Shown here: positions 1-64,000 of the stretch, piece after piece
How the letters are laid out: the number at the start of each line of letters is the position of its first letter
How positions within the stretch are numbered: the first letter of the stretch is position 1
Source of the DNA: Meridianimarinicoccus sp. MJW13
GTDB lineage: Bacteria > Pseudomonadota > Alphaproteobacteria > Rhodobacterales > Rhodobacteraceae
Assembly: GCF_014901205.1 (NCBI RefSeq)
Contig: NZ_JACNMU010000004.1
Location: forward strand, 310,001-374,000
Reading direction: 5' to 3'
DNA length: 64,000 nucleotides
Notes under the pieces: generated by a model
What the model was told of the DNA's origin: nothing
The model's database searches: none
Seen by the model: only the letters and a program-made list of their open reading frames with translations
Translations under genes and position numbers: made by a program

Positions 1-2
1 GT

Positions 3-1037
3 CTGTCGGCGGCGGGGCCGTCGGGCATGATGCCGCCCATCGCCCAGGTCGCCGCCGAAGCTGCGGCCCTGACGCCGACGCCGACCATGACCGCCGAGAT
101 GCGGGCCGAAGCGGCCAAAGACAAGCGTGACGCCGAACGGTTGCGTGAGGCCGAGGCCGAGGGGCTGATGTTGGTGGAGATCGCCACCGATGACATCGTC
201 GCCGACGAGCTGACCCGCGACCGACTGGTGATGGATGCGGAGGCCATGGGCGAGTTGAAAGCCTCGATCGCGCTGAGCGGGCTGCGGCTGCCCATCGAGG
301 TGTTCGAGATCGCCGATCCGGGTGACGGGCCGGCCTATGGTCTGTTGTCGGGCTATCGCCGTCTGGCCGCCATCCGGGCGCTGGAGTCCGAGACCGGGGC
401 GGCGGGATACCAGACCATCCGTGCCATCCTGCGCCAGCCGCAAAGCGTGGCCGGGGCCTATCTGGCGATGGTCGAGGAGAACGAGATCCGGGCCAGCCTG
501 ACGCCTTATGAACGCGGCCGGGTGGCGGTTCTGGCGGTGCAACAGGGGGCCTATGACACGGTCGAGGCGGCGGTGAACGGGTTGTTCCACGCGGCCAGCA
601 AGGCCAAGCGATCGAAGATCCGATCCTTCGCACTGGTCCATGAGGAGTTGGGCGACATGCTGGTCTTTCCCGAGCAACTGTCCGAGCGCGCCGGGCTTCG
701 GCTGGCCAATGCCCTGCGCGGCGGGCTGGCGGGCGAGATCCGCGAGGCGCTGTCGAGCGGGCAGGGCACCGAGGCCGAGGCCGAATGGGCGCTGATGGAG
801 CCGCTGGTGGAGAAGGCCGAGGCCGACACCCAGCCCGGCAAGAAGGGCGGGCGTCCGCGCAAGGCCGCCAGCCCGAAAGCCGATGGGCCGGGGATCTACC
901 GTCTGGACAATGGCATCACGATCCGGCGGGAAAGCGACAGCAAGGGCTATTACATCCGACTGGAAGGCACGACGGTGAACATGGATATGGTCGACGCCGT
1001 GATGTTCGAGGTCAAGCGCCTGCTGGAGCCCCGCTAG
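3..1037 (+). CDS. parB: ParB/RepB-type partition protein (5' truncated by window edge)
   Basis: DNA-binding centromere protein of a ParA/ParB segregation system. The reading frame is open to the first base, so the N-terminus lies outside the window; the first internal Met codons are at 27 and 30. Counting from 27 (336 residues), a ParB N-terminal nuclease-like domain spans about 48-150, with the conserved box LLSGYRRLAA at 106-115. A helical DNA-binding segment follows (about 155-205), then a basic linker (KKGGRPRK) and a C-terminal dimerisation region. It differs from the short chromosomal Rhodobacteraceae ParB and resembles plasmid or chromid ParB; this family placement is from recall. A terminator and an iteron-like array follow directly, supporting a replicon-maintenance role. 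parA and the replication initiator are presumably upstream, outside the window. Confidence 0.82.
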   Translation: MSAAGPSGMMPPIAQVAAEAAALTPTPTMTAEMRAEAAKDKRDAERLREAEAEGLMLVEIATDDIVADELTRDRLVMDAEAMGELKASIALSGLRLPIEVFEIADPGDGPAYGLLSGYRRLAAIRALESETGAAGYQTIRAILRQPQSVAGAYLAMVEENEIRASLTPYERGRVAVLAVQQGAYDTVEAAVNGLFHAASKAKRSKIRSFALVHEELGDMLVFPEQLSERAGLRLANALRGGLAGEIREALSSGQGTEAEAEWALMEPLVEKAEADTQPGKKGGRPRKAASPKADGPGIYRLDNGITIRRESDSKGYYIRLEGTTVNMDMVDAVMFEVKRLLEPR

Positions 1038-1043
1038 GGCCAG

Positions 1044-1060
1044 GGTTTCGCGGCGAAACC
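1044..1060. repeat. 17-bp palindrome just after parB, candidate centromere-like site
   Basis: GGTTTCGC-G-GCGAAACC is a perfect inverted repeat with a single central base, beginning 7 bases after the parB stop codon. A second, near-identical palindrome occurs at 1460-1479. Plasmid ParB proteins bind palindromes near their own genes, so these are candidate parS sites. The sequence differs from the classical chromosomal parS (TGTTTCACGTGAAACA), although both contain GTTTC and GAAAC arms. Confidence 0.45.
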
Positions 1061-1078
1061 TGAAAGGGGAGGGGATGC

Positions 1079-1103
1079 GGGGGCCAGGCGGCCCCCGTTT
1101 TTG
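1079..1103 (+). terminator. Rho-independent terminator of parB
   Basis: Stem GGGGGCC (1079-1085) pairs with GGCCCCC (1090-1096) across a 4-base loop and is followed by GTTTTTG. It lies 42 bases after the parB stop codon and would end the partition transcript before the repeat region. Confidence 0.8.
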
Positions 1104-1229
1104 TTATGAGCATAATCAAAAAATATAGCACATACAGTTTCAGACCCCCTGAAAGGGCGCGGATTTGGCGTTTGTTCTGAAAACCCTGGTCTGGCCGAAT
1201 ACCGGTCCCATGGCCGAGATGAGGTTGGT

Positions 1230-1696
1230 CCCGCAAACGGGTGCCTGTGGGGCGTGGGGGCGTCCTGCAAACGGGTCCCTGACAAGGCCGGTCCAAAAAT
1301 CGGGCAATTGCAGATGTTTGTCGCGGGTTCTTTACCTCGCGCCGATGCGAAACCGTCAAAGGTATCCGTTTTCGGGAAGGGCAGGGGGAAATGCGCGCCG
1401 ATATCCCGCAGATCGCAGGGAAGGGCGCACATGGTCTGACAGAAAGGACGCTTTTGACCGGGTTTCGCCGCGAAAACCCCAGAAATAGTGGTCATCGCGG
1501 GTACAACCACCCGATATATGCGAAATCCGGAAACAGAAAACAGGGCAGGCGAGGGAACCTGCCCTGTCGCGGGCGTGAAGGCACCCGCTTGCAGGAACCT
1601 AGGGTGCCCGTTTGCGGGAACAAGACTGGCAGCGGGCTTGTTTGAAAGGTACCCGATTCCGGGATGGCAGCGCCGGGTAAGGCACCCGTTTACGGG
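1230..1696. repeat. array of seven 16-bp iteron-like motifs
   Basis: The motif GGYACCCGTTTGCGGG recurs at 1230-1245 and 1264-1279 (reverse orientation) and at 1361-1376, 1580-1595, 1603-1618, 1648-1663 and 1681-1696 (forward). Each copy carries a small internal dyad, CCCG-N4-CGGG or close to it. Start-to-start distances inside the two clusters are 34, 23, 45 and 33 bases, close to whole helical turns, so bound proteins would sit on one face of the DNA. Such arrays bind replication initiators or partition proteins; which one applies here is not decidable from sequence alone. Confidence 0.7.
1460..1479. repeat. second GGGTTTCGC palindrome, candidate centromere-like site
   Basis: GGGTTTCGC-C-GCGAAAACCC is an inverted repeat with one extra A in the right arm. 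It is the same motif as at 1044-1060. A matching half-site, GCGAAACC, is at 1347-1354. Confidence 0.4.
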
Positions 1697-1726
1697 GACG
1701 GACGTGCGCCACTGCCTGTAGACACG

Positions 1727-1752
1727 AAAAAGCCCCGGCCAGAGACCGGGGC
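1727..1752 (-). terminator. Rho-independent terminator of the quaternary-amine transporter operon
   Basis: GCCCCGG (1732-1738) pairs with CCGGGGC (1746-1752). On the minus strand the stem is followed by a U-tract, complementary to GAAAAA at 1726-1731. It lies about 48 bases beyond the stop of the ATPase gene that ends at 1800. Confidence 0.8.
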
Positions 1753-1799
1753 AGGGGGGCAGCGCCGCTTGCACGGCGCTGCTGAGGTATGGGTGGGAC

Positions 1800-2855
1800 C
1801 TAGCGGACGGCGCCGGTGCTGCCCGGTTGGGCCGGCACCAGCGCGCGGACCAGTTCCTTCATGTCGAGGAAGCCCAGGTCCTGGCCATCCTTGCTGACCT
1901 TGTAGCACTTGGTGGTGTCGCCCTCGGACATGGAGATCAGCTTTTCGAGGTTGTCATCGGGTTCGACCTCTCCGGCGAAGGTAAGGTCACCTGCCTCGGC
2001 CATGGGATGCATGACCGAACGCACGCGCAGCACGCGGGCGCGGTTGATGTCGGACACGAAGTCTTCGATGTAGGGATCGTTGGGGTTGAGCAGGATCTTC
2101 TGCGGCTCCCCCTGCTGGACGATATAGCCGTCCTTCAGGATCACCAGATGATCGGCCAGCTTCAGGGCCTCGTCCAGATCGTGGGTGATGAAGACGATGG
2201 TCTTGTGCAGCTCTTTCTGAAGTTCGATCAGCAGATCCTGCATGTCGGTGCGGATCAGCGGATCGAGCGCCGAGAACGCCTCGTCCATCAGCATTACCGG
2301 ACTGTCGGAGGCCAGTGCGCGGGCGATGCCCACCCGCTGCTGCATGCCACCCGACAATTGGTGCGGGTAGTGGCCTTCGTAGCCCGTCAGCCCGACCCGT
2401 TCGAGCCACTTCTGGCCCTCGACCTGGGCGGGGGCTTCATTCTCGCCCCGCGTGATGCGGGCCATGGCCGAATTCTGCAGCACCGTGCGGTGCGGCAGCA
2501 GGGCGAACTTCTGGAACACCATCGACATCTGTTCCTGACGGAACCGGCGCAGGCGGGTTTCATCGTATTGCAGCACGTCCTCGCCATCGACGAGAACCTC
2601 GCCGGCGGTGGGGTCGATCAGCCGGTTGAGGTGCCGGATCAGGGTGGATTTCCCCGAGCCGGACAGCCCCATGATGACGGTGATCTCGCCGGGCTGCATG
2701 TCGACGTTGATGTCCTGCAGGCCCAGCACATGGCCGTGGTCTTCCAGCAGTTCGGTTTTGCCCATGCCATTCAGGACAAGGGGCAGGACCGACTGCGGAT
2801 CGGATCCGAAGATCTTGTACAGGCCCTTGATGGAGACTTTGGGGTCTTGGGTCAT
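1800..2855 (-). CDS. proV: quaternary-amine (glycine betaine/proline-type) ABC transporter ATPase
   Basis: Cytoplasmic ATP-binding subunit that powers import of a quaternary amine such as glycine betaine. Its 351 residues show Walker A GLSGSGKST (63-71), the ABC signature LSGGMQQ (167-173), Walker B MLMDEAF (188-194) and the switch histidine in THD (225). A roughly 100-residue C-terminal extension is as expected for the OpuAA/ProV group. I start at 2855 (MTQDPK) because GAGG precedes it; the frame is open further upstream but that part overlaps the permease gene and is not protein-like. It is the last gene of the X-W-V operon, 7 bases after the permease. The substrate could also be TMAO or another methylated amine, since family members are close in sequence. 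Confidence 0.88.
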   Translation of the reverse strand: MTQDPKVSIKGLYKIFGSDPQSVLPLVLNGMGKTELLEDHGHVLGLQDINVDMQPGEITVIMGLSGSGKSTLIRHLNRLIDPTAGEVLVDGEDVLQYDETRLRRFRQEQMSMVFQKFALLPHRTVLQNSAMARITRGENEAPAQVEGQKWLERVGLTGYEGHYPHQLSGGMQQRVGIARALASDSPVMLMDEAFSALDPLIRTDMQDLLIELQKELHKTIVFITHDLDEALKLADHLVILKDGYIVQQGEPQKILLNPNDPYIEDFVSDINRARVLRVRSVMHPMAEAGDLTFAGEVEPDDNLEKLISMSEGDTTKCYKVSKDGQDLGFLDMKELVRALVPAQPGSTGAVR

Positions 2856-2862
2856 CTGGACC

Positions 2863-3906
2863 TCACGCCTTGGTGGATGCGTTGATGCGGCTGAGCGCCG
2901 CCTTGGTGGTGCGGTCCAGGACCACGGCCAGCAGCACGATGCCGAAGCCCGACACAAGGCCGACGCCCAGTTCCAGGTTGCGGATGCCGCGCAGGACCAG
3001 AACGCCCAGACCCGGTGCCGAGACCAGCGAGGCGATGACGACCATGGCGAGGCTCATCATGATGGTCTGGTTGACGCCGGCCATGATGTTGGGCAGCGCC
3101 AGCGGGATCTGTACCCCCCACAGTTTCTGCCGGTCGGTCATGCCGTAGGCGTCGGCGGCCTCGATCACGTCCTGATCCACAAGACGGATGCCCAGGTCGG
3201 TCAGGCGGATCACCGGGACGATGGCATAAAGGATGATGGCGATGCCATAGAGCTTGGATTCCGTTACCGAGAACAGGAAGATCAGCGGGATCAGGTAGAC
3301 GAAGGTCGGCAACGTCTGCAGCATGTCCAGCACGGGGATGTTGATCTTCTGGAAGGTGTCATGCCGGGCCATCAGGATGCCTATGGGGACCCCTAGGAGC
3401 ACGCTGATGATGGTGCAGACGAAGATGATGGACAGCGTCTGGATCGCGTAGTCGTAGTGGTCGATGAAGGCGAGAAACAGGAAAGATGCGGCCACGAAGG
3501 CGGTGATCGACAGGCTGCGGCAAGCGTAATAGGTCAGGATCAGCAGCGCCGGGATGATGATGAACCAGGGCACCGCCTCGAAAAAGGCGAGCGAGCCGTC
3601 CAGCGCCCAGGACAGGGGCTGGGTCAGCGGGTCAAGCACCACCTTGAGCGGATCCTTGATGGCCAGGAAGGCGTTTTCCACGCCGGTGGTCATGTCGCGG
3701 GTCTGGGAGATTGCCGGGCAGGCTTCGTGCAGCACGTCGAGCGAGGGAAACGGGGTTTCCAGAAGCGGGGTGGGCGCGGCGTCGGCGTCAGTGTCGCCCG
3801 AGGCCTGCGCCAGAAGCTGGGTCATCGACATGGGACCGTCGGTGGCGTCCTTGTCGCACCAGTCGCGCAGACCGAGGCTGTCAATCAGCCCGTCATAGAA
3901 TGCCAT
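2863..3906 (-). CDS. proW: quaternary-amine ABC transporter permease
   Basis: Inner-membrane permease of the same importer, 347 residues. It has a hydrophilic N-terminal segment of about 90 residues (DxDADAAPTP region), then hydrophobic helices and the binding-protein-dependent transport signature in its C-terminal half, around DQDVIEAADAYGMTDRQ. That EAA-type loop contacts the ATPase. The long N-terminal extension is typical of ProW-like rather than short ChoW-like permeases; the second system in this window has a 277-residue permease without it. It lies between the binding-protein gene (94-base gap containing a hairpin) and the ATPase gene (7-base gap). Confidence 0.88.
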   Translation of the reverse strand: MAFYDGLIDSLGLRDWCDKDATDGPMSMTQLLAQASGDTDADAAPTPLLETPFPSLDVLHEACPAISQTRDMTTGVENAFLAIKDPLKVVLDPLTQPLSWALDGSLAFFEAVPWFIIIPALLILTYYACRSLSITAFVAASFLFLAFIDHYDYAIQTLSIIFVCTIISVLLGVPIGILMARHDTFQKINIPVLDMLQTLPTFVYLIPLIFLFSVTESKLYGIAIILYAIVPVIRLTDLGIRLVDQDVIEAADAYGMTDRQKLWGVQIPLALPNIMAGVNQTIMMSLAMVVIASLVSAPGLGVLVLRGIRNLELGVGLVSGFGIVLLAVVLDRTTKAALSRINASTKA

Positions 3907-3962
3907 TGGTGATTTGTCCTTTGTTGCGGTCGAAAGGGCCGGGGCAGGGGCCGGGACGGAAG

Positions 3963-3986
3963 AGGGGCGCCTTTGAGGGCGCCCCT
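3963..3986 (-). terminator. intra-operon hairpin between binding protein and permease genes
   Basis: AGGGGCGCC (3963-3971) and GGCGCCCCT (3978-3986) form a perfect 9-bp stem with a 6-base loop between the substrate-binding-protein and permease genes. No U-tract follows on the minus strand. It probably works as an mRNA-stabilising or attenuating stem that lets the binding protein be made in excess of the membrane parts. Confidence 0.6.
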
Positions 3987-4000
3987 GGTGTCCGGTGGCC

Positions 4001-4972
4001 TTACTTGATCAGGGCGGCCAGCTTTGCGCGGGCGTCGTCGCTGATCCAGCCCGACCAGACATCGGACTGGGTGGTCAGGAAGTAGACCGCGGCCTCTTCG
4101 CTGGAGGCCTGGTTCTCCTCGGCCCAGGCCAGGATCTCGCCCATCTGCGCGTTGGTGAACGACACTTTCGACATCAGGTCATGCAGTTCGGGATGCTTCT
4201 CGGCGAAATCGGTGGTGACCACGGTCTTCACCGGACCCACCGGATAGGTGGTCTTTTCGTCGGTCAGGCACTCGGGATCGGCATAGCATTTGAACACGTC
4301 GGGCTTGTGCTCGACCCCGAAGTCGACCTTGACCATCGGGTATTTGCCCAGCACCGAGGTCGGCGCCCAGTAGTAGCCCAGCCAGGGTTCCTTGCTTTCG
4401 AAGGCGGCCGCGATCGAGGTCGCCATGGTCTCGCCCGAGCCATGCTGGAAGATCTCGATGCCGGCGTCTTCCACGTTCCAGGCGTTGATATGCGCCAGGT
4501 TGGTGTTCTTGCAGCCCCAGCCGTCCGGGCACTGGTGGAAGCGGCCGCCGACCAGGTCGGGATTGGCCAGAATGCCTTCGATGGTCGCCAGATCGGGGTG
4601 TTCGTCCACAAGGTACTGCGGCACCCACCAGCCTTCGATGCCGCCATCCGACAGCACGTCGGCGATGGTCAGGATCTTGCCCTCGGCCGAAAGGTCGTCA
4701 TAGGCGGGCGTGCCGTTGATCCACAGTTCGGTCACGATCTCGGGGGTGCCGGTTTCGGCCACCGAGATCAGTGCCGGTGTGGTCGAGGAGGGCACCGTGG
4801 TGACCTTGCAGCCATAGCCCTGTTCCATCAGGAACTTCGACACATGGGTCACCACCGCTGAGGAGGCCCAGTTCATTTCGGTAATCGTCACTTCGCCGCA
4901 GTCTGCATGGGCCGCGCTGGCCAGCCCGGTTGCAGCAAGCAGGGTAAGCAGGGTTGTCTTGGTTCGGGTCAT
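4001..4972 (-). CDS. proX: quaternary-amine ABC transporter periplasmic binding protein
   Basis: Periplasmic substrate-binding protein of the OpuAC/ProX family, 323 residues, first gene of the operon. A signal peptide (TRTK, hydrophobic stretch, AHA) is followed by mature DCGEVTITEMNW. Several Trp and Tyr residues (LWINGTPAY, GWWVPQY, GYYWAPTS) could form the aromatic box that holds a trimethylammonium group. The pair of cysteines in QCPDGWGC may be a disulfide. The start is the ATG at 4972, preceded by GAGGA; a TTG one codon earlier is less likely. Glycine betaine is the default substrate, but the aromatic-rich pocket would also suit TMAO (TmoX-like). The choline-specific paralogue is elsewhere in the window (30521-31447). 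Confidence 0.86.
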   Translation of the reverse strand: MTRTKTTLLTLLAATGLASAAHADCGEVTITEMNWASSAVVTHVSKFLMEQGYGCKVTTVPSSTTPALISVAETGTPEIVTELWINGTPAYDDLSAEGKILTIADVLSDGGIEGWWVPQYLVDEHPDLATIEGILANPDLVGGRFHQCPDGWGCKNTNLAHINAWNVEDAGIEIFQHGSGETMATSIAAAFESKEPWLGYYWAPTSVLGKYPMVKVDFGVEHKPDVFKCYADPECLTDEKTTYPVGPVKTVVTTDFAEKHPELHDLMSKVSFTNAQMGEILAWAEENQASSEEAAVYFLTTQSDVWSGWISDDARAKLAALIK

Positions 4973-4999
4973 CAATTTTCCTCTGTTGGATCGTTGCAG

Positions 5000-5018
5000 T
5001 CAGGCATTTGGTGCCTGA
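5000..5018. promoter_or_regulatory. inverted repeat upstream of the binding-protein gene
   Basis: TCAGGCA-TTTGG-TGCCTGA has perfect 7-bp arms and lies 28 bases upstream of the binding-protein start, inside the probable 5' leader. It may be an operator or an mRNA leader hairpin. Confidence 0.45.
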
Positions 5019-5034
5019 TTACGTAGGTTCATAA

Positions 5035-5052
5035 ACGACATCATCATGTCGT
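5035..5052. promoter_or_regulatory. inverted repeat ACGACAT-CATC-ATGTCGT, candidate operator
   Basis: Perfect 7-bp arms with a 4-base spacer, 17 bases beyond the first palindrome in the 350-bp divergent region between the importer and the valine operon. The rest of that region (5053-5264) shows no gene or clear signal. The regulator is unknown; no regulator gene is adjacent. Confidence 0.45.
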
Positions 5053-5264
5053 AAAAGGACATAGGGCATCTGGTTAAGACAGGGTGCCCGAGAAAGCCGT
5101 TTGAAAACCCTTGGTTTTTCCCTTTGGGCGGGACAAACGTAGCGGGCGGATCGCGCGTTGTGGTCTTTGCCAATGCCGGTGCAAGCCCCGTGGGCGGGGC
5201 GCGCGAAGTGTCGCGGACGGGGGTATTTGCAAGCTTTCGGGGGGATTCGCCGCCAAGAAGGCGT

Positions 5265-5293
5265 TTGACAGTGATTAATTGAACAGTTGTATA
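5265..5293 (+). promoter_or_regulatory. probable sigma-70-type promoter of the valine operon
   Basis: TTGACA at 5265-5270 is a perfect -35 box. With a 17-base spacer the -10 would be TGTATA (5288-5293), inside an AT-rich run. It lies about 30 bases before the isobutyryl-CoA dehydrogenase start at 5325, which has AGGGAGA as its ribosome-binding site. Confidence 0.55.
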
Positions 5294-5324
5294 TAAACGC
5301 GCACGGCACAGGGAGACGGCAGTC

Positions 5325-6470
5325 ATGGATTTTTCGCTGAGCGAGGAACAGCAGGCTATTTTCGACATGGCGCGGGAGTTCGGCGCCGAGCGTATCGCGC
5401 CGCTGGCGCGGGACTGGGAAGCCGACGGCACCATCCCCAAGGACCTGTGGCCGGAACTGGCCGCCCTTGGCTTTGGCGGGCTATATGTCTCGGAGGAGCA
5501 GGGCGGGTCAGGCCTGACGCGGCTGGATGCGACGCTGGTGTTCGAGGCGCTGTCGATGGCCTGCCCGTCGGTGGCGGCCTTCCTGTCGATTCACAACATG
5601 TGCGCGGCGATGATCGACAAGTTCGGCAGCGACGAGATGAAGGCGCGGGTCCTGCCCAAGGCGCTGACCATGGAAACCGTGCTGAGTTACTGCCTGACCG
5701 AGCCGGGATCGGGGTCGGATGCCGCGGCGCTGAAGACGCGGGCGGAGAAGACCGATCAGGGCTACCGGGTGACCGGCACCAAGGCCTTCATCTCGGGCGG
5801 CGGCTATTCGGACGCTTATATCGTCATGTGCCGCACCGGCGAGGCCGGACCGAAGGGCATCTCGACGGTGCTGATCGAAGACGGTGTCGAGGGGCTGAGC
5901 TTTGGCGGGCTGGAAGACAAGATGGGATGGCGCAGCCAGCCGACGCGGCAGGTGCAGATGGATGACGTGGCGGTGCCCGCACACAACCTGCTGGGCGAGG
6001 AAGGCAAGGGCTTTCGCTATGCCATGGCGGGGCTGGACGGCGGGCGGCTGAACATCTCGGCCTGCAGCATCGGCGGTGCGCAGGCGGCGCTGGACGCAAC
6101 GCTGGCCTATATGGGCGAGCGCAAGGCCTTTGGTAAATCCATCGACCAGTTCCAGGCGTTGCAGTTCCGGCTGGCCGACATGGAGATCGAGTTGCAGGCG
6201 GCGCGCACCTTCCTGCGGCAGGCGGCGTGGAAGCTGGACACCGGCGCGCCCGATGCCAGCAAGTTCTGTGCCATGGCCAAGCGGCTGGTGACCGAGACCG
6301 GAAGCCGGGTGGCCGACCAGTGCCTGCAGTTGCACGGCGGCTATGGCTACCTGGCCGACTATGGGATTGAAAAGCTGGTCCGCGATTTGCGGGTGCACCA
6401 GATCCTGGAAGGCACCAACGAGATCATGCGCGTGATCGTCGCGCGGCAACTGCTGGAGGCACGCGGCTGA
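5325..6470 (+). CDS. isobutyryl-CoA dehydrogenase (acyl-CoA dehydrogenase family)
   Basis: FAD enzyme oxidising isobutyryl-CoA to methacrylyl-CoA in valine breakdown. Its 381 residues match the ACAD8 type: an N-terminal helical domain (MDFSLSEEQQ), the motifs YCLTEPGSGSDAA and FISGGG (about 123-155), and a C-terminal LEGTNEIMR (about 364-372) that carries the usual catalytic glutamate. Its neighbours catalyse two later steps of the same route and overlap by 1 base (TGATG) and 4 bases. A methacrylyl-CoA hydratase, which the pathway also needs, is not in this cluster. Specificity is inferred from neighbours and family; another short branched substrate is possible. Confidence 0.85.
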   Translation: MDFSLSEEQQAIFDMAREFGAERIAPLARDWEADGTIPKDLWPELAALGFGGLYVSEEQGGSGLTRLDATLVFEALSMACPSVAAFLSIHNMCAAMIDKFGSDEMKARVLPKALTMETVLSYCLTEPGSGSDAAALKTRAEKTDQGYRVTGTKAFISGGGYSDAYIVMCRTGEAGPKGISTVLIEDGVEGLSFGGLEDKMGWRSQPTRQVQMDDVAVPAHNLLGEEGKGFRYAMAGLDGGRLNISACSIGGAQAALDATLAYMGERKAFGKSIDQFQALQFRLADMEIELQAARTFLRQAAWKLDTGAPDASKFCAMAKRLVTETGSRVADQCLQLHGGYGYLADYGIEKLVRDLRVHQILEGTNEIMRVIVARQLLEARG

Positions 6471-7519
6471 TGGCCGACATCGAGATCCGGGTCGAGGGCA
6501 AGGTCGGGCGCATGACCTTCAACCGGCCCAAGGCGCTGAACGCGCTGACCTACAAAATGTGTCTGGCAGTCGAGGACGCTCTGGACGCCTGGTGCGAGGA
6601 TGATGCCGTCGCGCTGGTGCTGATCGACGCGGTGGGCGAGCGCGCCTTCTGTGCCGGGGGCGACATTCAGGAAATGTACGACACCGGGCGGGCCGGGGAT
6701 TTCGCCTTTGGCCGCCGGTTCTGGCGCGACGAATACCGCATGAACGCCAAGATGTACGAATACCCCAAGCCGGTGGTCAGCCTGATGCAGGGCTTTACCA
6801 TGGGCGGCGGGGTCGGGGTCGGCTGCCATGCCTCGCACCGGGTGGTGGGCGAAACCAGCCAGGTCGCCATGCCCGAGGTCGGCATCGGGCTGGTGCCGGA
6901 TGTGGGCGGCTCGATGATCCTGGCCAATGCGCCGGGGCGGTTGGGCGAATACCTGGGCACCACGGCCTCGCGGATGGGACCGGCGGATGCGATCCTTGCC
7001 GGTTTTGCCGATGTCTTCGTGCCGCAGGACCGCTGGCCCGATCTGACGGCGGCCCTGTTGGCAGAGGGCGACGTCACCGTGCTGGACGGTTTCGTGGCGC
7101 AGGCCCCTGAAGGCGCGCTGGCCGCGCAGATGGATCAGATCAACGCCCATTTCGGCGGCGAGACAATCGGCGACATCAAGCGGTCGCTGGTGGCCGACGG
7201 CGGCGACTGGGCGGCAACGGCCCTGCGGGCGGTCGCGCGCAACTCGCCGCTGGCGGTGGCCTGTGCGGTGGAAATGGTGCATCGTCTGCGCGGTGTGGGC
7301 GATATCCGCCGGGCGCTGGATCTGGAATACCGCTTTACCCATCGCGCGATGGAGCACGGCGATTTCATCGAAGGCATCCGCGCGGCGATCATCGACAAGG
7401 ATCGCACCCCGCGCTGGCGTCATGACGGGATCGACGCCGTGGGCGGGTTGGAGGTGGTGCGGATGCTGATGCCGCTGGGCAAGGATGCCCTGACATTCGA
7501 AAAGGAAGACATCGCATGA
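6470..7519 (+). CDS. 3-hydroxyisobutyryl-CoA hydrolase (enoyl-CoA hydratase/isomerase fold)
   Basis: Removes CoA from 3-hydroxyisobutyryl-CoA in valine catabolism. Its 349 residues are longer than a plain enoyl-CoA hydratase (about 260), as is usual for HIBCH-type hydrolases. Crotonase features are CAGGDIQEMY (about 62-71), which forms the oxyanion hole, and GFTMGGGVGVGCHASHRV (about 107-124). MPEVGIGLVPDVGG carries the family acid residues. Its ATG overlaps the upstream stop (TGATG) and its end overlaps the next gene by ATGA, so translation is coupled. Confidence 0.85.
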   Translation: MADIEIRVEGKVGRMTFNRPKALNALTYKMCLAVEDALDAWCEDDAVALVLIDAVGERAFCAGGDIQEMYDTGRAGDFAFGRRFWRDEYRMNAKMYEYPKPVVSLMQGFTMGGGVGVGCHASHRVVGETSQVAMPEVGIGLVPDVGGSMILANAPGRLGEYLGTTASRMGPADAILAGFADVFVPQDRWPDLTAALLAEGDVTVLDGFVAQAPEGALAAQMDQINAHFGGETIGDIKRSLVADGGDWAATALRAVARNSPLAVACAVEMVHRLRGVGDIRRALDLEYRFTHRAMEHGDFIEGIRAAIIDKDRTPRWRHDGIDAVGGLEVVRMLMPLGKDALTFEKEDIA

Positions 7520-8394
7520 AAATCGGGTTCATTGGCCTTGGAAACATGGGCGCGCCGATGGCGGCCAATCTGATGAAAGCGGGCCACGCGGTGACCGGCT
7601 TTGACCTTGTGGCCAAGATGCCGGACGGCGTGGCGCGGGCCGAAACCGCGGCTGCCGCCGCCGAGGGGCAAGAGGTGGTCATCACCATGCTGCCCAACGG
7701 CGCCATCCTGCGCGCGGTGGCCGAGGAGGTTCTGCCGGGCATGGCGGCGGGCTCGGTGCTGCTGGATTGCTCGACCGTGGACGTGGACAGCGCCCGCGCG
7801 GTGGCGGACCAGGCCGAGGCGCGCGGCGTGCTGGCGCTGGATGCGCCGGTGTCGGGTGGCATCGGCGGTGCTGCGGGCGGCACCCTGACCTTCATGGTCG
7901 GCGGCAGCGACGCCGCCTTCGCCATCGCCGAGCCGCTGTTCGACATCATGGGCCAGAAGGCCGTGCATTGCGGCGCCTCGGGCGCCGGACAGGCGGCCAA
8001 GATCTGCAACAACATGATCCTGGGCGCCACCATGGCGGTGACCTGCGAAGCCTTCGCGCTGGCCGACAAGCTGGGTCTGGACCGGGGCAAGATGTTCGAC
8101 GTGGTGTCGACTTCGTCGGGCTACAGCTGGTCGATGAACGCCTATTGCCCGGCGCCGGGGGTGGGACCGCAGTCGCCTGCGGACAACGACTACAAGCCCG
8201 GATTCGCCGCCGAATTGATGCTGAAGGATCTCAGACTCAGCCAACAGGCCGCCGAGGCCGTGGACGCCGACACCCCCATGGGACAGCGCGCGACCGAGCT
8301 TTATGATGCATTTGTCACACATGAAAGCGGTCAAGGCCTTGATTTTTCGGCGCTTCTGCCAAGATTCTCGGCCAGGGGGCGGGATCGGGGCTAG
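7516..8394 (+). CDS. mmsB: 3-hydroxyisobutyrate dehydrogenase
   Basis: NAD-dependent oxidation of 3-hydroxyisobutyrate to methylmalonate semialdehyde. The 292-residue protein starts with the Rossmann motif GFIGLGNMGAPMAANL. It has the beta-hydroxyacid dehydrogenase substrate motif DAPVSGGIGGAAGGTL (about 112-127), and the catalytic lysine is in GAGQAAKICNN (about 162-172). The C-terminal region contains DNDYKPGFAAELMLKDL. It is the third gene of the valine operon, with a 4-base overlap. Methylmalonate-semialdehyde dehydrogenase (mmsA), often a neighbour, is absent here. Confidence 0.9.
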   Translation: MKIGFIGLGNMGAPMAANLMKAGHAVTGFDLVAKMPDGVARAETAAAAAEGQEVVITMLPNGAILRAVAEEVLPGMAAGSVLLDCSTVDVDSARAVADQAEARGVLALDAPVSGGIGGAAGGTLTFMVGGSDAAFAIAEPLFDIMGQKAVHCGASGAGQAAKICNNMILGATMAVTCEAFALADKLGLDRGKMFDVVSTSSGYSWSMNAYCPAPGVGPQSPADNDYKPGFAAELMLKDLRLSQQAAEAVDADTPMGQRATELYDAFVTHESGQGLDFSALLPRFSARGRDRG

Positions 8395-8551
8395 GTTGAC
8401 AGCGCCTTGGTGCTGGGTATTTGTTCCCGCGGGGTCAGGAGGCTATTCTTGATTCACAGGAAACAGCGCGGAACAACGGATTGGCCAGACAGCAGATCAT
8501 GACTTCGCGGGCGTCTGCCCTGGGATCACCGCATTCCGGGGGACGGCCGGC

Positions 8552-9430
8552 GTGAGCGCGCCGCTGCAAGCGCGCCTTCTGGTGGACTGCAAGGCCGGTC
8601 TGGGCGAGGGCGTGCAATGGCATCGCCAGACCCGCCGCGTGTATTGGACCGATATCGACGGCAACATCCTGTGGTCGGCCACCGAAACCGGCGAGTCGGT
8701 GCGGCAGGTGGCGCTGGACGCCCCCTTGTGCGATTTCGCCTTCACCCCCGATGGCAACATGCTGGCCGGTTTTGCCGATGCGCTGTGCTGGCTGGATCCG
8801 CGCACCGGCGTGCGCCGGGTGATCGAAACTTACATGTCCGGCAATCCCGACACCCGGATGAACAATGGCGCGCTGGATCGGCAGGGCCGTTTCATCATCG
8901 GCGGCATCCATACAGCGGGACTGGAGCCCGTCACCCCGGTCTGGTCGATCAGCCGGGGCCGGGTGCGCCCGATCCTGACCGAGGTCGGCTGCGCCAGTGC
9001 CACCGCCTTTTCGCCCGATGGCACGCGGATGTATTTCGCCGACAGCCGCGGCCCCGACATTCTGGCCTATGACTATGACACGGTGACCGGAATGCCACGC
9101 GATGCCCGGATCTTCGCGACGCTGGAGCCGGATGAGGGCGCGCCCGATGGCGCCTGCGTGGATGCGGAAGGGGCCCTGTGGACCGCCTGTTTCGGCGGCG
9201 GTGTGGTGCAACGCTGGCTGCCCGACGGACGCCGTGACCTGACCGTGCGGCTGCCGGTGCCGAATGTGACCTGCTGCGCCCTTGGGGGCATGAAGATGCA
9301 GCGGCTGTTCATCACCACCGCCCGATCCGGGATGAACCCGGACGATCTGGACAAGACCCCCGAGGCCGGCGGGCTGTTCGCGGTGGATGTTCCGGTCAAG
9401 GGATTGCCCGTGGGCACCTATCGCCGCTGA
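8552..9430 (+). CDS. SMP-30/gluconolactonase family lactonase
   Basis: Predicted six-bladed beta-propeller, metal-dependent sugar lactonase of 292 residues, probably cytoplasmic (no signal peptide). Family motifs include the N-terminal GLGEGVQWH with its metal-binding Glu, NGALDRQGRFIIG in the centre, and GCASATAFSPDGTRMYFADS. It starts at GTG (8552) behind GGGGGA. It stands 157 bases after the valine operon, in a gap without a clear signal. Substrate is unknown: a gluconolactonase or L-arabinolactonase role is possible, and a sugar-acid dehydratase and an SDR are encoded 10 kb away. Confidence 0.75.
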   Translation: MSAPLQARLLVDCKAGLGEGVQWHRQTRRVYWTDIDGNILWSATETGESVRQVALDAPLCDFAFTPDGNMLAGFADALCWLDPRTGVRRVIETYMSGNPDTRMNNGALDRQGRFIIGGIHTAGLEPVTPVWSISRGRVRPILTEVGCASATAFSPDGTRMYFADSRGPDILAYDYDTVTGMPRDARIFATLEPDEGAPDGACVDAEGALWTACFGGGVVQRWLPDGRRDLTVRLPVPNVTCCALGGMKMQRLFITTARSGMNPDDLDKTPEAGGLFAVDVPVKGLPVGTYRR

Positions 9431-9569
9431 TCGCGGTTTTGCCGTACGGGTTTCCTGCGTGGAAAATATCACGCATGTTCTTCACAGAAGATTAAAATTG
9501 CGTTCATAATGGCGGCACAGCACTAATTGAATGTCACCGGCAGCTTCATTGCCCTTGAGGAGATTCACG

Positions 9570-10733
9570 ATGTCCACCGTTCTGATCAACGAAATTGAGC
9601 CCAACCCCTTTGGCTCCGATCCGGCCAATGTGATGGTCGAGATCCTGGGCACACCGGGCAGCAGTTTTTCCGGCTTCCTGTATTCGATCGAAGCCGATTT
9701 CGGCCTGCCGCAATCGGTCGACCGCAAGGCCGCCATTTCCGGCACCTTCGATGTGAACGGCCTGTTGAGCGTCAGCATCCCCGATCTGGAAAACCCCAGC
9801 TTCACGCTGGTGCTGAGCGACGCCACCGCAATGGCCAATGTCGGGGACAGCTATACCGGGGCCAATGCGTCGATCTTTGGCAATGTGCTGGACGCCATCG
9901 GTATGCCCGACAGCACCGCCGACGAAGCCTTCGTGCAGGGTGCGGCCCTGGGCGGGGCGGATTTCGCCTATACCGGCGATGAGCCGAAGCTGATCTTCCG
10001 CGATGGCGTCTCGCGCGCGTGGTTCGCGGTCAACGACCCGGATTTCGGCGAAGTTATCGACATTGACGGCAACTCGGTCGATCCCAGCCTGTTCGACGTC
10101 AGCCCGCTGGTCGGCACCACCTTCGGCGCGCCCAACCCGACGCAGGGCACCGGCGGTATCGCCATCATCAACGAGATCGAGCCCAATCCTTTCGGCAGCG
10201 ACCCGGCCACCGTGTCGGTCGAAATCAAGGGGGTGGCGGGCACCAGTTTCTCGGGGTTCCTGTATTCGATCGAAGCCGATTTCGGCCTGCCGCAATCGGT
10301 CGACCGCAAGGCCGCCATTTCCGGCACCTTCGACGGCAACGGGCTGCTGACCGTCAGCATTCCCGATCTGGAAAACCCCAGCTTCACGCTGGTGCTGACC
10401 GACGCCACCGCCACGGCCAATGTCGGGGACAGCTATACCGGGGCCAATGCGTCGATCTTTGGCAATGTGCTGGACGCCATCGGTATGCCCGACAGCACCG
10501 CCGACGAAGCCTTCGTGCAGGGTGCGGCCCTGGGCGGGGCGGATTTTACCTATACCGGCGATGAGCCCAAGCTGATCTTCCGCGATGGCACCACCGATGA
10601 CTGGTACGCGCTGAACGACCCTGATGGCGGCAATGTGATCGCGCTGGATGGCACGGTTCTGTCCGGGTCCGACTTTGACAGCGATCCGACCTCGGCCGTC
10701 AACAGCTTCGGCGCGGTCAACCCCAGCTTTACC
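9570..10733 (+). repeat. 582-bp in-frame tandem duplication inside the nuclease gene
   Basis: The first 194 codons are repeated head-to-tail (9570-10151 and 10152-10733). Long blocks, such as 9849-9966 versus 10431-10548, appear identical at the DNA level including third codon positions, while the ends of each unit differ. This points to recent duplication or continuing gene conversion. Confidence 0.85.
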
Positions 10734-12887
10734 GGCGGCGGCGGCACCGGCCCGACCCTGACCGCGATCTATGACATCCAGGGCAAGGCCCATACGTCTC
10801 CCATCCTGGGAACTGCGGTGATGACCTCGGGCATCGTGACGGCGGTGGACACCAACGGCTTCTACCTGCAGGACGCGGCGGGCGATGGCGATGTGGCCAC
10901 CTCGGACGCGCTGTTCGTCTTTACCGGCAGCGCGCCGGGGGTCTCGGTCGGCGATGAGTTGAACGTCTCGGGCACGGTGTCGGAATTCACGCCGGGCGGC
11001 AGCAGTTCGGGCAACCTGTCCACGACGCAACTGTCCAGCCCGTCGATCACCCTGCAAAGCAGCGGCAACGGGCTGCCCGCGGCCACGGTGATCGGGCAAG
11101 GCGGACGGGTGCCGGTCACCGGCAGCATCGACGACGATGCCTTCACCAGCTTCGATCCCGATCTGGACGGCATCGACTTCTTCGAAAGCCTTGAAGGGAT
11201 GCTGGTCACCGCGCAGGATCTGCTGGCGGTCAGCGGCACCAACCGCTTCGGAGAGATCTTCGCCGTGGTCGATCAGGGGGCTGGCGCCACCGGGCTGAGC
11301 GTCCGCGACACGCTGAACATCGCCGCCGATGACTTCAACCCCGAGAAGATCCAGATCAACGCCGACAGCGGCATCCTCAACTTCGCCTTCCCGCAGGTCG
11401 ACACCGGCGCGCTGCTGGGCGATGTGACCGGGGTCATGGGCTATGGTTTCGGCAATTTCGAGATCTACCCGACCGCCGATTTCACCCCGCAGATCACCGC
11501 CTCGGGGCTGACCGCCGAGACCACGACGCTGACCGGATCGGAAACCCAGTTGACGGTGGCCAGCTACAACGTGCTGAACCTCGATCCCGAGGACACCGAT
11601 AGCGACGCCGATGTGGCCGACGGGCGCTTCGACGCCATCGCGGCGCAGATCGTCGCCAACATGGCCGCACCCGACATCATCGGCCTGCAAGAGGTGCAGG
11701 ACAACAACGGCACGCTGGGTGGCACCGGCACCGGGGTGACCTCGGCTGATGTGACCTTGCAGATGCTGGTGGATGCGATCACCGCGGCGGGCGGGCCGAC
11801 CTACAGCTTCATCGACAACACGTTTATCGGCGAGGATCAGTCTGGGGGCTTCCCCGGTGGCAACATCCGCACCGCGTTCCTGTACAACGACGCGCGGGTT
11901 GATCTGGTGGCGGGTTCGGTGCAGGCCGTGGGCAGTCAGGCGCCGGGGCAGACCTTTGACGGCGCGCGCCTGCCGCTGGCGGCGGATTTCACCTTCAACG
12001 GCGAAACCGTGACCGTGGTGAACAACCACCTGTCGTCCAAGGGCGGCTCGGCCCCGATCATGGGCACCTCGCAGGACTTCGGGGCGCGGCAGGAGGACAT
12101 CACCGTCAACGGCTCGCTGGATGAACGCCGGGCGCAGGCGCAAGAGGTCAATGACTTCGTCGATACCGTGCTGGCGGGCGATCCGGGGGCCCATGTGGTG
12201 GTTCTGGGCGACATGAACGAGTTCGAGTTCGTGTCGCCGCTGAGGATCATCGAAGGCAGCCAGACGCTGGATGCGGGCGATCCCACCAAGGATCCGATCA
12301 CTGTGCCCGAACAGGTGCTGTACAACCTGACCGAAACCCTGCCCGAGGTCGAACGCTACAGCTATGGCTTCCAGGGCAACAGCCAGTCGCTGGACCACAT
12401 TCTGGTCAGTGGCGGGCTGCAGGGCGGGGCCGAGTTCGATGCGGTGCATGTGAATTCGGAGTTCGCCGAAACCGCGTCACGGGCTTCGGACCATGATCCG
12501 CTGGTGGCGCGGCTGACCATTGCCAATACCGCGCCGCTGAACCTGGCGGGTTGGCGGCAGGACGACACCCTGCAGGGCGGGGCAGGCGATGACACCGTGC
12601 GCCTGCGGTTCGGACAGGACACCGCGACCGGCAACGCGGGCGCCGATACCTTCATCTTCGACGCCCGGCGGATGCAGGACGGCGATTCCCATGTGATCAC
12701 CGATCTGGACTTCAGCCAGGCCGACCGGTTGCAGTTCAACTTCTATGGCCCGACCAAGGTTTTCGCGACCTCCGACGCCGAGCTTCTGGCGCTGGACATC
12801 GAAGACTGGATCGACGTCAGCGCGGCGGGCAGCGGCTATGCCCTGACGCTCTACAATGGCGGCGACTCGGTGAGCGTGCTGGTCTGA
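9570..12887 (+). CDS. secreted multidomain endonuclease/exonuclease/phosphatase-family nuclease
   Basis: Large (1105-residue) putative extracellular nuclease. Two nearly identical 194-residue modules (1-194 and 195-388) begin with VLINEIEPNPFGSD or IIINEIEPNPFGSD, resembling lamin-tail-like domains of secreted nucleases. An OB-fold-like segment follows at about 397-530 (AIYDIQGKAHTSP, FYLQDAAGDGD). An EEP catalytic domain spans about 660-975, with SYNVLNLD, GLQEVQDN, VVLGDMNEFEF and SDHDPLVARL. The tail (about 990-1105) has one RTX-like calcium motif, LQGGAGDDTV, and no N-terminal signal peptide is visible, so type I secretion is likely. The start ATG at 9570 is chosen because GAGGAG precedes it. 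A strong terminator follows. Probable role is extracellular nucleic-acid use as a phosphate source. Confidence 0.82.
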   Translation: MSTVLINEIEPNPFGSDPANVMVEILGTPGSSFSGFLYSIEADFGLPQSVDRKAAISGTFDVNGLLSVSIPDLENPSFTLVLSDATAMANVGDSYTGANASIFGNVLDAIGMPDSTADEAFVQGAALGGADFAYTGDEPKLIFRDGVSRAWFAVNDPDFGEVIDIDGNSVDPSLFDVSPLVGTTFGAPNPTQGTGGIAIINEIEPNPFGSDPATVSVEIKGVAGTSFSGFLYSIEADFGLPQSVDRKAAISGTFDGNGLLTVSIPDLENPSFTLVLTDATATANVGDSYTGANASIFGNVLDAIGMPDSTADEAFVQGAALGGADFTYTGDEPKLIFRDGTTDDWYALNDPDGGNVIALDGTVLSGSDFDSDPTSAVNSFGAVNPSFTGGGGTGPTLTAIYDIQGKAHTSPILGTAVMTSGIVTAVDTNGFYLQDAAGDGDVATSDALFVFTGSAPGVSVGDELNVSGTVSEFTPGGSSSGNLSTTQLSSPSITLQSSGNGLPAATVIGQGGRVPVTGSIDDDAFTSFDPDLDGIDFFESLEGMLVTAQDLLAVSGTNRFGEIFAVVDQGAGATGLSVRDTLNIAADDFNPEKIQINADSGILNFAFPQVDTGALLGDVTGVMGYGFGNFEIYPTADFTPQITASGLTAETTTLTGSETQLTVASYNVLNLDPEDTDSDADVADGRFDAIAAQIVANMAAPDIIGLQEVQDNNGTLGGTGTGVTSADVTLQMLVDAITAAGGPTYSFIDNTFIGEDQSGGFPGGNIRTAFLYNDARVDLVAGSVQAVGSQAPGQTFDGARLPLAADFTFNGETVTVVNNHLSSKGGSAPIMGTSQDFGARQEDITVNGSLDERRAQAQEVNDFVDTVLAGDPGAHVVVLGDMNEFEFVSPLRIIEGSQTLDAGDPTKDPITVPEQVLYNLTETLPEVERYSYGFQGNSQSLDHILVSGGLQGGAEFDAVHVNSEFAETASRASDHDPLVARLTIANTAPLNLAGWRQDDTLQGGAGDDTVRLRFGQDTATGNAGADTFIFDARRMQDGDSHVITDLDFSQADRLQFNFYGPTKVFATSDAELLALDIEDWIDVSAAGSGYALTLYNGGDSVSVLV

Positions 12888-12904
12888 TCGACGGACCTTT
12901 CCGA

Positions 12905-12935
12905 CCGCGGGGGGCGACCCCCCGCGGTTTTTTTT
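12905..12935 (+). terminator. strong Rho-independent terminator after the nuclease gene
   Basis: CCGCGGGGGG (12905-12914) pairs perfectly with CCCCCCGCGG (12918-12927) over a 3-base loop and is followed by eight T. It lies 18 bases after the nuclease stop codon. Confidence 0.95.
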
Positions 12936-13023
12936 GCAGGCTTTGGGGCCGAGGATTAACCCTGTTGCAAGACCGCCTGTCCTATCGAGGTTCCCGACCG
13001 AACCGCAGATGGGAGCGTAAATC

Positions 13024-13791
13024 GTGCCACAGTTTCTTCGCCCGGCCGGGGGCCGGATCCTTTCATCCCTGGCGGCGGGGCTGCTGGCCCTGACGGTGGG
13101 CGGTCAGGCCGCCCGGGCCGGAACCCTGACCGTCATGGGCGATGTGAATGCCGGGGTCGAGGCCAACCAGCCGATGTTCGACAACCTGCTCGGGCGCGGC
13201 AACACGGTGGTGATCGCCCGCGAGCGGGCGCAACTGGGCCGCTTGCAGGACCACATCAACGCCCAGCCGGGCCAGACCGCGACGGTGGTGGCGGGACCGG
13301 TGACCTCGGCCCTGCTGTCGGGCGTCGATCTGCTGATCCTGACCGCCTTTTACAACGGGGCGCTGGTCTATGCGTTGCCCGAGCAGGAGGCGATCCGGGA
13401 TTTCCTGTTCGACACCGGCAATGTGATCGTGGTGGCCGAGGCTTCCAATGCGACAGTGCTGACCGGCTATAACGCCTTGCTGGCGGGCATCGGCGCCACG
13501 ATCTCTTATACCGGCGCGCGCTATGATGATTTCGGCACGGCGACCGGTCTGCCCAACCTGCCGGTGACGCAGGGCGTGACCGGTTTCGCGCTGAACCGCT
13601 ACAACGGGCTGTCGGGGGGAACCGCGGTGGTGCGGACCGTCCTGGGCACAGCGGTGGCGCAGCAACGGCTGGGCATCACCGCGCCGGTGCCGCTGCCGCC
13701 GACGCTTCTGGGGCTGGGCGGCGCGCTGGCGTTGCTGTGGCCGCTGGGCTGGTTCCGGCGCATGGGCGGGACGATGCGCGGCAAGCGTTGA
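13024..13791 (+). CDS. putative exported VPLPA-CTERM-like sorted protein
   Basis: Protein of 255 residues with no recognised enzyme family. An N-terminal signal peptide (RILSSLAAGLLALTVGG, AARA) is followed by a roughly 180-residue domain starting TLTVMGDVNAGVEANQPMFD, predicted alternating alpha/beta. The C-terminus has the three-part sorting signal: motif VPLPPTLLGLG, a hydrophobic helix (ALALLWPLGWF) and a basic tail (RRMGGTMRGKR). That pattern resembles the VPLPA-CTERM signals cut by a rhodobacteral exosortase. The start is GTG at 13024 with GGGAG upstream. No exosortase gene is in the window, so processing would be in trans. Confidence 0.65.
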   Translation: MPQFLRPAGGRILSSLAAGLLALTVGGQAARAGTLTVMGDVNAGVEANQPMFDNLLGRGNTVVIARERAQLGRLQDHINAQPGQTATVVAGPVTSALLSGVDLLILTAFYNGALVYALPEQEAIRDFLFDTGNVIVVAEASNATVLTGYNALLAGIGATISYTGARYDDFGTATGLPNLPVTQGVTGFALNRYNGLSGGTAVVRTVLGTAVAQQRLGITAPVPLPPTLLGLGGALALLWPLGWFRRMGGTMRGKR

Positions 13792-13821
13792 ACTCCGCTG
13801 CCCGCGTCGTAAGGTGGGGGC

Positions 13822-14928
13822 ATGGCCTTGCCCCCCGATCCTGACGCGCCGATCCCGGACGATCTGACCCCCACCAGCCCCTATGACGAGGGCGGACCGG
13901 AGGAGGAAGACCTGTGGTTCATGCCGACGCCACTGGACGAAGATCCCGCCGACATGCCCTGGGCCGCGCCGCGACAGACCGGCCCCGACTTGCGCGCCGG
14001 ATCCTGGGCGCAGGCGCAGGCGGATCTGTCGGACCCCCTGGCTCGGGCGGCCCTGGCCCTGGGCGCGCTGGACGAACGGGTGCGGATCGGCCCCGGCGGG
14101 TTGCGGCAACGGCTGATCTGTTCGGAAGTGGCCGAACTGTGCTGGCATCTGGGAGACCGGGTGACGGTGGACCGGCTGGCGCTTTATCTGGTGCTGCGGC
14201 TGGCCGCGGTGGGCGAGGATGCCTCGGTTCTGGCCCGCGCCGCCTGGGCCGTGCGGCGGCTGGATCGCGGTGGCGACCTGCAGGCCGATCTTGAGGATCT
14301 GCCCGGGTTTCTGGGCCGCGCCCGGCGCGATGACAGTCTGGACATCGATCTGAGCGTGCGGCCCATGGGGTCTGAATTCGACGCACTGGCGCAGGATTGG
14401 CGCACCGAGGTCGACAGCGGCAAGGGCCTGCATCCCCTGATCCGTGCGGCCCTGGCCTGGCACGGCTGGCGGCGGCGCGGGCTGTCAGGGGAAAATGCGC
14501 AACTGGAAGGCGCGGTGATGGCGGCGCGGCTGGGCGGGCAGGTGCTGCGCGCGGGGGGGCTGGGATTCGTGCCGCTGGCCATGGGCAGCGGCAGCGCCCT
14601 GACCGGGGTTGGCGATGCCCGCGACCGTCTGGCGGCCTGGTTGCGCGGCATCGAACAGGCCGCCCTGCGCGGGTTGATGGAGGCCGACCGGCTGAGCCGC
14701 TGGCAGGCGCTGGCTGTCGAACGCACCGCCGGCATGTCGGGCCGCACCCCGAAACAGCTGGTCAACGCGCTGATGGCCTGGCCGCTGGTCTCGGCGCCAA
14801 TGCTGGAAAGCGAAACCGGCGCGTCGCGCGCCGCGGTGCAGCGCAACATGCTGCGGTTCGAGGATCTGGGACTGGTGCGCGAGGTGACCGGTCAGTCGCG
14901 GTTCCGGTTCTGGCGGCTGGAGATGTAG
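13822..14928 (+). CDS. DUF1612/HTH-type (RHE_PE00001-like) protein, function unknown
   Basis: Predicted cytoplasmic protein of 368 residues. The first about 60 are acidic and proline-rich. A central alpha-helical region (about 70-300, ARAALALGALDERV, LIRAALAWHGW) and a C-terminal winged-helix-like region (about 312-368, VSAPMLESETGASRAAVQRN, LGLVREVTG) resemble, from memory, RHE_PE00001 family proteins with DUF1612 and HTH_13 domains, common on rhizobial plasmids. No catalytic motif is evident. It stands alone, 30 bases after the VPLPA-CTERM-like gene. A regulatory or replicon-related role is possible. Confidence 0.5.
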   Translation: MALPPDPDAPIPDDLTPTSPYDEGGPEEEDLWFMPTPLDEDPADMPWAAPRQTGPDLRAGSWAQAQADLSDPLARAALALGALDERVRIGPGGLRQRLICSEVAELCWHLGDRVTVDRLALYLVLRLAAVGEDASVLARAAWAVRRLDRGGDLQADLEDLPGFLGRARRDDSLDIDLSVRPMGSEFDALAQDWRTEVDSGKGLHPLIRAALAWHGWRRRGLSGENAQLEGAVMAARLGGQVLRAGGLGFVPLAMGSGSALTGVGDARDRLAAWLRGIEQAALRGLMEADRLSRWQALAVERTAGMSGRTPKQLVNALMAWPLVSAPMLESETGASRAAVQRNMLRFEDLGLVREVTGQSRFRFWRLEM

Positions 14929-14975
14929 CCGCACCCGCGGGACTTGTTCTGAAGACTCTCTTAACTTCCGGAATG

Positions 14976-14997
14976 CGACACAAATGTGTCGTATAAT
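14976..14997 (+). promoter_or_regulatory. palindromic operator overlapping a consensus -10 box upstream of the phosphate transporter
   Basis: CGACACA-AA-TGTGTCG (14976-14991) is a perfect inverted repeat that runs directly into TATAAT (14992-14997). No good -35 is visible at the usual distance, which suggests an activator or a repressor whose site lies in the spacer. The transporter start lies about 130 bases downstream. The rest of 14929-15125 shows nothing else clear. Confidence 0.6.
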
Positions 14998-15125
14998 TGA
15001 TACAACCGGCATCGCGCGCGGCCCGCCATGACACATCTCAAATCCATTTTGTGAGCGGTCTGCGTAAGGTCGCGCCGCATTGAGTCGATTCCGGTCCAGA
15101 TGCCCTGCCAGGGTCTGCCGGAGCG

Positions 15126-16727
15126 ATGGCGCTGACGGGGGTGTGGGCAGTGAAGGTCAGAGACTATCTAAAGATAGAAAGCGCGGCGGATCTGAGCCGG
15201 TCCGAAGTGGGGCGACTGGGCACGGCGATCCTCTTCATCGTGGCCGTGATGATCTATGCCGGCACCAAGTTCGCCCATGTGGAGCAATCCTACCTGCTGG
15301 TCGCCGCGGCGGTGATCGGGGCCTATATGGCGCTGAACATCGGCGCCAACGACGTGGCCAACAACGTCGGTCCGGCGGTCGGCTCCTTCGCCCTGACCCT
15401 GACCGGCGCCATCGTCATTGCGGCGGTGTTCGAGGCCGCAGGCGCCATCATCGCCGGCGGCGACGTGGTCAAGACGGTCAAGAAGGGCATCATCGACCCC
15501 GAAGACATCCCAGATTCCATCACGTTTGTCTGGGTGATGATGGGGGCGCTTCTGGGCGCGGCGATCTGGCTGAACCTCGCCACCTGGCTGGGTGCCCCGG
15601 TCTCGACCACGCATTCCATCGTCGGCGGCGTCATGGGCGCGGGGATTGCCGCGGCGGGCTGGGACATCGTCAACTGGGATTCCATGGGCAAGATCGCGCT
15701 GAGCTGGGTGATCTCGCCGGTAACCGGCGGCATCGTCGCGGCGCTGACGCTCTACTCCCTCAAGCGACTGGTGTTCTACAAGAAGGATCCCCTGGAGGCG
15801 GCGAAATCCGTGGTGCCGGTGATGATCGCCATCATGGCCTGGGCCTTCACCACCTACCTGTGCCTGAAGGGCATCTCCAGGATCGTGTCGATTTCTTTCC
15901 CGGTGGCGGTCATGCTGGGGCTGGTGGCGGCACTGCTGACGTGGGTGATCGTGACGCCGATCATCCGGCGCGCGGCGCCGCATCTGACCAGCGACCGTGC
16001 TGGCGTGAACCGGCTGTTCACGCTGCCGCTGATCTTCGCCGCGGCGCTGCTGAGCTTTGCCCATGGCGCCAATGACGTGGCCAACGCGGTGGGTCCGCTG
16101 GCCGGGATCGTGGATGTTCTGACCGAGGGCGATGTCGAGGGCGGCGGCAGCGTCTCCATTCCGCTGTGGGTCATGGGCATCGGCGCGCTGGGGATCTCGG
16201 TCGGGCTGGCCCTGTTCGGCCCCAAGCTGATCCGCACGGTGGGGTCCGAAATCACCGAGTTGGACCGCTCGCGCGCTTTCTGCATCGCCCTGTCAGCCGC
16301 CATCACCGTCATCATCGCCAGCCAGCTGGGGATGCCGATCTCGTCGACCCATGTGGCCCTGGGGGCGGTGTTCGGCGTCGGGTTCCTGCGCGAATTCCTG
16401 GAAAAGCGGATGCACAGCGTGGTCGAAAACGTCTTGGCCCAGCACCGCGGCGACCAGAATTTCGAAGAGGTCGAGCGGGTTCTGCGCGACTTCGAGAATT
16501 TGCCGCCGGAAGCCAAATCCGACATGCTGGACCGGTTGAAGCAGATGGGTGCCGAGGCCGTCATCACCAAGGCGCAGCGCAAGGAGTTGCGTCAGGCGCT
16601 GAAGCGGCAACTGGTCAAACGCTCGTCGCTGCTGAAGATCGTGTCGGCCTGGATCATCACCGTGCCGGTGGCGGCCTTCCTGGCCGGGCTGTTCTTCTTC
16701 GCCCTGCGCGGCATGATGCTGCCCTAG
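15126..16727 (+). CDS. inorganic phosphate transporter, PiT family
   Basis: Inner-membrane symporter for inorganic phosphate (or metal-phosphate) of 533 residues. The family signature GANDVAN occurs twice (73-79 and about 314-320), each with a downstream APVSTTHSIVGG or MPISSTHVALGA loop, reflecting the inverted-repeat fold. About 10-12 hydrophobic helices are visible. A charged cytoplasmic segment (about 420-510, EEVERVLRDFENLPPEAKSD) precedes the last helix. The start is uncertain: ATG at 15126 has GGAG very close, and GTG at 15150 is an alternative. No PhoU-like gene is adjacent. Its stop lies in a palindrome shared with the convergent gene. Confidence 0.88.
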   Translation: MALTGVWAVKVRDYLKIESAADLSRSEVGRLGTAILFIVAVMIYAGTKFAHVEQSYLLVAAAVIGAYMALNIGANDVANNVGPAVGSFALTLTGAIVIAAVFEAAGAIIAGGDVVKTVKKGIIDPEDIPDSITFVWVMMGALLGAAIWLNLATWLGAPVSTTHSIVGGVMGAGIAAAGWDIVNWDSMGKIALSWVISPVTGGIVAALTLYSLKRLVFYKKDPLEAAKSVVPVMIAIMAWAFTTYLCLKGISRIVSISFPVAVMLGLVAALLTWVIVTPIIRRAAPHLTSDRAGVNRLFTLPLIFAAALLSFAHGANDVANAVGPLAGIVDVLTEGDVEGGGSVSIPLWVMGIGALGISVGLALFGPKLIRTVGSEITELDRSRAFCIALSAAITVIIASQLGMPISSTHVALGAVFGVGFLREFLEKRMHSVVENVLAQHRGDQNFEEVERVLRDFENLPPEAKSDMLDRLKQMGAEAVITKAQRKELRQALKRQLVKRSSLLKIVSAWIITVPVAAFLAGLFFFALRGMMLP

Positions 16728-16738
16728 GCCCCGCCTAG
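16724..16738. terminator. small palindrome containing both convergent stop codons
   Basis: CTAGGC-CCC-GCCTAG holds the TAG of the phosphate transporter (16725-16727) and, on the other strand, the TAG of the dehydrogenase gene (16735-16737). The genes are only 7 bases apart. The stem is short and has no T-run, so bidirectional termination is uncertain. Confidence 0.35.
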
Positions 16739-17493
16739 CGGGTGGCCAACCCCAGCCGGGGCCGCAGCCCGTCCATGGCGTCGATCAGGGTTTCGGGCAC
16801 CCCGGCCTGCGCCATCCGCGCCCGCAGGGTGGCGTTCAACCCGCCCTCGGTGGCCAGGCTTTCCAGCAGGCCCAGGAAATGATGACCCGATCCGTCGGGC
16901 GACATGTAGCCCTTGAACAGGGCGGCCACATAGGCTTCGGCCCCGGCAGGATCGCCGGTTTCCTCGGCCAGCCAGGCCGACCCGAGGGCGAGGAGTTCCA
17001 GCAGCGGGGCGCTGAGCGCGCTGGCGGCGAAATGGGCGTTCAGCGCTGTTTCGCTGTCCACCGGCAGGATCAGGTTGCGCGGGCCGAAGATCTGACGCAG
17101 TGCCGCGCTTTCGGGATACACCGGCAACGGACAGCCGCCCTGTTCGATGAAGGGCATCGGGATGGTCAGGGCGATGTCGGGGACCGGCGCACACAGCCGG
17201 TGCAGATCGGCCAGCGGCACATCCACCATGACCGAGATCACCGACTGGTCCGCGCGCCACGGCAGCTCCGCCAGCACCTGCCGCGCCACCCTGGCCATCA
17301 GGCACAGGATCACCACCTCGCTTTGGGCGACGACCTCGTCATTGGGATGCACCGAGACTTCGGGCAGGGCGGCCAGTTCCGCCGCAACATCGGCGTTGCG
17401 ATCGCTGACCCGGAGGCGATGGCCCTGGCCGGCCAGCGCGCGCACCATGCAGGCGGCAATCTCCCCGGTGCCCAGAAAGCCGATGGTGGCCAT
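16735..17493 (-). CDS. NAD(P)-binding dehydrogenase/reductase, ProC-like architecture
   Basis: Probable NAD(P)-dependent oxidoreductase of 252 residues. The N-terminus MATIGFLGTGEIAACMV is a Rossmann motif, followed by a domain with VILCLMARVARQVL and SVMVDVPLADL. The C-terminal helical part (KGYMSPDGSGHHFLGLLESL) recalls the dimerisation domain of pyrroline-5-carboxylate reductase. It is also loosely like beta-hydroxyacid dehydrogenases, so the substrate is open. The start at 17493 has GGGGGAG upstream. It diverges from an aminotransferase gene across 78 bases, suggesting shared control and perhaps a joint amino-acid route. Confidence 0.6.
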   Translation of the reverse strand: MATIGFLGTGEIAACMVRALAGQGHRLRVSDRNADVAAELAALPEVSVHPNDEVVAQSEVVILCLMARVARQVLAELPWRADQSVISVMVDVPLADLHRLCAPVPDIALTIPMPFIEQGGCPLPVYPESAALRQIFGPRNLILPVDSETALNAHFAASALSAPLLELLALGSAWLAEETGDPAGAEAYVAALFKGYMSPDGSGHHFLGLLESLATEGGLNATLRARMAQAGVPETLIDAMDGLRPRLGLATR

Positions 17494-17571
17494 GGTCAAT
17501 CTCCCCCTTTTCCTTTGATCCAGAAGGGGGCATTGGTGGCGCAAACGCAAGGCAGGAAACAGGGGAGCATG

Positions 17572-18735
17572 ATGATCAAACTGGCACAAAGTGCGGCGCG
17601 GCTGGGCACCGAGTCGGCCTTCGAGGTTCTGGCGCGGGCCAACAAGCTGGCCGCCGAGGGGCGCGACATCATCAACCTCGGCATCGGCCAGCCGGATTTC
17701 CGCACGCCCGAGCATATCGTCGAGGCCGGCATCAAGGCGCTGCGCGACGGTCATCATGGCTATACGCCGGCCAACGGCCTGCCGGTGCTGCGCGAGGCGG
17801 TGGCCGCCGATCTGCACCGTCGACATGGGGCCGAGGTCGACCCCGATTGCGTGGTGGTGGTGCCCGGCGGCAAACCCACCATGTTCTTCGCGGTGATGCT
17901 GCTGGGCGAGCCCGGTGTCGAGATCATGTATCCCAACCCGGGCTTTCCGATCTATGAAAGCGTCATCCGCTATTCCGGCGCGACGCCGGTGCCGATCGCG
18001 CTGGAGGAGTCGCAGGGTTTCGCGTTTTCCGCTGAAGATGTGCTGGCGCAGATCACCCCGGCGACCCGGCTGATCATCATCAACTCGCCCGCCAACCCCA
18101 CCGGCGGGGTCACGCCCAAGGTCGAGATCGACAAGTTGGTGGCGGGGCTGGCGGACTGGCCGGACGTGGTGCTGATGTCGGACGAGATCTATTCCCAGAT
18201 GCTGTACGGCGGCCGGTCGCATGTGAGCCTGCTGAGCTATCCCGAGATCCGCGACCGGCTGATCCTGCTGGACGGCTGGTCCAAGACCTATGCGATGACC
18301 GGCTGGCGGCTGGGCTTCGCGGTCTGGCCGAAGGCGATGGTCGATGCGGTGACACGGCTGTGCATCAACGACCATTCCTGCGTCAATGCCGCGGCGCAAT
18401 ACGCGGGGCTTGCGGCGCTGACCGGACCGCAGGATGCGGTGCGCGACATGGTGGCGAAATTCGACGAACGGCGGCAGGTGATCGTGGCCGGGCTGAACGC
18501 GCTGCCCGGCGTGCGCTGCGCCGATGCGGGCGGCGCCTTCTATGCCTTCCCCAACATCGAGGGCACCGGTCTGACGGCGCGCGAAGCGCAGGACCGGTTC
18601 CTGACCGAGGCCGGGGTGGCGACGGTGTCGGGCACCAGTTTCGGCAAGTTCGGAGAGGGGTTCGTGCGGTTTTCCTATGCCGCGAGCCTGGAGCAGATCA
18701 CCGAGGCGCTGGCGCGGATCGGCAAGATCCTGTAG
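17572..18735 (+). CDS. PLP-dependent class I/II aminotransferase
   Basis: Cytoplasmic fold-type I aminotransferase of 387 residues. Visible motifs are the N-terminal NLGIGQPDF, the substrate loop INSPANPTGG (about 165-174), SDEIYSQMLYGG with the PLP aspartate and tyrosine, and GWSKTYAMTGWRLGF with the Schiff-base lysine near residue 237. A C-terminal arginine is expected in GFVRFSYA. ATG at 17572 is preferred over the adjacent ATG at 17569 because AGGGGAG would be too close to the latter. It resembles aspartate/aromatic aminotransferases (AspB-like); the amino donor cannot be read from sequence. It is divergent from the ProC-like gene. Confidence 0.82.
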   Translation: MIKLAQSAARLGTESAFEVLARANKLAAEGRDIINLGIGQPDFRTPEHIVEAGIKALRDGHHGYTPANGLPVLREAVAADLHRRHGAEVDPDCVVVVPGGKPTMFFAVMLLGEPGVEIMYPNPGFPIYESVIRYSGATPVPIALEESQGFAFSAEDVLAQITPATRLIIINSPANPTGGVTPKVEIDKLVAGLADWPDVVLMSDEIYSQMLYGGRSHVSLLSYPEIRDRLILLDGWSKTYAMTGWRLGFAVWPKAMVDAVTRLCINDHSCVNAAAQYAGLAALTGPQDAVRDMVAKFDERRQVIVAGLNALPGVRCADAGGAFYAFPNIEGTGLTAREAQDRFLTEAGVATVSGTSFGKFGEGFVRFSYAASLEQITEALARIGKIL

Positions 18736-18758
18736 CCGCCCTGCGGGCGGGATTTCTT
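18736..18758 (+). terminator. terminator of the aminotransferase gene
   Basis: CCGCCC-TGC-GGGCGG (18736-18750) starts immediately after the stop codon and is followed by GATTTCTT. It merges into the dispersed element at 18751-18791. Confidence 0.6.
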
Positions 18759-18791
18759 GCCTCAGGCGGGAGTATTTTTGCCAAGAAGAAG
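18751..18791. repeat. dispersed intergenic element, copy 1
   Basis: The sequence runs from TTCTTGCCTCAGGCGGGAGT to TATTTTTGCCAAGAAGAAG. Related copies lie at 25646-25685 (reverse) and 46041-46071. Each sits right next to a gene end. I recall similar strings as common in Rhodobacteraceae intergenic DNA. Confidence 0.65.
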
Positions 18792-18827
18792 GGCGCGTCG
18801 ACGCACGAACGCAGCCGGGCGCCGGGG

Positions 18828-19565
18828 TCAGCCGCGGCCGATATAGGGCATCGCGGTGGCCATGACGGTCATGAACTGAATGTTGGCGTCCAGCGGCAGG
18901 CTGGCCATGTGCAGCACCGAGCGGGCGACGTTGTCCACATCCATCAGCGGTTCGGCCATGGTGCGCCCGTCAGCCTGTTTCAGGGCCCCGGCCTTGGGGG
19001 CGATCATCTCGGTGCGGGCGTTGCCGATGTCGATCTGGCCGCAGGCGATGTTGTAGGGGCGGCCATCGAGCGAGATCGACCGGGTCAGCCCGGTGATGGC
19101 GTGTTTCGAGCAGGTATAGGGCGCCGAGCCCCAGCGCGGCACATGCGCCGAGATCGAGCCGTTGTTGATGATCCGGCCCCCTTGCGGGGTCTGGTCCTTC
19201 ATCAGGCGGAAGGCCGCATGGGCACAGATGAAGCTGCCGGTGAGGTTGATGTCGATCAGGCGGCGGAAGTCGGCGACCGAGAGATCTTCGAAGCTGGTGC
19301 CGATGATCGAGACCCCGGCATTGTTGAACAGCGCGTCGAGATGGCCCCGGTGCTGATGGGCGCGGGCGAAATTAGCCGCAACGGCCTCTTCGTCGGAGAC
19401 ATCGCAGGGCAGGACAAGGGCTGTGTCATGGCCTGCGGCCACGCCTTCCAGGGCTGCGGCGGTGCGGCCCACGAGGCCCACCTTCCAGCCTGCGTTCAGA
19501 AAGGCGGTGGCGCAGGCCTTGCCGATGCCCCGGCCCGCGCCGGTGATGAGGATGGATCCGGTCAT
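18828..19565 (-). CDS. short-chain dehydrogenase/reductase (SDR family)
   Basis: NAD(P)-dependent oxidoreductase of 245 residues, classical SDR. It has the cofactor motif TGAGRGIGKA (about 8-17), NNAGVS (about 85-90), the catalytic serine in NNGSISAHVP and the YTCSK catalytic Tyr-Lys pair (about 146-150). It starts at 19565 behind GGAGACAC. It lies 25 bases downstream of the dehydratase gene on the same strand, so the two probably form an operon for oxidation of a sugar or sugar acid. The substrate is not evident. Confidence 0.85.
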   Translation of the reverse strand: MTGSILITGAGRGIGKACATAFLNAGWKVGLVGRTAAALEGVAAGHDTALVLPCDVSDEEAVAANFARAHQHRGHLDALFNNAGVSIIGTSFEDLSVADFRRLIDINLTGSFICAHAAFRLMKDQTPQGGRIINNGSISAHVPRWGSAPYTCSKHAITGLTRSISLDGRPYNIACGQIDIGNARTEMIAPKAGALKQADGRTMAEPLMDVDNVARSVLHMASLPLDANIQFMTVMATAMPYIGRG

Positions 19566-19590
19566 CTGTGTCTCCGAAGTCTTGGCTGGT

Positions 19591-21372
19591 CTAGTGATTG
19601 TCGCGTGGAAGGTCGCGGGCGACCTTGTGATAGGCGGTGGCCAGTTCCAGGCAGCCGCCCTCGGCCAGTTGGCCCACATGGGTACGGTAGATTTCTTGCC
19701 ACGGGGTCTGGTGATGCAGTTGGGGCGGCGTCCAGGCGGCGCGGCGGGCGGCCCAGTCCTCCTCGGACACCAGCGCGTTCAAGCTGGAGGTGTTGAGGTC
19801 CAGCCGCACCCGGTCGCCGGTTTGCAGCAGCGCAAGGCCGCCGCCGACCACGCTTTCGGGGCTGGCGTTCAGGATCGAAGGGCTTTCAGAGGTGCCCGAT
19901 TGCCGGCCGTCGCCCACGGTCGGCAGGTGGTTGACGCCGGCTCGCACCAGCGCGTCGGGGGGCAGCATGTTGACCACCTCGGCCGAGCCGGGATAGCCGA
20001 CGCAGCCGACGCCACGGATGAACAGGATGGTGCGGTCGTCGATCTCCAGCGCCGGGTCGTTGATCCGTTCGTGGTAATCCTCGGGGCCTTCGAAGACCAC
20101 GGCGCGGGCCTCGAAGATGTTTTCCTGCCCCGGTTCGGACAGGAAGCGCGCGCGGAAGTCCTTTGAAATCACGCTGGTCTTCATCAGGGCGCTGTCGAAC
20201 AGGTTGCCCGACAAGACAAGGAAGCCCGCGTTTCCGCGCAGCGGAGTGTCGTAGGGGCGGATCACCTCGGTGTCGGTGCTGCGCGCATTGCCCAGGGCCG
20301 CGGCCATGGTGGTGCCGGTGGCCGAGTGCGCGTCTGCGTGCAGACGGCCTGCCGCCAGCAGTTCGCCCATCACCGCCGGCACCCCGCCAGCGCGGTAAAA
20401 CCGTTCGCCCAGATAGGCGCCGGCGGGCTGCATGTTGACCAGCAGCGGAATGTCGAAGCCGACGGTTTCCCAGTCCTTCACGGTCAGCTCCACCCCGGCA
20501 TGGCGCGCGATGGCCTGAAGATGCGGCGGCGCGTTGGTGGAACCGCCGATGGCGGCATTGACCAGAATGGCGTTTTCAAAGCTTTCACGGGTCAGGATGT
20601 CGGAGGGTTTGAGATCCTCCAGCACCATTTCCACCGCCCGCCGTCCGGTTTCATAGGCCATGGCCATGCGTTCGCGGAAGGGGGCGGGAATGGCCGCGTT
20701 GCCGGGCAAAGTCATGCCCAGGGCTTCGGCCATGGCGTTCATGGTGCTGGCGGTGCCCATGGTGTTGCAATGGCCCAGCGAGGGCGCCGAGGCGCAGACG
20801 CGGCTCATGAATTCCTCGTAGTCGATGGCGCCTTCGGCCAGCAGGCGGCGGCTTTCCCAGACGATGGTGCCGGACCCGGCCAGCTTGCCGTCCCACCAGC
20901 CGTCCAGCATCGGCCCGCCGTTCAGCGCGATGGCGGGGATATCCACGGTGGCCGCACCCATCAGCATCGCCGGTGTGGTCTTGTCGCAGCCGGTGGTCAG
21001 GACCACCCCGTCGATGGGATAGCCGTGCAGCACCTCGACCAGCGACAGATAGGCCAGGTTGCGATCCAGCGCGGCGGTGGGCCGCTTGCCGGTTTCCTGG
21101 ATCGGGTGCACCGGAAATTCCATCGGGATGCCGCCCGCGTCGCGGATGCCCGCCTTGATGCGATCCATCAGGAAGACGTGGATCTTGTTGCAGGGGGCCA
21201 GGTCGCTGCCGGTCTGGGCAATGCCCACCACCGGGCGGTCGCCTTGCAATTCGCCGCGTGTGTATTCCTGGTTCAGATAGCGCTCGATATAAAGCGCGGT
21301 CATGCCGGGATTGTTGGGATTGTCAAACCACTCTTGCGAACGGAAACGGCGTTTGGCGCGGGTGTCGCTCAT
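19591..21372 (-). CDS. IlvD/Edd family dehydratase, probable sugar-acid (pentonate) dehydratase
   Basis: Fe-S-dependent dehydratase of 593 residues that converts a dihydroxy acid to a 2-keto acid. Cysteines likely to bind the cluster occur in GSDLAPCNK (about 62-70), TTGCDKTTPAM (about 124-134) and SLGHCNTMGTAS (about 196-207). The latter context, with IPAPFRERMAMAYETG, is typical of L-arabonate/xylonate dehydratases rather than branched-chain IlvD; this subfamily call is from recall. The start (MSDTRAK) has GAGGAAG upstream. The downstream SDR gene and the SMP-30 lactonase gene at 8552 would fit a non-phosphorylative sugar route, although no sugar transporter is in the window. Confidence 0.82.
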   Translation of the reverse strand: MSDTRAKRRFRSQEWFDNPNNPGMTALYIERYLNQEYTRGELQGDRPVVGIAQTGSDLAPCNKIHVFLMDRIKAGIRDAGGIPMEFPVHPIQETGKRPTAALDRNLAYLSLVEVLHGYPIDGVVLTTGCDKTTPAMLMGAATVDIPAIALNGGPMLDGWWDGKLAGSGTIVWESRRLLAEGAIDYEEFMSRVCASAPSLGHCNTMGTASTMNAMAEALGMTLPGNAAIPAPFRERMAMAYETGRRAVEMVLEDLKPSDILTRESFENAILVNAAIGGSTNAPPHLQAIARHAGVELTVKDWETVGFDIPLLVNMQPAGAYLGERFYRAGGVPAVMGELLAAGRLHADAHSATGTTMAAALGNARSTDTEVIRPYDTPLRGNAGFLVLSGNLFDSALMKTSVISKDFRARFLSEPGQENIFEARAVVFEGPEDYHERINDPALEIDDRTILFIRGVGCVGYPGSAEVVNMLPPDALVRAGVNHLPTVGDGRQSGTSESPSILNASPESVVGGGLALLQTGDRVRLDLNTSSLNALVSEEDWAARRAAWTPPQLHHQTPWQEIYRTHVGQLAEGGCLELATAYHKVARDLPRDNH

Positions 21373-21391
21373 GGGTCTTCCTCGGTCTGCG

Positions 21392-21410
21392 GGCACCCCT
21401 CAGGGGTGCC
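21392..21410. other. hairpin in the leader of the dehydratase gene
   Basis: GGCACCCC-TCA-GGGGTGCC is a perfect 8-bp stem between the envelope-protein gene (stop at 21477) and the dehydratase start (21372). No U-tract follows on the minus strand. It could terminate the mod-operon transcript weakly or be part of the dehydratase leader. Confidence 0.4.
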
Positions 21411-21476
21411 GGAAAATGCCGCGATGTGCCACCGCAATCTTGCGACGGGGCGGCACGCTGGGTCGGGGCCGCCGGC

Positions 21477-22859
21477 TCAGGGTAGGTAGACGGCTTCGAG
21501 CACCGCCAGCGCTTCGCCGTCTTCGTCCAGCAGCATCAGGCTTTGACCCGCGATTTCCCAATGGCGGGTGGCGGTCAGAACCTGGGCGAACGCCTGTTCC
21601 CAGCCGTCCAGCGGCGGGGGACAGGCCATCAGGGTCGACAGGCCCCGTTCGAAACGCAGGCCGTTCTCGCCGTCACGGGCATAGCTGCCGCCCATTCCGT
21701 TGCAGCCCACCGTTGCCTGATAGGCGCTGTCCGCGCCGCCGCGCAGCAACAGATGCGGCTCGCGCCCGCCCGGCTGTGCCGCGACGGCTTCGCCGTTCAG
21801 CCGCGCGATCCGCCAATAGGTGTTCTCAAGCGCCGCCGGAGCCCGGTGCCGGTCGCAGCTGCCCTCGGGCCAGACGCTGACGAAACGGTCCACGATCAGG
21901 CTGCGCCGGTCGGGGCCTTCCATCGCCGGGCGCAGTTCCAGCCGTCCCATGACCGTGGCCATCAGTGGCGCGCCGGGGGCCGGGCGGGCTTCGGCATAGG
22001 CGCGTTCCAGCGCCGGGTAGTCGCCGGACATCTCGACCGGATAGGTCTTGCCGGTCAGGCAGACCTCGAATTGCGCGGCATCGGCCAAAGTGGTGACCAG
22101 CCCCTGCAGGGGCAGTTGCAAATCGGTTTCCGTCAGGCTGCCGGTGCTTTCCAACTCATAGGGCAGGTCGCTGTCGATCACCTTGCCCTGCATGTCCAGC
22201 GCGCGCAGGCGATCCGGTCCCTGGATCTCCCATTGCAGCGGCATTTCGGCAGCGCCATGCAACACCAGTGCACCGCGCGCCGCATCCACATACCATTGCC
22301 CGACCTCGTCGCGGGTCAACAGGGGCGCCTTGCCCTGCCACACCCGGCGCATGTGATAGGTCTGGTCGGGCCACAGATCCAGATGATGGGCGATGCCGTC
22401 GCAATCGGCGCAGGGCAGGATGCCGGTGAAGGTCGCGGGCAGGCGCAGCCCATGTGCCCCGATGACCGGCTGATCAGCGCCGGCCACGGCCACCAGTTGC
22501 AGGACCGGGGCGTCGGTGCCGTCGTCCAGTACCGGCACCACCGTGTCGGTGACATACAGAAGCTGCCCCGCCGCCCCTGTGACCCGGCCGCGCACCGCGT
22601 AGCGGTGGCGCGGATCCAGACCGGCGGCGTCATAGTCGATGGCAAAGGGCCAGCCATAGGATTGCGGCGGCGCAAAGGCGCTGCGGCCCAGTTCGACCGC
22701 CGGCGCATCGGCCAGCGAGATGTCTTCCAGCACCGCCTCGAAACTGGCCCCGCCCGGCGCCTTCACGCCCGAGGGCATCTGCGCCCGGCCTTCCAGCGTC
22801 TCGGCGCCCGCCGCGCCTGCCAAGACCGCCATCACCATTCCCGACAGAAGGCTCTTCAT
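21477..22859 (-). CDS. exported YbaY-like / NlpE-like / META-domain protein
   Basis: Exported envelope protein of 460 residues. A signal peptide (SLLSGMVMAVLAGAAGA) is followed by a YbaY/YscW-like domain (about 20-130), an NlpE-like segment beginning LPATFTGILPCADCDGI (about 140-225) with the CxxC pair, an unassigned middle region, and a C-terminal META (HslJ-like) domain (about 350-460, LENTYWRIARLNGE, VGCNGMGGSYARDG). There is no lipobox cysteine at the signal-peptide end, so it may be periplasmic rather than a lipoprotein. Its ATG overlaps the modC stop by ATGA, so it is translated with the molybdate transporter. Function is unknown; the parts are linked to envelope stress and copper sensing in other bacteria. 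Confidence 0.7.
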   Translation of the reverse strand: MKSLLSGMVMAVLAGAAGAETLEGRAQMPSGVKAPGGASFEAVLEDISLADAPAVELGRSAFAPPQSYGWPFAIDYDAAGLDPRHRYAVRGRVTGAAGQLLYVTDTVVPVLDDGTDAPVLQLVAVAGADQPVIGAHGLRLPATFTGILPCADCDGIAHHLDLWPDQTYHMRRVWQGKAPLLTRDEVGQWYVDAARGALVLHGAAEMPLQWEIQGPDRLRALDMQGKVIDSDLPYELESTGSLTETDLQLPLQGLVTTLADAAQFEVCLTGKTYPVEMSGDYPALERAYAEARPAPGAPLMATVMGRLELRPAMEGPDRRSLIVDRFVSVWPEGSCDRHRAPAALENTYWRIARLNGEAVAAQPGGREPHLLLRGGADSAYQATVGCNGMGGSYARDGENGLRFERGLSTLMACPPPLDGWEQAFAQVLTATRHWEIAGQSLMLLDEDGEALAVLEAVYLP

Positions 22860-24130
22860 CGCGTTTGCTCCCCGTTGTCGCCCGCCGTGCCGGGCGCATC
22901 TTGATCCTCGCCCGCCGTGCCGGGCGCATCTTGATCCTCGCCCGCCGTGCCGGGCGCATCTTGATCCTCGCCCGCCGTGCCGGGCGCATCTTGATCCTCG
23001 CCCGCCGTACCGGGCGTGTCCTGATCCTTGCCCGGATTGGCCGGGTCCACAACACCCACGTCCAGCCGCGCCACCGAGACCGATTTCGCCACCGCGTGAC
23101 AGGGCACCCCCGGCGCCAGCCTCAGCGCCTCGGCCGACCGCCGCGTGACCCGTGCCAGCAGTCGGTCGGCACCGATGCGCAGTTGTACCATGACCCCCGG
23201 CCCGGCGCCGCCGCGCATCTCGATGACCTCGCCGGGAAGAATGTTCAACGCCGACAACCCCTCGGGCCGCCCACGGGAAAGGATCACGTCCTGTGCCTCG
23301 ATCCGCACGCGCACTTGCGCCCCCACGGCGGCCTGAAACCGTGGCAGGAACAGCGATCCGGCCGAGACGCGTACCTCGCTCAACCCGTCTGCATGATGCG
23401 CCGCCACCTGCCCGGTCAGGACCGAGCCGGCCTCGCGCACACCGATGGTGCGCACCGCCGAGAGATCCGACAGCACCTCGGTGGCCGGGCCCACACGCTC
23501 CACCCGGCCCGCGTCCATGGCCACCACGGTGGTCGCCAGCCGCGCCACTTCCGAGGCCGAATGGCTGACGAAGACGATGGGGATGCGGGTGTCGTCGCGC
23601 AGCCGTTCCAGATGCGGCAGGATCTCGGCCTTGCGGGCCTCGTCCAGCGCGGCCAGAGGTTCGTCCAGCAACAACAGGCGCGGGTCCGACAGCAACGCCC
23701 GGCCGATGGCCACGCGCTGACGCTCGCCCCCCGAAAGAGCACCGGGACGGCGGGCCAGCAGCGCCTCCAACCCCAGCAGCCCGACCACATGATCGAGCCC
23801 CGAGCGCCGCCCGCGTCGCGAAAACCGCTGGCCGTAGATCAGGTTGTCCCGCACGTTCAGATGCGGAAACAGCCGCGCATCCTGAAACACATAGCCGACG
23901 CGGCGACGATGCGGCGGCAGCCACAGGCCGGTGTCGGTGTCGCAAAGAACCTCGCCACCCACCGAAATGCGCCCCCGGTCGGGCCGCAGCAACCCGGCCA
24001 TTGCATTGACCACGCTGGTTTTCCCCGAGCCCGAGCGCCCGAACAGGGCGGTGACCCCGTCAGGCGCCTCGAAGCGTACGTCCAGCGCAAAGCCCGGCAG
24101 GGTGTGGGTCAGGGAGACGGCAACACTCAT
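22856..24130 (-). CDS. modC: molybdate ABC transporter ATPase with repetitive C-terminal tail
   Basis: ATP-binding subunit for molybdate import, 424 residues. Walker A FGRSGSGKTS (about 30-39), signature LSGGERQRVAIGRAL (about 127-141) and Walker B LLLLDEPLAALD (about 148-159) are present, followed by a molybdate-binding (MOBE/TOBE) domain (about 290-360). An unusual tail, about residues 368-417, consists of five tandem units of GEDQDAPGTA (the first copy reads GKDQDTPGTA). The start at 24130 overlaps the modB stop (ATGA), and the end overlaps the next gene by ATGA. The tail is acidic, probably unstructured, and not a usual part of ModC. Confidence 0.9.
   Translation of the reverse strand: MSVAVSLTHTLPGFALDVRFEAPDGVTALFGRSGSGKTSVVNAMAGLLRPDRGRISVGGEVLCDTDTGLWLPPHRRRVGYVFQDARLFPHLNVRDNLIYGQRFSRRGRRSGLDHVVGLLGLEALLARRPGALSGGERQRVAIGRALLSDPRLLLLDEPLAALDEARKAEILPHLERLRDDTRIPIVFVSHSASEVARLATTVVAMDAGRVERVGPATEVLSDLSAVRTIGVREAGSVLTGQVAAHHADGLSEVRVSAGSLFLPRFQAAVGAQVRVRIEAQDVILSRGRPEGLSALNILPGEVIEMRGGAGPGVMVQLRIGADRLLARVTRRSAEALRLAPGVPCHAVAKSVSVARLDVGVVDPANPGKDQDTPGTAGEDQDAPGTAGEDQDAPGTAGEDQDAPGTAGEDQDAPGTAGDNGEQTR
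22879..23028. repeat. five 30-bp tandem repeats in the modC 3' end
   Basis: Units at 22879-22908, 22909-22938, 22939-22968, 22969-22998 and 22999-23028. Units 1-4 are identical; unit 5, the farthest upstream in the gene, differs at a few bases. The length keeps the reading frame and encodes the 10-residue repeats. No spacers are present, so this is not a CRISPR array. Copy number is probably variable between strains. Confidence 0.95.
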
Positions 24131-24825
24131 CGCCCACCCACCCGTGCCGCGATGCGCGCCGCCACCAGCTCCGACACCAGCAGGGCCGCCATGGCCACCG
24201 TTACCGACAGGGCCACCAGCCAGAAGACCGCCGGTTGCGCGCCGGGCACCTGCAGGAAGGCATAGATGGCCGAAGGTACGGTGCGGGTCTCGCCGGGGAT
24301 CGACGAGACGAAGGTGATGGTGGCGCCAAACTCGCCCATGGCCTTGGCATAGCCCAGAACCGCCCCGGCCAGGATGCCCGGTGCGGCCATCGGCAGGGTC
24401 ACGGTGGCAAAGACCCACAGCGGCGGCGCTCCCAGCGTTCCTGCGGCCTCTTCCAGTTTCGGGTCGACGGCCTCGATGGCCAGGCGGATGGCGCGCACCA
24501 TCAGCGGGAAGGCCATGATCGCAGCGGCCAGGGCCGCACCGGTCCACCGAAAGGCCACTTCGAGGCCCAGCACCGCCAGCCCCCGGCCAAGAGGCCCCTG
24601 CGGCCCGAAGGTCAGCAGCAGCAGATAACCGGTGACCACCGGCGGCAGGATCAGCGGCAGATGCACCAGCCCGTTGACCAGCCCCTTGCCCGGAAACCGC
24701 CAGCGCGCCAGCGCATAGGCGGTAAAGATCCCAAACGGCAGGCTGGCGGCCACCGCCCAGAACGACACCTTCAGCGACAGCGTGATGGCCTGCCAGACCT
24801 CGGGGGAAAACCCGGCTCCGCTCAT
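24127..24825 (-). CDS. modB: molybdate ABC transporter permease
   Basis: Inner-membrane channel for molybdate, 232 residues, the normal ModB length. About five hydrophobic helices are visible, with the ATPase-contact loop EEAAGTLGAPPLWVFATVTL (about 133-152). GYAKAMGEFGATITF (about 165-179) is a strongly conserved ModB/CysT segment. It starts at 24825, overlapping the modA stop by ATGA, and ends overlapping modC by ATGA, giving a fully coupled modA-modB-modC unit. Confidence 0.93.
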   Translation of the reverse strand: MSGAGFSPEVWQAITLSLKVSFWAVAASLPFGIFTAYALARWRFPGKGLVNGLVHLPLILPPVVTGYLLLLTFGPQGPLGRGLAVLGLEVAFRWTGAALAAAIMAFPLMVRAIRLAIEAVDPKLEEAAGTLGAPPLWVFATVTLPMAAPGILAGAVLGYAKAMGEFGATITFVSSIPGETRTVPSAIYAFLQVPGAQPAVFWLVALSVTVAMAALLVSELVAARIAARVGGR

Positions 24826-25586
24826 GGCATCACCGTGAAGCCATGGCGCGCGAACACCGCGCTGGCCTCTGGTCCCGACAGATAGGTCAGAAAGGCCGCT
24901 GCCGCCGCCGAGGCGTCGGGCATCAGGGCCGCGGGATAAAGGATCGGGGGATGGCTGCGCGGATCGAACTCGGCGCGCACCGCAACCCGCGGTTCGGCCT
25001 GCGCATCGGTGCCATAGACAATCCCCATCTGCGCCGCCCCAAGCGCCACCAGCGCCAATGCGGCGCGCACGTTGTCGGCTTCCACCACCTGCGACTGAAG
25101 TTCTGCCCACAGGCCCAGGTTCTCCAGCGCCGCGCGCCCATAGATACCGGCCGGCACGGCGTCGACCAGCGCCATCGCCAGCCGCCCTTCGCCCAGGTCC
25201 CGGGTCAGGCCGGACAGGTCCAGCGGTGCCGCCCCGGTGGGCCCGACCAGCACCAGACGGTTGCCCAGCAACGCGCGGCGGCTGACCGGATCAATCGCCC
25301 CTTCGGCCTCCAGCCAGTCCATCCAGGCGGTGTTGGCCGAAAGGAACACCTCGGCAGGGGCGCCTTGGGCGATCTGGCGGGCCAGTCCCGAACTGCCCGC
25401 ATAGGCCGCCCTAAGGTCATGCCCGGTCGTGGCCTCCCACCCGGTTGCCACCTCATCCAGCGCGGTCTTCAGGCTGGCGGCGGCAAAGACCGTCACCTCT
25501 TCCGCGCGCGCAGCGCCGCAGGCCAGGAAAACCAGCACCCCGACCAGATGACACCACCGCACGCTTCGCGCCAAACATCCCAACAT
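24822..25586 (-). CDS. modA: molybdate ABC transporter periplasmic binding protein
   Basis: Periplasmic molybdate/tungstate-binding protein of 254 residues. A signal peptide (LVGVLVFLACGAARA) precedes EEVTVFAAASLKTALDEV, where the serine of AAASL is a usual oxyanion ligand. AYAGSSGLARQI (about 51-62) gives a second ligand serine. The start at 25586 is chosen because the signal peptide begins there; the ribosome-binding site is weak and the frame stays open upstream. It is the first gene of the operon. No molybdate-responsive regulator (ModE) is nearby. Molybdate is needed by enzymes such as the DMSO reductase whose accessory subunits are encoded at the right edge. Confidence 0.9.
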   Translation of the reverse strand: MLGCLARSVRWCHLVGVLVFLACGAARAEEVTVFAAASLKTALDEVATGWEATTGHDLRAAYAGSSGLARQIAQGAPAEVFLSANTAWMDWLEAEGAIDPVSRRALLGNRLVLVGPTGAAPLDLSGLTRDLGEGRLAMALVDAVPAGIYGRAALENLGLWAELQSQVVEADNVRAALALVALGAAQMGIVYGTDAQAEPRVAVRAEFDPRSHPPILYPAALMPDASAAAAAFLTYLSGPEASAVFARHGFTVMP

Positions 25587-25645
25587 GACCGCAGACTGGC
25601 CGAGGCCGCCCTGCACCGCAACCGCCGCCAGGCCGGTTCCAGGTC

Positions 25646-25685
25646 TTTTTCTTGTCACAAATACTCCCGCCGGAGGCAAGAAAAC
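25646..25685. repeat. dispersed intergenic element, copy 2 (reverse orientation)
   Basis: On the minus strand this reads TTTTCTTGCCTCCGGCGGGA followed by GTATTTGTGACAAGAAAAAG. It matches copies at 18751-18791 and 46041-46071. It lies between the acetate kinase stop and the modA start, so in the minus-strand sense it directly follows ackA. Confidence 0.65.
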
Positions 25686-25698
25686 CGCGGCCCGTCCG

Positions 25699-26856
25699 TC
25701 AACCATCAATCCGCGCATTCACCGCCCGCGCAATGACCAGTTCCTCGTCGGTCGGGATGACACGCACGGTCACCGGCCCGGTCGAGATCACGGGCGCCGA
25801 CTGCGCATTGGCCGCCGCATCCAGCGTGATCCCCAGCCAGTCCATCCCGGCACAGGCCTGGGCCCGCACCAGCGCCGAGTTTTCACCGATGCCGGCCGTA
25901 AACACCAGCGTATCCAGCCCGCCCAGAACCGCAGCCAGGGCTCCCAGCTCGCGCCTGATGCGCGAGACGAAATAGGCGATGGCGGCGCGCGACGCCTCGG
26001 TATCGGCGGCTTCCAGTTCGCGCATGTCGTTGGAAACACCCGACAGCCCCTTCAGCCCGCTTTGCTTGTACAACAGGTCGGTCACCGCTTCCGGCGTCAT
26101 GCCGCGCTGTTGCAACAGGTAGAGCACCACACCGGGATCAAGCTGACCGCAGCGCGTGCCCATGGCCAGCCCTTCCAGCGCCGAGAACCCCATGGTCGAA
26201 TCCACCGATTTCCCGTCGCGCAGGGCGCACATCGAGGCGCCATTGCCCAGATGCGCCACAACGGTTCGGCCCCGTGCCGCGACGGGATCCAGACGGGCCA
26301 GTTCGCCGGCGACATAGGTGTAGCTGATCCCGTGAAACCCGTAGCGGCGCACGCCTTCGTCATAGAAACGGCGGGGCAGGGCGAAGGTCTCGTTGACCCA
26401 GGGCTGCCCGCGATGCAGGGCGGTGTCGAAACACCCCAGTTGCACCGCGCCGGGAAACGCCAGCCGGGCGCCACGCACGGCCGTCAGATTGTACGGCTGG
26501 TGCAGCGGCGCAAAGGGCGCGAACCCTTCCAGATACGCCATCGTGTCGTCATCCAGCAGGGCCGGGGCGTCGAACCGCGGGCCGCCATGCACGATGCGAT
26601 GGCCCACACCGGCCACCTCGGCCCCGGACAGGACCGGGCGCAGGGCCTCCAGAATGGCCCGAAGCACCCCCTGATGATCGTCCTGGCCGATCGGGGTCGT
26701 CGTCCGGGTGCCCTGCCAAGCCAGCGTCAGCGAGGCCGCGTCCGAGCCGAGCCGATCCACTTTTCCCTCGGCCAACTCGACAGGGGGATCGCCCACCGCA
26801 TACACCGCGAACTTGATCGAGGAGGAACCTGAATTCAGCGTCAGAATACGGCTCAC
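25699..26856 (-). CDS. ackA: acetate kinase
   Basis: Interconverts acetyl phosphate plus ADP and acetate plus ATP in the cytoplasm. The 385-residue protein opens with SRILTLNSGSSSIKFAVY, the family signature containing the nucleotide/substrate Asn. GHRIVHGGPRF (about 83-93) is the second signature. VVAHLGNGASMCAL and TAGIGENSALVRA form the ATP-binding region. It starts at 26856, overlapping the stop of the phosphotransacetylase gene by ATGA, so the two enzymes of the acetyl-CoA/acetate path are made together. Confidence 0.95.
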   Translation of the reverse strand: MSRILTLNSGSSSIKFAVYAVGDPPVELAEGKVDRLGSDAASLTLAWQGTRTTTPIGQDDHQGVLRAILEALRPVLSGAEVAGVGHRIVHGGPRFDAPALLDDDTMAYLEGFAPFAPLHQPYNLTAVRGARLAFPGAVQLGCFDTALHRGQPWVNETFALPRRFYDEGVRRYGFHGISYTYVAGELARLDPVAARGRTVVAHLGNGASMCALRDGKSVDSTMGFSALEGLAMGTRCGQLDPGVVLYLLQQRGMTPEAVTDLLYKQSGLKGLSGVSNDMRELEAADTEASRAAIAYFVSRIRRELGALAAVLGGLDTLVFTAGIGENSALVRAQACAGMDWLGITLDAAANAQSAPVISTGPVTVRVIPTDEELVIARAVNARIDG

Positions 26857-28232
26857 AGGGCAGTCCTTTTTGCATAGAGCGCGGCGATGGCGCAGGAGGC
26901 CAGCCGCGCCTTGTCGTCATCCGAGCGCGAGGTCAGGATGATCGGGCAGCGGGCGCCCACAACGATGCCGCCAGCCTCGGCGTGGGCCACGAACGTCAAT
27001 TCCTTGGCCAGCATGTTGCCGCTTTCCATGTTCGGCGCGATCAGGATCTCGGCGCGGCCCGCGACCATCGACTTGATGCCCTTGGTGCGCGCCGCCCCCA
27101 TGTCGATGGCATTGTCCATGGCCAGCGGCCCGTCCACCATGCCGCCGCGGATCTGGCCGCGATCGGCCATTTTCGACAGCACCGCCGCATCCAGTGTCGA
27201 GGGGATCTTGGTGGTCACCGTTTCCACTGCCGACAGCACGCCCACCTTGGGGGTCTCGATCCCCAGGGCGCGGGCAAGGTCGATGGCGTTCTGGACGATG
27301 TCGACCTTGGTTTCCAGATCCGGCGCGATGTTGATCGCCGCATCGGTGACGAACATCAGGTGTTCCAGGCCGGGCACGTCCATTACGAAGATATGGCTCA
27401 GCCGGCGTCCGATGCGCAGCCCGCCCTCACGCTTCATCACCTGCCGCAGCAGGTCGTCGGTGTGCAGGTGGCCTTTCATCAACGCCTGCACCTTGCCCTC
27501 CAGGACCAGTTTCACGCCCAGGGCGGCGGCATCGCGGTGGGTGTCCACATGGATCACCTCAAGCCCCGAGATGTCGGCACCAAGCTCCTGCGCGGCGGCA
27601 GCGATCTTGACGCTGTCGCCAATCAGGATCGGTTGAATGATGGTGTGCTCATGGGCCAGAAGCGCCCCGCCCAGCGAGTTGGCTTCTTCTGGCGCAACCA
27701 CGGCGGTTGGCATCGGGTCCAGCGGCTCGGCCTCGGCCAGCAGCTTGTCGAAATGCTTGTGCCGCCGCACGCTGAGACCGGGCATGTCGGCGGAGTCGAA
27801 GCTGATGTCGCCTGTCGGGGCAATCACCTCGGCCTGGCCATCCAGAATGCGGGTGCCGTCGGGCAGTTCGACCCAGGTGTCGAAGGTGACCCGGTTGCCA
27901 TCGCCCTTGCCGGTCAGCCGCACCTTGGCGATCAGTTCGTCACCGGCGACGGCGCGGCCCAGGAAGCGATGGGTCTGGCTGAGATAGACAGTACCCGGCC
28001 CCGGCAACTGGTTGCCCAGCACCGCCGAGATCAGCGACCCGACCCAGGCGCCCGGCGCCACCGCCTCGGGCAGGCCATCGCCATCTCCGTCTTCCGAGGC
28101 CAGGTGCAACGGATTGAAATTGCCCGAGGCATGGGCAAAGACATAGAGATCATCGGCCACGCACAGTCGGCGGGTTTCGGCTTCCATGCCAACGGAAAGC
28201 TGGGCAAACGGCGTGTTGCGCAGGATCTTCAT
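26853..28232 (-). CDS. MaoC-like hydratase/phosphate acetyltransferase fusion
   Basis: Makes acetyl phosphate (or butyryl phosphate) from acyl-CoA. The 459 residues split into an N-terminal MaoC-like hot-dog domain (about 1-150; DLYVFAHASGNFNPLHL carries the usual hydratase Asp and His) and a C-terminal phosphate acetyl/butyryltransferase domain (about 165-459; ALMKGHLHTDDLL, FVTDAAINIAPD, ESGNMLAKEL). Fusions of this type are annotated as bifunctional enoyl-CoA hydratase/phosphate acetyltransferase. Its start at 28232 has AAAGGACA upstream. With ackA it gives ATP from acyl-CoA. Acyl preference cannot be read from the sequence. Confidence 0.85.
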   Translation of the reverse strand: MKILRNTPFAQLSVGMEAETRRLCVADDLYVFAHASGNFNPLHLASEDGDGDGLPEAVAPGAWVGSLISAVLGNQLPGPGTVYLSQTHRFLGRAVAGDELIAKVRLTGKGDGNRVTFDTWVELPDGTRILDGQAEVIAPTGDISFDSADMPGLSVRRHKHFDKLLAEAEPLDPMPTAVVAPEEANSLGGALLAHEHTIIQPILIGDSVKIAAAAQELGADISGLEVIHVDTHRDAAALGVKLVLEGKVQALMKGHLHTDDLLRQVMKREGGLRIGRRLSHIFVMDVPGLEHLMFVTDAAINIAPDLETKVDIVQNAIDLARALGIETPKVGVLSAVETVTTKIPSTLDAAVLSKMADRGQIRGGMVDGPLAMDNAIDMGAARTKGIKSMVAGRAEILIAPNMESGNMLAKELTFVAHAEAGGIVVGARCPIILTSRSDDDKARLASCAIAALYAKRTAL

Positions 28233-28626
28233 CAGGTGTCCTTTCCGGGGTGGGTTCCCCGTGGAGCTTTGGGACGGAACGAGCGCTGGCCACGCGATAT
28301 GGCAAGGACCAGCGGGCGCATCCGACGACGCGACGGCTGGCGTCGGCCAGGTGCGTATGTACCGGCCGGCGCCGCGAAGACAGCTGCGTGTGTGATGCTG
28401 CAAGCGCCGGACAGATCTGTGCCGCGCCCCGCGACCGGCGCGGTCTTGCCTGAGAGGGAGACCATCGGTGCCTCGTGAAATGATTGCGCTTTGCCATAGC
28501 GCGTCAGGCCCATAGAAATAAGATGGCACGCAGCGGCACCTTGATCGAAATCAGTCCTTGGGGCGCAATGTCGTCAAAGTGTCATCGACCTTGCCGCAGG
28601 GCGCTGAAATTTGCGGCAATCCGGGC
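28233..28626. other. non-coding gap between choV and the Pta fusion gene
   Basis: About 390 bp with no convincing gene. It includes an inverted repeat TTGCCGCA/TGCGGCAA (28591-28598 and 28612-28619) just past the choV stop, with a 13-base loop and no T-run, which could weakly end the cho transcript. Most of the rest is GC-rich leader upstream of the Pta fusion gene. On the minus strand, GCACCGATGG and CTCTCAGGC (28449-28473) recall glycine-riboswitch core motifs, but the required pairing partners were not found. Confidence 0.5.
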
Positions 28627-29640
28627 CTAGCCCTTCAGGCGTTCGACCACGGTCTTGGCGGTGACGGTGCCGATGATCTGGCCGTTTTCCTCGACCAGCA
28701 TCTGACCGTCGTCGGACAGTTGCGCCATCACGTCAGCGACGGTGGTTTCAGGATCGATGCGCGGCGCATCCGAAGCGGCCGCCGGGCCCATCACATCGCG
28801 GGCGGTCAGCACGCCCAGCGGATTCATATGGGCCACGAAGTCGGCCACATAGTCTGATGCCGGGTCCGAGAAGATGTCGCGCGGGGTGCCGCATTGCACG
28901 ATCCGCCCGCCTTCCATGATGGCGATGCGATCGCCCAGCTTGAAGGCTTCGTCCAGATCGTGGCTGACGAAGATGATGGTGCGCCGGAGCCGCCCCTGAA
29001 GCTCGATCAGCTCGTCCTGAAGGCGGCTGCGGATCAGCGGATCCAGCGCCGAAAACGGCTCGTCCATCAACAGGATCGGCGCGTCGGTGGCAAAGGCGCG
29101 GGCCAGCCCGACGCGCTGCTGCATCCCGCCCGACAGCTCGCCCACCTTGTGTTCGGCCCAGTCCGACAGCCCGACAAGTTCAAGCTGTTCGTCGATCTTG
29201 CGGCGGCGTTCGGCGAGGCTCATGCCCGCCAGTTCCAGACCCAGACCGGCGTTTTCGCGGACGCTGCGCCAGGGCAGCAGGCCGAATTGCTGGAACACCA
29301 TGGCGACGCGATGCTGGCGGATGTGGCGCAGGCTGCGGGCATCGGCATGGGTGACCGAGACCATGCGGTCGCCGTCATTGACGCGCACCTCGCCGCGTAC
29401 CACCGGGTTCAGCCCGTTGACCGCGCGCAGAAGCGTGGATTTGCCCGAGCCCGACAGGCCCATCAGCACAAGGATCTCGCCCTCGGCCACCGACAGGCTG
29501 GCGTTGTGGACGCCCAGAACCTGGCCGGTCTGCTCTTGAATCTCGGGGCGGGACTGGCCCGCATCCATCAGCGGCAGGGCGGTGTCGGGGCGATCCCCGA
29601 AAACGATGTTCACATCGTCGAACTCGACAGCAGCGCTCAT
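28627..29640 (-). CDS. choV: choline ABC transporter ATP-binding protein
   Basis: ATPase of the choline importer, 337 residues. Walker A GLSGSGKST, signature LSGGMQQRVGLARA, Walker B LLMDEPFSALD and switch motif VSHDLDEA are all present. A C-terminal CBS-like region (about 275-337; DPETTVADVMAQLSDDGQM) resembles the regulatory domain of OpuA-type ATPases. Its ATG overlaps the stop of the permease gene (ATGA). The choX-choW-choV order, divergent from betI, is the well-known arrangement in rhizobia and roseobacters and supports choline as substrate. Confidence 0.9.
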   Translation of the reverse strand: MSAAVEFDDVNIVFGDRPDTALPLMDAGQSRPEIQEQTGQVLGVHNASLSVAEGEILVLMGLSGSGKSTLLRAVNGLNPVVRGEVRVNDGDRMVSVTHADARSLRHIRQHRVAMVFQQFGLLPWRSVRENAGLGLELAGMSLAERRRKIDEQLELVGLSDWAEHKVGELSGGMQQRVGLARAFATDAPILLMDEPFSALDPLIRSRLQDELIELQGRLRRTIIFVSHDLDEAFKLGDRIAIMEGGRIVQCGTPRDIFSDPASDYVADFVAHMNPLGVLTARDVMGPAAASDAPRIDPETTVADVMAQLSDDGQMLVEENGQIIGTVTAKTVVERLKG

Positions 29641-30470
29641 TGATCCGGCACCCTCAGCATCCGATCCAGCAGGATGGCCACCACCACGATGATGAAGCCG
29701 CTTTCAAAGCCCAGCCCGGTGTTGACCTGGTTCAGGGCCCGTACCACCGGAACCCCCAGCCCGTCGGCCCCGACCAGCGCCGCGATCACCACCATCGACA
29801 GCGACAGCATGATGGTCTGGTTCAGCCCGGTCATGATCTGCGGCAGCGCATAGGGCAATTCGACCTTCCACAGCGTTTGCGAGGGGGTGGCGCCGAAGGC
29901 CTGCGCGGCCTCAAGCAGCGGTTTCGGGGTCGAGGCCACGCCCAGCTGCGTCAGCCGGATCGGTGCCGGCAACACGAAGATCACCGTGGCGATCAGGCCG
30001 GGCACCATGCCGATGCCGAAAAACACGATCGCCGGGATCAGGTAGACGAAGGTGGGCAGGGTTTGCATCAGGTCCAGCACCGGCCGCATCGCCTGATACA
30101 GGTGCGGGCGGTGTGCGGCGGCGATGCCGATGGGCACGCCGACCCCCATGCAGACCACGCAGGCCGACAGCACCAGCGTCAGGCTTTCGGTGGTTTCTTC
30201 CCAGTAGCCCTGGTTCAGGATGAACAGGAAGCCCAGCACCACGAAGGCCGAGATCTTCAGGCTGCGCTGCAACCCATAGGCCGCCAGCGCGAACACCGCG
30301 ACGACGATCAGCGGATGCGGCGTTTGCAGCACCCAGAGGATCGCCTCGATCAGCCATTCCATGGCCTCGGCCAGCCCGTCGAAAGCCCAGGCACCATTCA
30401 CCTGCAACCAGTCAAAGAAGGCTTCCGCCCAGTCTCCGACCGGGATCTTGTTGTCAGTCAGCCAGGTCAT
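29637..30470 (-). CDS. choW: choline ABC transporter permease
   Basis: Inner-membrane permease of 277 residues with about six hydrophobic helices. MQTLPTFVYLIPAIVFFGIG and the EAA-type loop around LLEAAQAFGATPSQTLWKVE (C-terminal half) are family hallmarks. It lacks the 90-residue hydrophilic N-terminus of the paralogous permease at 2863-3906. It lies 50 bases after choX, a gap filled by a stem-loop, and overlaps choV by 4 bases. Confidence 0.9.
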   Translation of the reverse strand: MTWLTDNKIPVGDWAEAFFDWLQVNGAWAFDGLAEAMEWLIEAILWVLQTPHPLIVVAVFALAAYGLQRSLKISAFVVLGFLFILNQGYWEETTESLTLVLSACVVCMGVGVPIGIAAAHRPHLYQAMRPVLDLMQTLPTFVYLIPAIVFFGIGMVPGLIATVIFVLPAPIRLTQLGVASTPKPLLEAAQAFGATPSQTLWKVELPYALPQIMTGLNQTIMLSLSMVVIAALVGADGLGVPVVRALNQVNTGLGFESGFIIVVVAILLDRMLRVPDQ

Positions 30471-30489
30471 GGCGCCCCTTTCGGTTCAA

Positions 30490-30511
30490 CCCTCCGGGCG
30501 AACCCGGAGGG
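30490..30511 (-). terminator. intra-operon hairpin between choX and choW
   Basis: CCCTCCGGG-CGAA-CCCGGAGGG has a 9-bp perfect stem and a 4-base loop, beginning 9 bases after the choX stop codon on the minus strand. No U-tract follows. It sits in the same position as the hairpin at 3963-3986 in the other importer operon. Confidence 0.65.
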
Positions 30512-30520
30512 TCAGGATCG

Positions 30521-31447
30521 TCAGTCCGCCAGTTCCGCCGCGACCGCGGCCTGCGCGTCGCCGCCATCCTTGGTCGTCACGCCATCGAGCCAGCCCATCA
30601 CCACGTCGGTATTGGCTTTCATCCAGGCTTCGGCCGCATCATCGGGATTTTCGCCATCGTTCAGGATGGCGCCCATGATCTCGTTTTCCATGGCCAGCGT
30701 GAACTTCAGGTTCTTCAACAGCGCGCCGACATTCGGGCATTCGTCCACGTAACCGGCGCGGGTGTTGGTATAGACCGTCGCGCCACCAAAATCGGGGCCG
30801 AACCAGTCGTCGCCGCCTTCCAGATAGGTCAGCTCGAAGTTGGCGTTCATCGGATGCGGTTCCCAGCCCAGGAAGACCACCGGATCGCCCTTGCGGGTGG
30901 CGCGGGCCACCTGCGCCAGCATCCCCTGTTCCGAGCTTTCCTTGACCTCGAAATCCTTCAGGCCAAAGGCGTCGGCCGCGAACATGTCCATGATCAGGCG
31001 GTTGCCGTCATTGCCCGGCTCGATGCCATAGATGGTGTCATCCAGCGCGTCGGCATGGTCGGCGATAGAGGCGAAAGAGGTGATGCCAAGCGCCGCGCCG
31101 GCGGCATTGGTTGCCAGCGTGTATTTCGCGCCTTCAAGGTTCTCGCGCACGGTGTCGACGGTGCCTGCTTCGCGGTAGGGCGCGATGTCGGCTTCCATCG
31201 TCGGCATCCAGTTGCCCAGGAACACGTCGATGTCGCCCTTGGCCATCGAGGTATAGGTCACCGGCACCGACAGGACCTTCACGTCGGTCTCATACCCAAG
31301 CGCATCCAGGATCACCGTGGTGGCCGCGGTGGTGGCGGTGATGTCGGTCCAGCCGACATCGGCAAATTTGACTTCGCCGCAATCGGCGGCGGCGGTGGTG
31401 GCGGTGAGGGTCAGCGCCAACGCCGTGCTGGCCAGGAATTTGGTCAT
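30521..31447 (-). CDS. choX: choline-binding periplasmic protein
   Basis: Periplasmic choline-binding protein of the OpuAC family, 308 residues. A signal peptide (FLASTALALTLTATTAAA) is followed by DCGEVKFADVGWTDITATT. Aromatic residues in VGWTD, LGNWMPTME and FLGWEPHPMN are placed as in the choline-binding box of ChoX. The start ATG at 31447 has AGGGAG upstream; the longer open frame into the betI region is a shadow. It is the first gene of choXWV and diverges from betI across an 80-bp region with a probable BetI site. Confidence 0.9.
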   Translation of the reverse strand: MTKFLASTALALTLTATTAAADCGEVKFADVGWTDITATTAATTVILDALGYETDVKVLSVPVTYTSMAKGDIDVFLGNWMPTMEADIAPYREAGTVDTVRENLEGAKYTLATNAAGAALGITSFASIADHADALDDTIYGIEPGNDGNRLIMDMFAADAFGLKDFEVKESSEQGMLAQVARATRKGDPVVFLGWEPHPMNANFELTYLEGGDDWFGPDFGGATVYTNTRAGYVDECPNVGALLKNLKFTLAMENEIMGAILNDGENPDDAAEAWMKANTDVVMGWLDGVTTKDGGDAQAAVAAELAD

Positions 31448-31466
31448 GAGGACTCCCTGTGTTTTA

Positions 31467-31486
31467 TTGATTGACGAGTCAATTAA
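31467..31486. promoter_or_regulatory. probable BetI operator
   Basis: TTGATTGAC-GA-GTCAATTAA is a 20-bp inverted repeat with one mismatch, midway between choX and betI. Its inner core, ATTGACGAGTCAAT, is a perfect dyad around the central GA. BetI repressors bind such AT-flanked palindromes and are released by choline, so both the transporter and bet operons may be controlled here. Confidence 0.75.
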
Positions 31487-31525
31487 GAACCGAAAGAATG
31501 AATTTTGCAACAGGTAAGGTCGAAA

Positions 31526-32113
31526 ATGCCAAAACTGGGAATGGAGCCGATCCGCCGCCAGACGCTGGTGGCCGCCACCATCGCCGAGATCGGTGCGGCC
31601 GGGTCGCTTGAGGTGACGATGAGCCAGATCGCCCGGCGGGCGGGGGTGTCCAGTGCCCTGGCGCATCACTATTTCGGCAGCAAGGACAAGCTGTTCCTGG
31701 CGGCCATGCGCACCGTTCTGACCGATTTCGGCACCGAGGCGCGGGAGGCGTTGGCCGGGCAGACCGATCCGCAGGCGCGGCTTCGGGCCATCGTTCAAAC
31801 CTGTTTCGCCCCGGCCAGTTTCCGGCCTGGCGTGGTCGCGGCCTGGCTGAACTTCTATGTGCACGCGCTGAATTCCGACGCCACCCTGCGGCTGTTGCGG
31901 CTTTATCGGCGGCGGTTGCACAGCAATCTTGTGCACGATCTGCGCCCCCTTGTCGGCGCGCAGGCCGAGGAGATCGCCGAGACCACCGGCGCCCTGATCG
32001 ACGGGCTGTATATCCGTCAGGCCCTGAAGTCCGACGGACCGCTGGCCGACGCGGCGGTACGCCATGTCATGGCCTATCTTGATCTGGCCATCGCTGCCGG
32101 TTCCCGCGCATGA
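31526..32113 (+). CDS. betI: choline-responsive TetR-family repressor BetI
   Basis: TetR-type regulator of glycine betaine synthesis, 195 residues, the usual BetI length. The N-terminus MPKLGMEPIRRQTLV is characteristic. The helix-turn-helix is at about 28-50 (QIARRAGVSSALAHHYFGSK). The C-terminal ligand domain contains AAWLNFYVHA. I choose ATG at 31526, preceded by AAGG, over an in-frame TTG at 31505. Its stop overlaps the betC start by ATGA, so repressor and enzymes are co-translated and the gene is probably autoregulated. Confidence 0.92.
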   Translation: MPKLGMEPIRRQTLVAATIAEIGAAGSLEVTMSQIARRAGVSSALAHHYFGSKDKLFLAAMRTVLTDFGTEAREALAGQTDPQARLRAIVQTCFAPASFRPGVVAAWLNFYVHALNSDATLRLLRLYRRRLHSNLVHDLRPLVGAQAEEIAETTGALIDGLYIRQALKSDGPLADAAVRHVMAYLDLAIAAGSRA

Positions 32114-33618
32114 CCCGTCCCAACATCCTGATCCTGATGGTGGACCAGTTGAACGGCACGCTGCTTCCCGACGGGCCCGCCGATTGGCTGCACGCGCCGA
32201 ACCTCAAGGCGCTGGCGGCGCGCTCGACCCGCTATGCCAACGCCTATACGGCTTCGCCCCTGTGCGCGCCGGGACGGGCCAGCTTCATGTCGGGTCTGCT
32301 GCCGTCGCGGACGCGGGTCTATGACAATGCCGCCGAGTTCACCTCGGACATTCCGACCTATGCCCATCACCTGCGCCGGGCCGGGTACCAGACCTGCCTG
32401 TCGGGCAAGATGCATTTCGTCGGCCCCGACCAGTTGCACGGGTTCGAGCAACGCCTGACCACCGACATCTACCCTGCCGATTTCGGCTGGACGCCGGACT
32501 ACCGCAAGCCTGGCGAGCGGATCGACTGGTGGTATCACAACATGGGGTCGGTGGCCGGAGCGGGGGTGGCCGAGACCTCCAACCAGATGGAATACGACGA
32601 CGAGGTCGCCTTCCACGCCACCGCCAAGATCCGCGATCTGGCGCGCGGCCATGATCCGCGCCCGTGGTGCCTGACGGTCAGTTTCACCCATCCGCATGAT
32701 CCTTACGTGGCGCGCAAGGACTACTGGGACCTGTACGAAGGCTGCGCCCATCTGGCGCCGCAGATCCCGGCCATGCCCTATGCCGATCAGGACGCTCATT
32801 CCAAGCGCATCTTCGACGCCAACGACTGGCGCAGTTTCGACATCACGGAAACGGATATCGCCCGGTCGCGCCGCGCCTATTTCGCCAACATCTCGTATCT
32901 GGATCACAAGATTGGCGAGATCCTGCGGGCGCTGGAGGCCACCCGGCAAGAGGCGGTGATCGTCTTCGTGTCCGACCACGGCGACATGCTGGGCGAGCGC
33001 GGGCTGTGGTTCAAGATGTGCTTCTATGAAGGCTCGGCGCGGGTGCCGCTGATGATCGCGGCACCGGGCATGGCGGTCGGTCGGGTGGACGATCCGGTCT
33101 CGACGCTGGATGTGACGCCGACCTTGTGCGAGTTGGCGGGCGTGGACCTGCAGGAGGTCTCCCCCTGGGTCGAAGGGGTGTCTTTGGCGCAAGTCGGGCC
33201 GGGGGATGTGCGCGGCAAGCCGGTGGCGATGGAATACGCCGCCGAAGCCTCGAACGCGCCGCTGATCGCATTGCGTTCGGGGCGCTGGAAATACACCAAC
33301 TGCGTGCTGGACCCCGAACAGTTGTTCGATCTGGACACCGACCCGCACGAGCTGACCAACCTTGCCGATGACCCGGCCCATGCCGGAACCCTGGCCCATT
33401 TCCGCGACCTGGCCGCCGACCGCTGGGATCTGGCGCAATTCGATGTGCAGGTGCGCGAAAGCCAGGCCCGCCGCTGGATCGTCTATGAGGCGCTGCGCAA
33501 CGGCCGCTATTTCCCGTGGGACTTCCAGCCCCTGCAAGAAGCCTCTGAACGGTTCATGCGCAACCACATGGACCTGAACAAAGTCGAAGAAAACCAGCGC
33601 TTCCCGCGCGGAGAGTGA
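32110..33618 (+). CDS. betC: choline-sulfatase
   Basis: Hydrolyses choline-O-sulfate to choline and sulfate in the cytoplasm. The 502-residue protein has the sulfatase nucleophile motif C-A-P-G-R at 52-56, where Cys52 is expected to become formylglycine. Metal ligands are seen in ILMVDQLN (about 8-15) and [12 protein letters not shown] (about 285-296). The C-terminal extension (FMRNHMDLN) is typical of choline sulfatases. It lies in betI-betC-betB-betA order with a 4-base overlap to betI. No formylglycine-generating enzyme gene is in the window. Confidence 0.93.
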
Positions 33619-33622
33619 CCCG

Positions 33623-35080
33623 ATGCCCCAGACCGCCCAACCCCGTGCCAGCCACTATATCAACGGCGCCTTTGTCGAGGACACCGCCGGCGATCCGATC
33701 GCGGTGATCTATCCCGCCGATGGCAGCCCCATCGCGACCCTGCACGCGGCAACACCCGCCGTGGTGGAGCAAGCACTTGCGGCAGCGCAGGCGGCCCTGC
33801 CGGCGTGGCGCGCCATGACCGGCACCGAGCGTGGCCGCATCCTGCGCCACGCCGCCGACCTGATCCGCGACCGCAACCGCGACCTGTCGGTGCTGGAAAC
33901 GCTGGACACGGGCAAGCCGCTTCAGGAGACGTTGGTGGCCGATGCCGCCAGCGGCGCCGACGCGCTGGAATACTTCGGCGGGCTGGCCGGCAGCCTGACC
34001 GGCGAGCATATCCAGCTTGGCAGCGATTTCGCCTATACGATCCGCGAGCCGATGGGGATCTGCGTCGGCATCGGCGCCTGGAACTATCCCACCCAGATCG
34101 CCTGCTGGAAGGCCGCCCCGGCACTGGCCTGCGGCAATGTGATGATCTTCAAGCCATCGGAAACCACGCCTTTGGGGGCGCTGAAACTGGCCGAAATCCT
34201 GACCGAGGCAGGCCTGCCCGACGGCGTGTTCAACGTGGTGCAGGGCATGGGCGCGGTGGGGGCCGCACTGGTGGGGGATACGCGGGTCGACAAGGTGTCG
34301 CTCACAGGCTCGGTCCCCACGGGTCGAAAGGTCTATGCGGCTGCTGCGGCGGGGATCAAGCATGTGACGATGGAACTGGGGGGGAAATCTCCGCTGGTGA
34401 TCTTCGACGATGCGGATCTGGAAAACGCCGTCAGCGCCACGATCAATGCGAATTTCTATTCCTCGGGCCAGATCTGTTCAAACGGCACCCGCGTGTTCGT
34501 GCACAAGGGGGTGAAAGAGGCGTTTCTGGACCGACTCGCCGCCCGAGTCGGCACGGCGGTGATCGGCGATCCGCTGGATGAGGCCACCAATTTCGGCCCC
34601 ATGGCGACCGAGGCGCAGGGGCAGATCGTGCTGGACTATATCGCCAGGGGCGTGTCCGAAGGCGCGCGGCTGGTGCTGGGCGGAACGCGGCTGGACCGTC
34701 CCGGCTGTTACATTGCGCCGACGATCTTTGCCGATGTGACCGACGCGATGGCCATCGCCCGCGAGGAGATTTTCGGCCCGGTGCTGTCGGTGCTGGATTT
34801 CGAGGAGGAGGCCGAGGTTCTGGCCCGCGCCAATGCCACCGCCTTTGGGCTGGCGGCAGGGGTTTTCACCCGCGATCTGGCCCGCGCGCATCGCGTTGCG
34901 GCAGGGTTCGAGGCCGGCACCTGCTGGATCAATACCTACAACCTGACGCCGGTGGAGATGCCCTTCGGCGGCGTCAAGGCCAGCGGTGTCGGGCGCGAGA
35001 ACGCCAAGGCCGCGATCGAGCACTATTCGCAGCTCAAGACCGTCTATGTCGGCATGGGCGATGTCGAAGCCCCGTACTGA
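33623..35080 (+). CDS. betB: betaine-aldehyde dehydrogenase
   Basis: NAD(P)-dependent oxidation of betaine aldehyde to glycine betaine. The 485 residues include the cofactor segment [14 protein letters not shown] (about 151-164), the catalytic Glu in [12 protein letters not shown] (about 251) and the catalytic Cys in [13 protein letters not shown] (about 285). The C-terminal [17 protein letters not shown] is typical. It starts 5 bases after betC, in an operon with betA, so the two oxidation steps from choline are made together. Confidence 0.94.
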
Positions 35081-35090
35081 GGAGCCTGCC

Positions 35091-36749
35091 ATGCAAGCGG
35101 ATTACGTGATCGTCGGGGCCGGATCGGCAGGCTGTGCCATGGCCTACCGGCTGTCCGAGGCCGGGGCCTCGGTTCTGGTCATCGAACATGGCGGCACCGA
35201 TGCCGGGCCGCTGATCCAGATGCCCGCCGCGCTGAGCTATCCGATGAACATGTCGCGCTATGACTGGGGGTTCAAGACCGAGCCTGAACCGCACCTGGGC
35301 GGGCGGCGGCTGGTCACCCCGCGCGGCAAGGTCATCGGCGGATCGTCGTCGATCAACGGGATGGTCTATGTGCGCGGCCATGCCGGGGACTATGACCATT
35401 GGGCCGACAGCGGGGCCGAGGGCTGGGCCTATGCCGATGTGCTGCCCTATTTCAAACGCATGGAAGACTGGCACGACCGCGGTCAGGGCGGCGACGCGGG
35501 CTGGCGCGGGCAGGGCGGGCCGCTGCATGTCACGCGTGGACCCCGCGACAACCCTTTGCATACGGCCTTTGTCGAGGCCGGGCGGCAGGCGGGCTATCAG
35601 GTCACCGACGATTACAACGGGCGCCAGCAAGAAGGTTTCGGCCCGATGGAGCAGACGGTCTGGAAGGGCCAGCGTTGGTCGGCGGCCAATGCCTATCTGA
35701 AACCGGCGCTGAAACGGCCCAATTGCGATCTGGTGCGCGGTCTGGCGCGCCGGGTGGTGGTCGAGGCCGGGCGCGCCGTAGGGGTCGAGATCGACCGGGG
35801 AGGAAAGATTGAGGTCATCGGCGCACAGCGCGAGGTGATCCTTGCGGCCTCGTCGATCAATTCGCCGAAACTGTTGATGCTGTCGGGCATCGGCCCGGCG
35901 GCGCATCTGGCCGCGCATGGGATCGCGGTGGTGGCGGATCGGCCCGGCGTTGGCCAGAACCTGCAGGATCACCTTGAGATCTACCTGCAAATGGCGGCAA
36001 GCCAGCCTGTTACCCTGTTCAAGCATTGGAACCTGTGGGGCAAGGCGATGATCGGCGCGCAATGGCTGTTCACCCGAACCGGACTTGGCGCGTCGAACCA
36101 GTTTGAAAGCGCGGCCTTCATCCGATCCAGGGCCGGGGTGCGTTATCCCGACATCCAGTACCATTTCCTGCCCATCGCCGTGCGCTATGACGGGCAGGCG
36201 GCGGCGGAAGGACATGGATTTCAGGCCCATGTTGGGCCGATGCGCTCGGCCTCGCGCGGCGAGATCACCTTGGGGTCATCGGATCCGGCGGCCGCGCCGC
36301 GAATCTTGTTCAACTACATGAGCACGCCCGAGGATTGGCAGGATTTCCGCACCTGCATCCGCCTGACCCGCGAGATCTTTGCGCAAGAGGCGTTCAAGCC
36401 CTTCGTGAAGCACGAAATTCAACCGGGTGCGGCGTTGCAGAGCGATGACGAGTTGGACGGGTTCCTGCGCGAGCATGTGGAAAGCGCCTATCATCCCTGC
36501 GGCACTTGTCGCATGGGACGCGCCGACGACCCGAAGGTGGTTGTCGATCCGGCGTGCCGGGTGATCGGGGTGGACAGGTTGCGCGTGGCCGACAGTTCGA
36601 TCTTCCCGCGGATTCCCAACGGGAACCTGAACGGGCCGTCGATCATGACGGGTGAGAAAGCGGCGGATCACATTCTGGGAAAAGGCATGTTGGCGGCGTC
36701 CAATGCCAGGCCGTGGATTCATCCAGAGTGGCAGACGGCGCAGCGCTAG
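35091..36749 (+). CDS. betA: choline dehydrogenase (GMC oxidoreductase)
   Basis: Membrane-associated FAD enzyme oxidising choline to betaine aldehyde. The 552 residues begin [20 protein letters not shown], with the FAD-binding GxGxxG at 8-13. The GMC signature 1 [14 protein letters not shown] (about 83-96) and signature 2 region [16 protein letters not shown] (about 250-265) are present. The active-site His lies in [10 protein letters not shown] (about 467), and a second catalytic residue is in [13 protein letters not shown] at 35091 follows GAGGAG and is preferred over upstream frame extensions. It is the last gene of the bet operon. Confidence 0.94.
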
Positions 36750-36899
36750 GGCCGATGGTTCGGGCGCGCTTTCCGGGTATGTGATTGATAGAACGGTAGA
36801 AAGCCGTAACCTGCTGGACGCAGCCCCATTGGGCATGGTCCGCAGGGCCTGTGGCGCGCCGGCCCCCAAATGGTCAGGGGCCTGCGCGAAGAGGGGGTC

Positions 36900-37115
36900 T
36901 TACTTCATGCCTGCGGCTTCACGAGCCACGGCAGGGATGTCCGAGCGCGAAAGGCCCAGGTCGTTCAGATCGCGGTCGCTGAGAACCGACAGTTCGTTGA
37001 TCGTCACGCGATAGGTTGCCCGGCGGGTGCGATGGGCCCGGAACGCGTCGAGGGCGCGTTCGATGCGGTTGACGATGGAGTTCTCATACGTGCGGATGTC
37101 TGCGGTAAAAGCCAT
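36900..37115 (-). CDS. DUF1127 (YjiS-like) small protein
   Basis: Small protein of 71 residues. The C-terminal half has the DUF1127 signature: LSVLSDRDLNDLGLSRSDIP, preceded by an arginine-rich segment (RAHRTRRATYR). Such proteins are abundant in alphaproteobacteria; some bind RNA and influence phosphate and carbon metabolism, but the role of this one is unknown. AAAGGTC precedes its ATG. It is monocistronic, convergent with betA; the 150-bp gap between them holds only a weak GGCCCC/GGGGCC stem (36861-36882). Confidence 0.85.
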   Translation of the reverse strand: MAFTADIRTYENSIVNRIERALDAFRAHRTRRATYRVTINELSVLSDRDLNDLGLSRSDIPAVAREAAGMK

Positions 37116-37307
37116 GGGTGTGACCTTTCATAATTGTTTGTCGGGGCAGCACTGTCTGCCTCTGCATACGAATATAGGCGAATGCTGCACCTGCACAATG
37201 AATGCTAGCGCAAACCCGGAATGCCGCAGGCGCATAGGCCGTTGCAGTTGCGGGCGGGCGTTGTTTGCGCAAGGCTGGCCCGGAATGATCGGATCAGGGA
37301 GGTCGGC

Positions 37308-38231
37308 ATGACGGCGCGCGTTGTGGTTCTGGGAATATTCGTGGCGGATACGACCTATCGGGCAGAACGGATGCCCCGGCTGGGGGAAACGATCCTGGGC
37401 AACAGCTTCGTGCTGGGCCCCGGCGGCAAGGGGTCCAACCAGGCGGTGGCGGCGGCACGGGCCGGGGGCGACGTGCGGATGCTGACCAAGCTGGGGCAGG
37501 ATGACTTTGCCGAAATGGCGCTGGGGGTCTGGACCGGGGCAGGCGTCACACCGGTCATCAGTCAAAGCGCCGAATCTTATACCGGGGCCGCGTTCATCTA
37601 TGTCGAGGAATCCTCGGGCAACAATGCGATCATCGTGGCGCCGGGGGCGGCGGCGACGATCTCGGCCGGCGACGTGGATGGCTGGGGCAATGAAATCGCG
37701 CAGGCCTCGGTTCTGTTGACGCAGTTGGAGCAGCCGCTTGATGCCGCCTATCGGGCGCTGGAACTGGCGCGCGAGGCCGGGGCGGTGACGATCCTGAACC
37801 CGGCGCCCGCGGCCTCCCTGCCTGACGACATGCTGGCGTTGTGCGACTACCTGACCCCCAACGAATCCGAGGCCGAAGGGCTGACCGGCATCGCCGTGCA
37901 CAGCGTCGAGGATGCGCGCAAGGCAGCCGAGGCGTTGTTGGAAAAGGGCGTCGGCCGGGTCGTGGTCACGCTGGGCGAAAACGGTGTTCTGCTGCACGGG
38001 CGGGATCGCAGCCTGCACATCCCCGCCATCACCGCCGGTCCCGTGGTGGAAACCACCGGCGCAGGCGATGCCTTTAACGGCGGCTTTGCCACGGCCCTTG
38101 CTGGCGGCGCCGGGGCAGAAGAGGCCGCGCGGTTCGGCGTCGCCACCGCCGGTGTCTCGGTCACCCGTCCCGGGGCCGCGCGGTCGATGCCGGACCGGGC
38201 CGAGATCGAGGCCCTGCTGGCCGGACGCTAG
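37308..38231 (+). CDS. rbsK: ribokinase-like sugar kinase (PfkB family)
   Basis: ATP-dependent kinase for ribose or a related sugar, 307 residues. PfkB features are GPGGKGSNQAVAAARAG (about 39-55), which binds sugar, and TTGAGDAFNGGFATAL (about 247-262) with the catalytic Asp and the anion hole. A typical NPAPA segment (about 164-168) is also present. The start at 37308 follows AGGGAGGT. It has no sugar transporter or regulator beside it, so ribose is only the family default. Confidence 0.85.
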   Translation: MTARVVVLGIFVADTTYRAERMPRLGETILGNSFVLGPGGKGSNQAVAAARAGGDVRMLTKLGQDDFAEMALGVWTGAGVTPVISQSAESYTGAAFIYVEESSGNNAIIVAPGAAATISAGDVDGWGNEIAQASVLLTQLEQPLDAAYRALELAREAGAVTILNPAPAASLPDDMLALCDYLTPNESEAEGLTGIAVHSVEDARKAAEALLEKGVGRVVVTLGENGVLLHGRDRSLHIPAITAGPVVETTGAGDAFNGGFATALAGGAGAEEAARFGVATAGVSVTRPGAARSMPDRAEIEALLAGR

Positions 38232-38299
38232 GCGCAATTTCCATTCCCCAACCAGCGGAGCGGCGCGCGGTGATGCGATGCCGCGCGTGCGTTTGGGAC

Positions 38300-38329
38300 T
38301 TGATCCCAAGAATTAAACAAGCGTACAAT
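38300..38329 (+). promoter_or_regulatory. probable promoter of the leucine-catabolism operon
   Basis: TTGATC (38300-38305) and TACAAT (38324-38329) are separated by 18 bases within a locally AT-rich stretch, about 50 bases before the ivd start. No clear operator palindrome is visible. Confidence 0.5.
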
Positions 38330-38378
38330 TAAATCAGAGGAAGCGTCCGGCGAACGGCCGCCAAGGGGAGGGAGCGGC

Positions 38379-39542
38379 ATGTTCACCGCAAGCATGAGTT
38401 TCGATCTGGGCGAGGATATCGCCGCGCTGCGCGACATGGTCCACCGTTGGGCACAAGAGCGCGTCAAGCCGTTGGCCGCGGCCACCGACCGCGACAACAC
38501 CTTTCCGAACGAGCTTTGGACCGAGATGGGCGAATTGGGCCTGCTGGGCATCACCGTGCCCGAGGCCGATGGCGGGTCCGGCATGGGCTATCTGGCGCAT
38601 CTGATCGTGGTCGAGGAACTGGCGCGGGTGTCGGCGTCGATCTCGCTCAGCTACGGGGCGCATTCGAACCTGTGCGTGAACCAGATCAAGCTGAACGCCA
38701 CCCCCGATCAGAAGGCAAAATACCTGCCGGGGCTGATTTCCGGGGAGACCGTGGGCGCGCTGGCCATGTCCGAGGCCGGGGCCGGGTCCGACGTGGTGGG
38801 CATGAAGCTGCGCGCCGAGAAGAAGAACGGCTACTACACGCTGAACGGCTCCAAGTACTGGATCACCAACGGGCCGGACGCCGACACGCTGGTGGTCTAT
38901 GCCAAGACCGATCCCGAAGCGGGCTCGAAAGGCATCACCGCGTTCATCATCGAGAAGTCGATGACCGGCTTTTCGACCTCGCCGCATTTCGACAAGCTGG
39001 GGATGCGCGGCTCCAACACCGCCGAGTTGATTTTCGACAACGTCGAGGTGCCCTTCGAGAACGTGCTGGGCACCGAGGGCAAGGGCGTGCGCGTGCTGAT
39101 GTCGGGGCTGGACTTCGAACGGGTCGTGCTGTCGGGCGTGAACATCGGCATCATGGCCGGCTGCATGGACGAGGTCATGCCCTACATGCGCGACCGCAAG
39201 CAGTTCGGTCAGCCGGTGGGCGACTTCCAGTTGATGCAGGGCAAGATCGCCGACATGTATGTCGCGCTGAACACCTCGCGCGCCTATGCCTATGAGGTCG
39301 CCAAGGCCTGTGACCGGGGCGAGGTCACCCGGCAGGATGCGGCGGGCTGTGTGCTCTATGCGTCCGAAGAAGGCATGAAGGTGGCGCATCAGGCGGTGCA
39401 GGCCATGGGCGGCGCCGGTTTCCTGAACGACAGCGTCGTCAGCCGTATGTTCCGCGATGCCAAGCTGATGGAGATCGGGGCCGGTACCAGTGAAATCCGC
39501 CGGATGCTGATCGGGCGCGAATTGATGGGAGCCATGGGGTGA
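38379..39542 (+). CDS. ivd: isovaleryl-CoA dehydrogenase
   Basis: FAD enzyme oxidising isovaleryl-CoA to 3-methylcrotonyl-CoA in leucine breakdown. Its 387 residues show MSEAGAGSDVVGMKLRAE (about 129-146) and KYWITNGPDADT. SGLDFERVVLSG (about 243-254) contains the catalytic Glu at the position specific to isovaleryl-CoA dehydrogenases. At the usual acyl-CoA dehydrogenase position it has GAGTSEIRR, another mark of this subfamily. The next gene starts within its stop (GTGA overlap), and the following genes perform the later steps. Confidence 0.93.
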   Translation: MFTASMSFDLGEDIAALRDMVHRWAQERVKPLAAATDRDNTFPNELWTEMGELGLLGITVPEADGGSGMGYLAHLIVVEELARVSASISLSYGAHSNLCVNQIKLNATPDQKAKYLPGLISGETVGALAMSEAGAGSDVVGMKLRAEKKNGYYTLNGSKYWITNGPDADTLVVYAKTDPEAGSKGITAFIIEKSMTGFSTSPHFDKLGMRGSNTAELIFDNVEVPFENVLGTEGKGVRVLMSGLDFERVVLSGVNIGIMAGCMDEVMPYMRDRKQFGQPVGDFQLMQGKIADMYVALNTSRAYAYEVAKACDRGEVTRQDAAGCVLYASEEGMKVAHQAVQAMGGAGFLNDSVVSRMFRDAKLMEIGAGTSEIRRMLIGRELMGAMG

Positions 39543-40338
39543 GCAAACCGGTGGCCCACGGCACAACCCAGACCCTGACCGATGCCATCACCCGTGTTCT
39601 GAACGAACAGCGCGCCTATGAGGATGCGCGGGCGACCCGGATGGGGCAGGGGGCCGAACGGCTCACTGCGCCCCTGGGTAGCCTGATCGGCAGGGCGATC
39701 CCGGCCTCGGCGGTGCGCCGCGCGCTGGATCTGGCGGATCGGGCGGCGGGGGCCACGGTGCCGAACTTCCTGTTCGACCATGACAGCGCCGATCTGGCCG
39801 CCTGCGAGGCGACAGCCTTGAAGGTGCAGGCCTGGGCGCAGGGGATGAACGCCGCCTCGGGCGGGGTCGCGGGCTTCTTCGGCATGGCGGGCATGACCGC
39901 CGATATTCCGGCCACGCTGACGCTGGCCGCGCGCAATGTCCGGGCGACCGGCATTTCCTATGGGCTGGACGGCAGTAACGAAGACGAACGTCTGTTCCGG
40001 CTGATGGTGCTGGAAGTGGCCACCGTGCAGGCCGGCGACAAACGGCGCGAGACGCTGGACAACCTCAACACGCTGGCCCGGCATCTGGCCTCGCCCGAGG
40101 GGCGGCTGGTGCTGGAAAAGACCGGCGGCTGGGTCACCGACAAGGTGGCCGAACGTGTGGCCCGCGCCCTTGGGGTATCGCTGGCCGGGCGCAAGGCGGG
40201 ACAGGTCGTGCCGGTACTGGGCGGCGCGGTGGCGGCCACCGTCAATGCCAGTTTTCAGGCCGATGTGGCGCGCGCCGCGCGATATGCCTACCGCCAGCGC
40301 TGGCTGATGGCGCGGCAGCTTTTGTCGGGAGAGGCCTC

Positions 40339-40342
<4 letters not shown>
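39539..40342 (+). CDS. EcsC-family protein inside the leucine operon
   Basis: EcsC-family protein of 267 residues, function unknown. Recognisable parts are an alpha-helical N-terminus ([20 protein letters not shown]), the glycine/alanine-rich centre ([20 protein letters not shown], about 103-122) and a C-terminal [20 protein letters not shown] that recalls the EcsC core. It starts at GTG (39539) inside the ivd stop and ends overlapping mccB by ATGA. Strict coupling on both sides suggests it is needed along with leucine catabolism, possibly at the membrane. Confidence 0.75.
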
Positions 40343-41943
<1,601 letters not shown>

Positions 41944-41946
41944 CCG

Positions 41947-42369
41947 ATGACATTGGACGACGTGAAACAGCGCTATCCGGGGGCCGAGACCTTCAAGTTC
42001 GGGGACGGACCCGCCCTGTCGGCGCAGCTTCTGGACCTGGTGCGCAGGGGGCGCAAGACGGCGACCTGCGGCGCCCTGCGCGACTTCGGCCCGGGCGGCG
42101 AGGCGATGCCCGAGGCCGGGCGGCGCGACATCGCGCTGAACTGGGACGGCACCCCGGCGCTGGTGATCGAAACCGTCTCGGTCAAGATCATGCGCTTTTG
42201 CGATGTGCCCGAGGCCTTCGCCCTGGCCGAAGGGGAAAACGACACGCGCGAGGGCTGGGCCGCCGATCACCGGGCCTATTTCGCGCGCCATGGCGGCTAT
42301 GCCGCCGACATGATGCTTGTGTGCGAGCGGTTCAGGCTGGTCGAAGATCTGCAATCCGGGGAGAGTTGA
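41947..42369 (+). CDS. ASCH-domain protein inside the leucine operon
   Basis: ASCH-domain protein of 140 residues, resembling the PUA-like fold. It shows FKFGDGPALSAQLLDLVRRG, the basic motif GRKTATCGA (about 36-44), VIETVSVKIMRFCDVPEAFA and a C-terminal acidic EGENDTREGWAADHRAYF. Some ASCH proteins cleave or bind modified nucleosides or RNA; here the role is unknown. It sits 3 bases after mccB and 3 bases before mccA, between the two subunits of one enzyme. Confidence 0.8.
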   Translation: MTLDDVKQRYPGAETFKFGDGPALSAQLLDLVRRGRKTATCGALRDFGPGGEAMPEAGRRDIALNWDGTPALVIETVSVKIMRFCDVPEAFALAEGENDTREGWAADHRAYFARHGGYAADMMLVCERFRLVEDLQSGES

Positions 42370-42372
42370 GCG

Positions 42373-44376
42373 ATGTTCACCAAGATCCTGATCGCCAACC
42401 GCGGCGAAATCGCGGCGCGCGTCATCACCACCGCGCGGCGGCTGGGGGTGCGCACCGTCGCCGTCTATTCCGACGCAGACGCCAATGCTGCCCATGTGGA
42501 ACTGGCCGACGAGGCGGTCCACATCGGCCCGGCCGCCGCTGCCGACAGCTATCTGCGCGCCGACCGCATTCTTGAGGCCGCAAGGCGTACCGGGGCCGAG
42601 GCGATCCACCCCGGCTATGGCTTCCTGTCCGAGAACCCCGGTTTTGTCGATGCGGTCGAGGCCGCCGGGCTGACCTTCATCGGCCCGCCCGCCGATGCCA
42701 TCCGCGCCATGGGTCTGAAGGATGCCGCCAAGGCCGCGATGGAGGACGCCGGCGTGCCCGTGGTGCCCGGCTATCACGGGTCCGAACAGGATCCGCAGTT
42801 TCTGGCCGATCAGGCCGACAAGATCGGCTACCCGGTGCTCATCAAGGCGCGCGCGGGCGGCGGCGGCAAGGGGATGCGGCTGGTCGAAACGCCCGCCGGG
42901 TTCGCCGAGGCGCTGGCCGGGGCGCAGCGTGAAGGGCAGGCCAGTTTCGGCGATCCCGGCGTGCTGATCGAGAAATACATCACCCATCCGCGCCACGTCG
43001 AGATTCAGGTCTTCGCAGATGGCCATGGCAACGTGGTGCATCTGTTCGAACGCGACTGTTCCTTGCAGCGCCGCCACCAGAAGGTGATCGAGGAAGCCCC
43101 GGCCCCCGGCATGCCCGACGACGTGCGCGCCGCCATGGGCCGCGCCGCGGTCGAGGCCGCCCGGGCCATCGGCTATGAGGGCGCGGGCACGGTGGAATTC
43201 ATCGCAGACGGGTCGAAGGGTCTGCGCGCCGACGGGTTCTGGTTCATGGAGATGAACACCCGCCTGCAAGTGGAACACCCGGTGTCGGAAGCGATCACCG
43301 GCCTTGATTTCGTCGAGTTGCAACTGCGCGTCGCTGCCGGAGAGCCGCTGCCGGTCACACAGGCGGATCTGAAGATCAATGGCTGGGCGATGGAGGCGCG
43401 GCTCTATGCCGAAGATCCGGCCAAGGGGTTCCTGCCCGCGACCGGCACGCTGGATCACCTGCGGTTTCCCGACGGCGCGCGCTTTGGCCCCGGGGCCCTG
43501 CGCATCGACAGCGGTGTGCGGCAGGGCGACGAGATCTCGCCGTGGTACGATCCGATGATCGCCAAGGTCATCGTCCATGCGCCGACGCGCGGTGCGGCCA
43601 TCGGCCAGTTGCGCGCGGCGCTGATGGATACGCAGGTGACGGGCACCACCACCAACCTGGCGTTCCTGACCGCGCTGACCCGCAACCCGTCTTTCGTGGC
43701 GGGCGACGTGGAAACCGGGCTGATCGCGCGGGATCAGGCGGCGCTGGTGGCCCAGCCCGATCCGGCACCGCATGTGGCCTCGGTTGCGGCGCTGGCCGCC
43801 CTTGGCCTGCTGGAAGACCGCAGCGGCCCCGATCCCTGGGACCGCCTGTCGGGCTGGCGGCACTGGAGCGACGCCAAGCTTTACGTCACGCTGGAACACG
43901 GCGGGCAGGAAATTGCCGCGCAGGTGCGCGCCCTTGGCGGCGGGCGGTTCCGGGTCAACCTGGGCGATGGCGGACAGACATTGCAGGTCGCGCGCCGGCC
44001 GGATGGACGGCTGGCGGTGCAGACCGATGGCCATGCCAGCCTGCTGGATCTTGTGCGCAATGGCAGCACGCTGACGCTGTTCCATGATGGCCAGGCCTAC
44101 GCCTTTGGCCTGCCCGACAGCCTGGCCGACATCGAGGATACCGAGGCCGGCGGCGACCTGATTTCCGCCCCGATGCCGGGGCTTGTGAAACTGGTGGCGG
44201 CCAGGCCGGGCGCGGCGGTGACGCAGGGCGACCCGCTGTTCGTGCTGGAAGCGATGAAGATGGAACACACGCTGACCGCCCCGCGCGACGGCACGGTGCA
44301 GGAGGTTCTGGTGGCCGAGGGCGATCAGGTCACCGATGGCGCGGTGCTGTTGGTGCTGGAGCCGGGCGATGGCTGA
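42373..44376 (+). CDS. mccA: methylcrotonyl-CoA carboxylase biotin carboxylase/BCCP (alpha) subunit
   Basis: ATP-dependent carboxylation of its own biotin for 3-methylcrotonyl-CoA carboxylase. The 667 residues comprise a biotin carboxylase domain (about 1-450; KILIANRGEIAARVI at the start, ATP-grasp loop GGGGKGMRLV near 163, HVEIQVFADGHGN, EMNTRLQVEHPVSE), a linker domain and a C-terminal biotinyl domain with VLEAMKMEH (biotinylated Lys about 629). It overlaps the HMG-CoA lyase gene by 8 bases. Length and order match known MccA proteins. Confidence 0.95.
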   Translation: MFTKILIANRGEIAARVITTARRLGVRTVAVYSDADANAAHVELADEAVHIGPAAAADSYLRADRILEAARRTGAEAIHPGYGFLSENPGFVDAVEAAGLTFIGPPADAIRAMGLKDAAKAAMEDAGVPVVPGYHGSEQDPQFLADQADKIGYPVLIKARAGGGGKGMRLVETPAGFAEALAGAQREGQASFGDPGVLIEKYITHPRHVEIQVFADGHGNVVHLFERDCSLQRRHQKVIEEAPAPGMPDDVRAAMGRAAVEAARAIGYEGAGTVEFIADGSKGLRADGFWFMEMNTRLQVEHPVSEAITGLDFVELQLRVAAGEPLPVTQADLKINGWAMEARLYAEDPAKGFLPATGTLDHLRFPDGARFGPGALRIDSGVRQGDEISPWYDPMIAKVIVHAPTRGAAIGQLRAALMDTQVTGTTTNLAFLTALTRNPSFVAGDVETGLIARDQAALVAQPDPAPHVASVAALAALGLLEDRSGPDPWDRLSGWRHWSDAKLYVTLEHGGQEIAAQVRALGGGRFRVNLGDGGQTLQVARRPDGRLAVQTDGHASLLDLVRNGSTLTLFHDGQAYAFGLPDSLADIEDTEAGGDLISAPMPGLVKLVAARPGAAVTQGDPLFVLEAMKMEHTLTAPRDGTVQEVLVAEGDQVTDGAVLLVLEPGDG

Positions 44377-45229
44377 TCCAGTCACGATCTTCGAGATGGG
44401 CCCGCGCGACGGGTTGCAGAACGAACAGGCCAGCATCGCCACCGCCGACAAGATCGCGCTGGTCGATCTGCTGTCGGATTGCGGGCTGCGCAAGATCGAG
44501 GTGACCAGTTTCGTCTCGCCGAAATGGGTGCCGCAGATGGCCGATGCGGCGCAGGTTCTGGCCGGGATCACCCGCCGCCCCGGTGTGTCCTACGCGGCGC
44601 TGACCCCGAACCTGAAGGGCTTTCAGGGCGCGTTGGCGGCCCGCGCCGATGAGGTCGCGGTCTTTGCCTCGGCCTCGGAAGGGTTCAGCCGGGCCAACAT
44701 CAACTGTTCCATCGCCGAGAGCCTTGAACGCTTTGCCCCGGTGCTGGCGGCGGCCCGCGCGGAAGGCGTGCCGGTGCGCGGCTATGTCTCCTGCGTGACC
44801 GATTGCCCGTTCGACGGGCCAACCGCCCCGGCACAGGTGGCCCATGTGGCCAAGGCGCTCCGCGACATGGGCTGCTACGAGATCTCGTTGGGCGACACCA
44901 TCGGCGCGGGCACGCCGGACACCGTGGATGCGATGCTGAGCGCGGTGACAGGGGCGGTGCCGGCCCGGCATCTGGCCGGGCATTTCCACGACACCAAGGG
45001 CAGGGCATTGGCCAATATCGAGGTCAGCCTCGGTCACGGGCTGCGGGTGTTCGATGCGGCGGTGGGGGGGCTTGGCGGCTGTCCCTATGCGCCGGGGGCG
45101 CGTGGCAACGTGGCCACCGAGGCCGTGGTCGACCTGTTGCACGGGCGCGGCCATGCCACCGGCATAGACCCAGACAAGCTGGCCCAATGCGCCGCCTTTG
45201 CCACATCCCTGCGCGGAGACTCCGGATGA
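44369..45229 (+). CDS. hydroxymethylglutaryl-CoA lyase
   Basis: Cleaves HMG-CoA to acetyl-CoA and acetoacetate, the last step of leucine breakdown. The 286-residue TIM-barrel protein begins VTIFEMGPRDGLQNEQ (DRE-TIM family substrate motif). It has SLGDTIGAGTPDTV and the catalytic cysteine in GGLGGCPYAPGARGN (Cys about 238). The start ATG at 44369 lies inside mccA (8-base overlap). The next gene starts at its stop (ATGA). Confidence 0.93.
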   Translation: MADPVTIFEMGPRDGLQNEQASIATADKIALVDLLSDCGLRKIEVTSFVSPKWVPQMADAAQVLAGITRRPGVSYAALTPNLKGFQGALAARADEVAVFASASEGFSRANINCSIAESLERFAPVLAAARAEGVPVRGYVSCVTDCPFDGPTAPAQVAHVAKALRDMGCYEISLGDTIGAGTPDTVDAMLSAVTGAVPARHLAGHFHDTKGRALANIEVSLGHGLRVFDAAVGGLGGCPYAPGARGNVATEAVVDLLHGRGHATGIDPDKLAQCAAFATSLRGDSG

Positions 45230-46011
45230 GCTTTGATACCCTCGACATCCAGACCGACGCCCGTGGCGTCACCACCCTGATCCTGAACCGCCCCGAGAAG
45301 CGCAACGCCTTGTCGGCGAAGATGATCGCAGAGCTGACGGCTTTCGCCGAAGCGATGCGGGACGATCGTACGACCCGCGTGGTGGTGCTGCGCGGGGCCG
45401 GCAGTCACTTCTGTGCGGGCGGCGATCTGGAGTGGATGAAGGCGCAAATCGAGTCCGATCGCTCGGGACGCATGTCCGAGGCGCGCAAGCTGGCCGGGAT
45501 GCTGAAGGCGTTGAACGACATGCCGAAGCCCCTGATCGGGCAGTTGCACGGCGGCGCCTTCGGTGGGGGCGTCGGGATGGCCTGCATCTGCGACGTTGTA
45601 CTGGCCGACCCGGACACGGCGTTTGGGCTGACTGAAACCCGCCTGGGCCTGATCCCCGCCACCATCGGCCCCTATGTGGCCGCACGGTTGGGCGAGGGCA
45701 TGGCGCGGCGCGTGTTCATGTCGGCCCGGATCTTCGACGCCGCCGAAGCGCGCGACCTGGGCCTTGTGGCACGCGTGGTCGCGGCGGATGCGATGCCTGC
45801 GGCGATCGAGGCCGAGATCGCGCCCTATCTGAAAACCGCGATGGGCGCCGTGGGGGCCGCAAAAGCCCTGTTGCGCAAGCTTGGGCCGCCCATCGATGCG
45901 GCGGCGATCGACACAAGTATCACCGCATTGGCCGACACCTGGGAAACGGCAGAGGCCGCGGCGGGGATCGCGGCGTTTCTGGACAAGCGGCCCGCGCCCT
46001 GGGCCGGTTAG
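45226..46011 (+). CDS. enoyl-CoA hydratase family protein, probable methylglutaconyl-CoA hydratase
   Basis: Crotonase-fold protein of 261 residues, probably hydrating 3-methylglutaconyl-CoA to HMG-CoA and so filling the one missing step of the operon. Motifs are LNRPEKRNALSAKMI (about 19-33), FCAGGDLEWMKAQ (about 62-74), GQLHGGAFGGGVGMACICDV (about 105-124) and ETRLGLIPATIGPYV. It starts at 45226, overlapping the lyase stop. Specificity is assigned from operon context; the fold alone would allow other enoyl-CoA substrates. Confidence 0.85.
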   Translation: MSFDTLDIQTDARGVTTLILNRPEKRNALSAKMIAELTAFAEAMRDDRTTRVVVLRGAGSHFCAGGDLEWMKAQIESDRSGRMSEARKLAGMLKALNDMPKPLIGQLHGGAFGGGVGMACICDVVLADPDTAFGLTETRLGLIPATIGPYVAARLGEGMARRVFMSARIFDAAEARDLGLVARVVAADAMPAAIEAEIAPYLKTAMGAVGAAKALLRKLGPPIDAAAIDTSITALADTWETAEAAAGIAAFLDKRPAPWAG

Positions 46012-46025
46012 GGGCGCTGCCCCTC

Positions 46026-46040
46026 TGGGCCTGCGGCCCA
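46026..46040 (+). terminator. hairpin at the end of the leucine operon
   Basis: TGGGCC-TGC-GGCCCA starts 15 bases after the hydratase stop codon. It has no long T-run but is followed directly by the third copy of the dispersed element (GGAGTATTTCGG). The same hairpin-plus-element arrangement occurs at 18736-18791. Confidence 0.5.
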
Positions 46041-46071
46041 TTCACCCCGGAGTATTTCGGCCAAGAAGAAG
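46041..46071. repeat. dispersed intergenic element, copy 3
   Basis: CCCCGGAGTATTTCGGCCAA followed by GAAGAAG matches the distal half of the copies at 18751-18791 and 25646-25685. It lies between the convergent leucine operon and the RpiR gene. Confidence 0.6.
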
Positions 46072-46084
46072 TGGCGCTGCGCGA

Positions 46085-46966
46085 TCAGTTGAAGTCCCGG
46101 AACAGGCGGGTTTCCGTGAACATGCTTTCCAGCCGCTCGATCCGGTCCCGGCCCTGGTTGGGCAGCCGGGTTTGAACCTGCGCCACCAGCGCCTCGACCA
46201 GCAGTTGCAGCGACAGGGTGGAGTCCCAGCCCGAAGGTGCCTCGACCATGGTGCTGAAGACGTGATCGGCGTGGCGGGCGATGGGCGAATTCCACTGGTC
46301 GGTGAAGAGCACGAGGGTGGCGCCGCTTTCGCGGCCCAGGCGGGCCAGTTTCGACAGGTCGCTTTCGTAGCGGCGGATGTCGAAGAGGATCAGGATGGCG
46401 GCGGCGTCCATGTCCAGCAGGTATTGCGGCCAGACAGCCGGGACGCGCCCCAGCGTGGTGACGCCGGGCCGGATGATCTGCAGGTGATTGTAGAGGTGAT
46501 CGGCCACCGACCGGGTGATGCGCCCGCCTTCCAGATAGACCGGGCGGTCGGTGTCGGCCAGAAGGGTCGCGACGGTGTCGAAAGCCTCGGTGTCGATCCG
46601 GTCCAGCGTGCCTTGCAGGTTGCGCACCGCGGCTTCGGCGAAGCGAAACAGGGTGTGGCTGTCGCCATGGTCCCGTTGGGCACGATCCAGCTTGGACGCC
46701 GGTTTTCGGATCTGTTCGGAGATTTCGCGACGCAGCGCGTCTTGCAGCCCGGTGAACCCGTCGAACCCCAGTTTGCGGGCCAGCCGCACCACCGTTGGCG
46801 AGGAAACCTTGGCCGTGTCCGCCAGTTCGGTGATCGATTGCAGCCCGGCCACCGGGTAGTCCTGCAAAAGGGCGCTGACCACTTGCCGCTCTGCCAGTGT
46901 CAGGGTGGCATGGCGTGCCTGCAGGATGTCCTTGACGATGGGTTGGGAAGCCTGGGTGCTGTGCAT
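46085..46966 (-). CDS. RpiR/MurR-family transcriptional regulator
   Basis: Regulator of 293 residues with an N-terminal RpiR helix-turn-helix domain (about 1-77; ELADTAKVSSPTVVRLARKLGFDGF) and a C-terminal SIS domain (about 125-260; PVYLEGGRITRSVADHLYNH, ILILFDIRRYESD) that usually senses a phosphosugar or other metabolite. It diverges from the hydrolase/ligase operon across 81 bases holding a 19-bp palindrome, so it probably controls that operon and itself. The inducer is unknown. Confidence 0.88.
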   Translation of the reverse strand: MHSTQASQPIVKDILQARHATLTLAERQVVSALLQDYPVAGLQSITELADTAKVSSPTVVRLARKLGFDGFTGLQDALRREISEQIRKPASKLDRAQRDHGDSHTLFRFAEAAVRNLQGTLDRIDTEAFDTVATLLADTDRPVYLEGGRITRSVADHLYNHLQIIRPGVTTLGRVPAVWPQYLLDMDAAAILILFDIRRYESDLSKLARLGRESGATLVLFTDQWNSPIARHADHVFSTMVEAPSGWDSTLSLQLLVEALVAQVQTRLPNQGRDRIERLESMFTETRLFRDFN

Positions 46967-47011
46967 GGCGAAAATTTATCGGGGTGCCCGAATGGGGTCT
47001 ACGAAATAATC

Positions 47012-47040
47012 TTGACAGAAATATATTTTCTGTAACGAAT
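47012..47040 (+). promoter_or_regulatory. promoter with overlapping palindromic operator
   Basis: ACAGAAA (47015-47021) and TTTCTGT (47027-47033) are perfect arms around TATAT, and TTGACA (47012-47017) overlaps the left arm as a consensus -35. With a 17-base spacer the -10 would be 47035-47040 (ACGAAT, weak), placing the transcript start at or just before the ATG at 47048. The most likely ligand is the adjacent RpiR regulator. Confidence 0.65.
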
Positions 47041-47047
47041 CCGATCA

Positions 47048-47830
47048 ATGGAAAGCCCTGACCCCCAACCGCTGTTGTCTGCCGCCGAAAGGCCGGCCTG
47101 TGTGCTGCACCGGCCAAAGGGACGCAGTGCTGTGGTTCTGGCCTGCGAACATGCGTCCAATGCCATCCCGGCCCGCCTGAACGGTCTGGGACTGGCGGTG
47201 GCGGACAGGACGTCGCATGCGGCCTGGGACATTGGCGCGCGGGATCTGTCGCTGGCCCTGTCGCAGCGTCTTGACGCGCCTCTGGTCCTGTCGCGGGTGT
47301 CGCGGCTGGTGCATGATTGCAACCGGCCGGTCGGGGCGGCCGATGCGATACCGGCACGTTCGGAAGTGATCGACGTGCCGGGCAACCGCGATCTGACGGC
47401 CACTGCGCGCCGCCGTCGCGAGACCGAGGTTCACGACCCGTTCCACGCCCTGTTGGGCAAGGTTCTGGCGGCGCATCCGGTGCCGCCGGTGCTGGTGACC
47501 CTCCACAGTTTCACCCCGGTCTATCACGGCAAACCGCGCGCGGTGGAGCTTGGGTTCCTGCATGGGGCCGATGATCGGCTGGCCCGTGCCATGCTGGCCG
47601 CCGTGCGCGACGTCTCGGGCTTGCAATCGGCGCTGAACGCCCCCTACGGTCCTTCCGACGGAGTCCTTCACACGCTGGAGGTTCACGCCCTGCCACAGGA
47701 GCGGCTGAACGTGATGATCGAAGTGCGCAACGACTTGCTGCGAACCCCGGCGCAATGCGCCGCCATGGCCGACACGCTGGCCGCCGCCCTGGCCGTGGCG
47801 CTGCCGGCCGCACAGGGCGCCGCCCCGTGA
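47048..47830 (+). CDS. N-formylglutamate amidohydrolase family hydrolase
   Basis: Predicted zinc-type amidohydrolase of 260 residues, PF05013-like. Metal-ligand motifs are ACEHASNAIP (about 34-43), a later HDCNRP (about 88-93) and LHSFTPVYHGK (about 150-160). LNVMIEVRNDLL near the C-terminus is also typical. Canonical members free glutamate from N-formylglutamate in histidine breakdown, but no hut genes are nearby. With the ligase and two dehydrogenases downstream it may instead cleave a gamma-glutamyl amide. No ribosome-binding site precedes the ATG, and the promoter position suggests a leaderless mRNA. Confidence 0.78.
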   Translation: MESPDPQPLLSAAERPACVLHRPKGRSAVVLACEHASNAIPARLNGLGLAVADRTSHAAWDIGARDLSLALSQRLDAPLVLSRVSRLVHDCNRPVGAADAIPARSEVIDVPGNRDLTATARRRRETEVHDPFHALLGKVLAAHPVPPVLVTLHSFTPVYHGKPRAVELGFLHGADDRLARAMLAAVRDVSGLQSALNAPYGPSDGVLHTLEVHALPQERLNVMIEVRNDLLRTPAQCAAMADTLAAALAVALPAAQGAAP

Positions 47831-47903
47831 TCGGCCACCGCCCGCCTGTCCTGTCCCAATCGCCTCTGGCGGCCGCGCGCCGCCGCAACACCGGAGTGCC
47901 GCA

Positions 47904-49268
47904 ATGCCCTCGCCCCTGACCTTTCACGCGCTGGAAACCGCTGTCGCCGAGGGCGATATCGACACCGTTCTGGTCTGCTTCACCGACATGCAGGGCCGGC
48001 TCATGGGCAAGCGCTTCCATGCCGCGAACTTCATCGAACACGGCCACAAGGAAACCCACTGCTGCAACTATCTGCTGGCCACGGATCAGGAGATGGCGAC
48101 GCCGGACGGCTATGCCGCCACCAGCTGGGCGCAGGGCTACGGCGACTATGTGATGCAACCCGACCTGAACACCCTGCGGCCGGTACCCTGGCTGGCGGGC
48201 ACGGCCATGGTGCTGTGCGATGTGCTGGATCATCATACCCACAAGCCGGTGCCGCATGATCCGCGCGCCATCCTGAAGGGGCAGGTGGCCCGTGCCGAAG
48301 CGATGGGGCTGACCCCGATGATGGCCTCGGAGCTGGAGTTCTTCCTGTTCGAGAAGGGCTTCGACGAGCTGCGCAAGGGCGGGTACCGCGACCTGGAGCC
48401 GTTCTCGGGCTACAATCAGGACTATCACATCCTGCAGACCACCAAGGAAGAGGACGTGATGCGGCCGATCCGCAACCACCTGTTCGCGGCGGGCATCCCG
48501 GTGGAAAACACCAAGGGCGAGGCCGAGACCGGGCAAGGGGAGTTGAACATCCGCTATGCCGACGCCCTGTCCTGTGCCGACCACCACACCATCGCCAAGC
48601 ACGCGGTAAAGGAAATCGCCTGGCAGGCGGGCCGCGCCGTGACCTTCCTGCCGAAATGGCGCGCCGACAAGGTGGGGTCATCCTCGCATCTGCACCAGTC
48701 GCTGTGGAAGGGCGACACCCCGGTGTTCCGCGATCCCGACGGCCCGCATGGCATGTCGGCGACGATGCAATCCTTCATGGCTGGCCAGTTGAAATATGCC
48801 GCCGATCTGACCTTCTTCCTGGCGCCCTATGTCAACAGCTACAAACGGTTCATGAAGGGCACCTTCGCGCCCACCAAGGCGGCCTGGTCGGTGGACAACC
48901 GCACCGCGGGTTTCCGGGTTTGCGGTGACGGCACGGCGGCGGTGCGCGTCGAATGCCGGATCGGCGGATCCGACCTGAATCCCTATCTCGCGCAGGCCGC
49001 ATTGCTGGCCGCCGGTCTGGCGGGCATCGAGGAAAAGCTGCCGCTGCCGTCCGAGACCGCCGGCGATGTCTATGCCGCCAAGGAGGCCCCCGAGATCCCG
49101 CAGACCCTGCGCGCCGCGATCGAGACGCTGCGCGGCTCGGCGATGCTGAAAGACGCACTCGGGGCAGACGTGGTGGCCCATTACACCCGCTGCGCCGAGG
49201 TCGAGCAGGAAGCCTTCGATGCCGCCGTCACCGATTGGGAAATTGCCCGCGGGTTCGAGCGTGCGTGA
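47904..49268 (+). CDS. glutamine synthetase-like gamma-glutamyl ligase
   Basis: Type I glutamine synthetase fold, 454 residues. Metal- and substrate-binding motifs present are MMASELEFFLF (about 134-144), GEAETGQGELNIRYADA (about 202-218), SSHLHQSLW (about 258-266) and RVECRIGGSDLNPYLAQAAL. The adenylylation-site region of housekeeping GlnA is not recognisable, and it stands with catabolic genes, so it probably joins glutamate to an amine rather than to ammonia, like PuuA, GlnA4 or GMAS. Candidate amines are ethanolamine or another amino alcohol, by context. It starts 73 bases after the hydrolase gene. Confidence 0.82.
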   Translation: MPSPLTFHALETAVAEGDIDTVLVCFTDMQGRLMGKRFHAANFIEHGHKETHCCNYLLATDQEMATPDGYAATSWAQGYGDYVMQPDLNTLRPVPWLAGTAMVLCDVLDHHTHKPVPHDPRAILKGQVARAEAMGLTPMMASELEFFLFEKGFDELRKGGYRDLEPFSGYNQDYHILQTTKEEDVMRPIRNHLFAAGIPVENTKGEAETGQGELNIRYADALSCADHHTIAKHAVKEIAWQAGRAVTFLPKWRADKVGSSSHLHQSLWKGDTPVFRDPDGPHGMSATMQSFMAGQLKYAADLTFFLAPYVNSYKRFMKGTFAPTKAAWSVDNRTAGFRVCGDGTAAVRVECRIGGSDLNPYLAQAALLAAGLAGIEEKLPLPSETAGDVYAAKEAPEIPQTLRAAIETLRGSAMLKDALGADVVAHYTRCAEVEQEAFDAAVTDWEIARGFERA

Positions 49269-49465
49269 TAGCCGGCATGTGAGGCACGATCCCAAGGCCC
49301 GGACGTTCCGTCGCGTCTGCGCAATGCGCCAGGACTGGACCGGCTGGCGGGCTTGGATGTAACGATTTGGAAAACGTCCCGTGCGCCAAGGGCGGTGCGG
49401 CTTTTTCCGTACGCAATTGCAGTTGGCAGGCCGGGCCTTCCGGCGACAAATGAAAAGGATCCTCC

Positions 49466-50839
49466 GTGACCACTCTGGAGTGTATTTCCCCCATCGACGG
49501 CGCCGTGCTGGTGCGCCGTCCCGCCCTTGCCCCCGATGCCGCTGCCGCCACGGTGGCGCGTGCCCGCGCGGCGCAACCGGCCTGGGCCGCCCGACCGCTG
49601 GCCGAGCGCGTGGCGCTGGTGCTGAAGGCCGTCGAGATCATCGGCAGCCAGACCGACCGCATGGCCGACGAACTGGCCCGCCAGATGGGCCGGCCAATCC
49701 GCTATGGCGGCGAATTCGGCGGGTTCGAGGAACGGGCCAAATACATGGCCTCCATCGCCGACAGCACGCTGGCGCCCATGGTGATCGAGGACAGCGCCGC
49801 CTTTACCCGCAAGATCGTCCGCGAACCGCATGGCGTGGTGCTGGTGGTGGCGCCGTGGAACTATCCCTACATGACCGCGATCAACACCATCGCGCCGGCG
49901 CTGATGGCAGGCAATGTGGTGGTGCTGAAACACGCGACACAAACGCTGCTGGTGGGCGAGCATCTGGCCGAAGCCTTCCATGCGGCGGGCGTGCCCGAGG
50001 ATGTTTTCGTCAATGTGGTGCTGGATCATGACACCACCAGCGGCCTGATCGCCGCGCGGGCCTTCGATTTCGTGAACTTCACCGGCTCGGTCGGCGGTGG
50101 CCGCGCGATGGAGCGGGCCGCGGCAGGCACTTTCACCCCGGTGGGCACCGAATTGGGCGGCAAGGATCCGGGCTATGTTCGGGCCGACGCAGATCTGGAC
50201 GCGGCTGTCGAGGGGCTGATGGATGGCGCGATGTTCAACTCGGGCCAATGCTGCTGCGGGATCGAGCGGATCTATGTCCACGAAAGCCTGTTCGATGCCT
50301 TCGTCGAGAAATGCACCGCGCTGGTGAAAACCCACAAGCTGGGCAACCCGCTGGACCCCGAGACCACAATCGGCCCGATGGCCCATGCCCGCTTTGCCGC
50401 CACGGTGCGCGCCCAGATCGCCGATGCGGTAGCGGCAGGCGCCACGAGCCATCTGGCACCCTTCGAGGGCGACGACGGCGGCGCCTACCTGTCGCCGCAG
50501 ATCCTGACCGGCGTGACCCACGACATGGAGATCATGCGCGAAGAAAGCTTCGGCCCCGTGGTCGGCATCATGCCGGTGGCCAATGACGACGAGGCGATCG
50601 CGCTGATGAACGACTGCCAGTACGGGTTGACGGCGGCGATCTATACCGCCGATGCCGAGGCGGCGGGCCGTATCGCCGATCAGCTGCAATCGGGCACGGT
50701 CTTCATGAACCGCTGCGACTATCTTGATCCGGCGCTGTGCTGGACCGGTTGCAAGGACACCGGATGCGGTGCCGGTCTGTCGGTGCTGGGCTTCCACGCC
50801 CTGACCCGCCCGAAATCCCTTCACTTCAAGAAAGGCTGA
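49466..50839 (+). CDS. NAD(P)-dependent aldehyde dehydrogenase
   Basis: Aldehyde dehydrogenase of 457 residues. The cofactor segment is VVAPWNYPYMTAINTI (about 129-144), the catalytic Glu is in GTELGGKDPGYV (about 231) and the catalytic Cys is in MFNSGQCCCGIERI (about 255-268), which has three adjacent cysteines. It is near the shorter end for the superfamily. It starts at GTG (49466) behind AAGGA, after a 197-bp gap that shows no gene or clear terminator. The next gene begins 3 bases after its stop. I infer oxidation of an amino aldehyde made by the following alcohol dehydrogenase. Confidence 0.85.
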   Translation: MTTLECISPIDGAVLVRRPALAPDAAAATVARARAAQPAWAARPLAERVALVLKAVEIIGSQTDRMADELARQMGRPIRYGGEFGGFEERAKYMASIADSTLAPMVIEDSAAFTRKIVREPHGVVLVVAPWNYPYMTAINTIAPALMAGNVVVLKHATQTLLVGEHLAEAFHAAGVPEDVFVNVVLDHDTTSGLIAARAFDFVNFTGSVGGGRAMERAAAGTFTPVGTELGGKDPGYVRADADLDAAVEGLMDGAMFNSGQCCCGIERIYVHESLFDAFVEKCTALVKTHKLGNPLDPETTIGPMAHARFAATVRAQIADAVAAGATSHLAPFEGDDGGAYLSPQILTGVTHDMEIMREESFGPVVGIMPVANDDEAIALMNDCQYGLTAAIYTADAEAAGRIADQLQSGTVFMNRCDYLDPALCWTGCKDTGCGAGLSVLGFHALTRPKSLHFKKG

Positions 50840-50842
50840 GCC

Positions 50843-51988
50843 ATGAGCCCGGTTGCCAATTGGTCCTATCCCACTGCCATCCGTTTCGGCGCCGGCCGGA
50901 TCTCCGAGATCGCCGAGGCCTGTGCGGTCGCCGGCATCACGCGCCCGCTGCTGGTCACCGACAAGGGGCTGGCCGGGCTGGAGATCACCGCCCGGACCCT
51001 GGACCTGATGGAGGCCGCCGGGCTGGGTCGCGCCATGTTCTCGGATGTGGATCCCAACCCGACCGGGGCAAATGTCGAGGCCGGGGTCGCCGCCTACAGG
51101 GCCGGGGGCCATGACGGGGTGATCGCATTTGGTGGCGGCTCGGGGCTGGATCTGGGCAAGGTGGTTGCGTTTCAGGCCGGGCAGACCCGCCCTTTGTGGG
51201 ATTTCGAGGATATTGGCGACTGGTGGACCCGCGCCGATGCCGCGGCCATTGCGCCGGTCGTGGCCGTGCCGACCACCGCCGGGACCGGCTCGGAAGTGGG
51301 ACGCGCGGGCATTATCACCAATGAAGAGGCCGCCGAGAAGAAGATCATCTTCCACCCGAAGATGTTGCCGGTGCAGGTGATCTGCGATCCGGAACTGACC
51401 GTGGGCATGCCGCCCGCGATCACCGCCGGCACCGGGATGGACGCCTTCGCCCATTGTCTTGAGGCCTATTGCTCGCCGCACTATCACCCGATGTCGCAGG
51501 GCATGGCGCTGGAAGGCATGCGGCTGGTCAAGGAGTACCTGCCGCGCGCCTATGCCGATGGGGCGGATCTTGAGGCCCGCGCGCATATGATGTCGGCGGC
51601 GGCCATGGGGGCTACGGCCTTCCAGAAGGGGCTGGGCGCGATCCATGCCCTCAGCCACCCCCTGGGCGCGCATCATCACACCCATCACGGCACCACCAAC
51701 GCGGTCTGCATGGTCGAGGTGCTGAAGTTCAACCGCCCCGCCGCAGAGGACGTCATCACCCGCGCCGCCGCCTATCTGGGCATCGACGGCGGCTATGACG
51801 GGTTCATCGCCTTCGTGGACGCTTTGAACCGCCGGTTGAACATTCCCGCCACCCTGACCGAGCTGGGAGTCACCGATCCCGATCTGGACCGGCTGACCGC
51901 CGATGCGCTGCGCGACCCTTCCGTCGGCGGCAACCCGGTCAAGATGACGGCCGAAAACACCCGCGCGCTGTTCGAAGCCCTGCTGTGA
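50843..51988 (+). CDS. iron-containing alcohol dehydrogenase
   Basis: Fe-dependent group III alcohol dehydrogenase of 381 residues. NAD-binding GGGSGLDLGK (about 97-106) and VPTTAGTGSEVGRAGIITNE (about 143-162) are visible. Metal ligands are expected from AGTGMDAFAHCLEAYCSP and from HALSHPLGAHHHTHHGTTNA (about 269-288), a histidine-rich stretch denser than usual. It follows the aldehyde dehydrogenase gene by 3 bases; the pair would take a primary alcohol to an acid. Its TGA overlaps the GTG start of the di-haem gene. Confidence 0.87.
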   Translation: MSPVANWSYPTAIRFGAGRISEIAEACAVAGITRPLLVTDKGLAGLEITARTLDLMEAAGLGRAMFSDVDPNPTGANVEAGVAAYRAGGHDGVIAFGGGSGLDLGKVVAFQAGQTRPLWDFEDIGDWWTRADAAAIAPVVAVPTTAGTGSEVGRAGIITNEEAAEKKIIFHPKMLPVQVICDPELTVGMPPAITAGTGMDAFAHCLEAYCSPHYHPMSQGMALEGMRLVKEYLPRAYADGADLEARAHMMSAAAMGATAFQKGLGAIHALSHPLGAHHHTHHGTTNAVCMVEVLKFNRPAAEDVITRAAAYLGIDGGYDGFIAFVDALNRRLNIPATLTELGVTDPDLDRLTADALRDPSVGGNPVKMTAENTRALFEALL

Positions 51989-53337
51989 GCCTTTCGCAGC
52001 GGGTACGGGCGGGCGGGCACCCGGTTCTGACGCTGATCCTCGGGATCGGGGCCGGGGTCGGGGCCGCTTGGGCCGATCCGCTGCCCGCGCCGCTGGCTGA
52101 CGCCGACTATCTGCCGGTCAACCGGGCCGCCGCCGAGATCGGGCAGCTGCTGTTCTACGATCCGATCCTGTCGGGCAATCGCAATATCTCGTGTGCCACC
52201 TGTCATCATCCGAAATTCGCCACCAGCGACGGGGTCAGCCTGTCGCTGGGCGAGGGCGGGCAGGGGCTTGGCCCCGAGCGCAGTGTCAATCCCGCCAACC
52301 CGCCCGAGCAACGCATCCCGCGCAATGCGCCGGCGCTGTTCAACATGGGCGCCCGCGAGATCACGGTGCTGTTCCACGATGGCCGGATCGAGGTGGACCG
52401 GACCCGCAAAGCCGGCTTCCGCACCCCGTTGGAGGACGAGATGGTCACCGGGTTCGCGGGCATCCTGTCGGGGCAGACCATGTTTCCGGTGCTGAGCCAG
52501 GACGAGATGGCGGGACATTATTCCGAGAACGAGGTCAGCCGCGCGGTGCGGCAGGGGCTGATCACCGGGCCGGGCGGGGCCTGGGATCTGATTGCCGCCC
52601 GCGTCGCGGCCCTTCCTGCCTATGAAGCGGGGTTCGCGGCCGCCTATCCCGAGACCGCGACGCGAGGCATTGCCTTCACCGATATCTCCAACGCGGTGGC
52701 CGAGTTCATGGCCTTTGAATGGCGCAGCGACACCAGCGCCTATGATGCCCATCTTCGCGACGAGACGCCGTTGCAGGGCACGGCGGCCGAAGGCATGGCG
52801 CTGTTCTATGGCAAGGCCGGGTGCAGCACCTGTCACTCCGGTCCGCTGCTGACCGACCACGGGTTTCACGCCATGGGCCAGCCGCAGCTTGGCCCCGGCA
52901 AGGCGGCGCGCTTTGAAAACCACGCCCGCGACGAAGGCCGATTTCGGGTGACAGGTGACGCGGATGCCCTGTTTGCCTTCCGCACCCCCAGCCTGCGCAA
53001 TGTCACCCGCACCGGGCCGTGGGGCCATGCCGGGGCTTATTCGGATCTGCGGGCGTTCCTGACCGCGCATCTGGACCCGGACAGCGCCATCACCAGCTAC
53101 GACCGTGGACAGGCGGTGCTGCCGGATCTGCCGGGAGTTTCGGATTGGCGCATCCTCGACGATCCCGCCGCCAGTGCCGAGATTGCCGTGCGGGCCACCT
53201 TGCCGCCGGTGTCCTTGACGACGACAGAGATGGAGGCGCTGTTGGCTTTCCTGACCGCTTTGGAAGACCCCGTGGCGCTCAGCGGGCGTTTGGGCATTCC
53301 CGACCGGGTGCCCAGTGGTCTGTCCATAGATCGCTGA
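51985..53337 (+). CDS. MauG/cytochrome-c-peroxidase-like di-haem protein
   Basis: Periplasmic c-type di-haem enzyme of 450 residues. A signal-like N-terminus ends near GVGAAWA, before DPLPAPLA. Haem-binding motifs are CATCH (70-74) and CSTCH (280-284). RNAPALFNMGAR and FRTPSLRNVTRTGPWGHAG are typical of the MauG/MbnH/CCP group. Translation probably starts at GTG 51985, inside the preceding alcohol dehydrogenase stop (GTGA), which places it in the same operon. It could act as a peroxidase, or oxidise residues of a partner protein as MauG and MbnH do. The convergent beta-propeller gene is a possible partner. Confidence 0.85.
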   Translation: MSLSQRVRAGGHPVLTLILGIGAGVGAAWADPLPAPLADADYLPVNRAAAEIGQLLFYDPILSGNRNISCATCHHPKFATSDGVSLSLGEGGQGLGPERSVNPANPPEQRIPRNAPALFNMGAREITVLFHDGRIEVDRTRKAGFRTPLEDEMVTGFAGILSGQTMFPVLSQDEMAGHYSENEVSRAVRQGLITGPGGAWDLIAARVAALPAYEAGFAAAYPETATRGIAFTDISNAVAEFMAFEWRSDTSAYDAHLRDETPLQGTAAEGMALFYGKAGCSTCHSGPLLTDHGFHAMGQPQLGPGKAARFENHARDEGRFRVTGDADALFAFRTPSLRNVTRTGPWGHAGAYSDLRAFLTAHLDPDSAITSYDRGQAVLPDLPGVSDWRILDDPAASAEIAVRATLPPVSLTTTEMEALLAFLTALEDPVALSGRLGIPDRVPSGLSIDR

Positions 53338-53343
53338 ACCGGG

Positions 53344-54870
53344 TCAGTTCTGCCGGCTCAGCGTGATCGCCTGATTGGCCGTCACCTGTTGCCAGTCTGT
53401 CGCGGTGCCATCGGGCCAGATCACCCGCCCCTCGGCCCCCGTCGCGGCCCCAAGCCCAAAATGCAACGGCCCGGCCTGTCCCCCGGCATGGCCTCCGCCC
53501 ACGGTCATCTCCTGCCGCTGGACGCCCCGCGCCGTGCGTATCTCGACCCAGGCGCCGATGGCAAAGCGGTTGGGCCTGTCCTGCACCGGTGTCACGGCCA
53601 GCCAGTTGCCTGCATCCGCCGTGGTATTTTCCCAGACTTCCAGCGGCGCGCGGCGGTTGACGACGATCAGGTCCAGCAGACCATCGCCGTTCAGATCGCT
53701 CAGCGCCGCGCCGCGCGACCGCTCCATCGTGGCGACCCCGGCCTCGACCGAGGCCTCGACAAAGGTGCCATCGGCCCGTTGCAGCAGCAGATTGTTGGGA
53801 TCGCGCATGGCGTTTCCGGGCATCTGCTGGACATTGCCCTTGGCGATGAACAGATCGGCCAGACCGTCGTTGTCCACATCGCCGAACTGCGCATGCCAGC
53901 CGGTCGAGGGCCGCCCGTCATCTCCGACATGGGGCCGCGTGGCTTGCGAGCCTTGACCCCAGGGCGCATTGCGAAACCCAGTCTCTCCGTCCGAGAACTG
54001 CAGCAACTGGTCGCCCATCGAGGTCAGCATCACGTCCGGGCGTCCGTCGGCGTTCAGATCCCGGCTGGCGATGCCCATGCCCCAGATCGAAACCCTTTCC
54101 CAGCCGTCCTTGGGCCCCAGCAGGCGCAGCGGCGACATCTGCCACATCTGCTCGGCCCCCGCGCGCACGTAGTAGTGGCGATCGTTGGACAGCCGCAGAT
54201 CGGCCCGGCCCCGGCGCGCCCAGTCGGAAAACAGTGCCGACAGCGCGCAATAGCCCGGCTCCAGCAGGGTTTCGGGGCCATAGCCTGTGCCTTCAGGGCG
54301 CAGCAGGATGTTGGCATCGCAGGCCTCGAACGGGCCTTCGGGGTCGGTCCGGTCCACATAGTTGCCGATGGCCAGCGTCGGGCGGGTCTGGCCCGGCTCG
54401 AATGTGGCGGCAAAGGCGGTGGACCAGCGGTCGGCCTGCGGCAGCCCCCAGGCGGCGGTGGCATCTTCGAACCGGCAATCGCCCAACCCGCGCAGGGCGA
54501 TGTTGGGACCAACACGCAGCACGAACAGGTCCAGCACCCCGTCGCCATCCATGTCCAGCGGATAGGCGCCGGTGACCCCGGTCACCCCGGCCAGGGGTTG
54601 CCCCTCGGCCCGGTCGAATTTCAGCGGCGCGCCAGTGGTGGCTGTTGTGTTCAGATACAGCGGGCTGGGATTGCTGCCGCCCGCGGGCAGAAACTCGGGC
54701 AGGCCGTCGCCGTTGCAGTCAAAAACCGCGACGCCGCCGCCCACGAAATGCTCCCACCCGCCGTCATAGACATGGGCCGGGCCGGGCAGATCGGTTGCGC
54801 GGTCGGTGAACGTTGGACCCGCCGCCGCCGATCCCGCCGCCAGCAACGCCCCGCAAATGACCTTGAACAT
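53344..54870 (-). CDS. exported CRTAC1-type FG-GAP/UnbV beta-propeller protein
   Basis: Exported protein of 508 residues. The signal peptide (FKVICGALLAAGSAAAG) is followed by FG-GAP/VCBS-type repeats with calcium-loop motifs: DCNGDGLPEF, DMDGDGVLDLF, DLNADGRPDVM, DVDNDGLADLF and DLNGDGLLDLI. A C-terminal ASPIC/UnbV domain (AIGAWVEIRTARGVQRQEMT, VIWPDGTATDW) completes the CRTAC1 layout. The start at 54870 is chosen because GGGGAGG lies 6 bases upstream. It converges on the di-haem gene with only 6 bases between stops. Function is unknown; the fold suits protein-protein or carbohydrate binding in the periplasm. Confidence 0.82.
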   Translation of the reverse strand: MFKVICGALLAAGSAAAGPTFTDRATDLPGPAHVYDGGWEHFVGGGVAVFDCNGDGLPEFLPAGGSNPSPLYLNTTATTGAPLKFDRAEGQPLAGVTGVTGAYPLDMDGDGVLDLFVLRVGPNIALRGLGDCRFEDATAAWGLPQADRWSTAFAATFEPGQTRPTLAIGNYVDRTDPEGPFEACDANILLRPEGTGYGPETLLEPGYCALSALFSDWARRGRADLRLSNDRHYYVRAGAEQMWQMSPLRLLGPKDGWERVSIWGMGIASRDLNADGRPDVMLTSMGDQLLQFSDGETGFRNAPWGQGSQATRPHVGDDGRPSTGWHAQFGDVDNDGLADLFIAKGNVQQMPGNAMRDPNNLLLQRADGTFVEASVEAGVATMERSRGAALSDLNGDGLLDLIVVNRRAPLEVWENTTADAGNWLAVTPVQDRPNRFAIGAWVEIRTARGVQRQEMTVGGGHAGGQAGPLHFGLGAATGAEGRVIWPDGTATDWQQVTANQAITLSRQN

Positions 54871-54921
54871 CGGCATCCTCCCCGCGCGCACCATGATCCG
54901 CAGGCAGGGGCGAGGCAAGCT

Positions 54922-55383
54922 TCAGAACGCGCTTTCCTTGATCGCCTCCATCGACACGTTGGTCGAGGTGTTGCCGACGAACGGCAGGGCCGAGATCTTT
55001 TCGCCCAGCACCCGGCGATAGCTGCCGATGTCGCGCGACCGAACCTTCAGCAGATAGTCGAAAGACCCCGCGATCATGTGGCACTGTTCGATCTCGGGCA
55101 TGGCCAGCACCGCCCGGTTGAAGGCTTGCAGCGCCGGTTCGGTGGTGTCGGTCAGCTTGACCTCGACAAAGGTCACGTGGTTGCGGTCCAGCCGCGCCGG
55201 ATCCAGCACGGCGCGGAAGCCCTGGATGTATCCCTCGCGGATCAGTCGCTGCAGGCGCGACTGAGTCGGGCTTTTTGACAATCCGACCCTGCGGGCAAGC
55301 TCGGTGACGGACATCCGGCCATCCTGCCCCAATTCCACAAGAATCTTTCGGTCGAACGGGTCTAATGGGCTGTTGGAGGGCAT
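54922..55383 (-). CDS. putR: Lrp/AsnC-family regulator of proline use
   Basis: Lrp-type regulator of 153 residues. N-terminal helix-turn-helix (about 8-60; DRKILVELGQDGRMS, ELARRVGLSKSPTQSRLQRL) and C-terminal RAM effector domain (about 75-145; EIEQCHMIAGSFDYLLKVRS). Position, divergent from putA across about 127 bases, and family match the PutR activators of alphaproteobacteria, which induce putA in response to proline. No clear palindrome was found in the intergenic region. Confidence 0.9.
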   Translation of the reverse strand: MPSNSPLDPFDRKILVELGQDGRMSVTELARRVGLSKSPTQSRLQRLIREGYIQGFRAVLDPARLDRNHVTFVEVKLTDTTEPALQAFNRAVLAMPEIEQCHMIAGSFDYLLKVRSRDIGSYRRVLGEKISALPFVGNTSTNVSMEAIKESAF

Positions 55384-55510
55384 AAATCAGTCGATCCGGC
55401 AAGAATGGCGACTGACATTCGGTCCATTGTCCCGAAATGTCAATCAAGACAGGAAACCCGGCTCAAGGGAATCTGGTAAACGGGCCACAGTACCTGTTCC
55501 GGAGACTTCC

Positions 55511-58500
55511 ATGACCAAGCTTCAAGACCTGCGCGCCACCATCCGGGCCCAGACCCTGTCCCAGGAAATGGGGTTGTTGAATGCCCTGTCCAGCCAGAGC
55601 GCATTGGACACCGCCTTTCGCAATCGCGCCGCGACCCGCGCCGAAGGGCTGGTGACCCGCATCCGGGGCGACAGCGCGCCGGGGCTGATGGAGGTTTTTC
55701 TGGCCGAATACGGCCTGTCCACCGACGAGGGCATCGCGCTGATGTGTCTGGCCGAGGCGCTGCTGCGGGTGCCGGATGCCGAAACCATCGATGACCTGAT
55801 CGAGGACAAGATCGCGCCCTCGCAATGGGGCCAGCATCTGGGTCATTCCAGTTCGTCGCTGGTCAACGCCTCGACCTGGGCCTTGATGCTGACCGGGCAG
55901 GTTCTGAAGGACGGCACCGGGGTGGCGGGCGTGCTGCGCGGCATGGTCAAACGGTTGGGCGAGCCGGTGATCCGCACCGCCGTCAAACAGGCCATGCGCG
56001 AGATGGGCCAGCAGTTCGTGCTGGGCGAAACCATCGCGGATGCGCTGGAACGCGGCAAGGGCGCGCGCAAGAAGGGCTATACCTATTCCTACGACATGCT
56101 GGGCGAGGCGGCGCTGACCGCCCGCGACGCCGCCGCCTATTTCGATGCCTATGCCGGGGCCATCACCCGGCTGACGCAAGCCAGTGACGGTGGCGATATC
56201 CGGGCCAATCCCGGCATCTCGGTCAAACTGTCGGCCCTGCATCCGCGGTACGAGGAGCAGCATCGCGACCGGGTCATGGCCGAACTGGTGCCGCGCGTTA
56301 CCGATCTGGCCCGCCGCGCGATGATCGGTGGCATGGGCTTCAACATCGATGCGGAAGAGGCCGACCGGCTGGACCTGTCGCTGGATGTGATCGCCGCGGT
56401 TCTGGCGGCGCCCGATCTGGCCGGATGGGACGGGTTCGGCGTGGTGGTGCAGGCCTATGGCAAGCGCGCCGCCCCGGTTCTGGACTGGCTGCACGCGCTG
56501 GCCGAAACCCACGACCGCCGCATCATGGTGCGGCTGGTCAAGGGCGCCTATTGGGACACCGAGATCAAGCGCGCGCAGGTCGAAGGCCTGCCCGGCTTTC
56601 CGGTGTTCACCCGCAAGACGGCGACGGATGTGCATTACATCCTGTGCGCCGAGAAGCTGCTGGGGATGACCGACCGCATCTATCCGCAGTTCGCCACGCA
56701 CAATGCCCATACGGTTGCCGCCATCCTGGAAATGGGCGCCGATCCGCAGGCTTACGAGTTCCAGCGCCTGCACGGCATGGGCAATGCGCTGCACGACATG
56801 GTGCTGAAGGACGCCGGCACCCGCTGCCGTATCTATGCGCCGGTGGGGGCGCATCGCGATCTGCTGGCCTATCTGGTGCGGCGGCTGCTGGAAAACGGTG
56901 CCAACAGCTCTTTCGTGAACCAGATCGTCGATGAGGATGTGCCGGCCTCGGTGGTGGCCGCCGACCCCTTCGCGGCGCTGGAGGCGCCCGGACCGGTCGG
57001 CGCAGTGGTGCCGTCGGACGATGTCTATGCGCCCGAGCGTCCGAACTCCAAGGGGTTGGACCTGCACGACCGCCGTGATCTGGCCCGGCTGGAGGAGGCC
57101 CGCGCGCCCTTCCGAACCCATGTCTGGGAGGCAGGCCCGATGCTGGCCGTGCCTGGCGGCGCAGGCCCGGTGGCCGAGGTGCGCAACCCGGCCAATCCCG
57201 ACGATCTGGTCGGCCATCTGCGCGACACCACGCCCGGGGAAGCCGAGGCCGCGCTGGCCGCCGCTGCCCCGTGGCAGGCCCCGGCCAGCGACCGCGCGAC
57301 AGTGCTGAACCGGGCCGCGGACCTGATGGAAGACCGCTTTGGCGAGATCTTCGCGCTGGTCACCCGCGAGGCGGGCAAGACCCAGAAGGACGCCATCGCC
57401 GAGTTGCGCGAAGCGGTGGATTTCCTGCGCTACTATGCTGCCCGCGCTTTGGAGCTGACCCAGCCACCGCGCGGGGTGATGACCTGCATCTCGCCGTGGA
57501 ACTTCCCGCTGGCGATCTTCGCCGGGCAGGTCTCGGCCTGTCTGGCGGCGGGCAATGGCGTGCTGGCCAAACCCGCCGAGGCCACGGTGCTGACCGCCGC
57601 CTTCGCCGTGCGTTGCCTGCGCGAGGCCGGAGTGCCGCCGCATGCCCTGCAACTGCTGCCCGGATTGGGGGCGGTTCTTGGCGCGCAACTGACCGGCGAT
57701 GCCCGCGTGGACGGGGTGTGCTTCACCGGCTCTACCGCCACTGCACAAAGGATCAGCCGCACCATGGCCGCGCATCTGGCCCCCTCGGCGCCGCTGGTGG
57801 CCGAAACCGGTGGGCTGAACGCGATGATCGTGGACAGCACCGCGCTGCCCGAACAGGCGGTGCGCGATATCGTGGCCTCGGCCTTCCAGTCGGCGGGGCA
57901 ACGCTGCTCGGCGCTGCGCTGTCTCTATGTGCAGGACGACATCGCGGACGGGCTGCTGACGATGCTGTATGGCGCGATGGATGAGCTGAGCGCCACCGAT
58001 CCCTGGGACCTGTCAGCGGATCTGGGTCCGGTGATCTCGGCCACCGCGCGCGACGGCATTCAGGCCCATATCGACATTGCCGCACGCGAGGGCCGGGTGC
58101 TGAAACAGGGCAAGGTGCCCGCCACCGGATACTTTGTGAAGCCCACGGTCCTGAAGGTCGACAGCATCGGCGACATCGGCAAGGAGGTCTTCGGCCCTGT
58201 CCTGCATGTGGTGCGTTTCAAGGCCCGCGATCTGGACCGCGTGATCGCCCAGATCAACGGCACCGGCTTTGGCCTGACCTTCGGGTTGCACACACGAATG
58301 GACAGCCGCGTCGCCGAGGTGACCGAGCGGATCCGGGCCGGCAACATCTATGTGAACCGCAACCAGATCGGCGCTATCGTCGGCTCGCAACCCTTCGGCG
58401 GGGAAGGCATGTCGGGCACCGGTCCCAAGGCCGGCGGGCCGGCCTATGTGGCGCGGTTCACCCGGCCCGAAGCCGCCGCGACCTTCGCCCTGCCGAATGG

Positions 58501-59008
58501 CCGGGCGGCCGAAGAAACGGCCGTGCAGGCGGCCCTGGTCGCAGCGGGCGCGAAACCGCGCGTGGTCCTGTCCACCATCAGCCTGGCCGGGCCGACGGGG
58601 GAATCCAACCGCCTGACCGAACTGGGCCGGGGGGTGGTGCTTTGCCTTGGGTCCAGCCTTGATGCGGCGAAATCCCAGGCGGCCACGGCGCGCGAACAGG
58701 GCTGTCAGCCCGTGATCGTCGCCCCCGGTGCGACGGGAACTGGCGCAGTCGACGGGGTCCTGACACCCGACGCCCTGCGCCGCCTGACCGGCTTTGATGC
58801 GGTGATTGCCTGGGCTGAGGACCGTGATCTGCGGCCCCTGCGGCAGGCGCTGGCGGCGCGAGACGGCAAGATCGTGCCCCTGCTGTGCGAGGCCGATCTG
58901 GCCGCCCGCTGCCGGATGGAGCGTCACGTCTGCATCGACACCACCGCTGCCGGAGGCAACGCCGCCCTTCTGGCCGCCGTAGGAGAGGAGGAGACCGAGG
59001 ACGCCTGA
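55511..59008 (+). CDS. putA: bifunctional proline dehydrogenase/pyrroline-5-carboxylate dehydrogenase
   Basis: Converts proline to glutamate in two steps. The 1165 residues contain a helical arm (1-170), the FAD proline dehydrogenase barrel (about 180-480; IMVRLVKGAYWDTEIKRAQ near 340), and the NAD aldehyde-dehydrogenase domain (about 560-1010; Glu in VAETGGLNAM about 765, Cys in SAGQRCSALRC about 799). A C-terminal domain of about 130 residues (PRVVLSTISLAGPTGESNRL) follows, as in longer type-B PutA. It lacks the N-terminal ribbon-helix-helix DNA-binding domain of enterobacterial PutA, consistent with control by the adjacent Lrp regulator. The ATG at 55511 follows GGAGACTT; the frame extends further upstream but overlaps the regulatory region. 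Confidence 0.96.
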   Translation: MTKLQDLRATIRAQTLSQEMGLLNALSSQSALDTAFRNRAATRAEGLVTRIRGDSAPGLMEVFLAEYGLSTDEGIALMCLAEALLRVPDAETIDDLIEDKIAPSQWGQHLGHSSSSLVNASTWALMLTGQVLKDGTGVAGVLRGMVKRLGEPVIRTAVKQAMREMGQQFVLGETIADALERGKGARKKGYTYSYDMLGEAALTARDAAAYFDAYAGAITRLTQASDGGDIRANPGISVKLSALHPRYEEQHRDRVMAELVPRVTDLARRAMIGGMGFNIDAEEADRLDLSLDVIAAVLAAPDLAGWDGFGVVVQAYGKRAAPVLDWLHALAETHDRRIMVRLVKGAYWDTEIKRAQVEGLPGFPVFTRKTATDVHYILCAEKLLGMTDRIYPQFATHNAHTVAAILEMGADPQAYEFQRLHGMGNALHDMVLKDAGTRCRIYAPVGAHRDLLAYLVRRLLENGANSSFVNQIVDEDVPASVVAADPFAALEAPGPVGAVVPSDDVYAPERPNSKGLDLHDRRDLARLEEARAPFRTHVWEAGPMLAVPGGAGPVAEVRNPANPDDLVGHLRDTTPGEAEAALAAAAPWQAPASDRATVLNRAADLMEDRFGEIFALVTREAGKTQKDAIAELREAVDFLRYYAARALELTQPPRGVMTCISPWNFPLAIFAGQVSACLAAGNGVLAKPAEATVLTAAFAVRCLREAGVPPHALQLLPGLGAVLGAQLTGDARVDGVCFTGSTATAQRISRTMAAHLAPSAPLVAETGGLNAMIVDSTALPEQAVRDIVASAFQSAGQRCSALRCLYVQDDIADGLLTMLYGAMDELSATDPWDLSADLGPVISATARDGIQAHIDIAAREGRVLKQGKVPATGYFVKPTVLKVDSIGDIGKEVFGPVLHVVRFKARDLDRVIAQINGTGFGLTFGLHTRMDSRVAEVTERIRAGNIYVNRNQIGAIVGSQPFGGEGMSGTGPKAGGPAYVARFTRPEAAATFALPNGRAAEETAVQAALVAAGAKPRVVLSTISLAGPTGESNRLTELGRGVVLCLGSSLDAAKSQAATAREQGCQPVIVAPGATGTGAVDGVLTPDALRRLTGFDAVIAWAEDRDLRPLRQALAARDGKIVPLLCEADLAARCRMERHVCIDTTAAGGNAALLAAVGEEETEDA

Positions 59009-59014
59009 GTCGGA

Positions 59015-60439
59015 CTACGAGCCCGAGAGCCGCTCGAAGTCGGCTTTCGGCAAGTAGTCTGCCCCATGAGTCTGAAGGCGGGCAAGCACTGGCCCATCAG
59101 GATCCTCGCCCTGTTCTTCCAGATACGGGGCGAGGTCCGACACGGCGTTGAATATCCAGACCGCTTCACCGGTGGTGATATCCACCTCGATCACCCGCCC
59201 GTTGATGGTTTCCGAGATGAGCATGTGGCGTCCGTCAGGACTTTCACGCACCGCGCCGGAAACATCCGCATCCAGATCGCCCCCAGCCTGTTCTGGAGAG
59301 GTTGGGAAGATGGTCCGGGCCGTGCGCTTGGCCAGATTCACGCGCAGGATGCGGGTCCCGCTGCTGGTGGCTTGACCCCCCTGGTTGTCAAAGACCAGCA
59401 CCGTTCCATCGGCCAGAACCCGCGGGCTGTGCTGGGCAACCATCGGGCCGAAATAGTGATACTTGATCACGCCCGTGTCCCGGTCGAGGATCACCAGCGA
59501 GGAACTTGAACGCAGCGACACCAGGAGGTCGCCTGCATTCACGTCGTCCAGGGTCTTGGCCAGTGCCGGAGTGACCTCAACCGCGGCGTTGACGTGGTAG
59601 GGGTCGCAATCGTTGCGCACCGCATAGGCCAGCCCCTGCATGTCCGAGGCGCGAACCGAATCGTCCAGGAAATAGGTTGTCGCCTCGTTGCCATCCGGAG
59701 AGATGATCGACACGCCCTCCTGAAAGACCGAGCCCAGCTTGCAGTCGGTGCGCACCTGGGTCGCGGCGACAAATTTCGTCGCGGTTTCAACCGTGGCGGC
59801 GGGGGCCAGGATGGTGCCGTCGTCGGTGACCGTGGGCCAGTGGTGGCTATGATCGGGGCGCACCCAATCGACCGCGCCCTCCCACGACACGCGCGCGATG
59901 CCGACGTGATAGGGGTACATGTTGCGCGCCTGGAAGGTAACGATCAGATCGCCCTGATCGGTCATGTCCAGCCCCTGCACATAGACGTTTTCGGCCTGCG
60001 CCTTGCCCGAGAAATCGGCCAGGCGCTCGGGCGGGAACAGGGCTTCGGGGTCCACCTCCCACGTATGGAACACCGTTCCTTCATGATCCATGACATAGGC
60101 CAGGCATCCGAAGGTCGGGCAAAGGTCACGGCGATGATGAAAACCGCCGGTCATCAGGATCAGTTGATCGTCCGGAACTGGCCCCAGTGTGGAGGTGGAG
60201 TCCACGTCCGACTCTTCGGTGGCAAGCCGGACGACGGTATAGGGAAGTTCCTGATCTTCCAGTTCCCCAAGCGCGTCAAATCCGGCCTTGATCCAAACCA
60301 GCTGCTTGTGCGGGAAGATGCGGTATTCCATGGCTGCCACGCCCCAGACGAAGGCCAGCAGAGAGACGCCACAGACAAAGGCGATTTCTGGGAGGTGGCG
60401 CACCAATGTGGACCCGGTTTTTCGCGAAGCTTTTGACAT
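59015..60439 (-). CDS. membrane-anchored arylsulfotransferase-family protein
   Basis: ASST-like beta-propeller protein of 474 residues with one N-terminal membrane helix (about 17-38; IAFVCGVSLLAFVWGVAAM). Sections typical of the family include the repeated pattern of ...TW or ...VDW followed by a periplasmic propeller blade, DHSHHWPTVTDDGTI (about 196-210), HSPRVLADGTVLVFDNQGG (about 338-356) and ETINGRVIEVD. Classical ASST moves sulfate between phenols; here a paralogue of unknown substrate is possible. Its stop lies 6 bases from the convergent putA stop. No dsbA/dsbB-like partner genes are adjacent. Confidence 0.72.
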   Translation of the reverse strand: MSKASRKTGSTLVRHLPEIAFVCGVSLLAFVWGVAAMEYRIFPHKQLVWIKAGFDALGELEDQELPYTVVRLATEESDVDSTSTLGPVPDDQLILMTGGFHHRRDLCPTFGCLAYVMDHEGTVFHTWEVDPEALFPPERLADFSGKAQAENVYVQGLDMTDQGDLIVTFQARNMYPYHVGIARVSWEGAVDWVRPDHSHHWPTVTDDGTILAPAATVETATKFVAATQVRTDCKLGSVFQEGVSIISPDGNEATTYFLDDSVRASDMQGLAYAVRNDCDPYHVNAAVEVTPALAKTLDDVNAGDLLVSLRSSSSLVILDRDTGVIKYHYFGPMVAQHSPRVLADGTVLVFDNQGGQATSSGTRILRVNLAKRTARTIFPTSPEQAGGDLDADVSGAVRESPDGRHMLISETINGRVIEVDITTGEAVWIFNAVSDLAPYLEEQGEDPDGPVLARLQTHGADYLPKADFERLSGS

Positions 60440-60705
60440 ATAATTTTTCGGTACCCTGAGAAAACTTCAAAATATTCACAGTCTATAGTGGGACCCGTCA
60501 AGATTATTTCGTTAACGCGTCGCGACAAGCGGACTGGCGCTCATTCTGGTGGTCGGCGTTGGCCGGTTTCTCACTGGCATGCGTTCGGACAATCGACCGC
60601 AACGCCCGAAACGGATGTCCGGGAACGAAACCCGGTTCCGCTGGCTTTACCTCACGGGGTGCAGAGGCGAGACTGCGGCCCAACGACTGAACGAGGACCA
60701 GCCAC

Positions 60706-61971
60706 ATGATTTCACGCGACGACAAGGCCTTTCTGACCGCGCTGTTCGAGGCTGCCGTTGCGGCGGCGGACCCCCGGCATGCTCTGGCGCGGCATTTGCC
60801 GGAACGGCCGAAAGGGCGGACGGTGGTCATCGGGGCGGGCAAGGGGGCGGCGCAACTGGCGGCCGCCTTCGAAGAACTCTGGGATGGGCCATTGGAAGGG
60901 GTGGTGGTGACGCGCTACGGCTATGCAACACCCTGCCGGCAGATCCGCATGCTGGAAGCGGCGCACCCGGTGCCCGATGCCGCCGGGTTGCAGGCCACTG
61001 CGGCGCTGAAACAGGCGGTCAGCGGGCTTGGCCCCGACGATCTGGTGGTGGCGCTGGTCTGCGGCGGCGGTTCGGCCTTGCTGCCCGATCCCCAGAAGGG
61101 GCTGACCTTTGACGACGAGGTCGCGCTGAACAAGGCTCTGCTGGCGTCGGGCGCGCCGATCTCTGCCATGAACGCGATCCGCAAGCAGTTCAGCGGCGTC
61201 AAGGGCGGTCGGTTGGCGGCGCTGGCGCATCCGGCGCGGGTGGTGAGCCTGGTGGTCTCGGATGTGCCCGGGGATGATCCGGCGCAGGTCGCCTCTGGCC
61301 CGACGGTGCCGGACGCCACATCGCCCGAGGACGCGGCGGCGCTGGTGCGCGCCTATCGCATCGACCTGCCGGAGCGTCTGATGGCGCATCTGGCGCAGGC
61401 CACACCGGCGCCGGGGCCGGATGCGGCCGCGTTCGCGGGGCATACGGTGACTGTCATCGCCTCGGCCGGGCTGTCGCTGGAAGCGGCGGCGCAAGCGTGC
61501 GAGGGGCAGGGCATTCCGGCGGTCATCCTGTCGGACGCGATGGAGGGAGAAGCCCGCGAGGTTGGCCGCGTTCTGGCCGCCCTTGCGCGCGAATGCGCCA
61601 CCCGCGACCGCCCGTTTCAAAAGCCAGTGATGCTGCTGTCGGGGGGCGAGACCACGGTGACGCTGCGCGCCGAGGGCGGGCGCGGCGGGCGCAACACCGA
61701 ATGCCTGCTGTCGGCGGCCCTTGCGCTGCAGGACATCCCCGGTGTCACCCTGCTGATGGCCGATACCGATGGCATCGATGGCTCGGAAAGCAATGCCGGG
61801 GCCTTTGCCGATGGTACCACCGCCGCCCGGCTGCGGGCAGCGGGGCAAGACCCCATGGCGCTGCTGAACGGGCATGACGCCTGGGGGGCTTTCGACAGCG
61901 TGGGTGATCTGTTCGAACCCGGTCCTACCGGCACGAATGTCAATGATTTCAGGGCAATCCTGATCCGCTAG
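60706..61971 (+). CDS. glycerate 2-kinase (MOFRL family)
   Basis: Phosphorylates D-glycerate to 2-phosphoglycerate, 421 residues. It has the N-terminal DUF4147-type domain (RTVVIGAGKGAAQLAAAFEE about 38-57; VCGGGSALLPDPQKGLT about 116-132; SDVPGDDPAQVASGPTVPD). The C-terminal MOFRL domain includes MLLSGGETTVTL, GGRNTECLLSAALAL and DTDGIDGSESNAGAF. Such kinases close the serine/glyoxylate or tartronate routes; some are annotated as TtuD hydroxypyruvate reductases. It is monocistronic in the window, with a 266-bp upstream gap to the divergent sulfotransferase gene. Confidence 0.88.
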   Translation: MISRDDKAFLTALFEAAVAAADPRHALARHLPERPKGRTVVIGAGKGAAQLAAAFEELWDGPLEGVVVTRYGYATPCRQIRMLEAAHPVPDAAGLQATAALKQAVSGLGPDDLVVALVCGGGSALLPDPQKGLTFDDEVALNKALLASGAPISAMNAIRKQFSGVKGGRLAALAHPARVVSLVVSDVPGDDPAQVASGPTVPDATSPEDAAALVRAYRIDLPERLMAHLAQATPAPGPDAAAFAGHTVTVIASAGLSLEAAAQACEGQGIPAVILSDAMEGEAREVGRVLAALARECATRDRPFQKPVMLLSGGETTVTLRAEGGRGGRNTECLLSAALALQDIPGVTLLMADTDGIDGSESNAGAFADGTTAARLRAAGQDPMALLNGHDAWGAFDSVGDLFEPGPTGTNVNDFRAILIR

Positions 61972-61997
61972 GCCGGGTCCGGCCCGTCGCGGCAGGC

Positions 61998-62867
61998 TTA
62001 CCGTTTACCGTAGTAGAGCCCGACCACGTGTTCGGCTTGCGCGAAGAACAGCCAACGCGACACGCCGACGCCGGCCAGATGCAGGGCGGCGACAAGCGCC
62101 AGCATCACCGGGTGATGGCTGAGCGTCAGGCCAAGGACCGGCAGGGCCACCATGCCCAGAAAGGCCAGACCGCGCAACTTGCGGGCGTGCTTGCGGCCCA
62201 CCACAAAGACCATCTCGTCCAGCAGATAGTTGCTGCCGGTGTGAGGGCTGGCGATCTGCCGCAGGCCGCCACCGTCGCCCAGCCCGGTTGCGGTCTGCAT
62301 GGTCGATCCGGCTTCGGCAAAGCGCCGGTCGCCGGCATGCCAGACCCAGAGTTGGGCCGCCCCGGCCAGCGCCAGCAGCAGCGGCGCCAGTGCGGGGGCG
62401 GCGAAGATTGCGCCGCCCGATAGGGACAGGGCCAGAAACAGCGCCGGGGTGCCGGGCTGGTGCCAGCGCGGCACGGTTTTCAACTGGGTATAGATCATCG
62501 CCGTGGCCCAGACCGTGGCCAGACACAGCAACGCGCCAAGCCATCCCAGCGGTTGCCAGTGTGCGCCGAAGAACACTGCCCCTAAGGCAAAAAGACCCAT
62601 CAGCAGCAAACCGGCCACCGCCAGACAGCCCTCGCGCGACAGCCAGCTTGAGCGCCACTGGGTCAGCGCCCGCCACGCCCGTTCGGGGTGGCCAAGGTGG
62701 AAGGTGGACGCGGCCAATCCGCCAACAGCAAGCCCAAACCCCAGCAAATAATAGAAAAATGCGGCCCATCCGGTCACGGGCGGCAGGCCCAGGCCCAGCC
62801 AGAACAACAGTCCCAGACCAAAGCCCGACAGGGTGGTGAAGGCGATGACGGATGGGGCGGGATGCAT
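61998..62867 (-). CDS. dmsC: DMSO reductase-type membrane anchor subunit
   Basis: Integral-membrane anchor of a molybdenum reductase complex, 289 residues with about eight hydrophobic helices. AFTTLSGFGLGLLFWLGLGL (N-terminal) and LAASTFHLGHPERAWRALTQ (about 53-72) match DmsC, which passes electrons from quinol to the iron-sulfur subunit. Its ATG overlaps the dmsB stop by one base (TGATG). It is the last gene of the cluster; a glycerate kinase gene converges on it 26 bases away. Confidence 0.85.
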   Translation of the reverse strand: MHPAPSVIAFTTLSGFGLGLLFWLGLGLPPVTGWAAFFYYLLGFGLAVGGLAASTFHLGHPERAWRALTQWRSSWLSREGCLAVAGLLLMGLFALGAVFFGAHWQPLGWLGALLCLATVWATAMIYTQLKTVPRWHQPGTPALFLALSLSGGAIFAAPALAPLLLALAGAAQLWVWHAGDRRFAEAGSTMQTATGLGDGGGLRQIASPHTGSNYLLDEMVFVVGRKHARKLRGLAFLGMVALPVLGLTLSHHPVMLALVAALHLAGVGVSRWLFFAQAEHVVGLYYGKR

Positions 62868-63625
62868 CAGGCCGATCCTCCGGGCAGGCGGTCGAGGGCG
62901 CGGTCAAGCCAGCCGAGGAAGCCCTGCGGGGTTTCAGCGACGGGTTCCAGCAGGGGGGCCAGAATGTTGATCTGGTCGTCCTTGGGCCGCGGTGGCAGGT
63001 ATTTGTTGACCGGTTTGGTGCCCAGTTCGGGCATCAGGTCCATGCCGCCGCGTTCGGCCACCAACTGGCTGACGGCGCTGCCCGGATCGCCCAGATCGCC
63101 GAAGTGGCGGGCCCCGGCGGGGCAGGTGCGCACGCAGGCGGGTTCCCGGTCCTCTTCCGGCAGGTTGTCGTTGTAGATCCGGTCGACGCACAGCGTGCAT
63201 TTCTTCATCACGCCTTCGGCCTTGTCCATCTCGCGGGCACCGTAGGGGCAGGCCCATGCACACAAGCCGCATCCTATGCAACTGGATTCATTGACCAAAA
63301 CAATGCCGTCCTCGGTGCGCTTGTAGCTGGCGCCGGTGGGGCAGACGGTCACGCAGGGGGCGTCGTCGCAATGCAGGCAAGACTTGGGGAAATGCACGGT
63401 CTGGGCCGCGCCGCCGCTTTCGGGGGTGACTTCATAGGTGTGGACGCGGTTCAGAAAGGTGCCTTGCGGGGCAGCACCATAGGGGTCCTGATCGGACAGC
63501 GGCGCGCCATAGCCCTGATCGTTCCAGCCCTTGCAGGCGATGACGCAGGCGTGACAGCCGACACAGGTATCAAGGTCGATCACCAGCCCCATCTTGCGGT
63601 CGGTCGAAGCAGGGAGCTGGGTCAT
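62867..63625 (-). CDS. dmsB: DMSO reductase-type iron-sulfur subunit
   Basis: Ferredoxin-like electron-transfer subunit of 252 residues. Four cysteine groups fit four [4Fe-4S] clusters: CVGCHACVIACKGWN (about 19-33), CLHCDDAPCVTVCPTGA, CIGCGLCAWACPYGA and CTLC...CVRTCPAGA. I start at 63625 (MTQLPAST), inside the GNAT stop (ATGA overlap). It would carry electrons from DmsC to a catalytic molybdopterin subunit, which is not in the window and may be encoded upstream beyond 64000. The molybdate transporter at 22856-25586 would supply the metal. Confidence 0.9.
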   Translation of the reverse strand: MTQLPASTDRKMGLVIDLDTCVGCHACVIACKGWNDQGYGAPLSDQDPYGAAPQGTFLNRVHTYEVTPESGGAAQTVHFPKSCLHCDDAPCVTVCPTGASYKRTEDGIVLVNESSCIGCGLCAWACPYGAREMDKAEGVMKKCTLCVDRIYNDNLPEEDREPACVRTCPAGARHFGDLGDPGSAVSQLVAERGGMDLMPELGTKPVNKYLPPRPKDDQINILAPLLEPVAETPQGFLGWLDRALDRLPGGSA

Positions 63626-64000
63626 GAGTCCTCGGATTCCGGGGTCTGGAAAGCGTCTGGAAAAGGTATGGCTGGCGTCTGGCCCGGAGCGGTCTCGGTC
63701 AGCACGCGGCGCATCATCGGCGCCGGTCCCAGCGGGGTCTCGACCTGCTCGACCTCGGTGAAGCCTTGCCGGGTGTAGAACCCGTAGGCCGCCGAATTCA
63801 CCACCAGCCGGCAAGAAGTGCAGCCCGCCGTCATCGCCTCGCCCAAGGCCGCGTGCAGCAGCGCCCGGCCGATGCCCCTGCGGGTGTGGAAGGGATCGAC
63901 GAACAGCGCCAGAAGTTCGGCCTCGGGACACGAGCGGGTCAGCGCGGCAAAGCCGATGATGGCCCCGGATGGGCCCTCGCAGACATGGATGATGTCCAGC
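63622..64000 (-). CDS. GNAT-family N-acetyltransferase, 5' part cut by the window end
   Basis: The last 126 codons of an acetyltransferase; the N-terminus lies beyond 64000. Recognisable parts are a beta-strand segment IIGFAALTRS, the acetyl-CoA loop motif RRGIGRALLHAAL (about residues 44-56 of the visible part) and VNSAAYGFYTRQGFTEVEQV, the GNAT motif B region. The stop overlaps dmsB by ATGA, so it is probably in the same operon. The substrate is unknown. Confidence 0.85.
   Translation of the reverse strand, partial: LDIIHVCEGPSGAIIGFAALTRSCPEAELLALFVDPFHTRRGIGRALLHAALGEAMTAGCTSCRLVVNSAAYGFYTRQGFTEVEQVETPLGPAPMMRRVLTETAPGQTPAIPFPDAFQTPESEDS

Follow-up and report, generated by a model that had tools for sequence, protein, structure and literature searches.

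The window analysed here, a 64,000-nucleotide stretch of the Meridianimarinicoccus sp. MJW13 genome (contig NZ_JACNMU010000004.1, positions 310,001 to 374,000), carries an rpiR-type regulator gene that diverges from an operon headed by a gene for an FGase-family hydrolase (Table 1). The regulator, whose reading frame is intact, belongs to the RpiR/MurR family, with Pfam scores of 53.1 bits for HTH_6 (cut-off 28.3) and 52.7 bits for SIS (cut-off 25). The hydrolase passes the N-formylglutamate amidohydrolase family PF05013 with 124.7 bits (cut-off 28.9), a putative activity, and the glutamine-synthetase-family (GS) ligase failed a test for gamma-glutamylputrescine synthetase (206.5 bits on NF045547, cut-off 650). 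The gene set, with a ligase, an amidohydrolase and both an alcohol and an aldehyde dehydrogenase, is consistent with a gamma-glutamylation route for an amine or amino alcohol; judged by gene content and by analogy with gamma-glutamylation pathways, the operon probably handles such a compound through gamma-glutamylated intermediates. In annotated relatives the genes are arranged alike, with FGase and GS separated by TRAP transporter genes. An amino acid permease gene sits at that place in Sinorhizobium meliloti, and in strain SC52 a cytochrome-c peroxidase gene occupies the position of the window's di-haem peroxidase/MauG-like gene. Such transporter genes were matched at 68–71 of 79 relatives' loci but not in the window, in which about 70 bases (47830–47904) separate FGase from the GS gene that follows it.

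Table 1 Features of the rpiR/FGase region, in window coordinates.
Feature	Position	Strand	Remarks
rpiR-type regulator gene	46085–46966	−	HTH_6 and SIS domains; divergent from FGase in 95/97 loci compared
O1 register CCGAATGGGGTCTACG	46988–47003		right half kept, left half decayed
−35 box TTGACA, FGase promoter	47012–47017	+	TTGAC between both genes in 94/95 divergent loci
Dyad ACAGAAA-TATAT-TTTCTGT, ACAGAAATATATTTTCTGT	47015–47033		perfect in 1/89 promoters; probably not the conserved operator
O2 register TGTAACGAATCCGATC	47031–47046		left half intact, right half decayed
Candidate −10 ACGAAT	47035–47040	+	17-nt spacing; 3/6 match to TATAAT
Start codon ATG, predicted +1 or adjacent	47048–47050	+	35–37 nt from TTGAC in 57/89 promoters
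FGase-family hydrolase gene (PF05013)	47048–47830	+	first gene of the operon; domain match
Glutamine-synthetase-family ligase gene	47904–49268	+	profile match
Aldehyde dehydrogenase gene	49466–50839	+	profile match
Iron-containing alcohol dehydrogenase gene	50843–51988	+	profile match
Di-haem peroxidase/MauG-like gene	51985–53337	+	profile match

The rpiR–FGase intergenic region comprises 81 bp with 41% G+C. Its candidate −10 element is weak, and a consensus promoter scan of the window for this reason does not list the FGase promoter on the + strand; the sole site returned is TTGATC-N17-TATATT on the − strand (47048–47020; chance mean 0.6). In relatives the −10 register reads, for example, ACTAAT or CCTAAT. 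The FGase frame is closed 15 nt upstream of the ATG. The sequence-only reading had described this ATG as lacking a Shine-Dalgarno (SD) sequence, which is confirmed by an anti-SD duplex energy of +0.1, compared with −2.78 on average for random 18-mers. On the opposite strand, a small terminator-like hairpin with a 5-bp stem and a T-rich tail (46979–46991, −) immediately precedes the start codon of rpiR; by eye, this codon likewise lacks a clear SD.

For comparison, an RpiR search was run in 61 genomes, with a match in 33, and a 17-row RpiR alignment was searched against genome contigs. The 97 loci compared are the 17 plus the best 80 of 570 candidates (L018–L037 lie outside them), so the sample is biased towards close relatives. 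FGase is close to and divergent from rpiR in 95 of them, the two others being L048 (no FGase match) and L102 (matches 1792 bp apart). The intervening DNA contains TTGAC in 94 of these 95 loci, as part of TTGACA in 89 of the 94; the last TTGACA before FGase served as the reference −35 of each locus. After removal of L116, which has no TTGAC, and five duplicates, 89 distinct promoters remained, divided into 57 leaderless-type, 29 leader-type and three "near" loci (L012, L075 and L096, with a start at 34 or 39).

The leaderless class is defined by an in-frame ATG or GTG 35–37 nt from the first T of TTGAC (36 nt in 40 loci, 37 nt in 10 and 35 nt in 7), a spacing absent from the remaining 32 of 89 promoters. 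If the −35 box is placed as normal, +1 coincides with a start codon at this distance. A strong SD, taken as an anti-SD energy at or below −6 and reached by 9% of random 18-mers, occurs in none of the 57 loci, whose mean energy is −0.45; it is found in 25 of the 29 leader-type loci at the best start, a lenient count, and in 13 at the first start. An ESPLL-like N-terminal pattern is conserved a few residues past the predicted start codon. The conserved spacing, the lack of any strong SD and this pattern support the earlier prediction of a leaderless transcript, and a leaderless mRNA for the window's FGase gene is well supported as a prediction from sequence comparison.

The arrangement is not a general habit of TTGACA promoters in these genomes, an explanation we rejected because other TTGACA sites nearby (209 sites, 1.38 Mb) are followed by 28 qualifying ATG starts, of which only one falls at 35–37 nt. 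Behind the shorter TTGAC, a slight rise at this distance is possible, with a mean of 3.67 per position compared with 1.67 and 2.00 on either side, and 3.40 and 3.60 at longer distances. TTGACA-N30-ATG occurs 16 times in the window's own genome (reversed control, 6), and three of these copies, FGase included, open an ORF 100 codons long or longer. At L134 (G000:C15:72403-72441, −) the same pattern is followed by a 202-codon ORF, TetR-type-like by eye, which is possibly another leaderless gene in the same genome.

The closest precedent is the leaderless AcuR-controlled operon of Rhodobacter sphaeroides (PMC3017554). That paper describes an acuR-acuI-dddL mRNA that starts exactly at the AUG by 5′ RACE, relatives that are predicted to be leaderless too, and an ATG to GTG change in acuR that much reduced expression and did not abolish it (PMC3017554). 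Both cases come from the same broad bacterial group and concern a repressor-controlled catabolic operon with no SD and an inverted repeat overlapping the promoter. They differ in that the first gene of the acuR operon encodes its TetR-family repressor, whereas in the window an enzyme gene leads the operon and the RpiR-family regulator is encoded divergently, and in that the acuR operator was tested by mutation (PMC3017554), whereas the candidate operators considered here come from sequence comparison. Among alphaproteobacteria leaderless genes are no rarity, as indicated by the 171 leaderless start sites of S. meliloti (PMC3616915) and the 375 leaderless mRNAs of Caulobacter (PMC4117421); those starts come from RNA sequencing, whereas that of the window is predicted from spacing. 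Leaderless initiation prefers AUG (PMC3616915, PMC3017554) and all the S. meliloti cases begin with it (PMC3616915), while the rpiR/FGase loci would start with GTG in 12 of 57, a point against the leaderless reading. In the open-access literature searched, we recognised no paper on the RpiR/FGase unit and found none on leaderless transcription start sites in Rhodobacteraceae as a topic.

A scan of the 89 loci for 5-N6-5 palindromes in every register, counting those with at least four of five pairs, gave peaks at −25 and −24 (30 and 23 loci) and at +19 (36 loci) from TTGAC, with other registers at 11 loci or fewer. The conserved motif is TGTAR-N6-YTACA, with a site O1 upstream of the −35, a site O2 over the −10 and start, and a third copy, O3, on the rpiR side at −54/−55 in 30 of 88 loci. 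Random places reach a consensus score of at least 8 of 10 at a rate of no more than 0.0002. In ten chosen genomes the exact motif occurs at 21 places, 0–4 per genome, its reversed control being commoner (6–22 per genome). Eleven of the 21 copies sit at the rpiR/FGase promoter, in eight of the ten genomes, as is partly expected because these loci helped to define the motif. There is no exact copy in G001, and the window's genome has one, away from the FGase promoter (C3:57630). With few copies outside the promoter, we consider TGTAR-N6-YTACA, with fair confidence, the probable RpiR operator of the family. HexR has the same HTH_6 and SIS architecture and a motif with a similar TGTA-type half-site; its target genes are unrelated to the window operon, and the window protein failed the HexR subfamily test (47.7 bits on NF008451, cut-off 296). 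An operator at the start does not force the leaderless spacing, since 25 of the 57 leaderless-type loci keep it without an O2 recognisable by consensus score, and a start at 35–37 nt is missing from 18 loci that do have O2. A G after TTGACA showed no link to O2 (32 of 46 loci with O2, 20 of 29 without).

The sequence-only reading had taken a different palindrome, a perfect ACAGAAA-TATAT-TTTCTGT dyad overlapping the −35 box, for the RpiR operator. The dyad is present as described: its 7-bp arms pair perfectly around a 5-nt centre that is not self-complementary, and it has ACA in common with the −35 box. It is the only match to the 19-mer within three mismatches in the window, and ACAGAAAN5TTTCTGT has one perfect match in the 4.0-Mb genome and four more places with two mismatches (reversed control, 3). 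Dinucleotide shuffles of the 81-bp region contained a perfect 7 + 7 dyad in 59 of 2000 cases with a loop of 3–8 (11 of 2000 with a loop of 5), so the dyad is only mildly beyond chance. All seven pairs form in just one of the 89 orthologous promoters, and six in one other, on which ground we rejected the dyad as a family operator. Mean pairing in its register is nonetheless raised (2.89 of 7, compared with 1.42–1.93 when slid), presumably because the conserved ACAG of the −35 faces the conserved CTGT at the left of O2. The arms borrow ACA from the −35 and their final TGT (47031–47033) from the left half of O2, and the dyad would be mostly a by-product of these two elements. With TGTAR-N6-YTACA conserved instead, the proposed operator role is not supported: the palindrome that is visible and perfect is probably not the conserved operator, which corrects a plausible reading.

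The window's own sites were scored with a matrix built without L001–L005, a good site being one of at least 8. No good TGTAR-N6-YTACA copy was found at the window's O1, O2 or O3 (scores −7.2, 0.2 and −16.3), whereas O2 scores 13.7 in L002 and 18.5–21.3 in L003–L005. Absence of any site of at least 8 was also seen in four of 29 leader-type and one of three "near" loci. The best half-site of the region is the left half of O2, TGTAACGA. The best 16-mer, at 47002–47017 (score 8.8), coincides with the −35 and is not read as an operator, the −35 register reaching 8 in 24 of 89 loci. The probable ancestral RpiR sites have decayed to half-sites in this lineage, so that repression is probably weak or reliant on the remaining half of O2. 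Regulation has possibly been relaxed, or the site has moved, conceivably to the dyad, against which the outward-facing half-sites speak.

A repeat was noted in the same region. The 16-mer ACGAAATAATCTTGAC at the FGase −35 (47001–47016, +) recurs at 60497–60512 (−), upstream of an arylsulfotransferase-like gene (59015–60439, −); GAAANNATCTTGAC has only two copies in the whole genome, in these same two regions, and L144 has no such match among the TTGAC sites listed. We rejected the copy at 60497–60512 as a second target, the gene not being conserved with the rpiR/FGase locus; its best relative, 52% identical, is in a genome (G005) without an RpiR match.

The explanation that we favour, and hold to be reasonably probable, combines a divergent RpiR-controlled promoter, a leaderless FGase mRNA, the family operator TGTAR-N6-YTACA and a dyad that is mostly a by-product. 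RNA polymerase would use the TTGACA at 47012 with the weak −10 at about 47035–47040, and transcription would begin on the A of the ATG or at most about one base away. The FGase mRNA would then have no leader, so that ribosomes would have to load on its 5′ end and initiate at a 5′-terminal AUG. In the absence of inducer, RpiR on O1 and O2, whose centres lie about 44 bp apart in relatives, would keep the polymerase off the −10 and +1, and O3 on the rpiR side would provide autoregulation. Lineages without O2 would be regulated from elsewhere, for example from O1, which sits about 53 bp before +1, a position compatible with activation. The idea that RpiR acts from this position as an activator or dual regulator, at least in O2-less lineages, draws on the 25 leaderless-type loci without O2 noted above and on 17 of 57 that keep O1 and O3 without O2 by matrix score. 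HexR, of the RpiR family, can also activate. Characterised RpiR proteins are mostly repressors, however, and the position of O2 over the −10 and start in many other loci fits repression, so that we regard a role in activation as doubtful. A transcript with a leader, made from another promoter upstream or translated from a later codon, could account for the weak −10 in the window, for an additional ATG that 24 leaderless-type loci of 57 have in frame at −9, within the −10 and usable only if transcription began earlier, and for later in-frame starts ahead of the protein core in 41 of 57 loci, among them the window (TTG at codon 9, GTG at codon 18). Against it, TTGACA is the only near-invariant −35 in the promoter profile, the start lacks any strong SD, and ESPLL-like residues stand before or at codon 9 in the window; we hold a leader to be very improbable.

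The dyad could still serve as the RpiR operator in this one species, having replaced the ancestral sites and repressing by covering the −35 and spacer. It is perfect and unique in the genome, and the window is the only leaderless-type locus of 57 without any site of at least 8 at O1, O2 or O3, while rpiR remains intact. Against this stand its near-absence from orthologous promoters, its frequency in shuffles and the outward orientation of its half-sites relative to TGTAR-N6-YTACA; moreover, the HTH region of the window RpiR aligns closely with those of relatives that have this motif. We therefore consider it unlikely that the dyad has taken over. An operator swap in which RpiR was re-wired to an outward-facing dyad made from the −35 and the surviving half-site, with the leaderless spacing held fixed, seems rather improbable.

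Two forms of the promoter are seen among the 89 orthologous loci: in 57 the start codon coincides with the predicted +1, and in 29 a longer leader precedes it; operator copies vary independently of the form. When the leaderless label is mapped on a quick tree of the RpiR proteins of these 89 loci, it needs five changes, three of them forced by starred branches, compared with 26.4 for shuffled labels. The leaderless state is clustered on the tree, with several changes; we infer no direction. The Sinorhizobium/Ensifer branch, with nine loci, is leader-type throughout, and so is L008, listed in the window's genus, which has a weak SD (−3.0). The ability of orthologues to change between SD-led and leaderless initiation has been noted as a general point (PMC3160421). 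This natural series of both promoter forms allows a test of whether selection favours leaderlessness in its own right. Two metagenome-assembled (MAG) contigs labelled Cocleimonas (Thiotrichaceae), L053 and L056, carry a leaderless-type locus nested in the tree among alphaproteobacterial loci, by transfer or mis-binning.

Follow-up and report, generated by a model that had tools for sequence, protein, structure and literature searches.

The genes that stand divergent from an RpiR-family regulator in the window—the term used here for the whole 64,000-nucleotide stretch of Meridianimarinicoccus sp. MJW13 DNA that was analysed—very probably constitute the known gamma-glutamyl ethanolamine catabolic operon, in a form without a TRAP transporter inside the operon. 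In Phaeobacter sp. MED193 the operon MED193_10021 to 10056, published in 2023, comprises in order an RpiR regulator, a gamma-glutamylglycine amidohydrolase, EtoV, EtoW, EtoX, and then the ethanolamine gamma-glutamylase, the gamma-glutamylacetylaldehydeamide dehydrogenase and the gamma-glutamylethanolamide dehydrogenase (PMC10132767). Compared by order and names only, the operon in the window has the RpiR regulator, the formylglutamate-amidohydrolase (FGase)-type hydrolase, the ligase, and the aldehyde and alcohol dehydrogenases in the same sequence, but lacks the EtoVWX that MED193 holds between the hydrolase and the ligase. According to Table 2 of that publication, the hydrolase, EtoX, the ligase and both dehydrogenases were raised on phosphorylethanolamine, and EtoX is described there as binding ethanolamine with a Kd of 7.9 μM (PMC10132767).

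For MJW13 the enzyme activities and the four-step route are deduced by analogy, with the substrate, the induction and the binding affinity taken from the papers on other organisms. The RpiR regulator would control the divergent promoter; the ligase would join glutamate to ethanolamine at the expense of ATP; the iron alcohol dehydrogenase (Fe-ADH) would convert the resulting gamma-glutamylethanolamide to the aldehyde, and the aldehyde dehydrogenase the aldehyde to gamma-glutamylglycine; and the FGase-family hydrolase would split this last product into glutamate and glycine. Ethanolamine itself might enter through a transporter encoded elsewhere in the genome, or simply diffuse in.

A related route is known from Streptomyces coelicolor, whose GlnA4 is a gamma-glutamylethanolamide synthetase (PMC6529630, 2019). 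Like the route predicted here, that one starts with a gamma-glutamylethanolamide ligase and is proposed to end with an FGase-family gamma-glutamylglycine hydrolase that frees glycine, but it differs in the short-chain dehydrogenase assigned to the alcohol step and the glutamine amidotransferase gene, both given in a figure legend, and in its regulator, EpuRI (PMC6529630). The initial annotation of the window had proposed gamma-glutamylation chemistry from ethanolamine or a similar amine to an amino acid such as glycine and had considered both the FGase-fold releasing enzyme and the use of an Fe-ADH for the alcohol step to be new. The chemistry is very likely right, matching as it does the MED193 route, with the activity in MJW13 still a prediction; the claim of novelty was mistaken, because the route is described in PMC10132767, which names both the gamma-glutamylglycine amidohydrolase and the dehydrogenase of the alcohol step, and in PMC6529630, where the FGase-family hydrolase is proposed. 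The pathway itself being already published, the locus adds little to it; what it does is correct a generic annotation, in that genes labelled FGase, glutamine synthetase and alcohol dehydrogenase would be best named ethanolamine catabolic enzymes.

Operon layout and assignment of the enzymes

The features are collected in Table 1. All five plus-strand genes are open, and the four enzymes and the regulator are of full length; successive gaps measure 73 bases (hydrolase to ligase), 197 bases (ligase to aldehyde dehydrogenase) and 3 bases (aldehyde dehydrogenase to Fe-ADH), and the Fe-ADH and di-haem genes overlap by 4 bases. The Pfam scores, all above the curated cut-offs, were 124.7 bits for FGase, 326.3 for Gln-synt_C, 402.8 for Aldedh, 155.8 for Fe-ADH, 141.4 for ADH_Fe_C and 108.2 for CCP_MauG, so that the frames and Pfam together confirm the gene set first annotated, namely a hydrolase, a ligase, an aldehyde dehydrogenase, an Fe-ADH and a di-haem protein facing RpiR. 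The RpiR gene is divergent from, and adjoins, the hydrolase gene in the loci of the relatives as well.

Table 1. Features of the operon and its flanks in the window
Feature	Position	Strand	Basis or remark
RpiR-family regulator (HTH_6 + SIS)	46085-46966	minus	divergent from operon; Pfam
Promoter-like TTGACA-N17-ACGAAT	47012-47040	plus	sequence
Possible operator, imperfect inverted repeat	arms 47010-47021, 47027-47038		83% complementary; one of two pairs found
FGase-family hydrolase, predicted gamma-glutamylglycine amidohydrolase (GGAH)	47048-47830	plus	Pfam, gene order
Intergenic gap, site of etoVWX in relatives	47831-47903		73 bases
Glutamine-synthetase-like ligase, predicted ethanolamine gamma-glutamylase (ETAGA)	47904-49268	plus	5dm3 score, altered site
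Aldehyde dehydrogenase, predicted gamma-glutamylacetylaldehydeamide dehydrogenase (GAADDH)	49466-50839	plus	Pfam, gene order
Iron alcohol dehydrogenase, predicted gamma-glutamylethanolamide dehydrogenase (GETADH)	50843-51988	plus	Pfam, gene order
Di-haem MauG-like protein	51985-53337	plus	Pfam CCP_MauG

The ligase matches the structures 5dm3 and 11zs at 707.7 and 567.5 bits, and is 71-84% identical to the ligases of the five same-genus genomes that carry one, there beside EtoX. An assignment to ordinary glutamine synthetase was rejected, the ligase falling below the NCBIfam cut-offs for GlnA (TIGR00653, 246.9 versus 429.15) and for type III (246.1 versus 469.6); the catalytic part of the genome's own GlnA (contig C12) reaches 525.3 against TIGR00653. 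In the alignment the ligase reads GTFAP against the GFEAP of that GlnA, a Phe thus replacing a Glu that we take to be the residue closing the ammonia site. Judged from the alignment, loss of this Glu is a mark of amine ligases in general and not of ethanolamine, because it is also missing from L086, L088, L089 and L090, four further ligase-like paralogues in this genome.

Relatives of the hydrolase were sought by a genome_contigs scan with that protein as query, which yielded 176 stretches encoding one, of which the best 80 were kept. The hydrolase itself scored 211.9 bits against 2odf and had no NCBIfam match at 0.001, the HutG model TIGR02017 included. A separate HutG, at 369.4 bits with TIGR02017 (cut-off 278.75), lies on contig C3 between frames that by eye resemble hutH and hutU, in a hut-like run, and we accordingly rejected the assignment of the window hydrolase as the HutG N-formylglutamate deformylase. 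Both the 80 orthologues (the best 80 of 176) and the C3 HutG have His35, Arg86, Asp90, Asn92, Arg93, His153 and Glu225; the same 80 also share further residues, among them Cys33, Glu34, Trp60, Thr151, Phe155 and His213, that are present in 2odf and absent in HutG. By these comparisons the window hydrolase is distinct from HutG. The aldehyde dehydrogenase and the Fe-ADH each remained under every NCBIfam cut-off shown, the best model for the latter being 4-hydroxybutyrate dehydrogenase (361.6 versus 500).

Other routes of similar logic were compared. The Puu putrescine pathway of E. coli, in which the amine is glutamylated, oxidised and then hydrolysed, works in the same manner as the route proposed here, but its releasing enzyme, PuuD, has the fold of a peptidase-C26-type hydrolase, whereas Pfam places that of the window in FGase; a Puu-type assignment was discarded on the NCBIfam scores of the ligase (206.5 versus a GGputSyn cut-off of 650) and of the aldehyde dehydrogenase (206.1 versus a PuuC cut-off of 850). 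In the isopropylamine route, gamma-glutamylation of the amine by IpuC leads to an amino alcohol; the window ligase shares 39.3% identity with the IpuC encoded on a Paenarthrobacter plasmid, far below its identity with the same-operon orthologues. As to the EutBC ethanolamine ammonia-lyase route, EutB had 0 matches in the genome of MJW13, with a positive Escherichia coli control.

Absence of the TRAP transporter

EtoX from the R. pomeroyi operon, which has the published order, matches 4uab at 641.7 bits, an entry that we take to be Csal_0678. Ethanolamine, recorded as an unusual TRAP ligand (PMC4646407, PMC5812351), is bound by Csal_0678 of C. salexigens (PMC4646407). EtoVWX are absent from the operon in the window, and homologues of the transporter occur solely on another contig of the genome. 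Between match ends, the hydrolase and ligase genes are at least 2990 bases apart in 67 of the 72 loci that have both, 1783 bases apart in one, and 50-226 bases apart in four, against the 73 bases of the window; because of those four loci, we treat in-operon EtoVWX as a usual, and not a defining, part of this type of operon. A match to EtoX was absent from 11 of the 80 loci (the best 80 of 176), seven of these being short, at 4.5 to 10.7 kb (L005, L020, L033, L040, L051, L069 and L071), and four long (L024, L043, L054 and L077). The absence of the usual TRAP transporter was not visible to the initial annotation.

That etoVWX were lost from this site is likely, because the four same-genus genomes whose stretches span the cluster (L130-L133) carry them between hydrolase and ligase, and a 4.5 kb contig from a fifth (L129) has pieces of EtoX just 5' of the ligase; the sixth same-genus genome had no ligase match. 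The model of the EAT permease (TIGR00908) found no match in the MJW13 genome, a result that says little because its control, matched in 11 of 14 genomes, was over the cut-off in none. Our literature search turned up no report of a TRAP-less form of the operon or of an EtoX clade beside glycerol genes, neither having been its aim. The locus also shows that the enzymes and their transporter can come apart as modules, a point of importance for surveys in which etoX alone serves as the marker of ethanolamine use.

The unlinked EtoX homologue

The genome has one close homologue of EtoX, on contig C12 (62.9-64% identity; the next, 29%), accompanied by EtoW and EtoV (43%); the etoVWX-like genes occupy positions 444566-447523 of that contig. 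The single internal TGA that might have indicated a broken EtoX gene proved to be its ordinary stop codon, closing a frame of 357 residues that ends slightly short of the query. We read the neighbours—a DeoR-type regulator, an FAD oxidoreductase with a BFD-like domain, a second pyridine-nucleotide oxidoreductase and an FGGY kinase—as glycerol or glycerol-3-phosphate genes. An identical arrangement is found in genome G036 (L157), and in genome G014 (L159) a piece of the regulator adjoins the TRAP genes. A FastTree phylogeny built from 93 EtoX sequences places the C12 protein in a clade (support 1.0) with those of G036, G010 and G014, of Cocleimonas (L057) and of G009 (L160), the L057 and L160 members being located in ligase-bearing clusters. 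Substitutions common to all six include D96A, T175G, F176V, D218A and T220E, at positions at least 97% conserved in the 79 other EtoX with a ligase near. Four operator-like motifs (CTACAGAA, TTCTGTAG, TTGACAGAA and TTCTGTCAA) were tried as candidates for an operator common to the operon and the C12 TRAP locus, and none occurs within the 19.9 kb around the latter. We consider it unlikely that in this lineage ethanolamine uptake has been uncoupled from the operon and has moved to this glycerol-side clade, in which case a single TRAP clade would handle both halves of phospholipid head-group breakdown, glycerol as well as ethanolamine, or that the ligand of the clade has changed to glycerol.

Some observations count against an ethanolamine reading: the operon has no TRAP genes; the one close homologue of EtoX, at about 63%, adjoins glycerol-type genes and shares none of the four operator motifs tried; the box CTACAGAA, of which 28 of 56 divergent gaps hold an exact copy, was not found in the window as an exact match; and, in Table 2 of the MED193 publication, EtoX is raised under phosphate starvation alone too (PMC10132767). 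The first of these would also be expected if the same chemistry acted on another small amino alcohol, such as 2-amino-1-propanol or 3-aminopropanol, upon loss of the ethanolamine transporter; but the regulator, the promoter element and all four enzymes have been kept, and the ligase stays so close to those found beside EtoX in the genus that we hold a change of substrate to be quite improbable.

Promoter-like element and possible operator

The hexamer TTGACA recurs in 55 of the 56 aligned divergent gaps (the window plus 55 loci with an RpiR identity of at least 54%), and TTGACA-N17-NNNNAT in 35 of them, whereas 200 mononucleotide shuffles gave on average 2.3 (at most 8) and 0.15 (at most 2), respectively. 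Because the rows are related, the recurrence of TTGACA is to be read as conservation and not as a set of independent events. The inverted repeat over the promoter-like element may have arisen by chance, because a centre-out palindrome scan with one mismatch allowed found arms of only 5-6 bases; a separate palindrome scan across the loci gave outcomes that differed from one locus to another. The missing CTACAGAA box, together with the departure of the transporter genes from the site, might be taken to mark a decaying remnant whose uptake is lost and whose pathway no longer runs, which interpretation we judge highly improbable in view of four enzymes and a regulator that are open and full length and of a TTGACA element that has been retained.

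Conservation of the gene set

Matches to the full set of eight proteins (RpiR, hydrolase, EtoV, EtoW, EtoX, ligase, aldehyde dehydrogenase and Fe-ADH) occur in 65 of the 80 loci (the best 80 of 176). In 63 the eight genes stand in one order, that published for MED193, on the expected strands, the Fe-ADH being cut by the locus end in some of these. Because the whole set recurs in one order in those 63 of the fetched relatives, the grouping is not chance. The other two are L013, with EtoX before EtoV and EtoW, and L057 (Cocleimonas flava), whose TRAP genes come after the aldehyde dehydrogenase and whose sole match to Fe-ADH (32%) lies beyond RpiR. At E 1e-100 or better, the ligase was matched in 24 of 61 whole genomes, namely the one of the window and 60 relatives. 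The broad family names alone would permit neighbours that have nothing to do with one another, the hydrolase being a spare N-formylglutamate hydrolase, the ligase an additional glutamine synthetase and the dehydrogenases general ones, but such an assembly is scarcely credible given the order just described, a genome that already has its own HutG and GlnA, and the co-induction of the MED193 proteins (PMC10132767).

The di-haem gene

The di-haem protein had been annotated as a member of the operon; it is probably a bystander. Of the 55 genome_contigs loci that leave room for it (700 bases or more), just one (L007) has its gene at the 3' end of Fe-ADH, and its candidacy as a fifth step was dropped; we consider it a within-genus neighbour and probably not a step of the pathway. 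Downstream in the window, the gene for an FG-GAP/UnbV protein is convergent with the operon, with an Lrp-type regulator beyond it; and in the same-genus L131 and L132—the latter probably the same organism as L007—the di-haem gene again comes after the Fe-ADH and travels together with the FG-GAP/UnbV and Lrp genes, likewise downstream.

Transporter and Paralogue Loci Beyond the Operon

At an unlinked locus seen in two genomes, that of the strain itself (L123) and a second one (L157), the EtoVWX-like TRAP transporter genes adjoin those for a DeoR-type regulator, an FGGY kinase and two oxidoreductases, one of which is a GlpA-like FAD enzyme; the EtoX of this locus falls in a separate clade, with clade-wide changes at conserved positions.

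The EtoX pieces in one same-genus partial genome (G001) are about 95% identical to the EtoX of Ruegeria pomeroyi, which possibly reflects an exchange or a misplaced contig, the identity of the latter protein to the remaining same-genus EtoX proteins being about 64%. In Cocleimonas flava the TRAP genes lie behind those for the hydrolase, the ligase and the aldehyde dehydrogenase, and no close Fe-ADH was found within the locus stretch.

Coordinates of the loci considered
Feature	Position
EtoVWX-like TRAP transporter and neighbours, own genome	L123:10567-18477 (C12:444566-452476)
EtoVWX-like TRAP transporter and neighbours, second genome	L157:2334-10057
EtoX pieces, same-genus partial genome G001	L129:3866-4542
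Cocleimonas flava cluster	L057:8001-14582
Di-haem MauG-like and FG-GAP/UnbV genes, convergent	window 51985-54918
FGase-family paralogue, own genome, contig C14	L127:9217-10026
FGase-family paralogue, own genome, contig C2	L126:8804-9676

Downstream of the operon, the di-haem MauG-like and FG-GAP/UnbV pair stays grouped with an Lrp gene in two same-genus loci (L131 and L132). Of the strain's two further FGase-family paralogues, the one on contig C14 has transporter-like frames on both sides.
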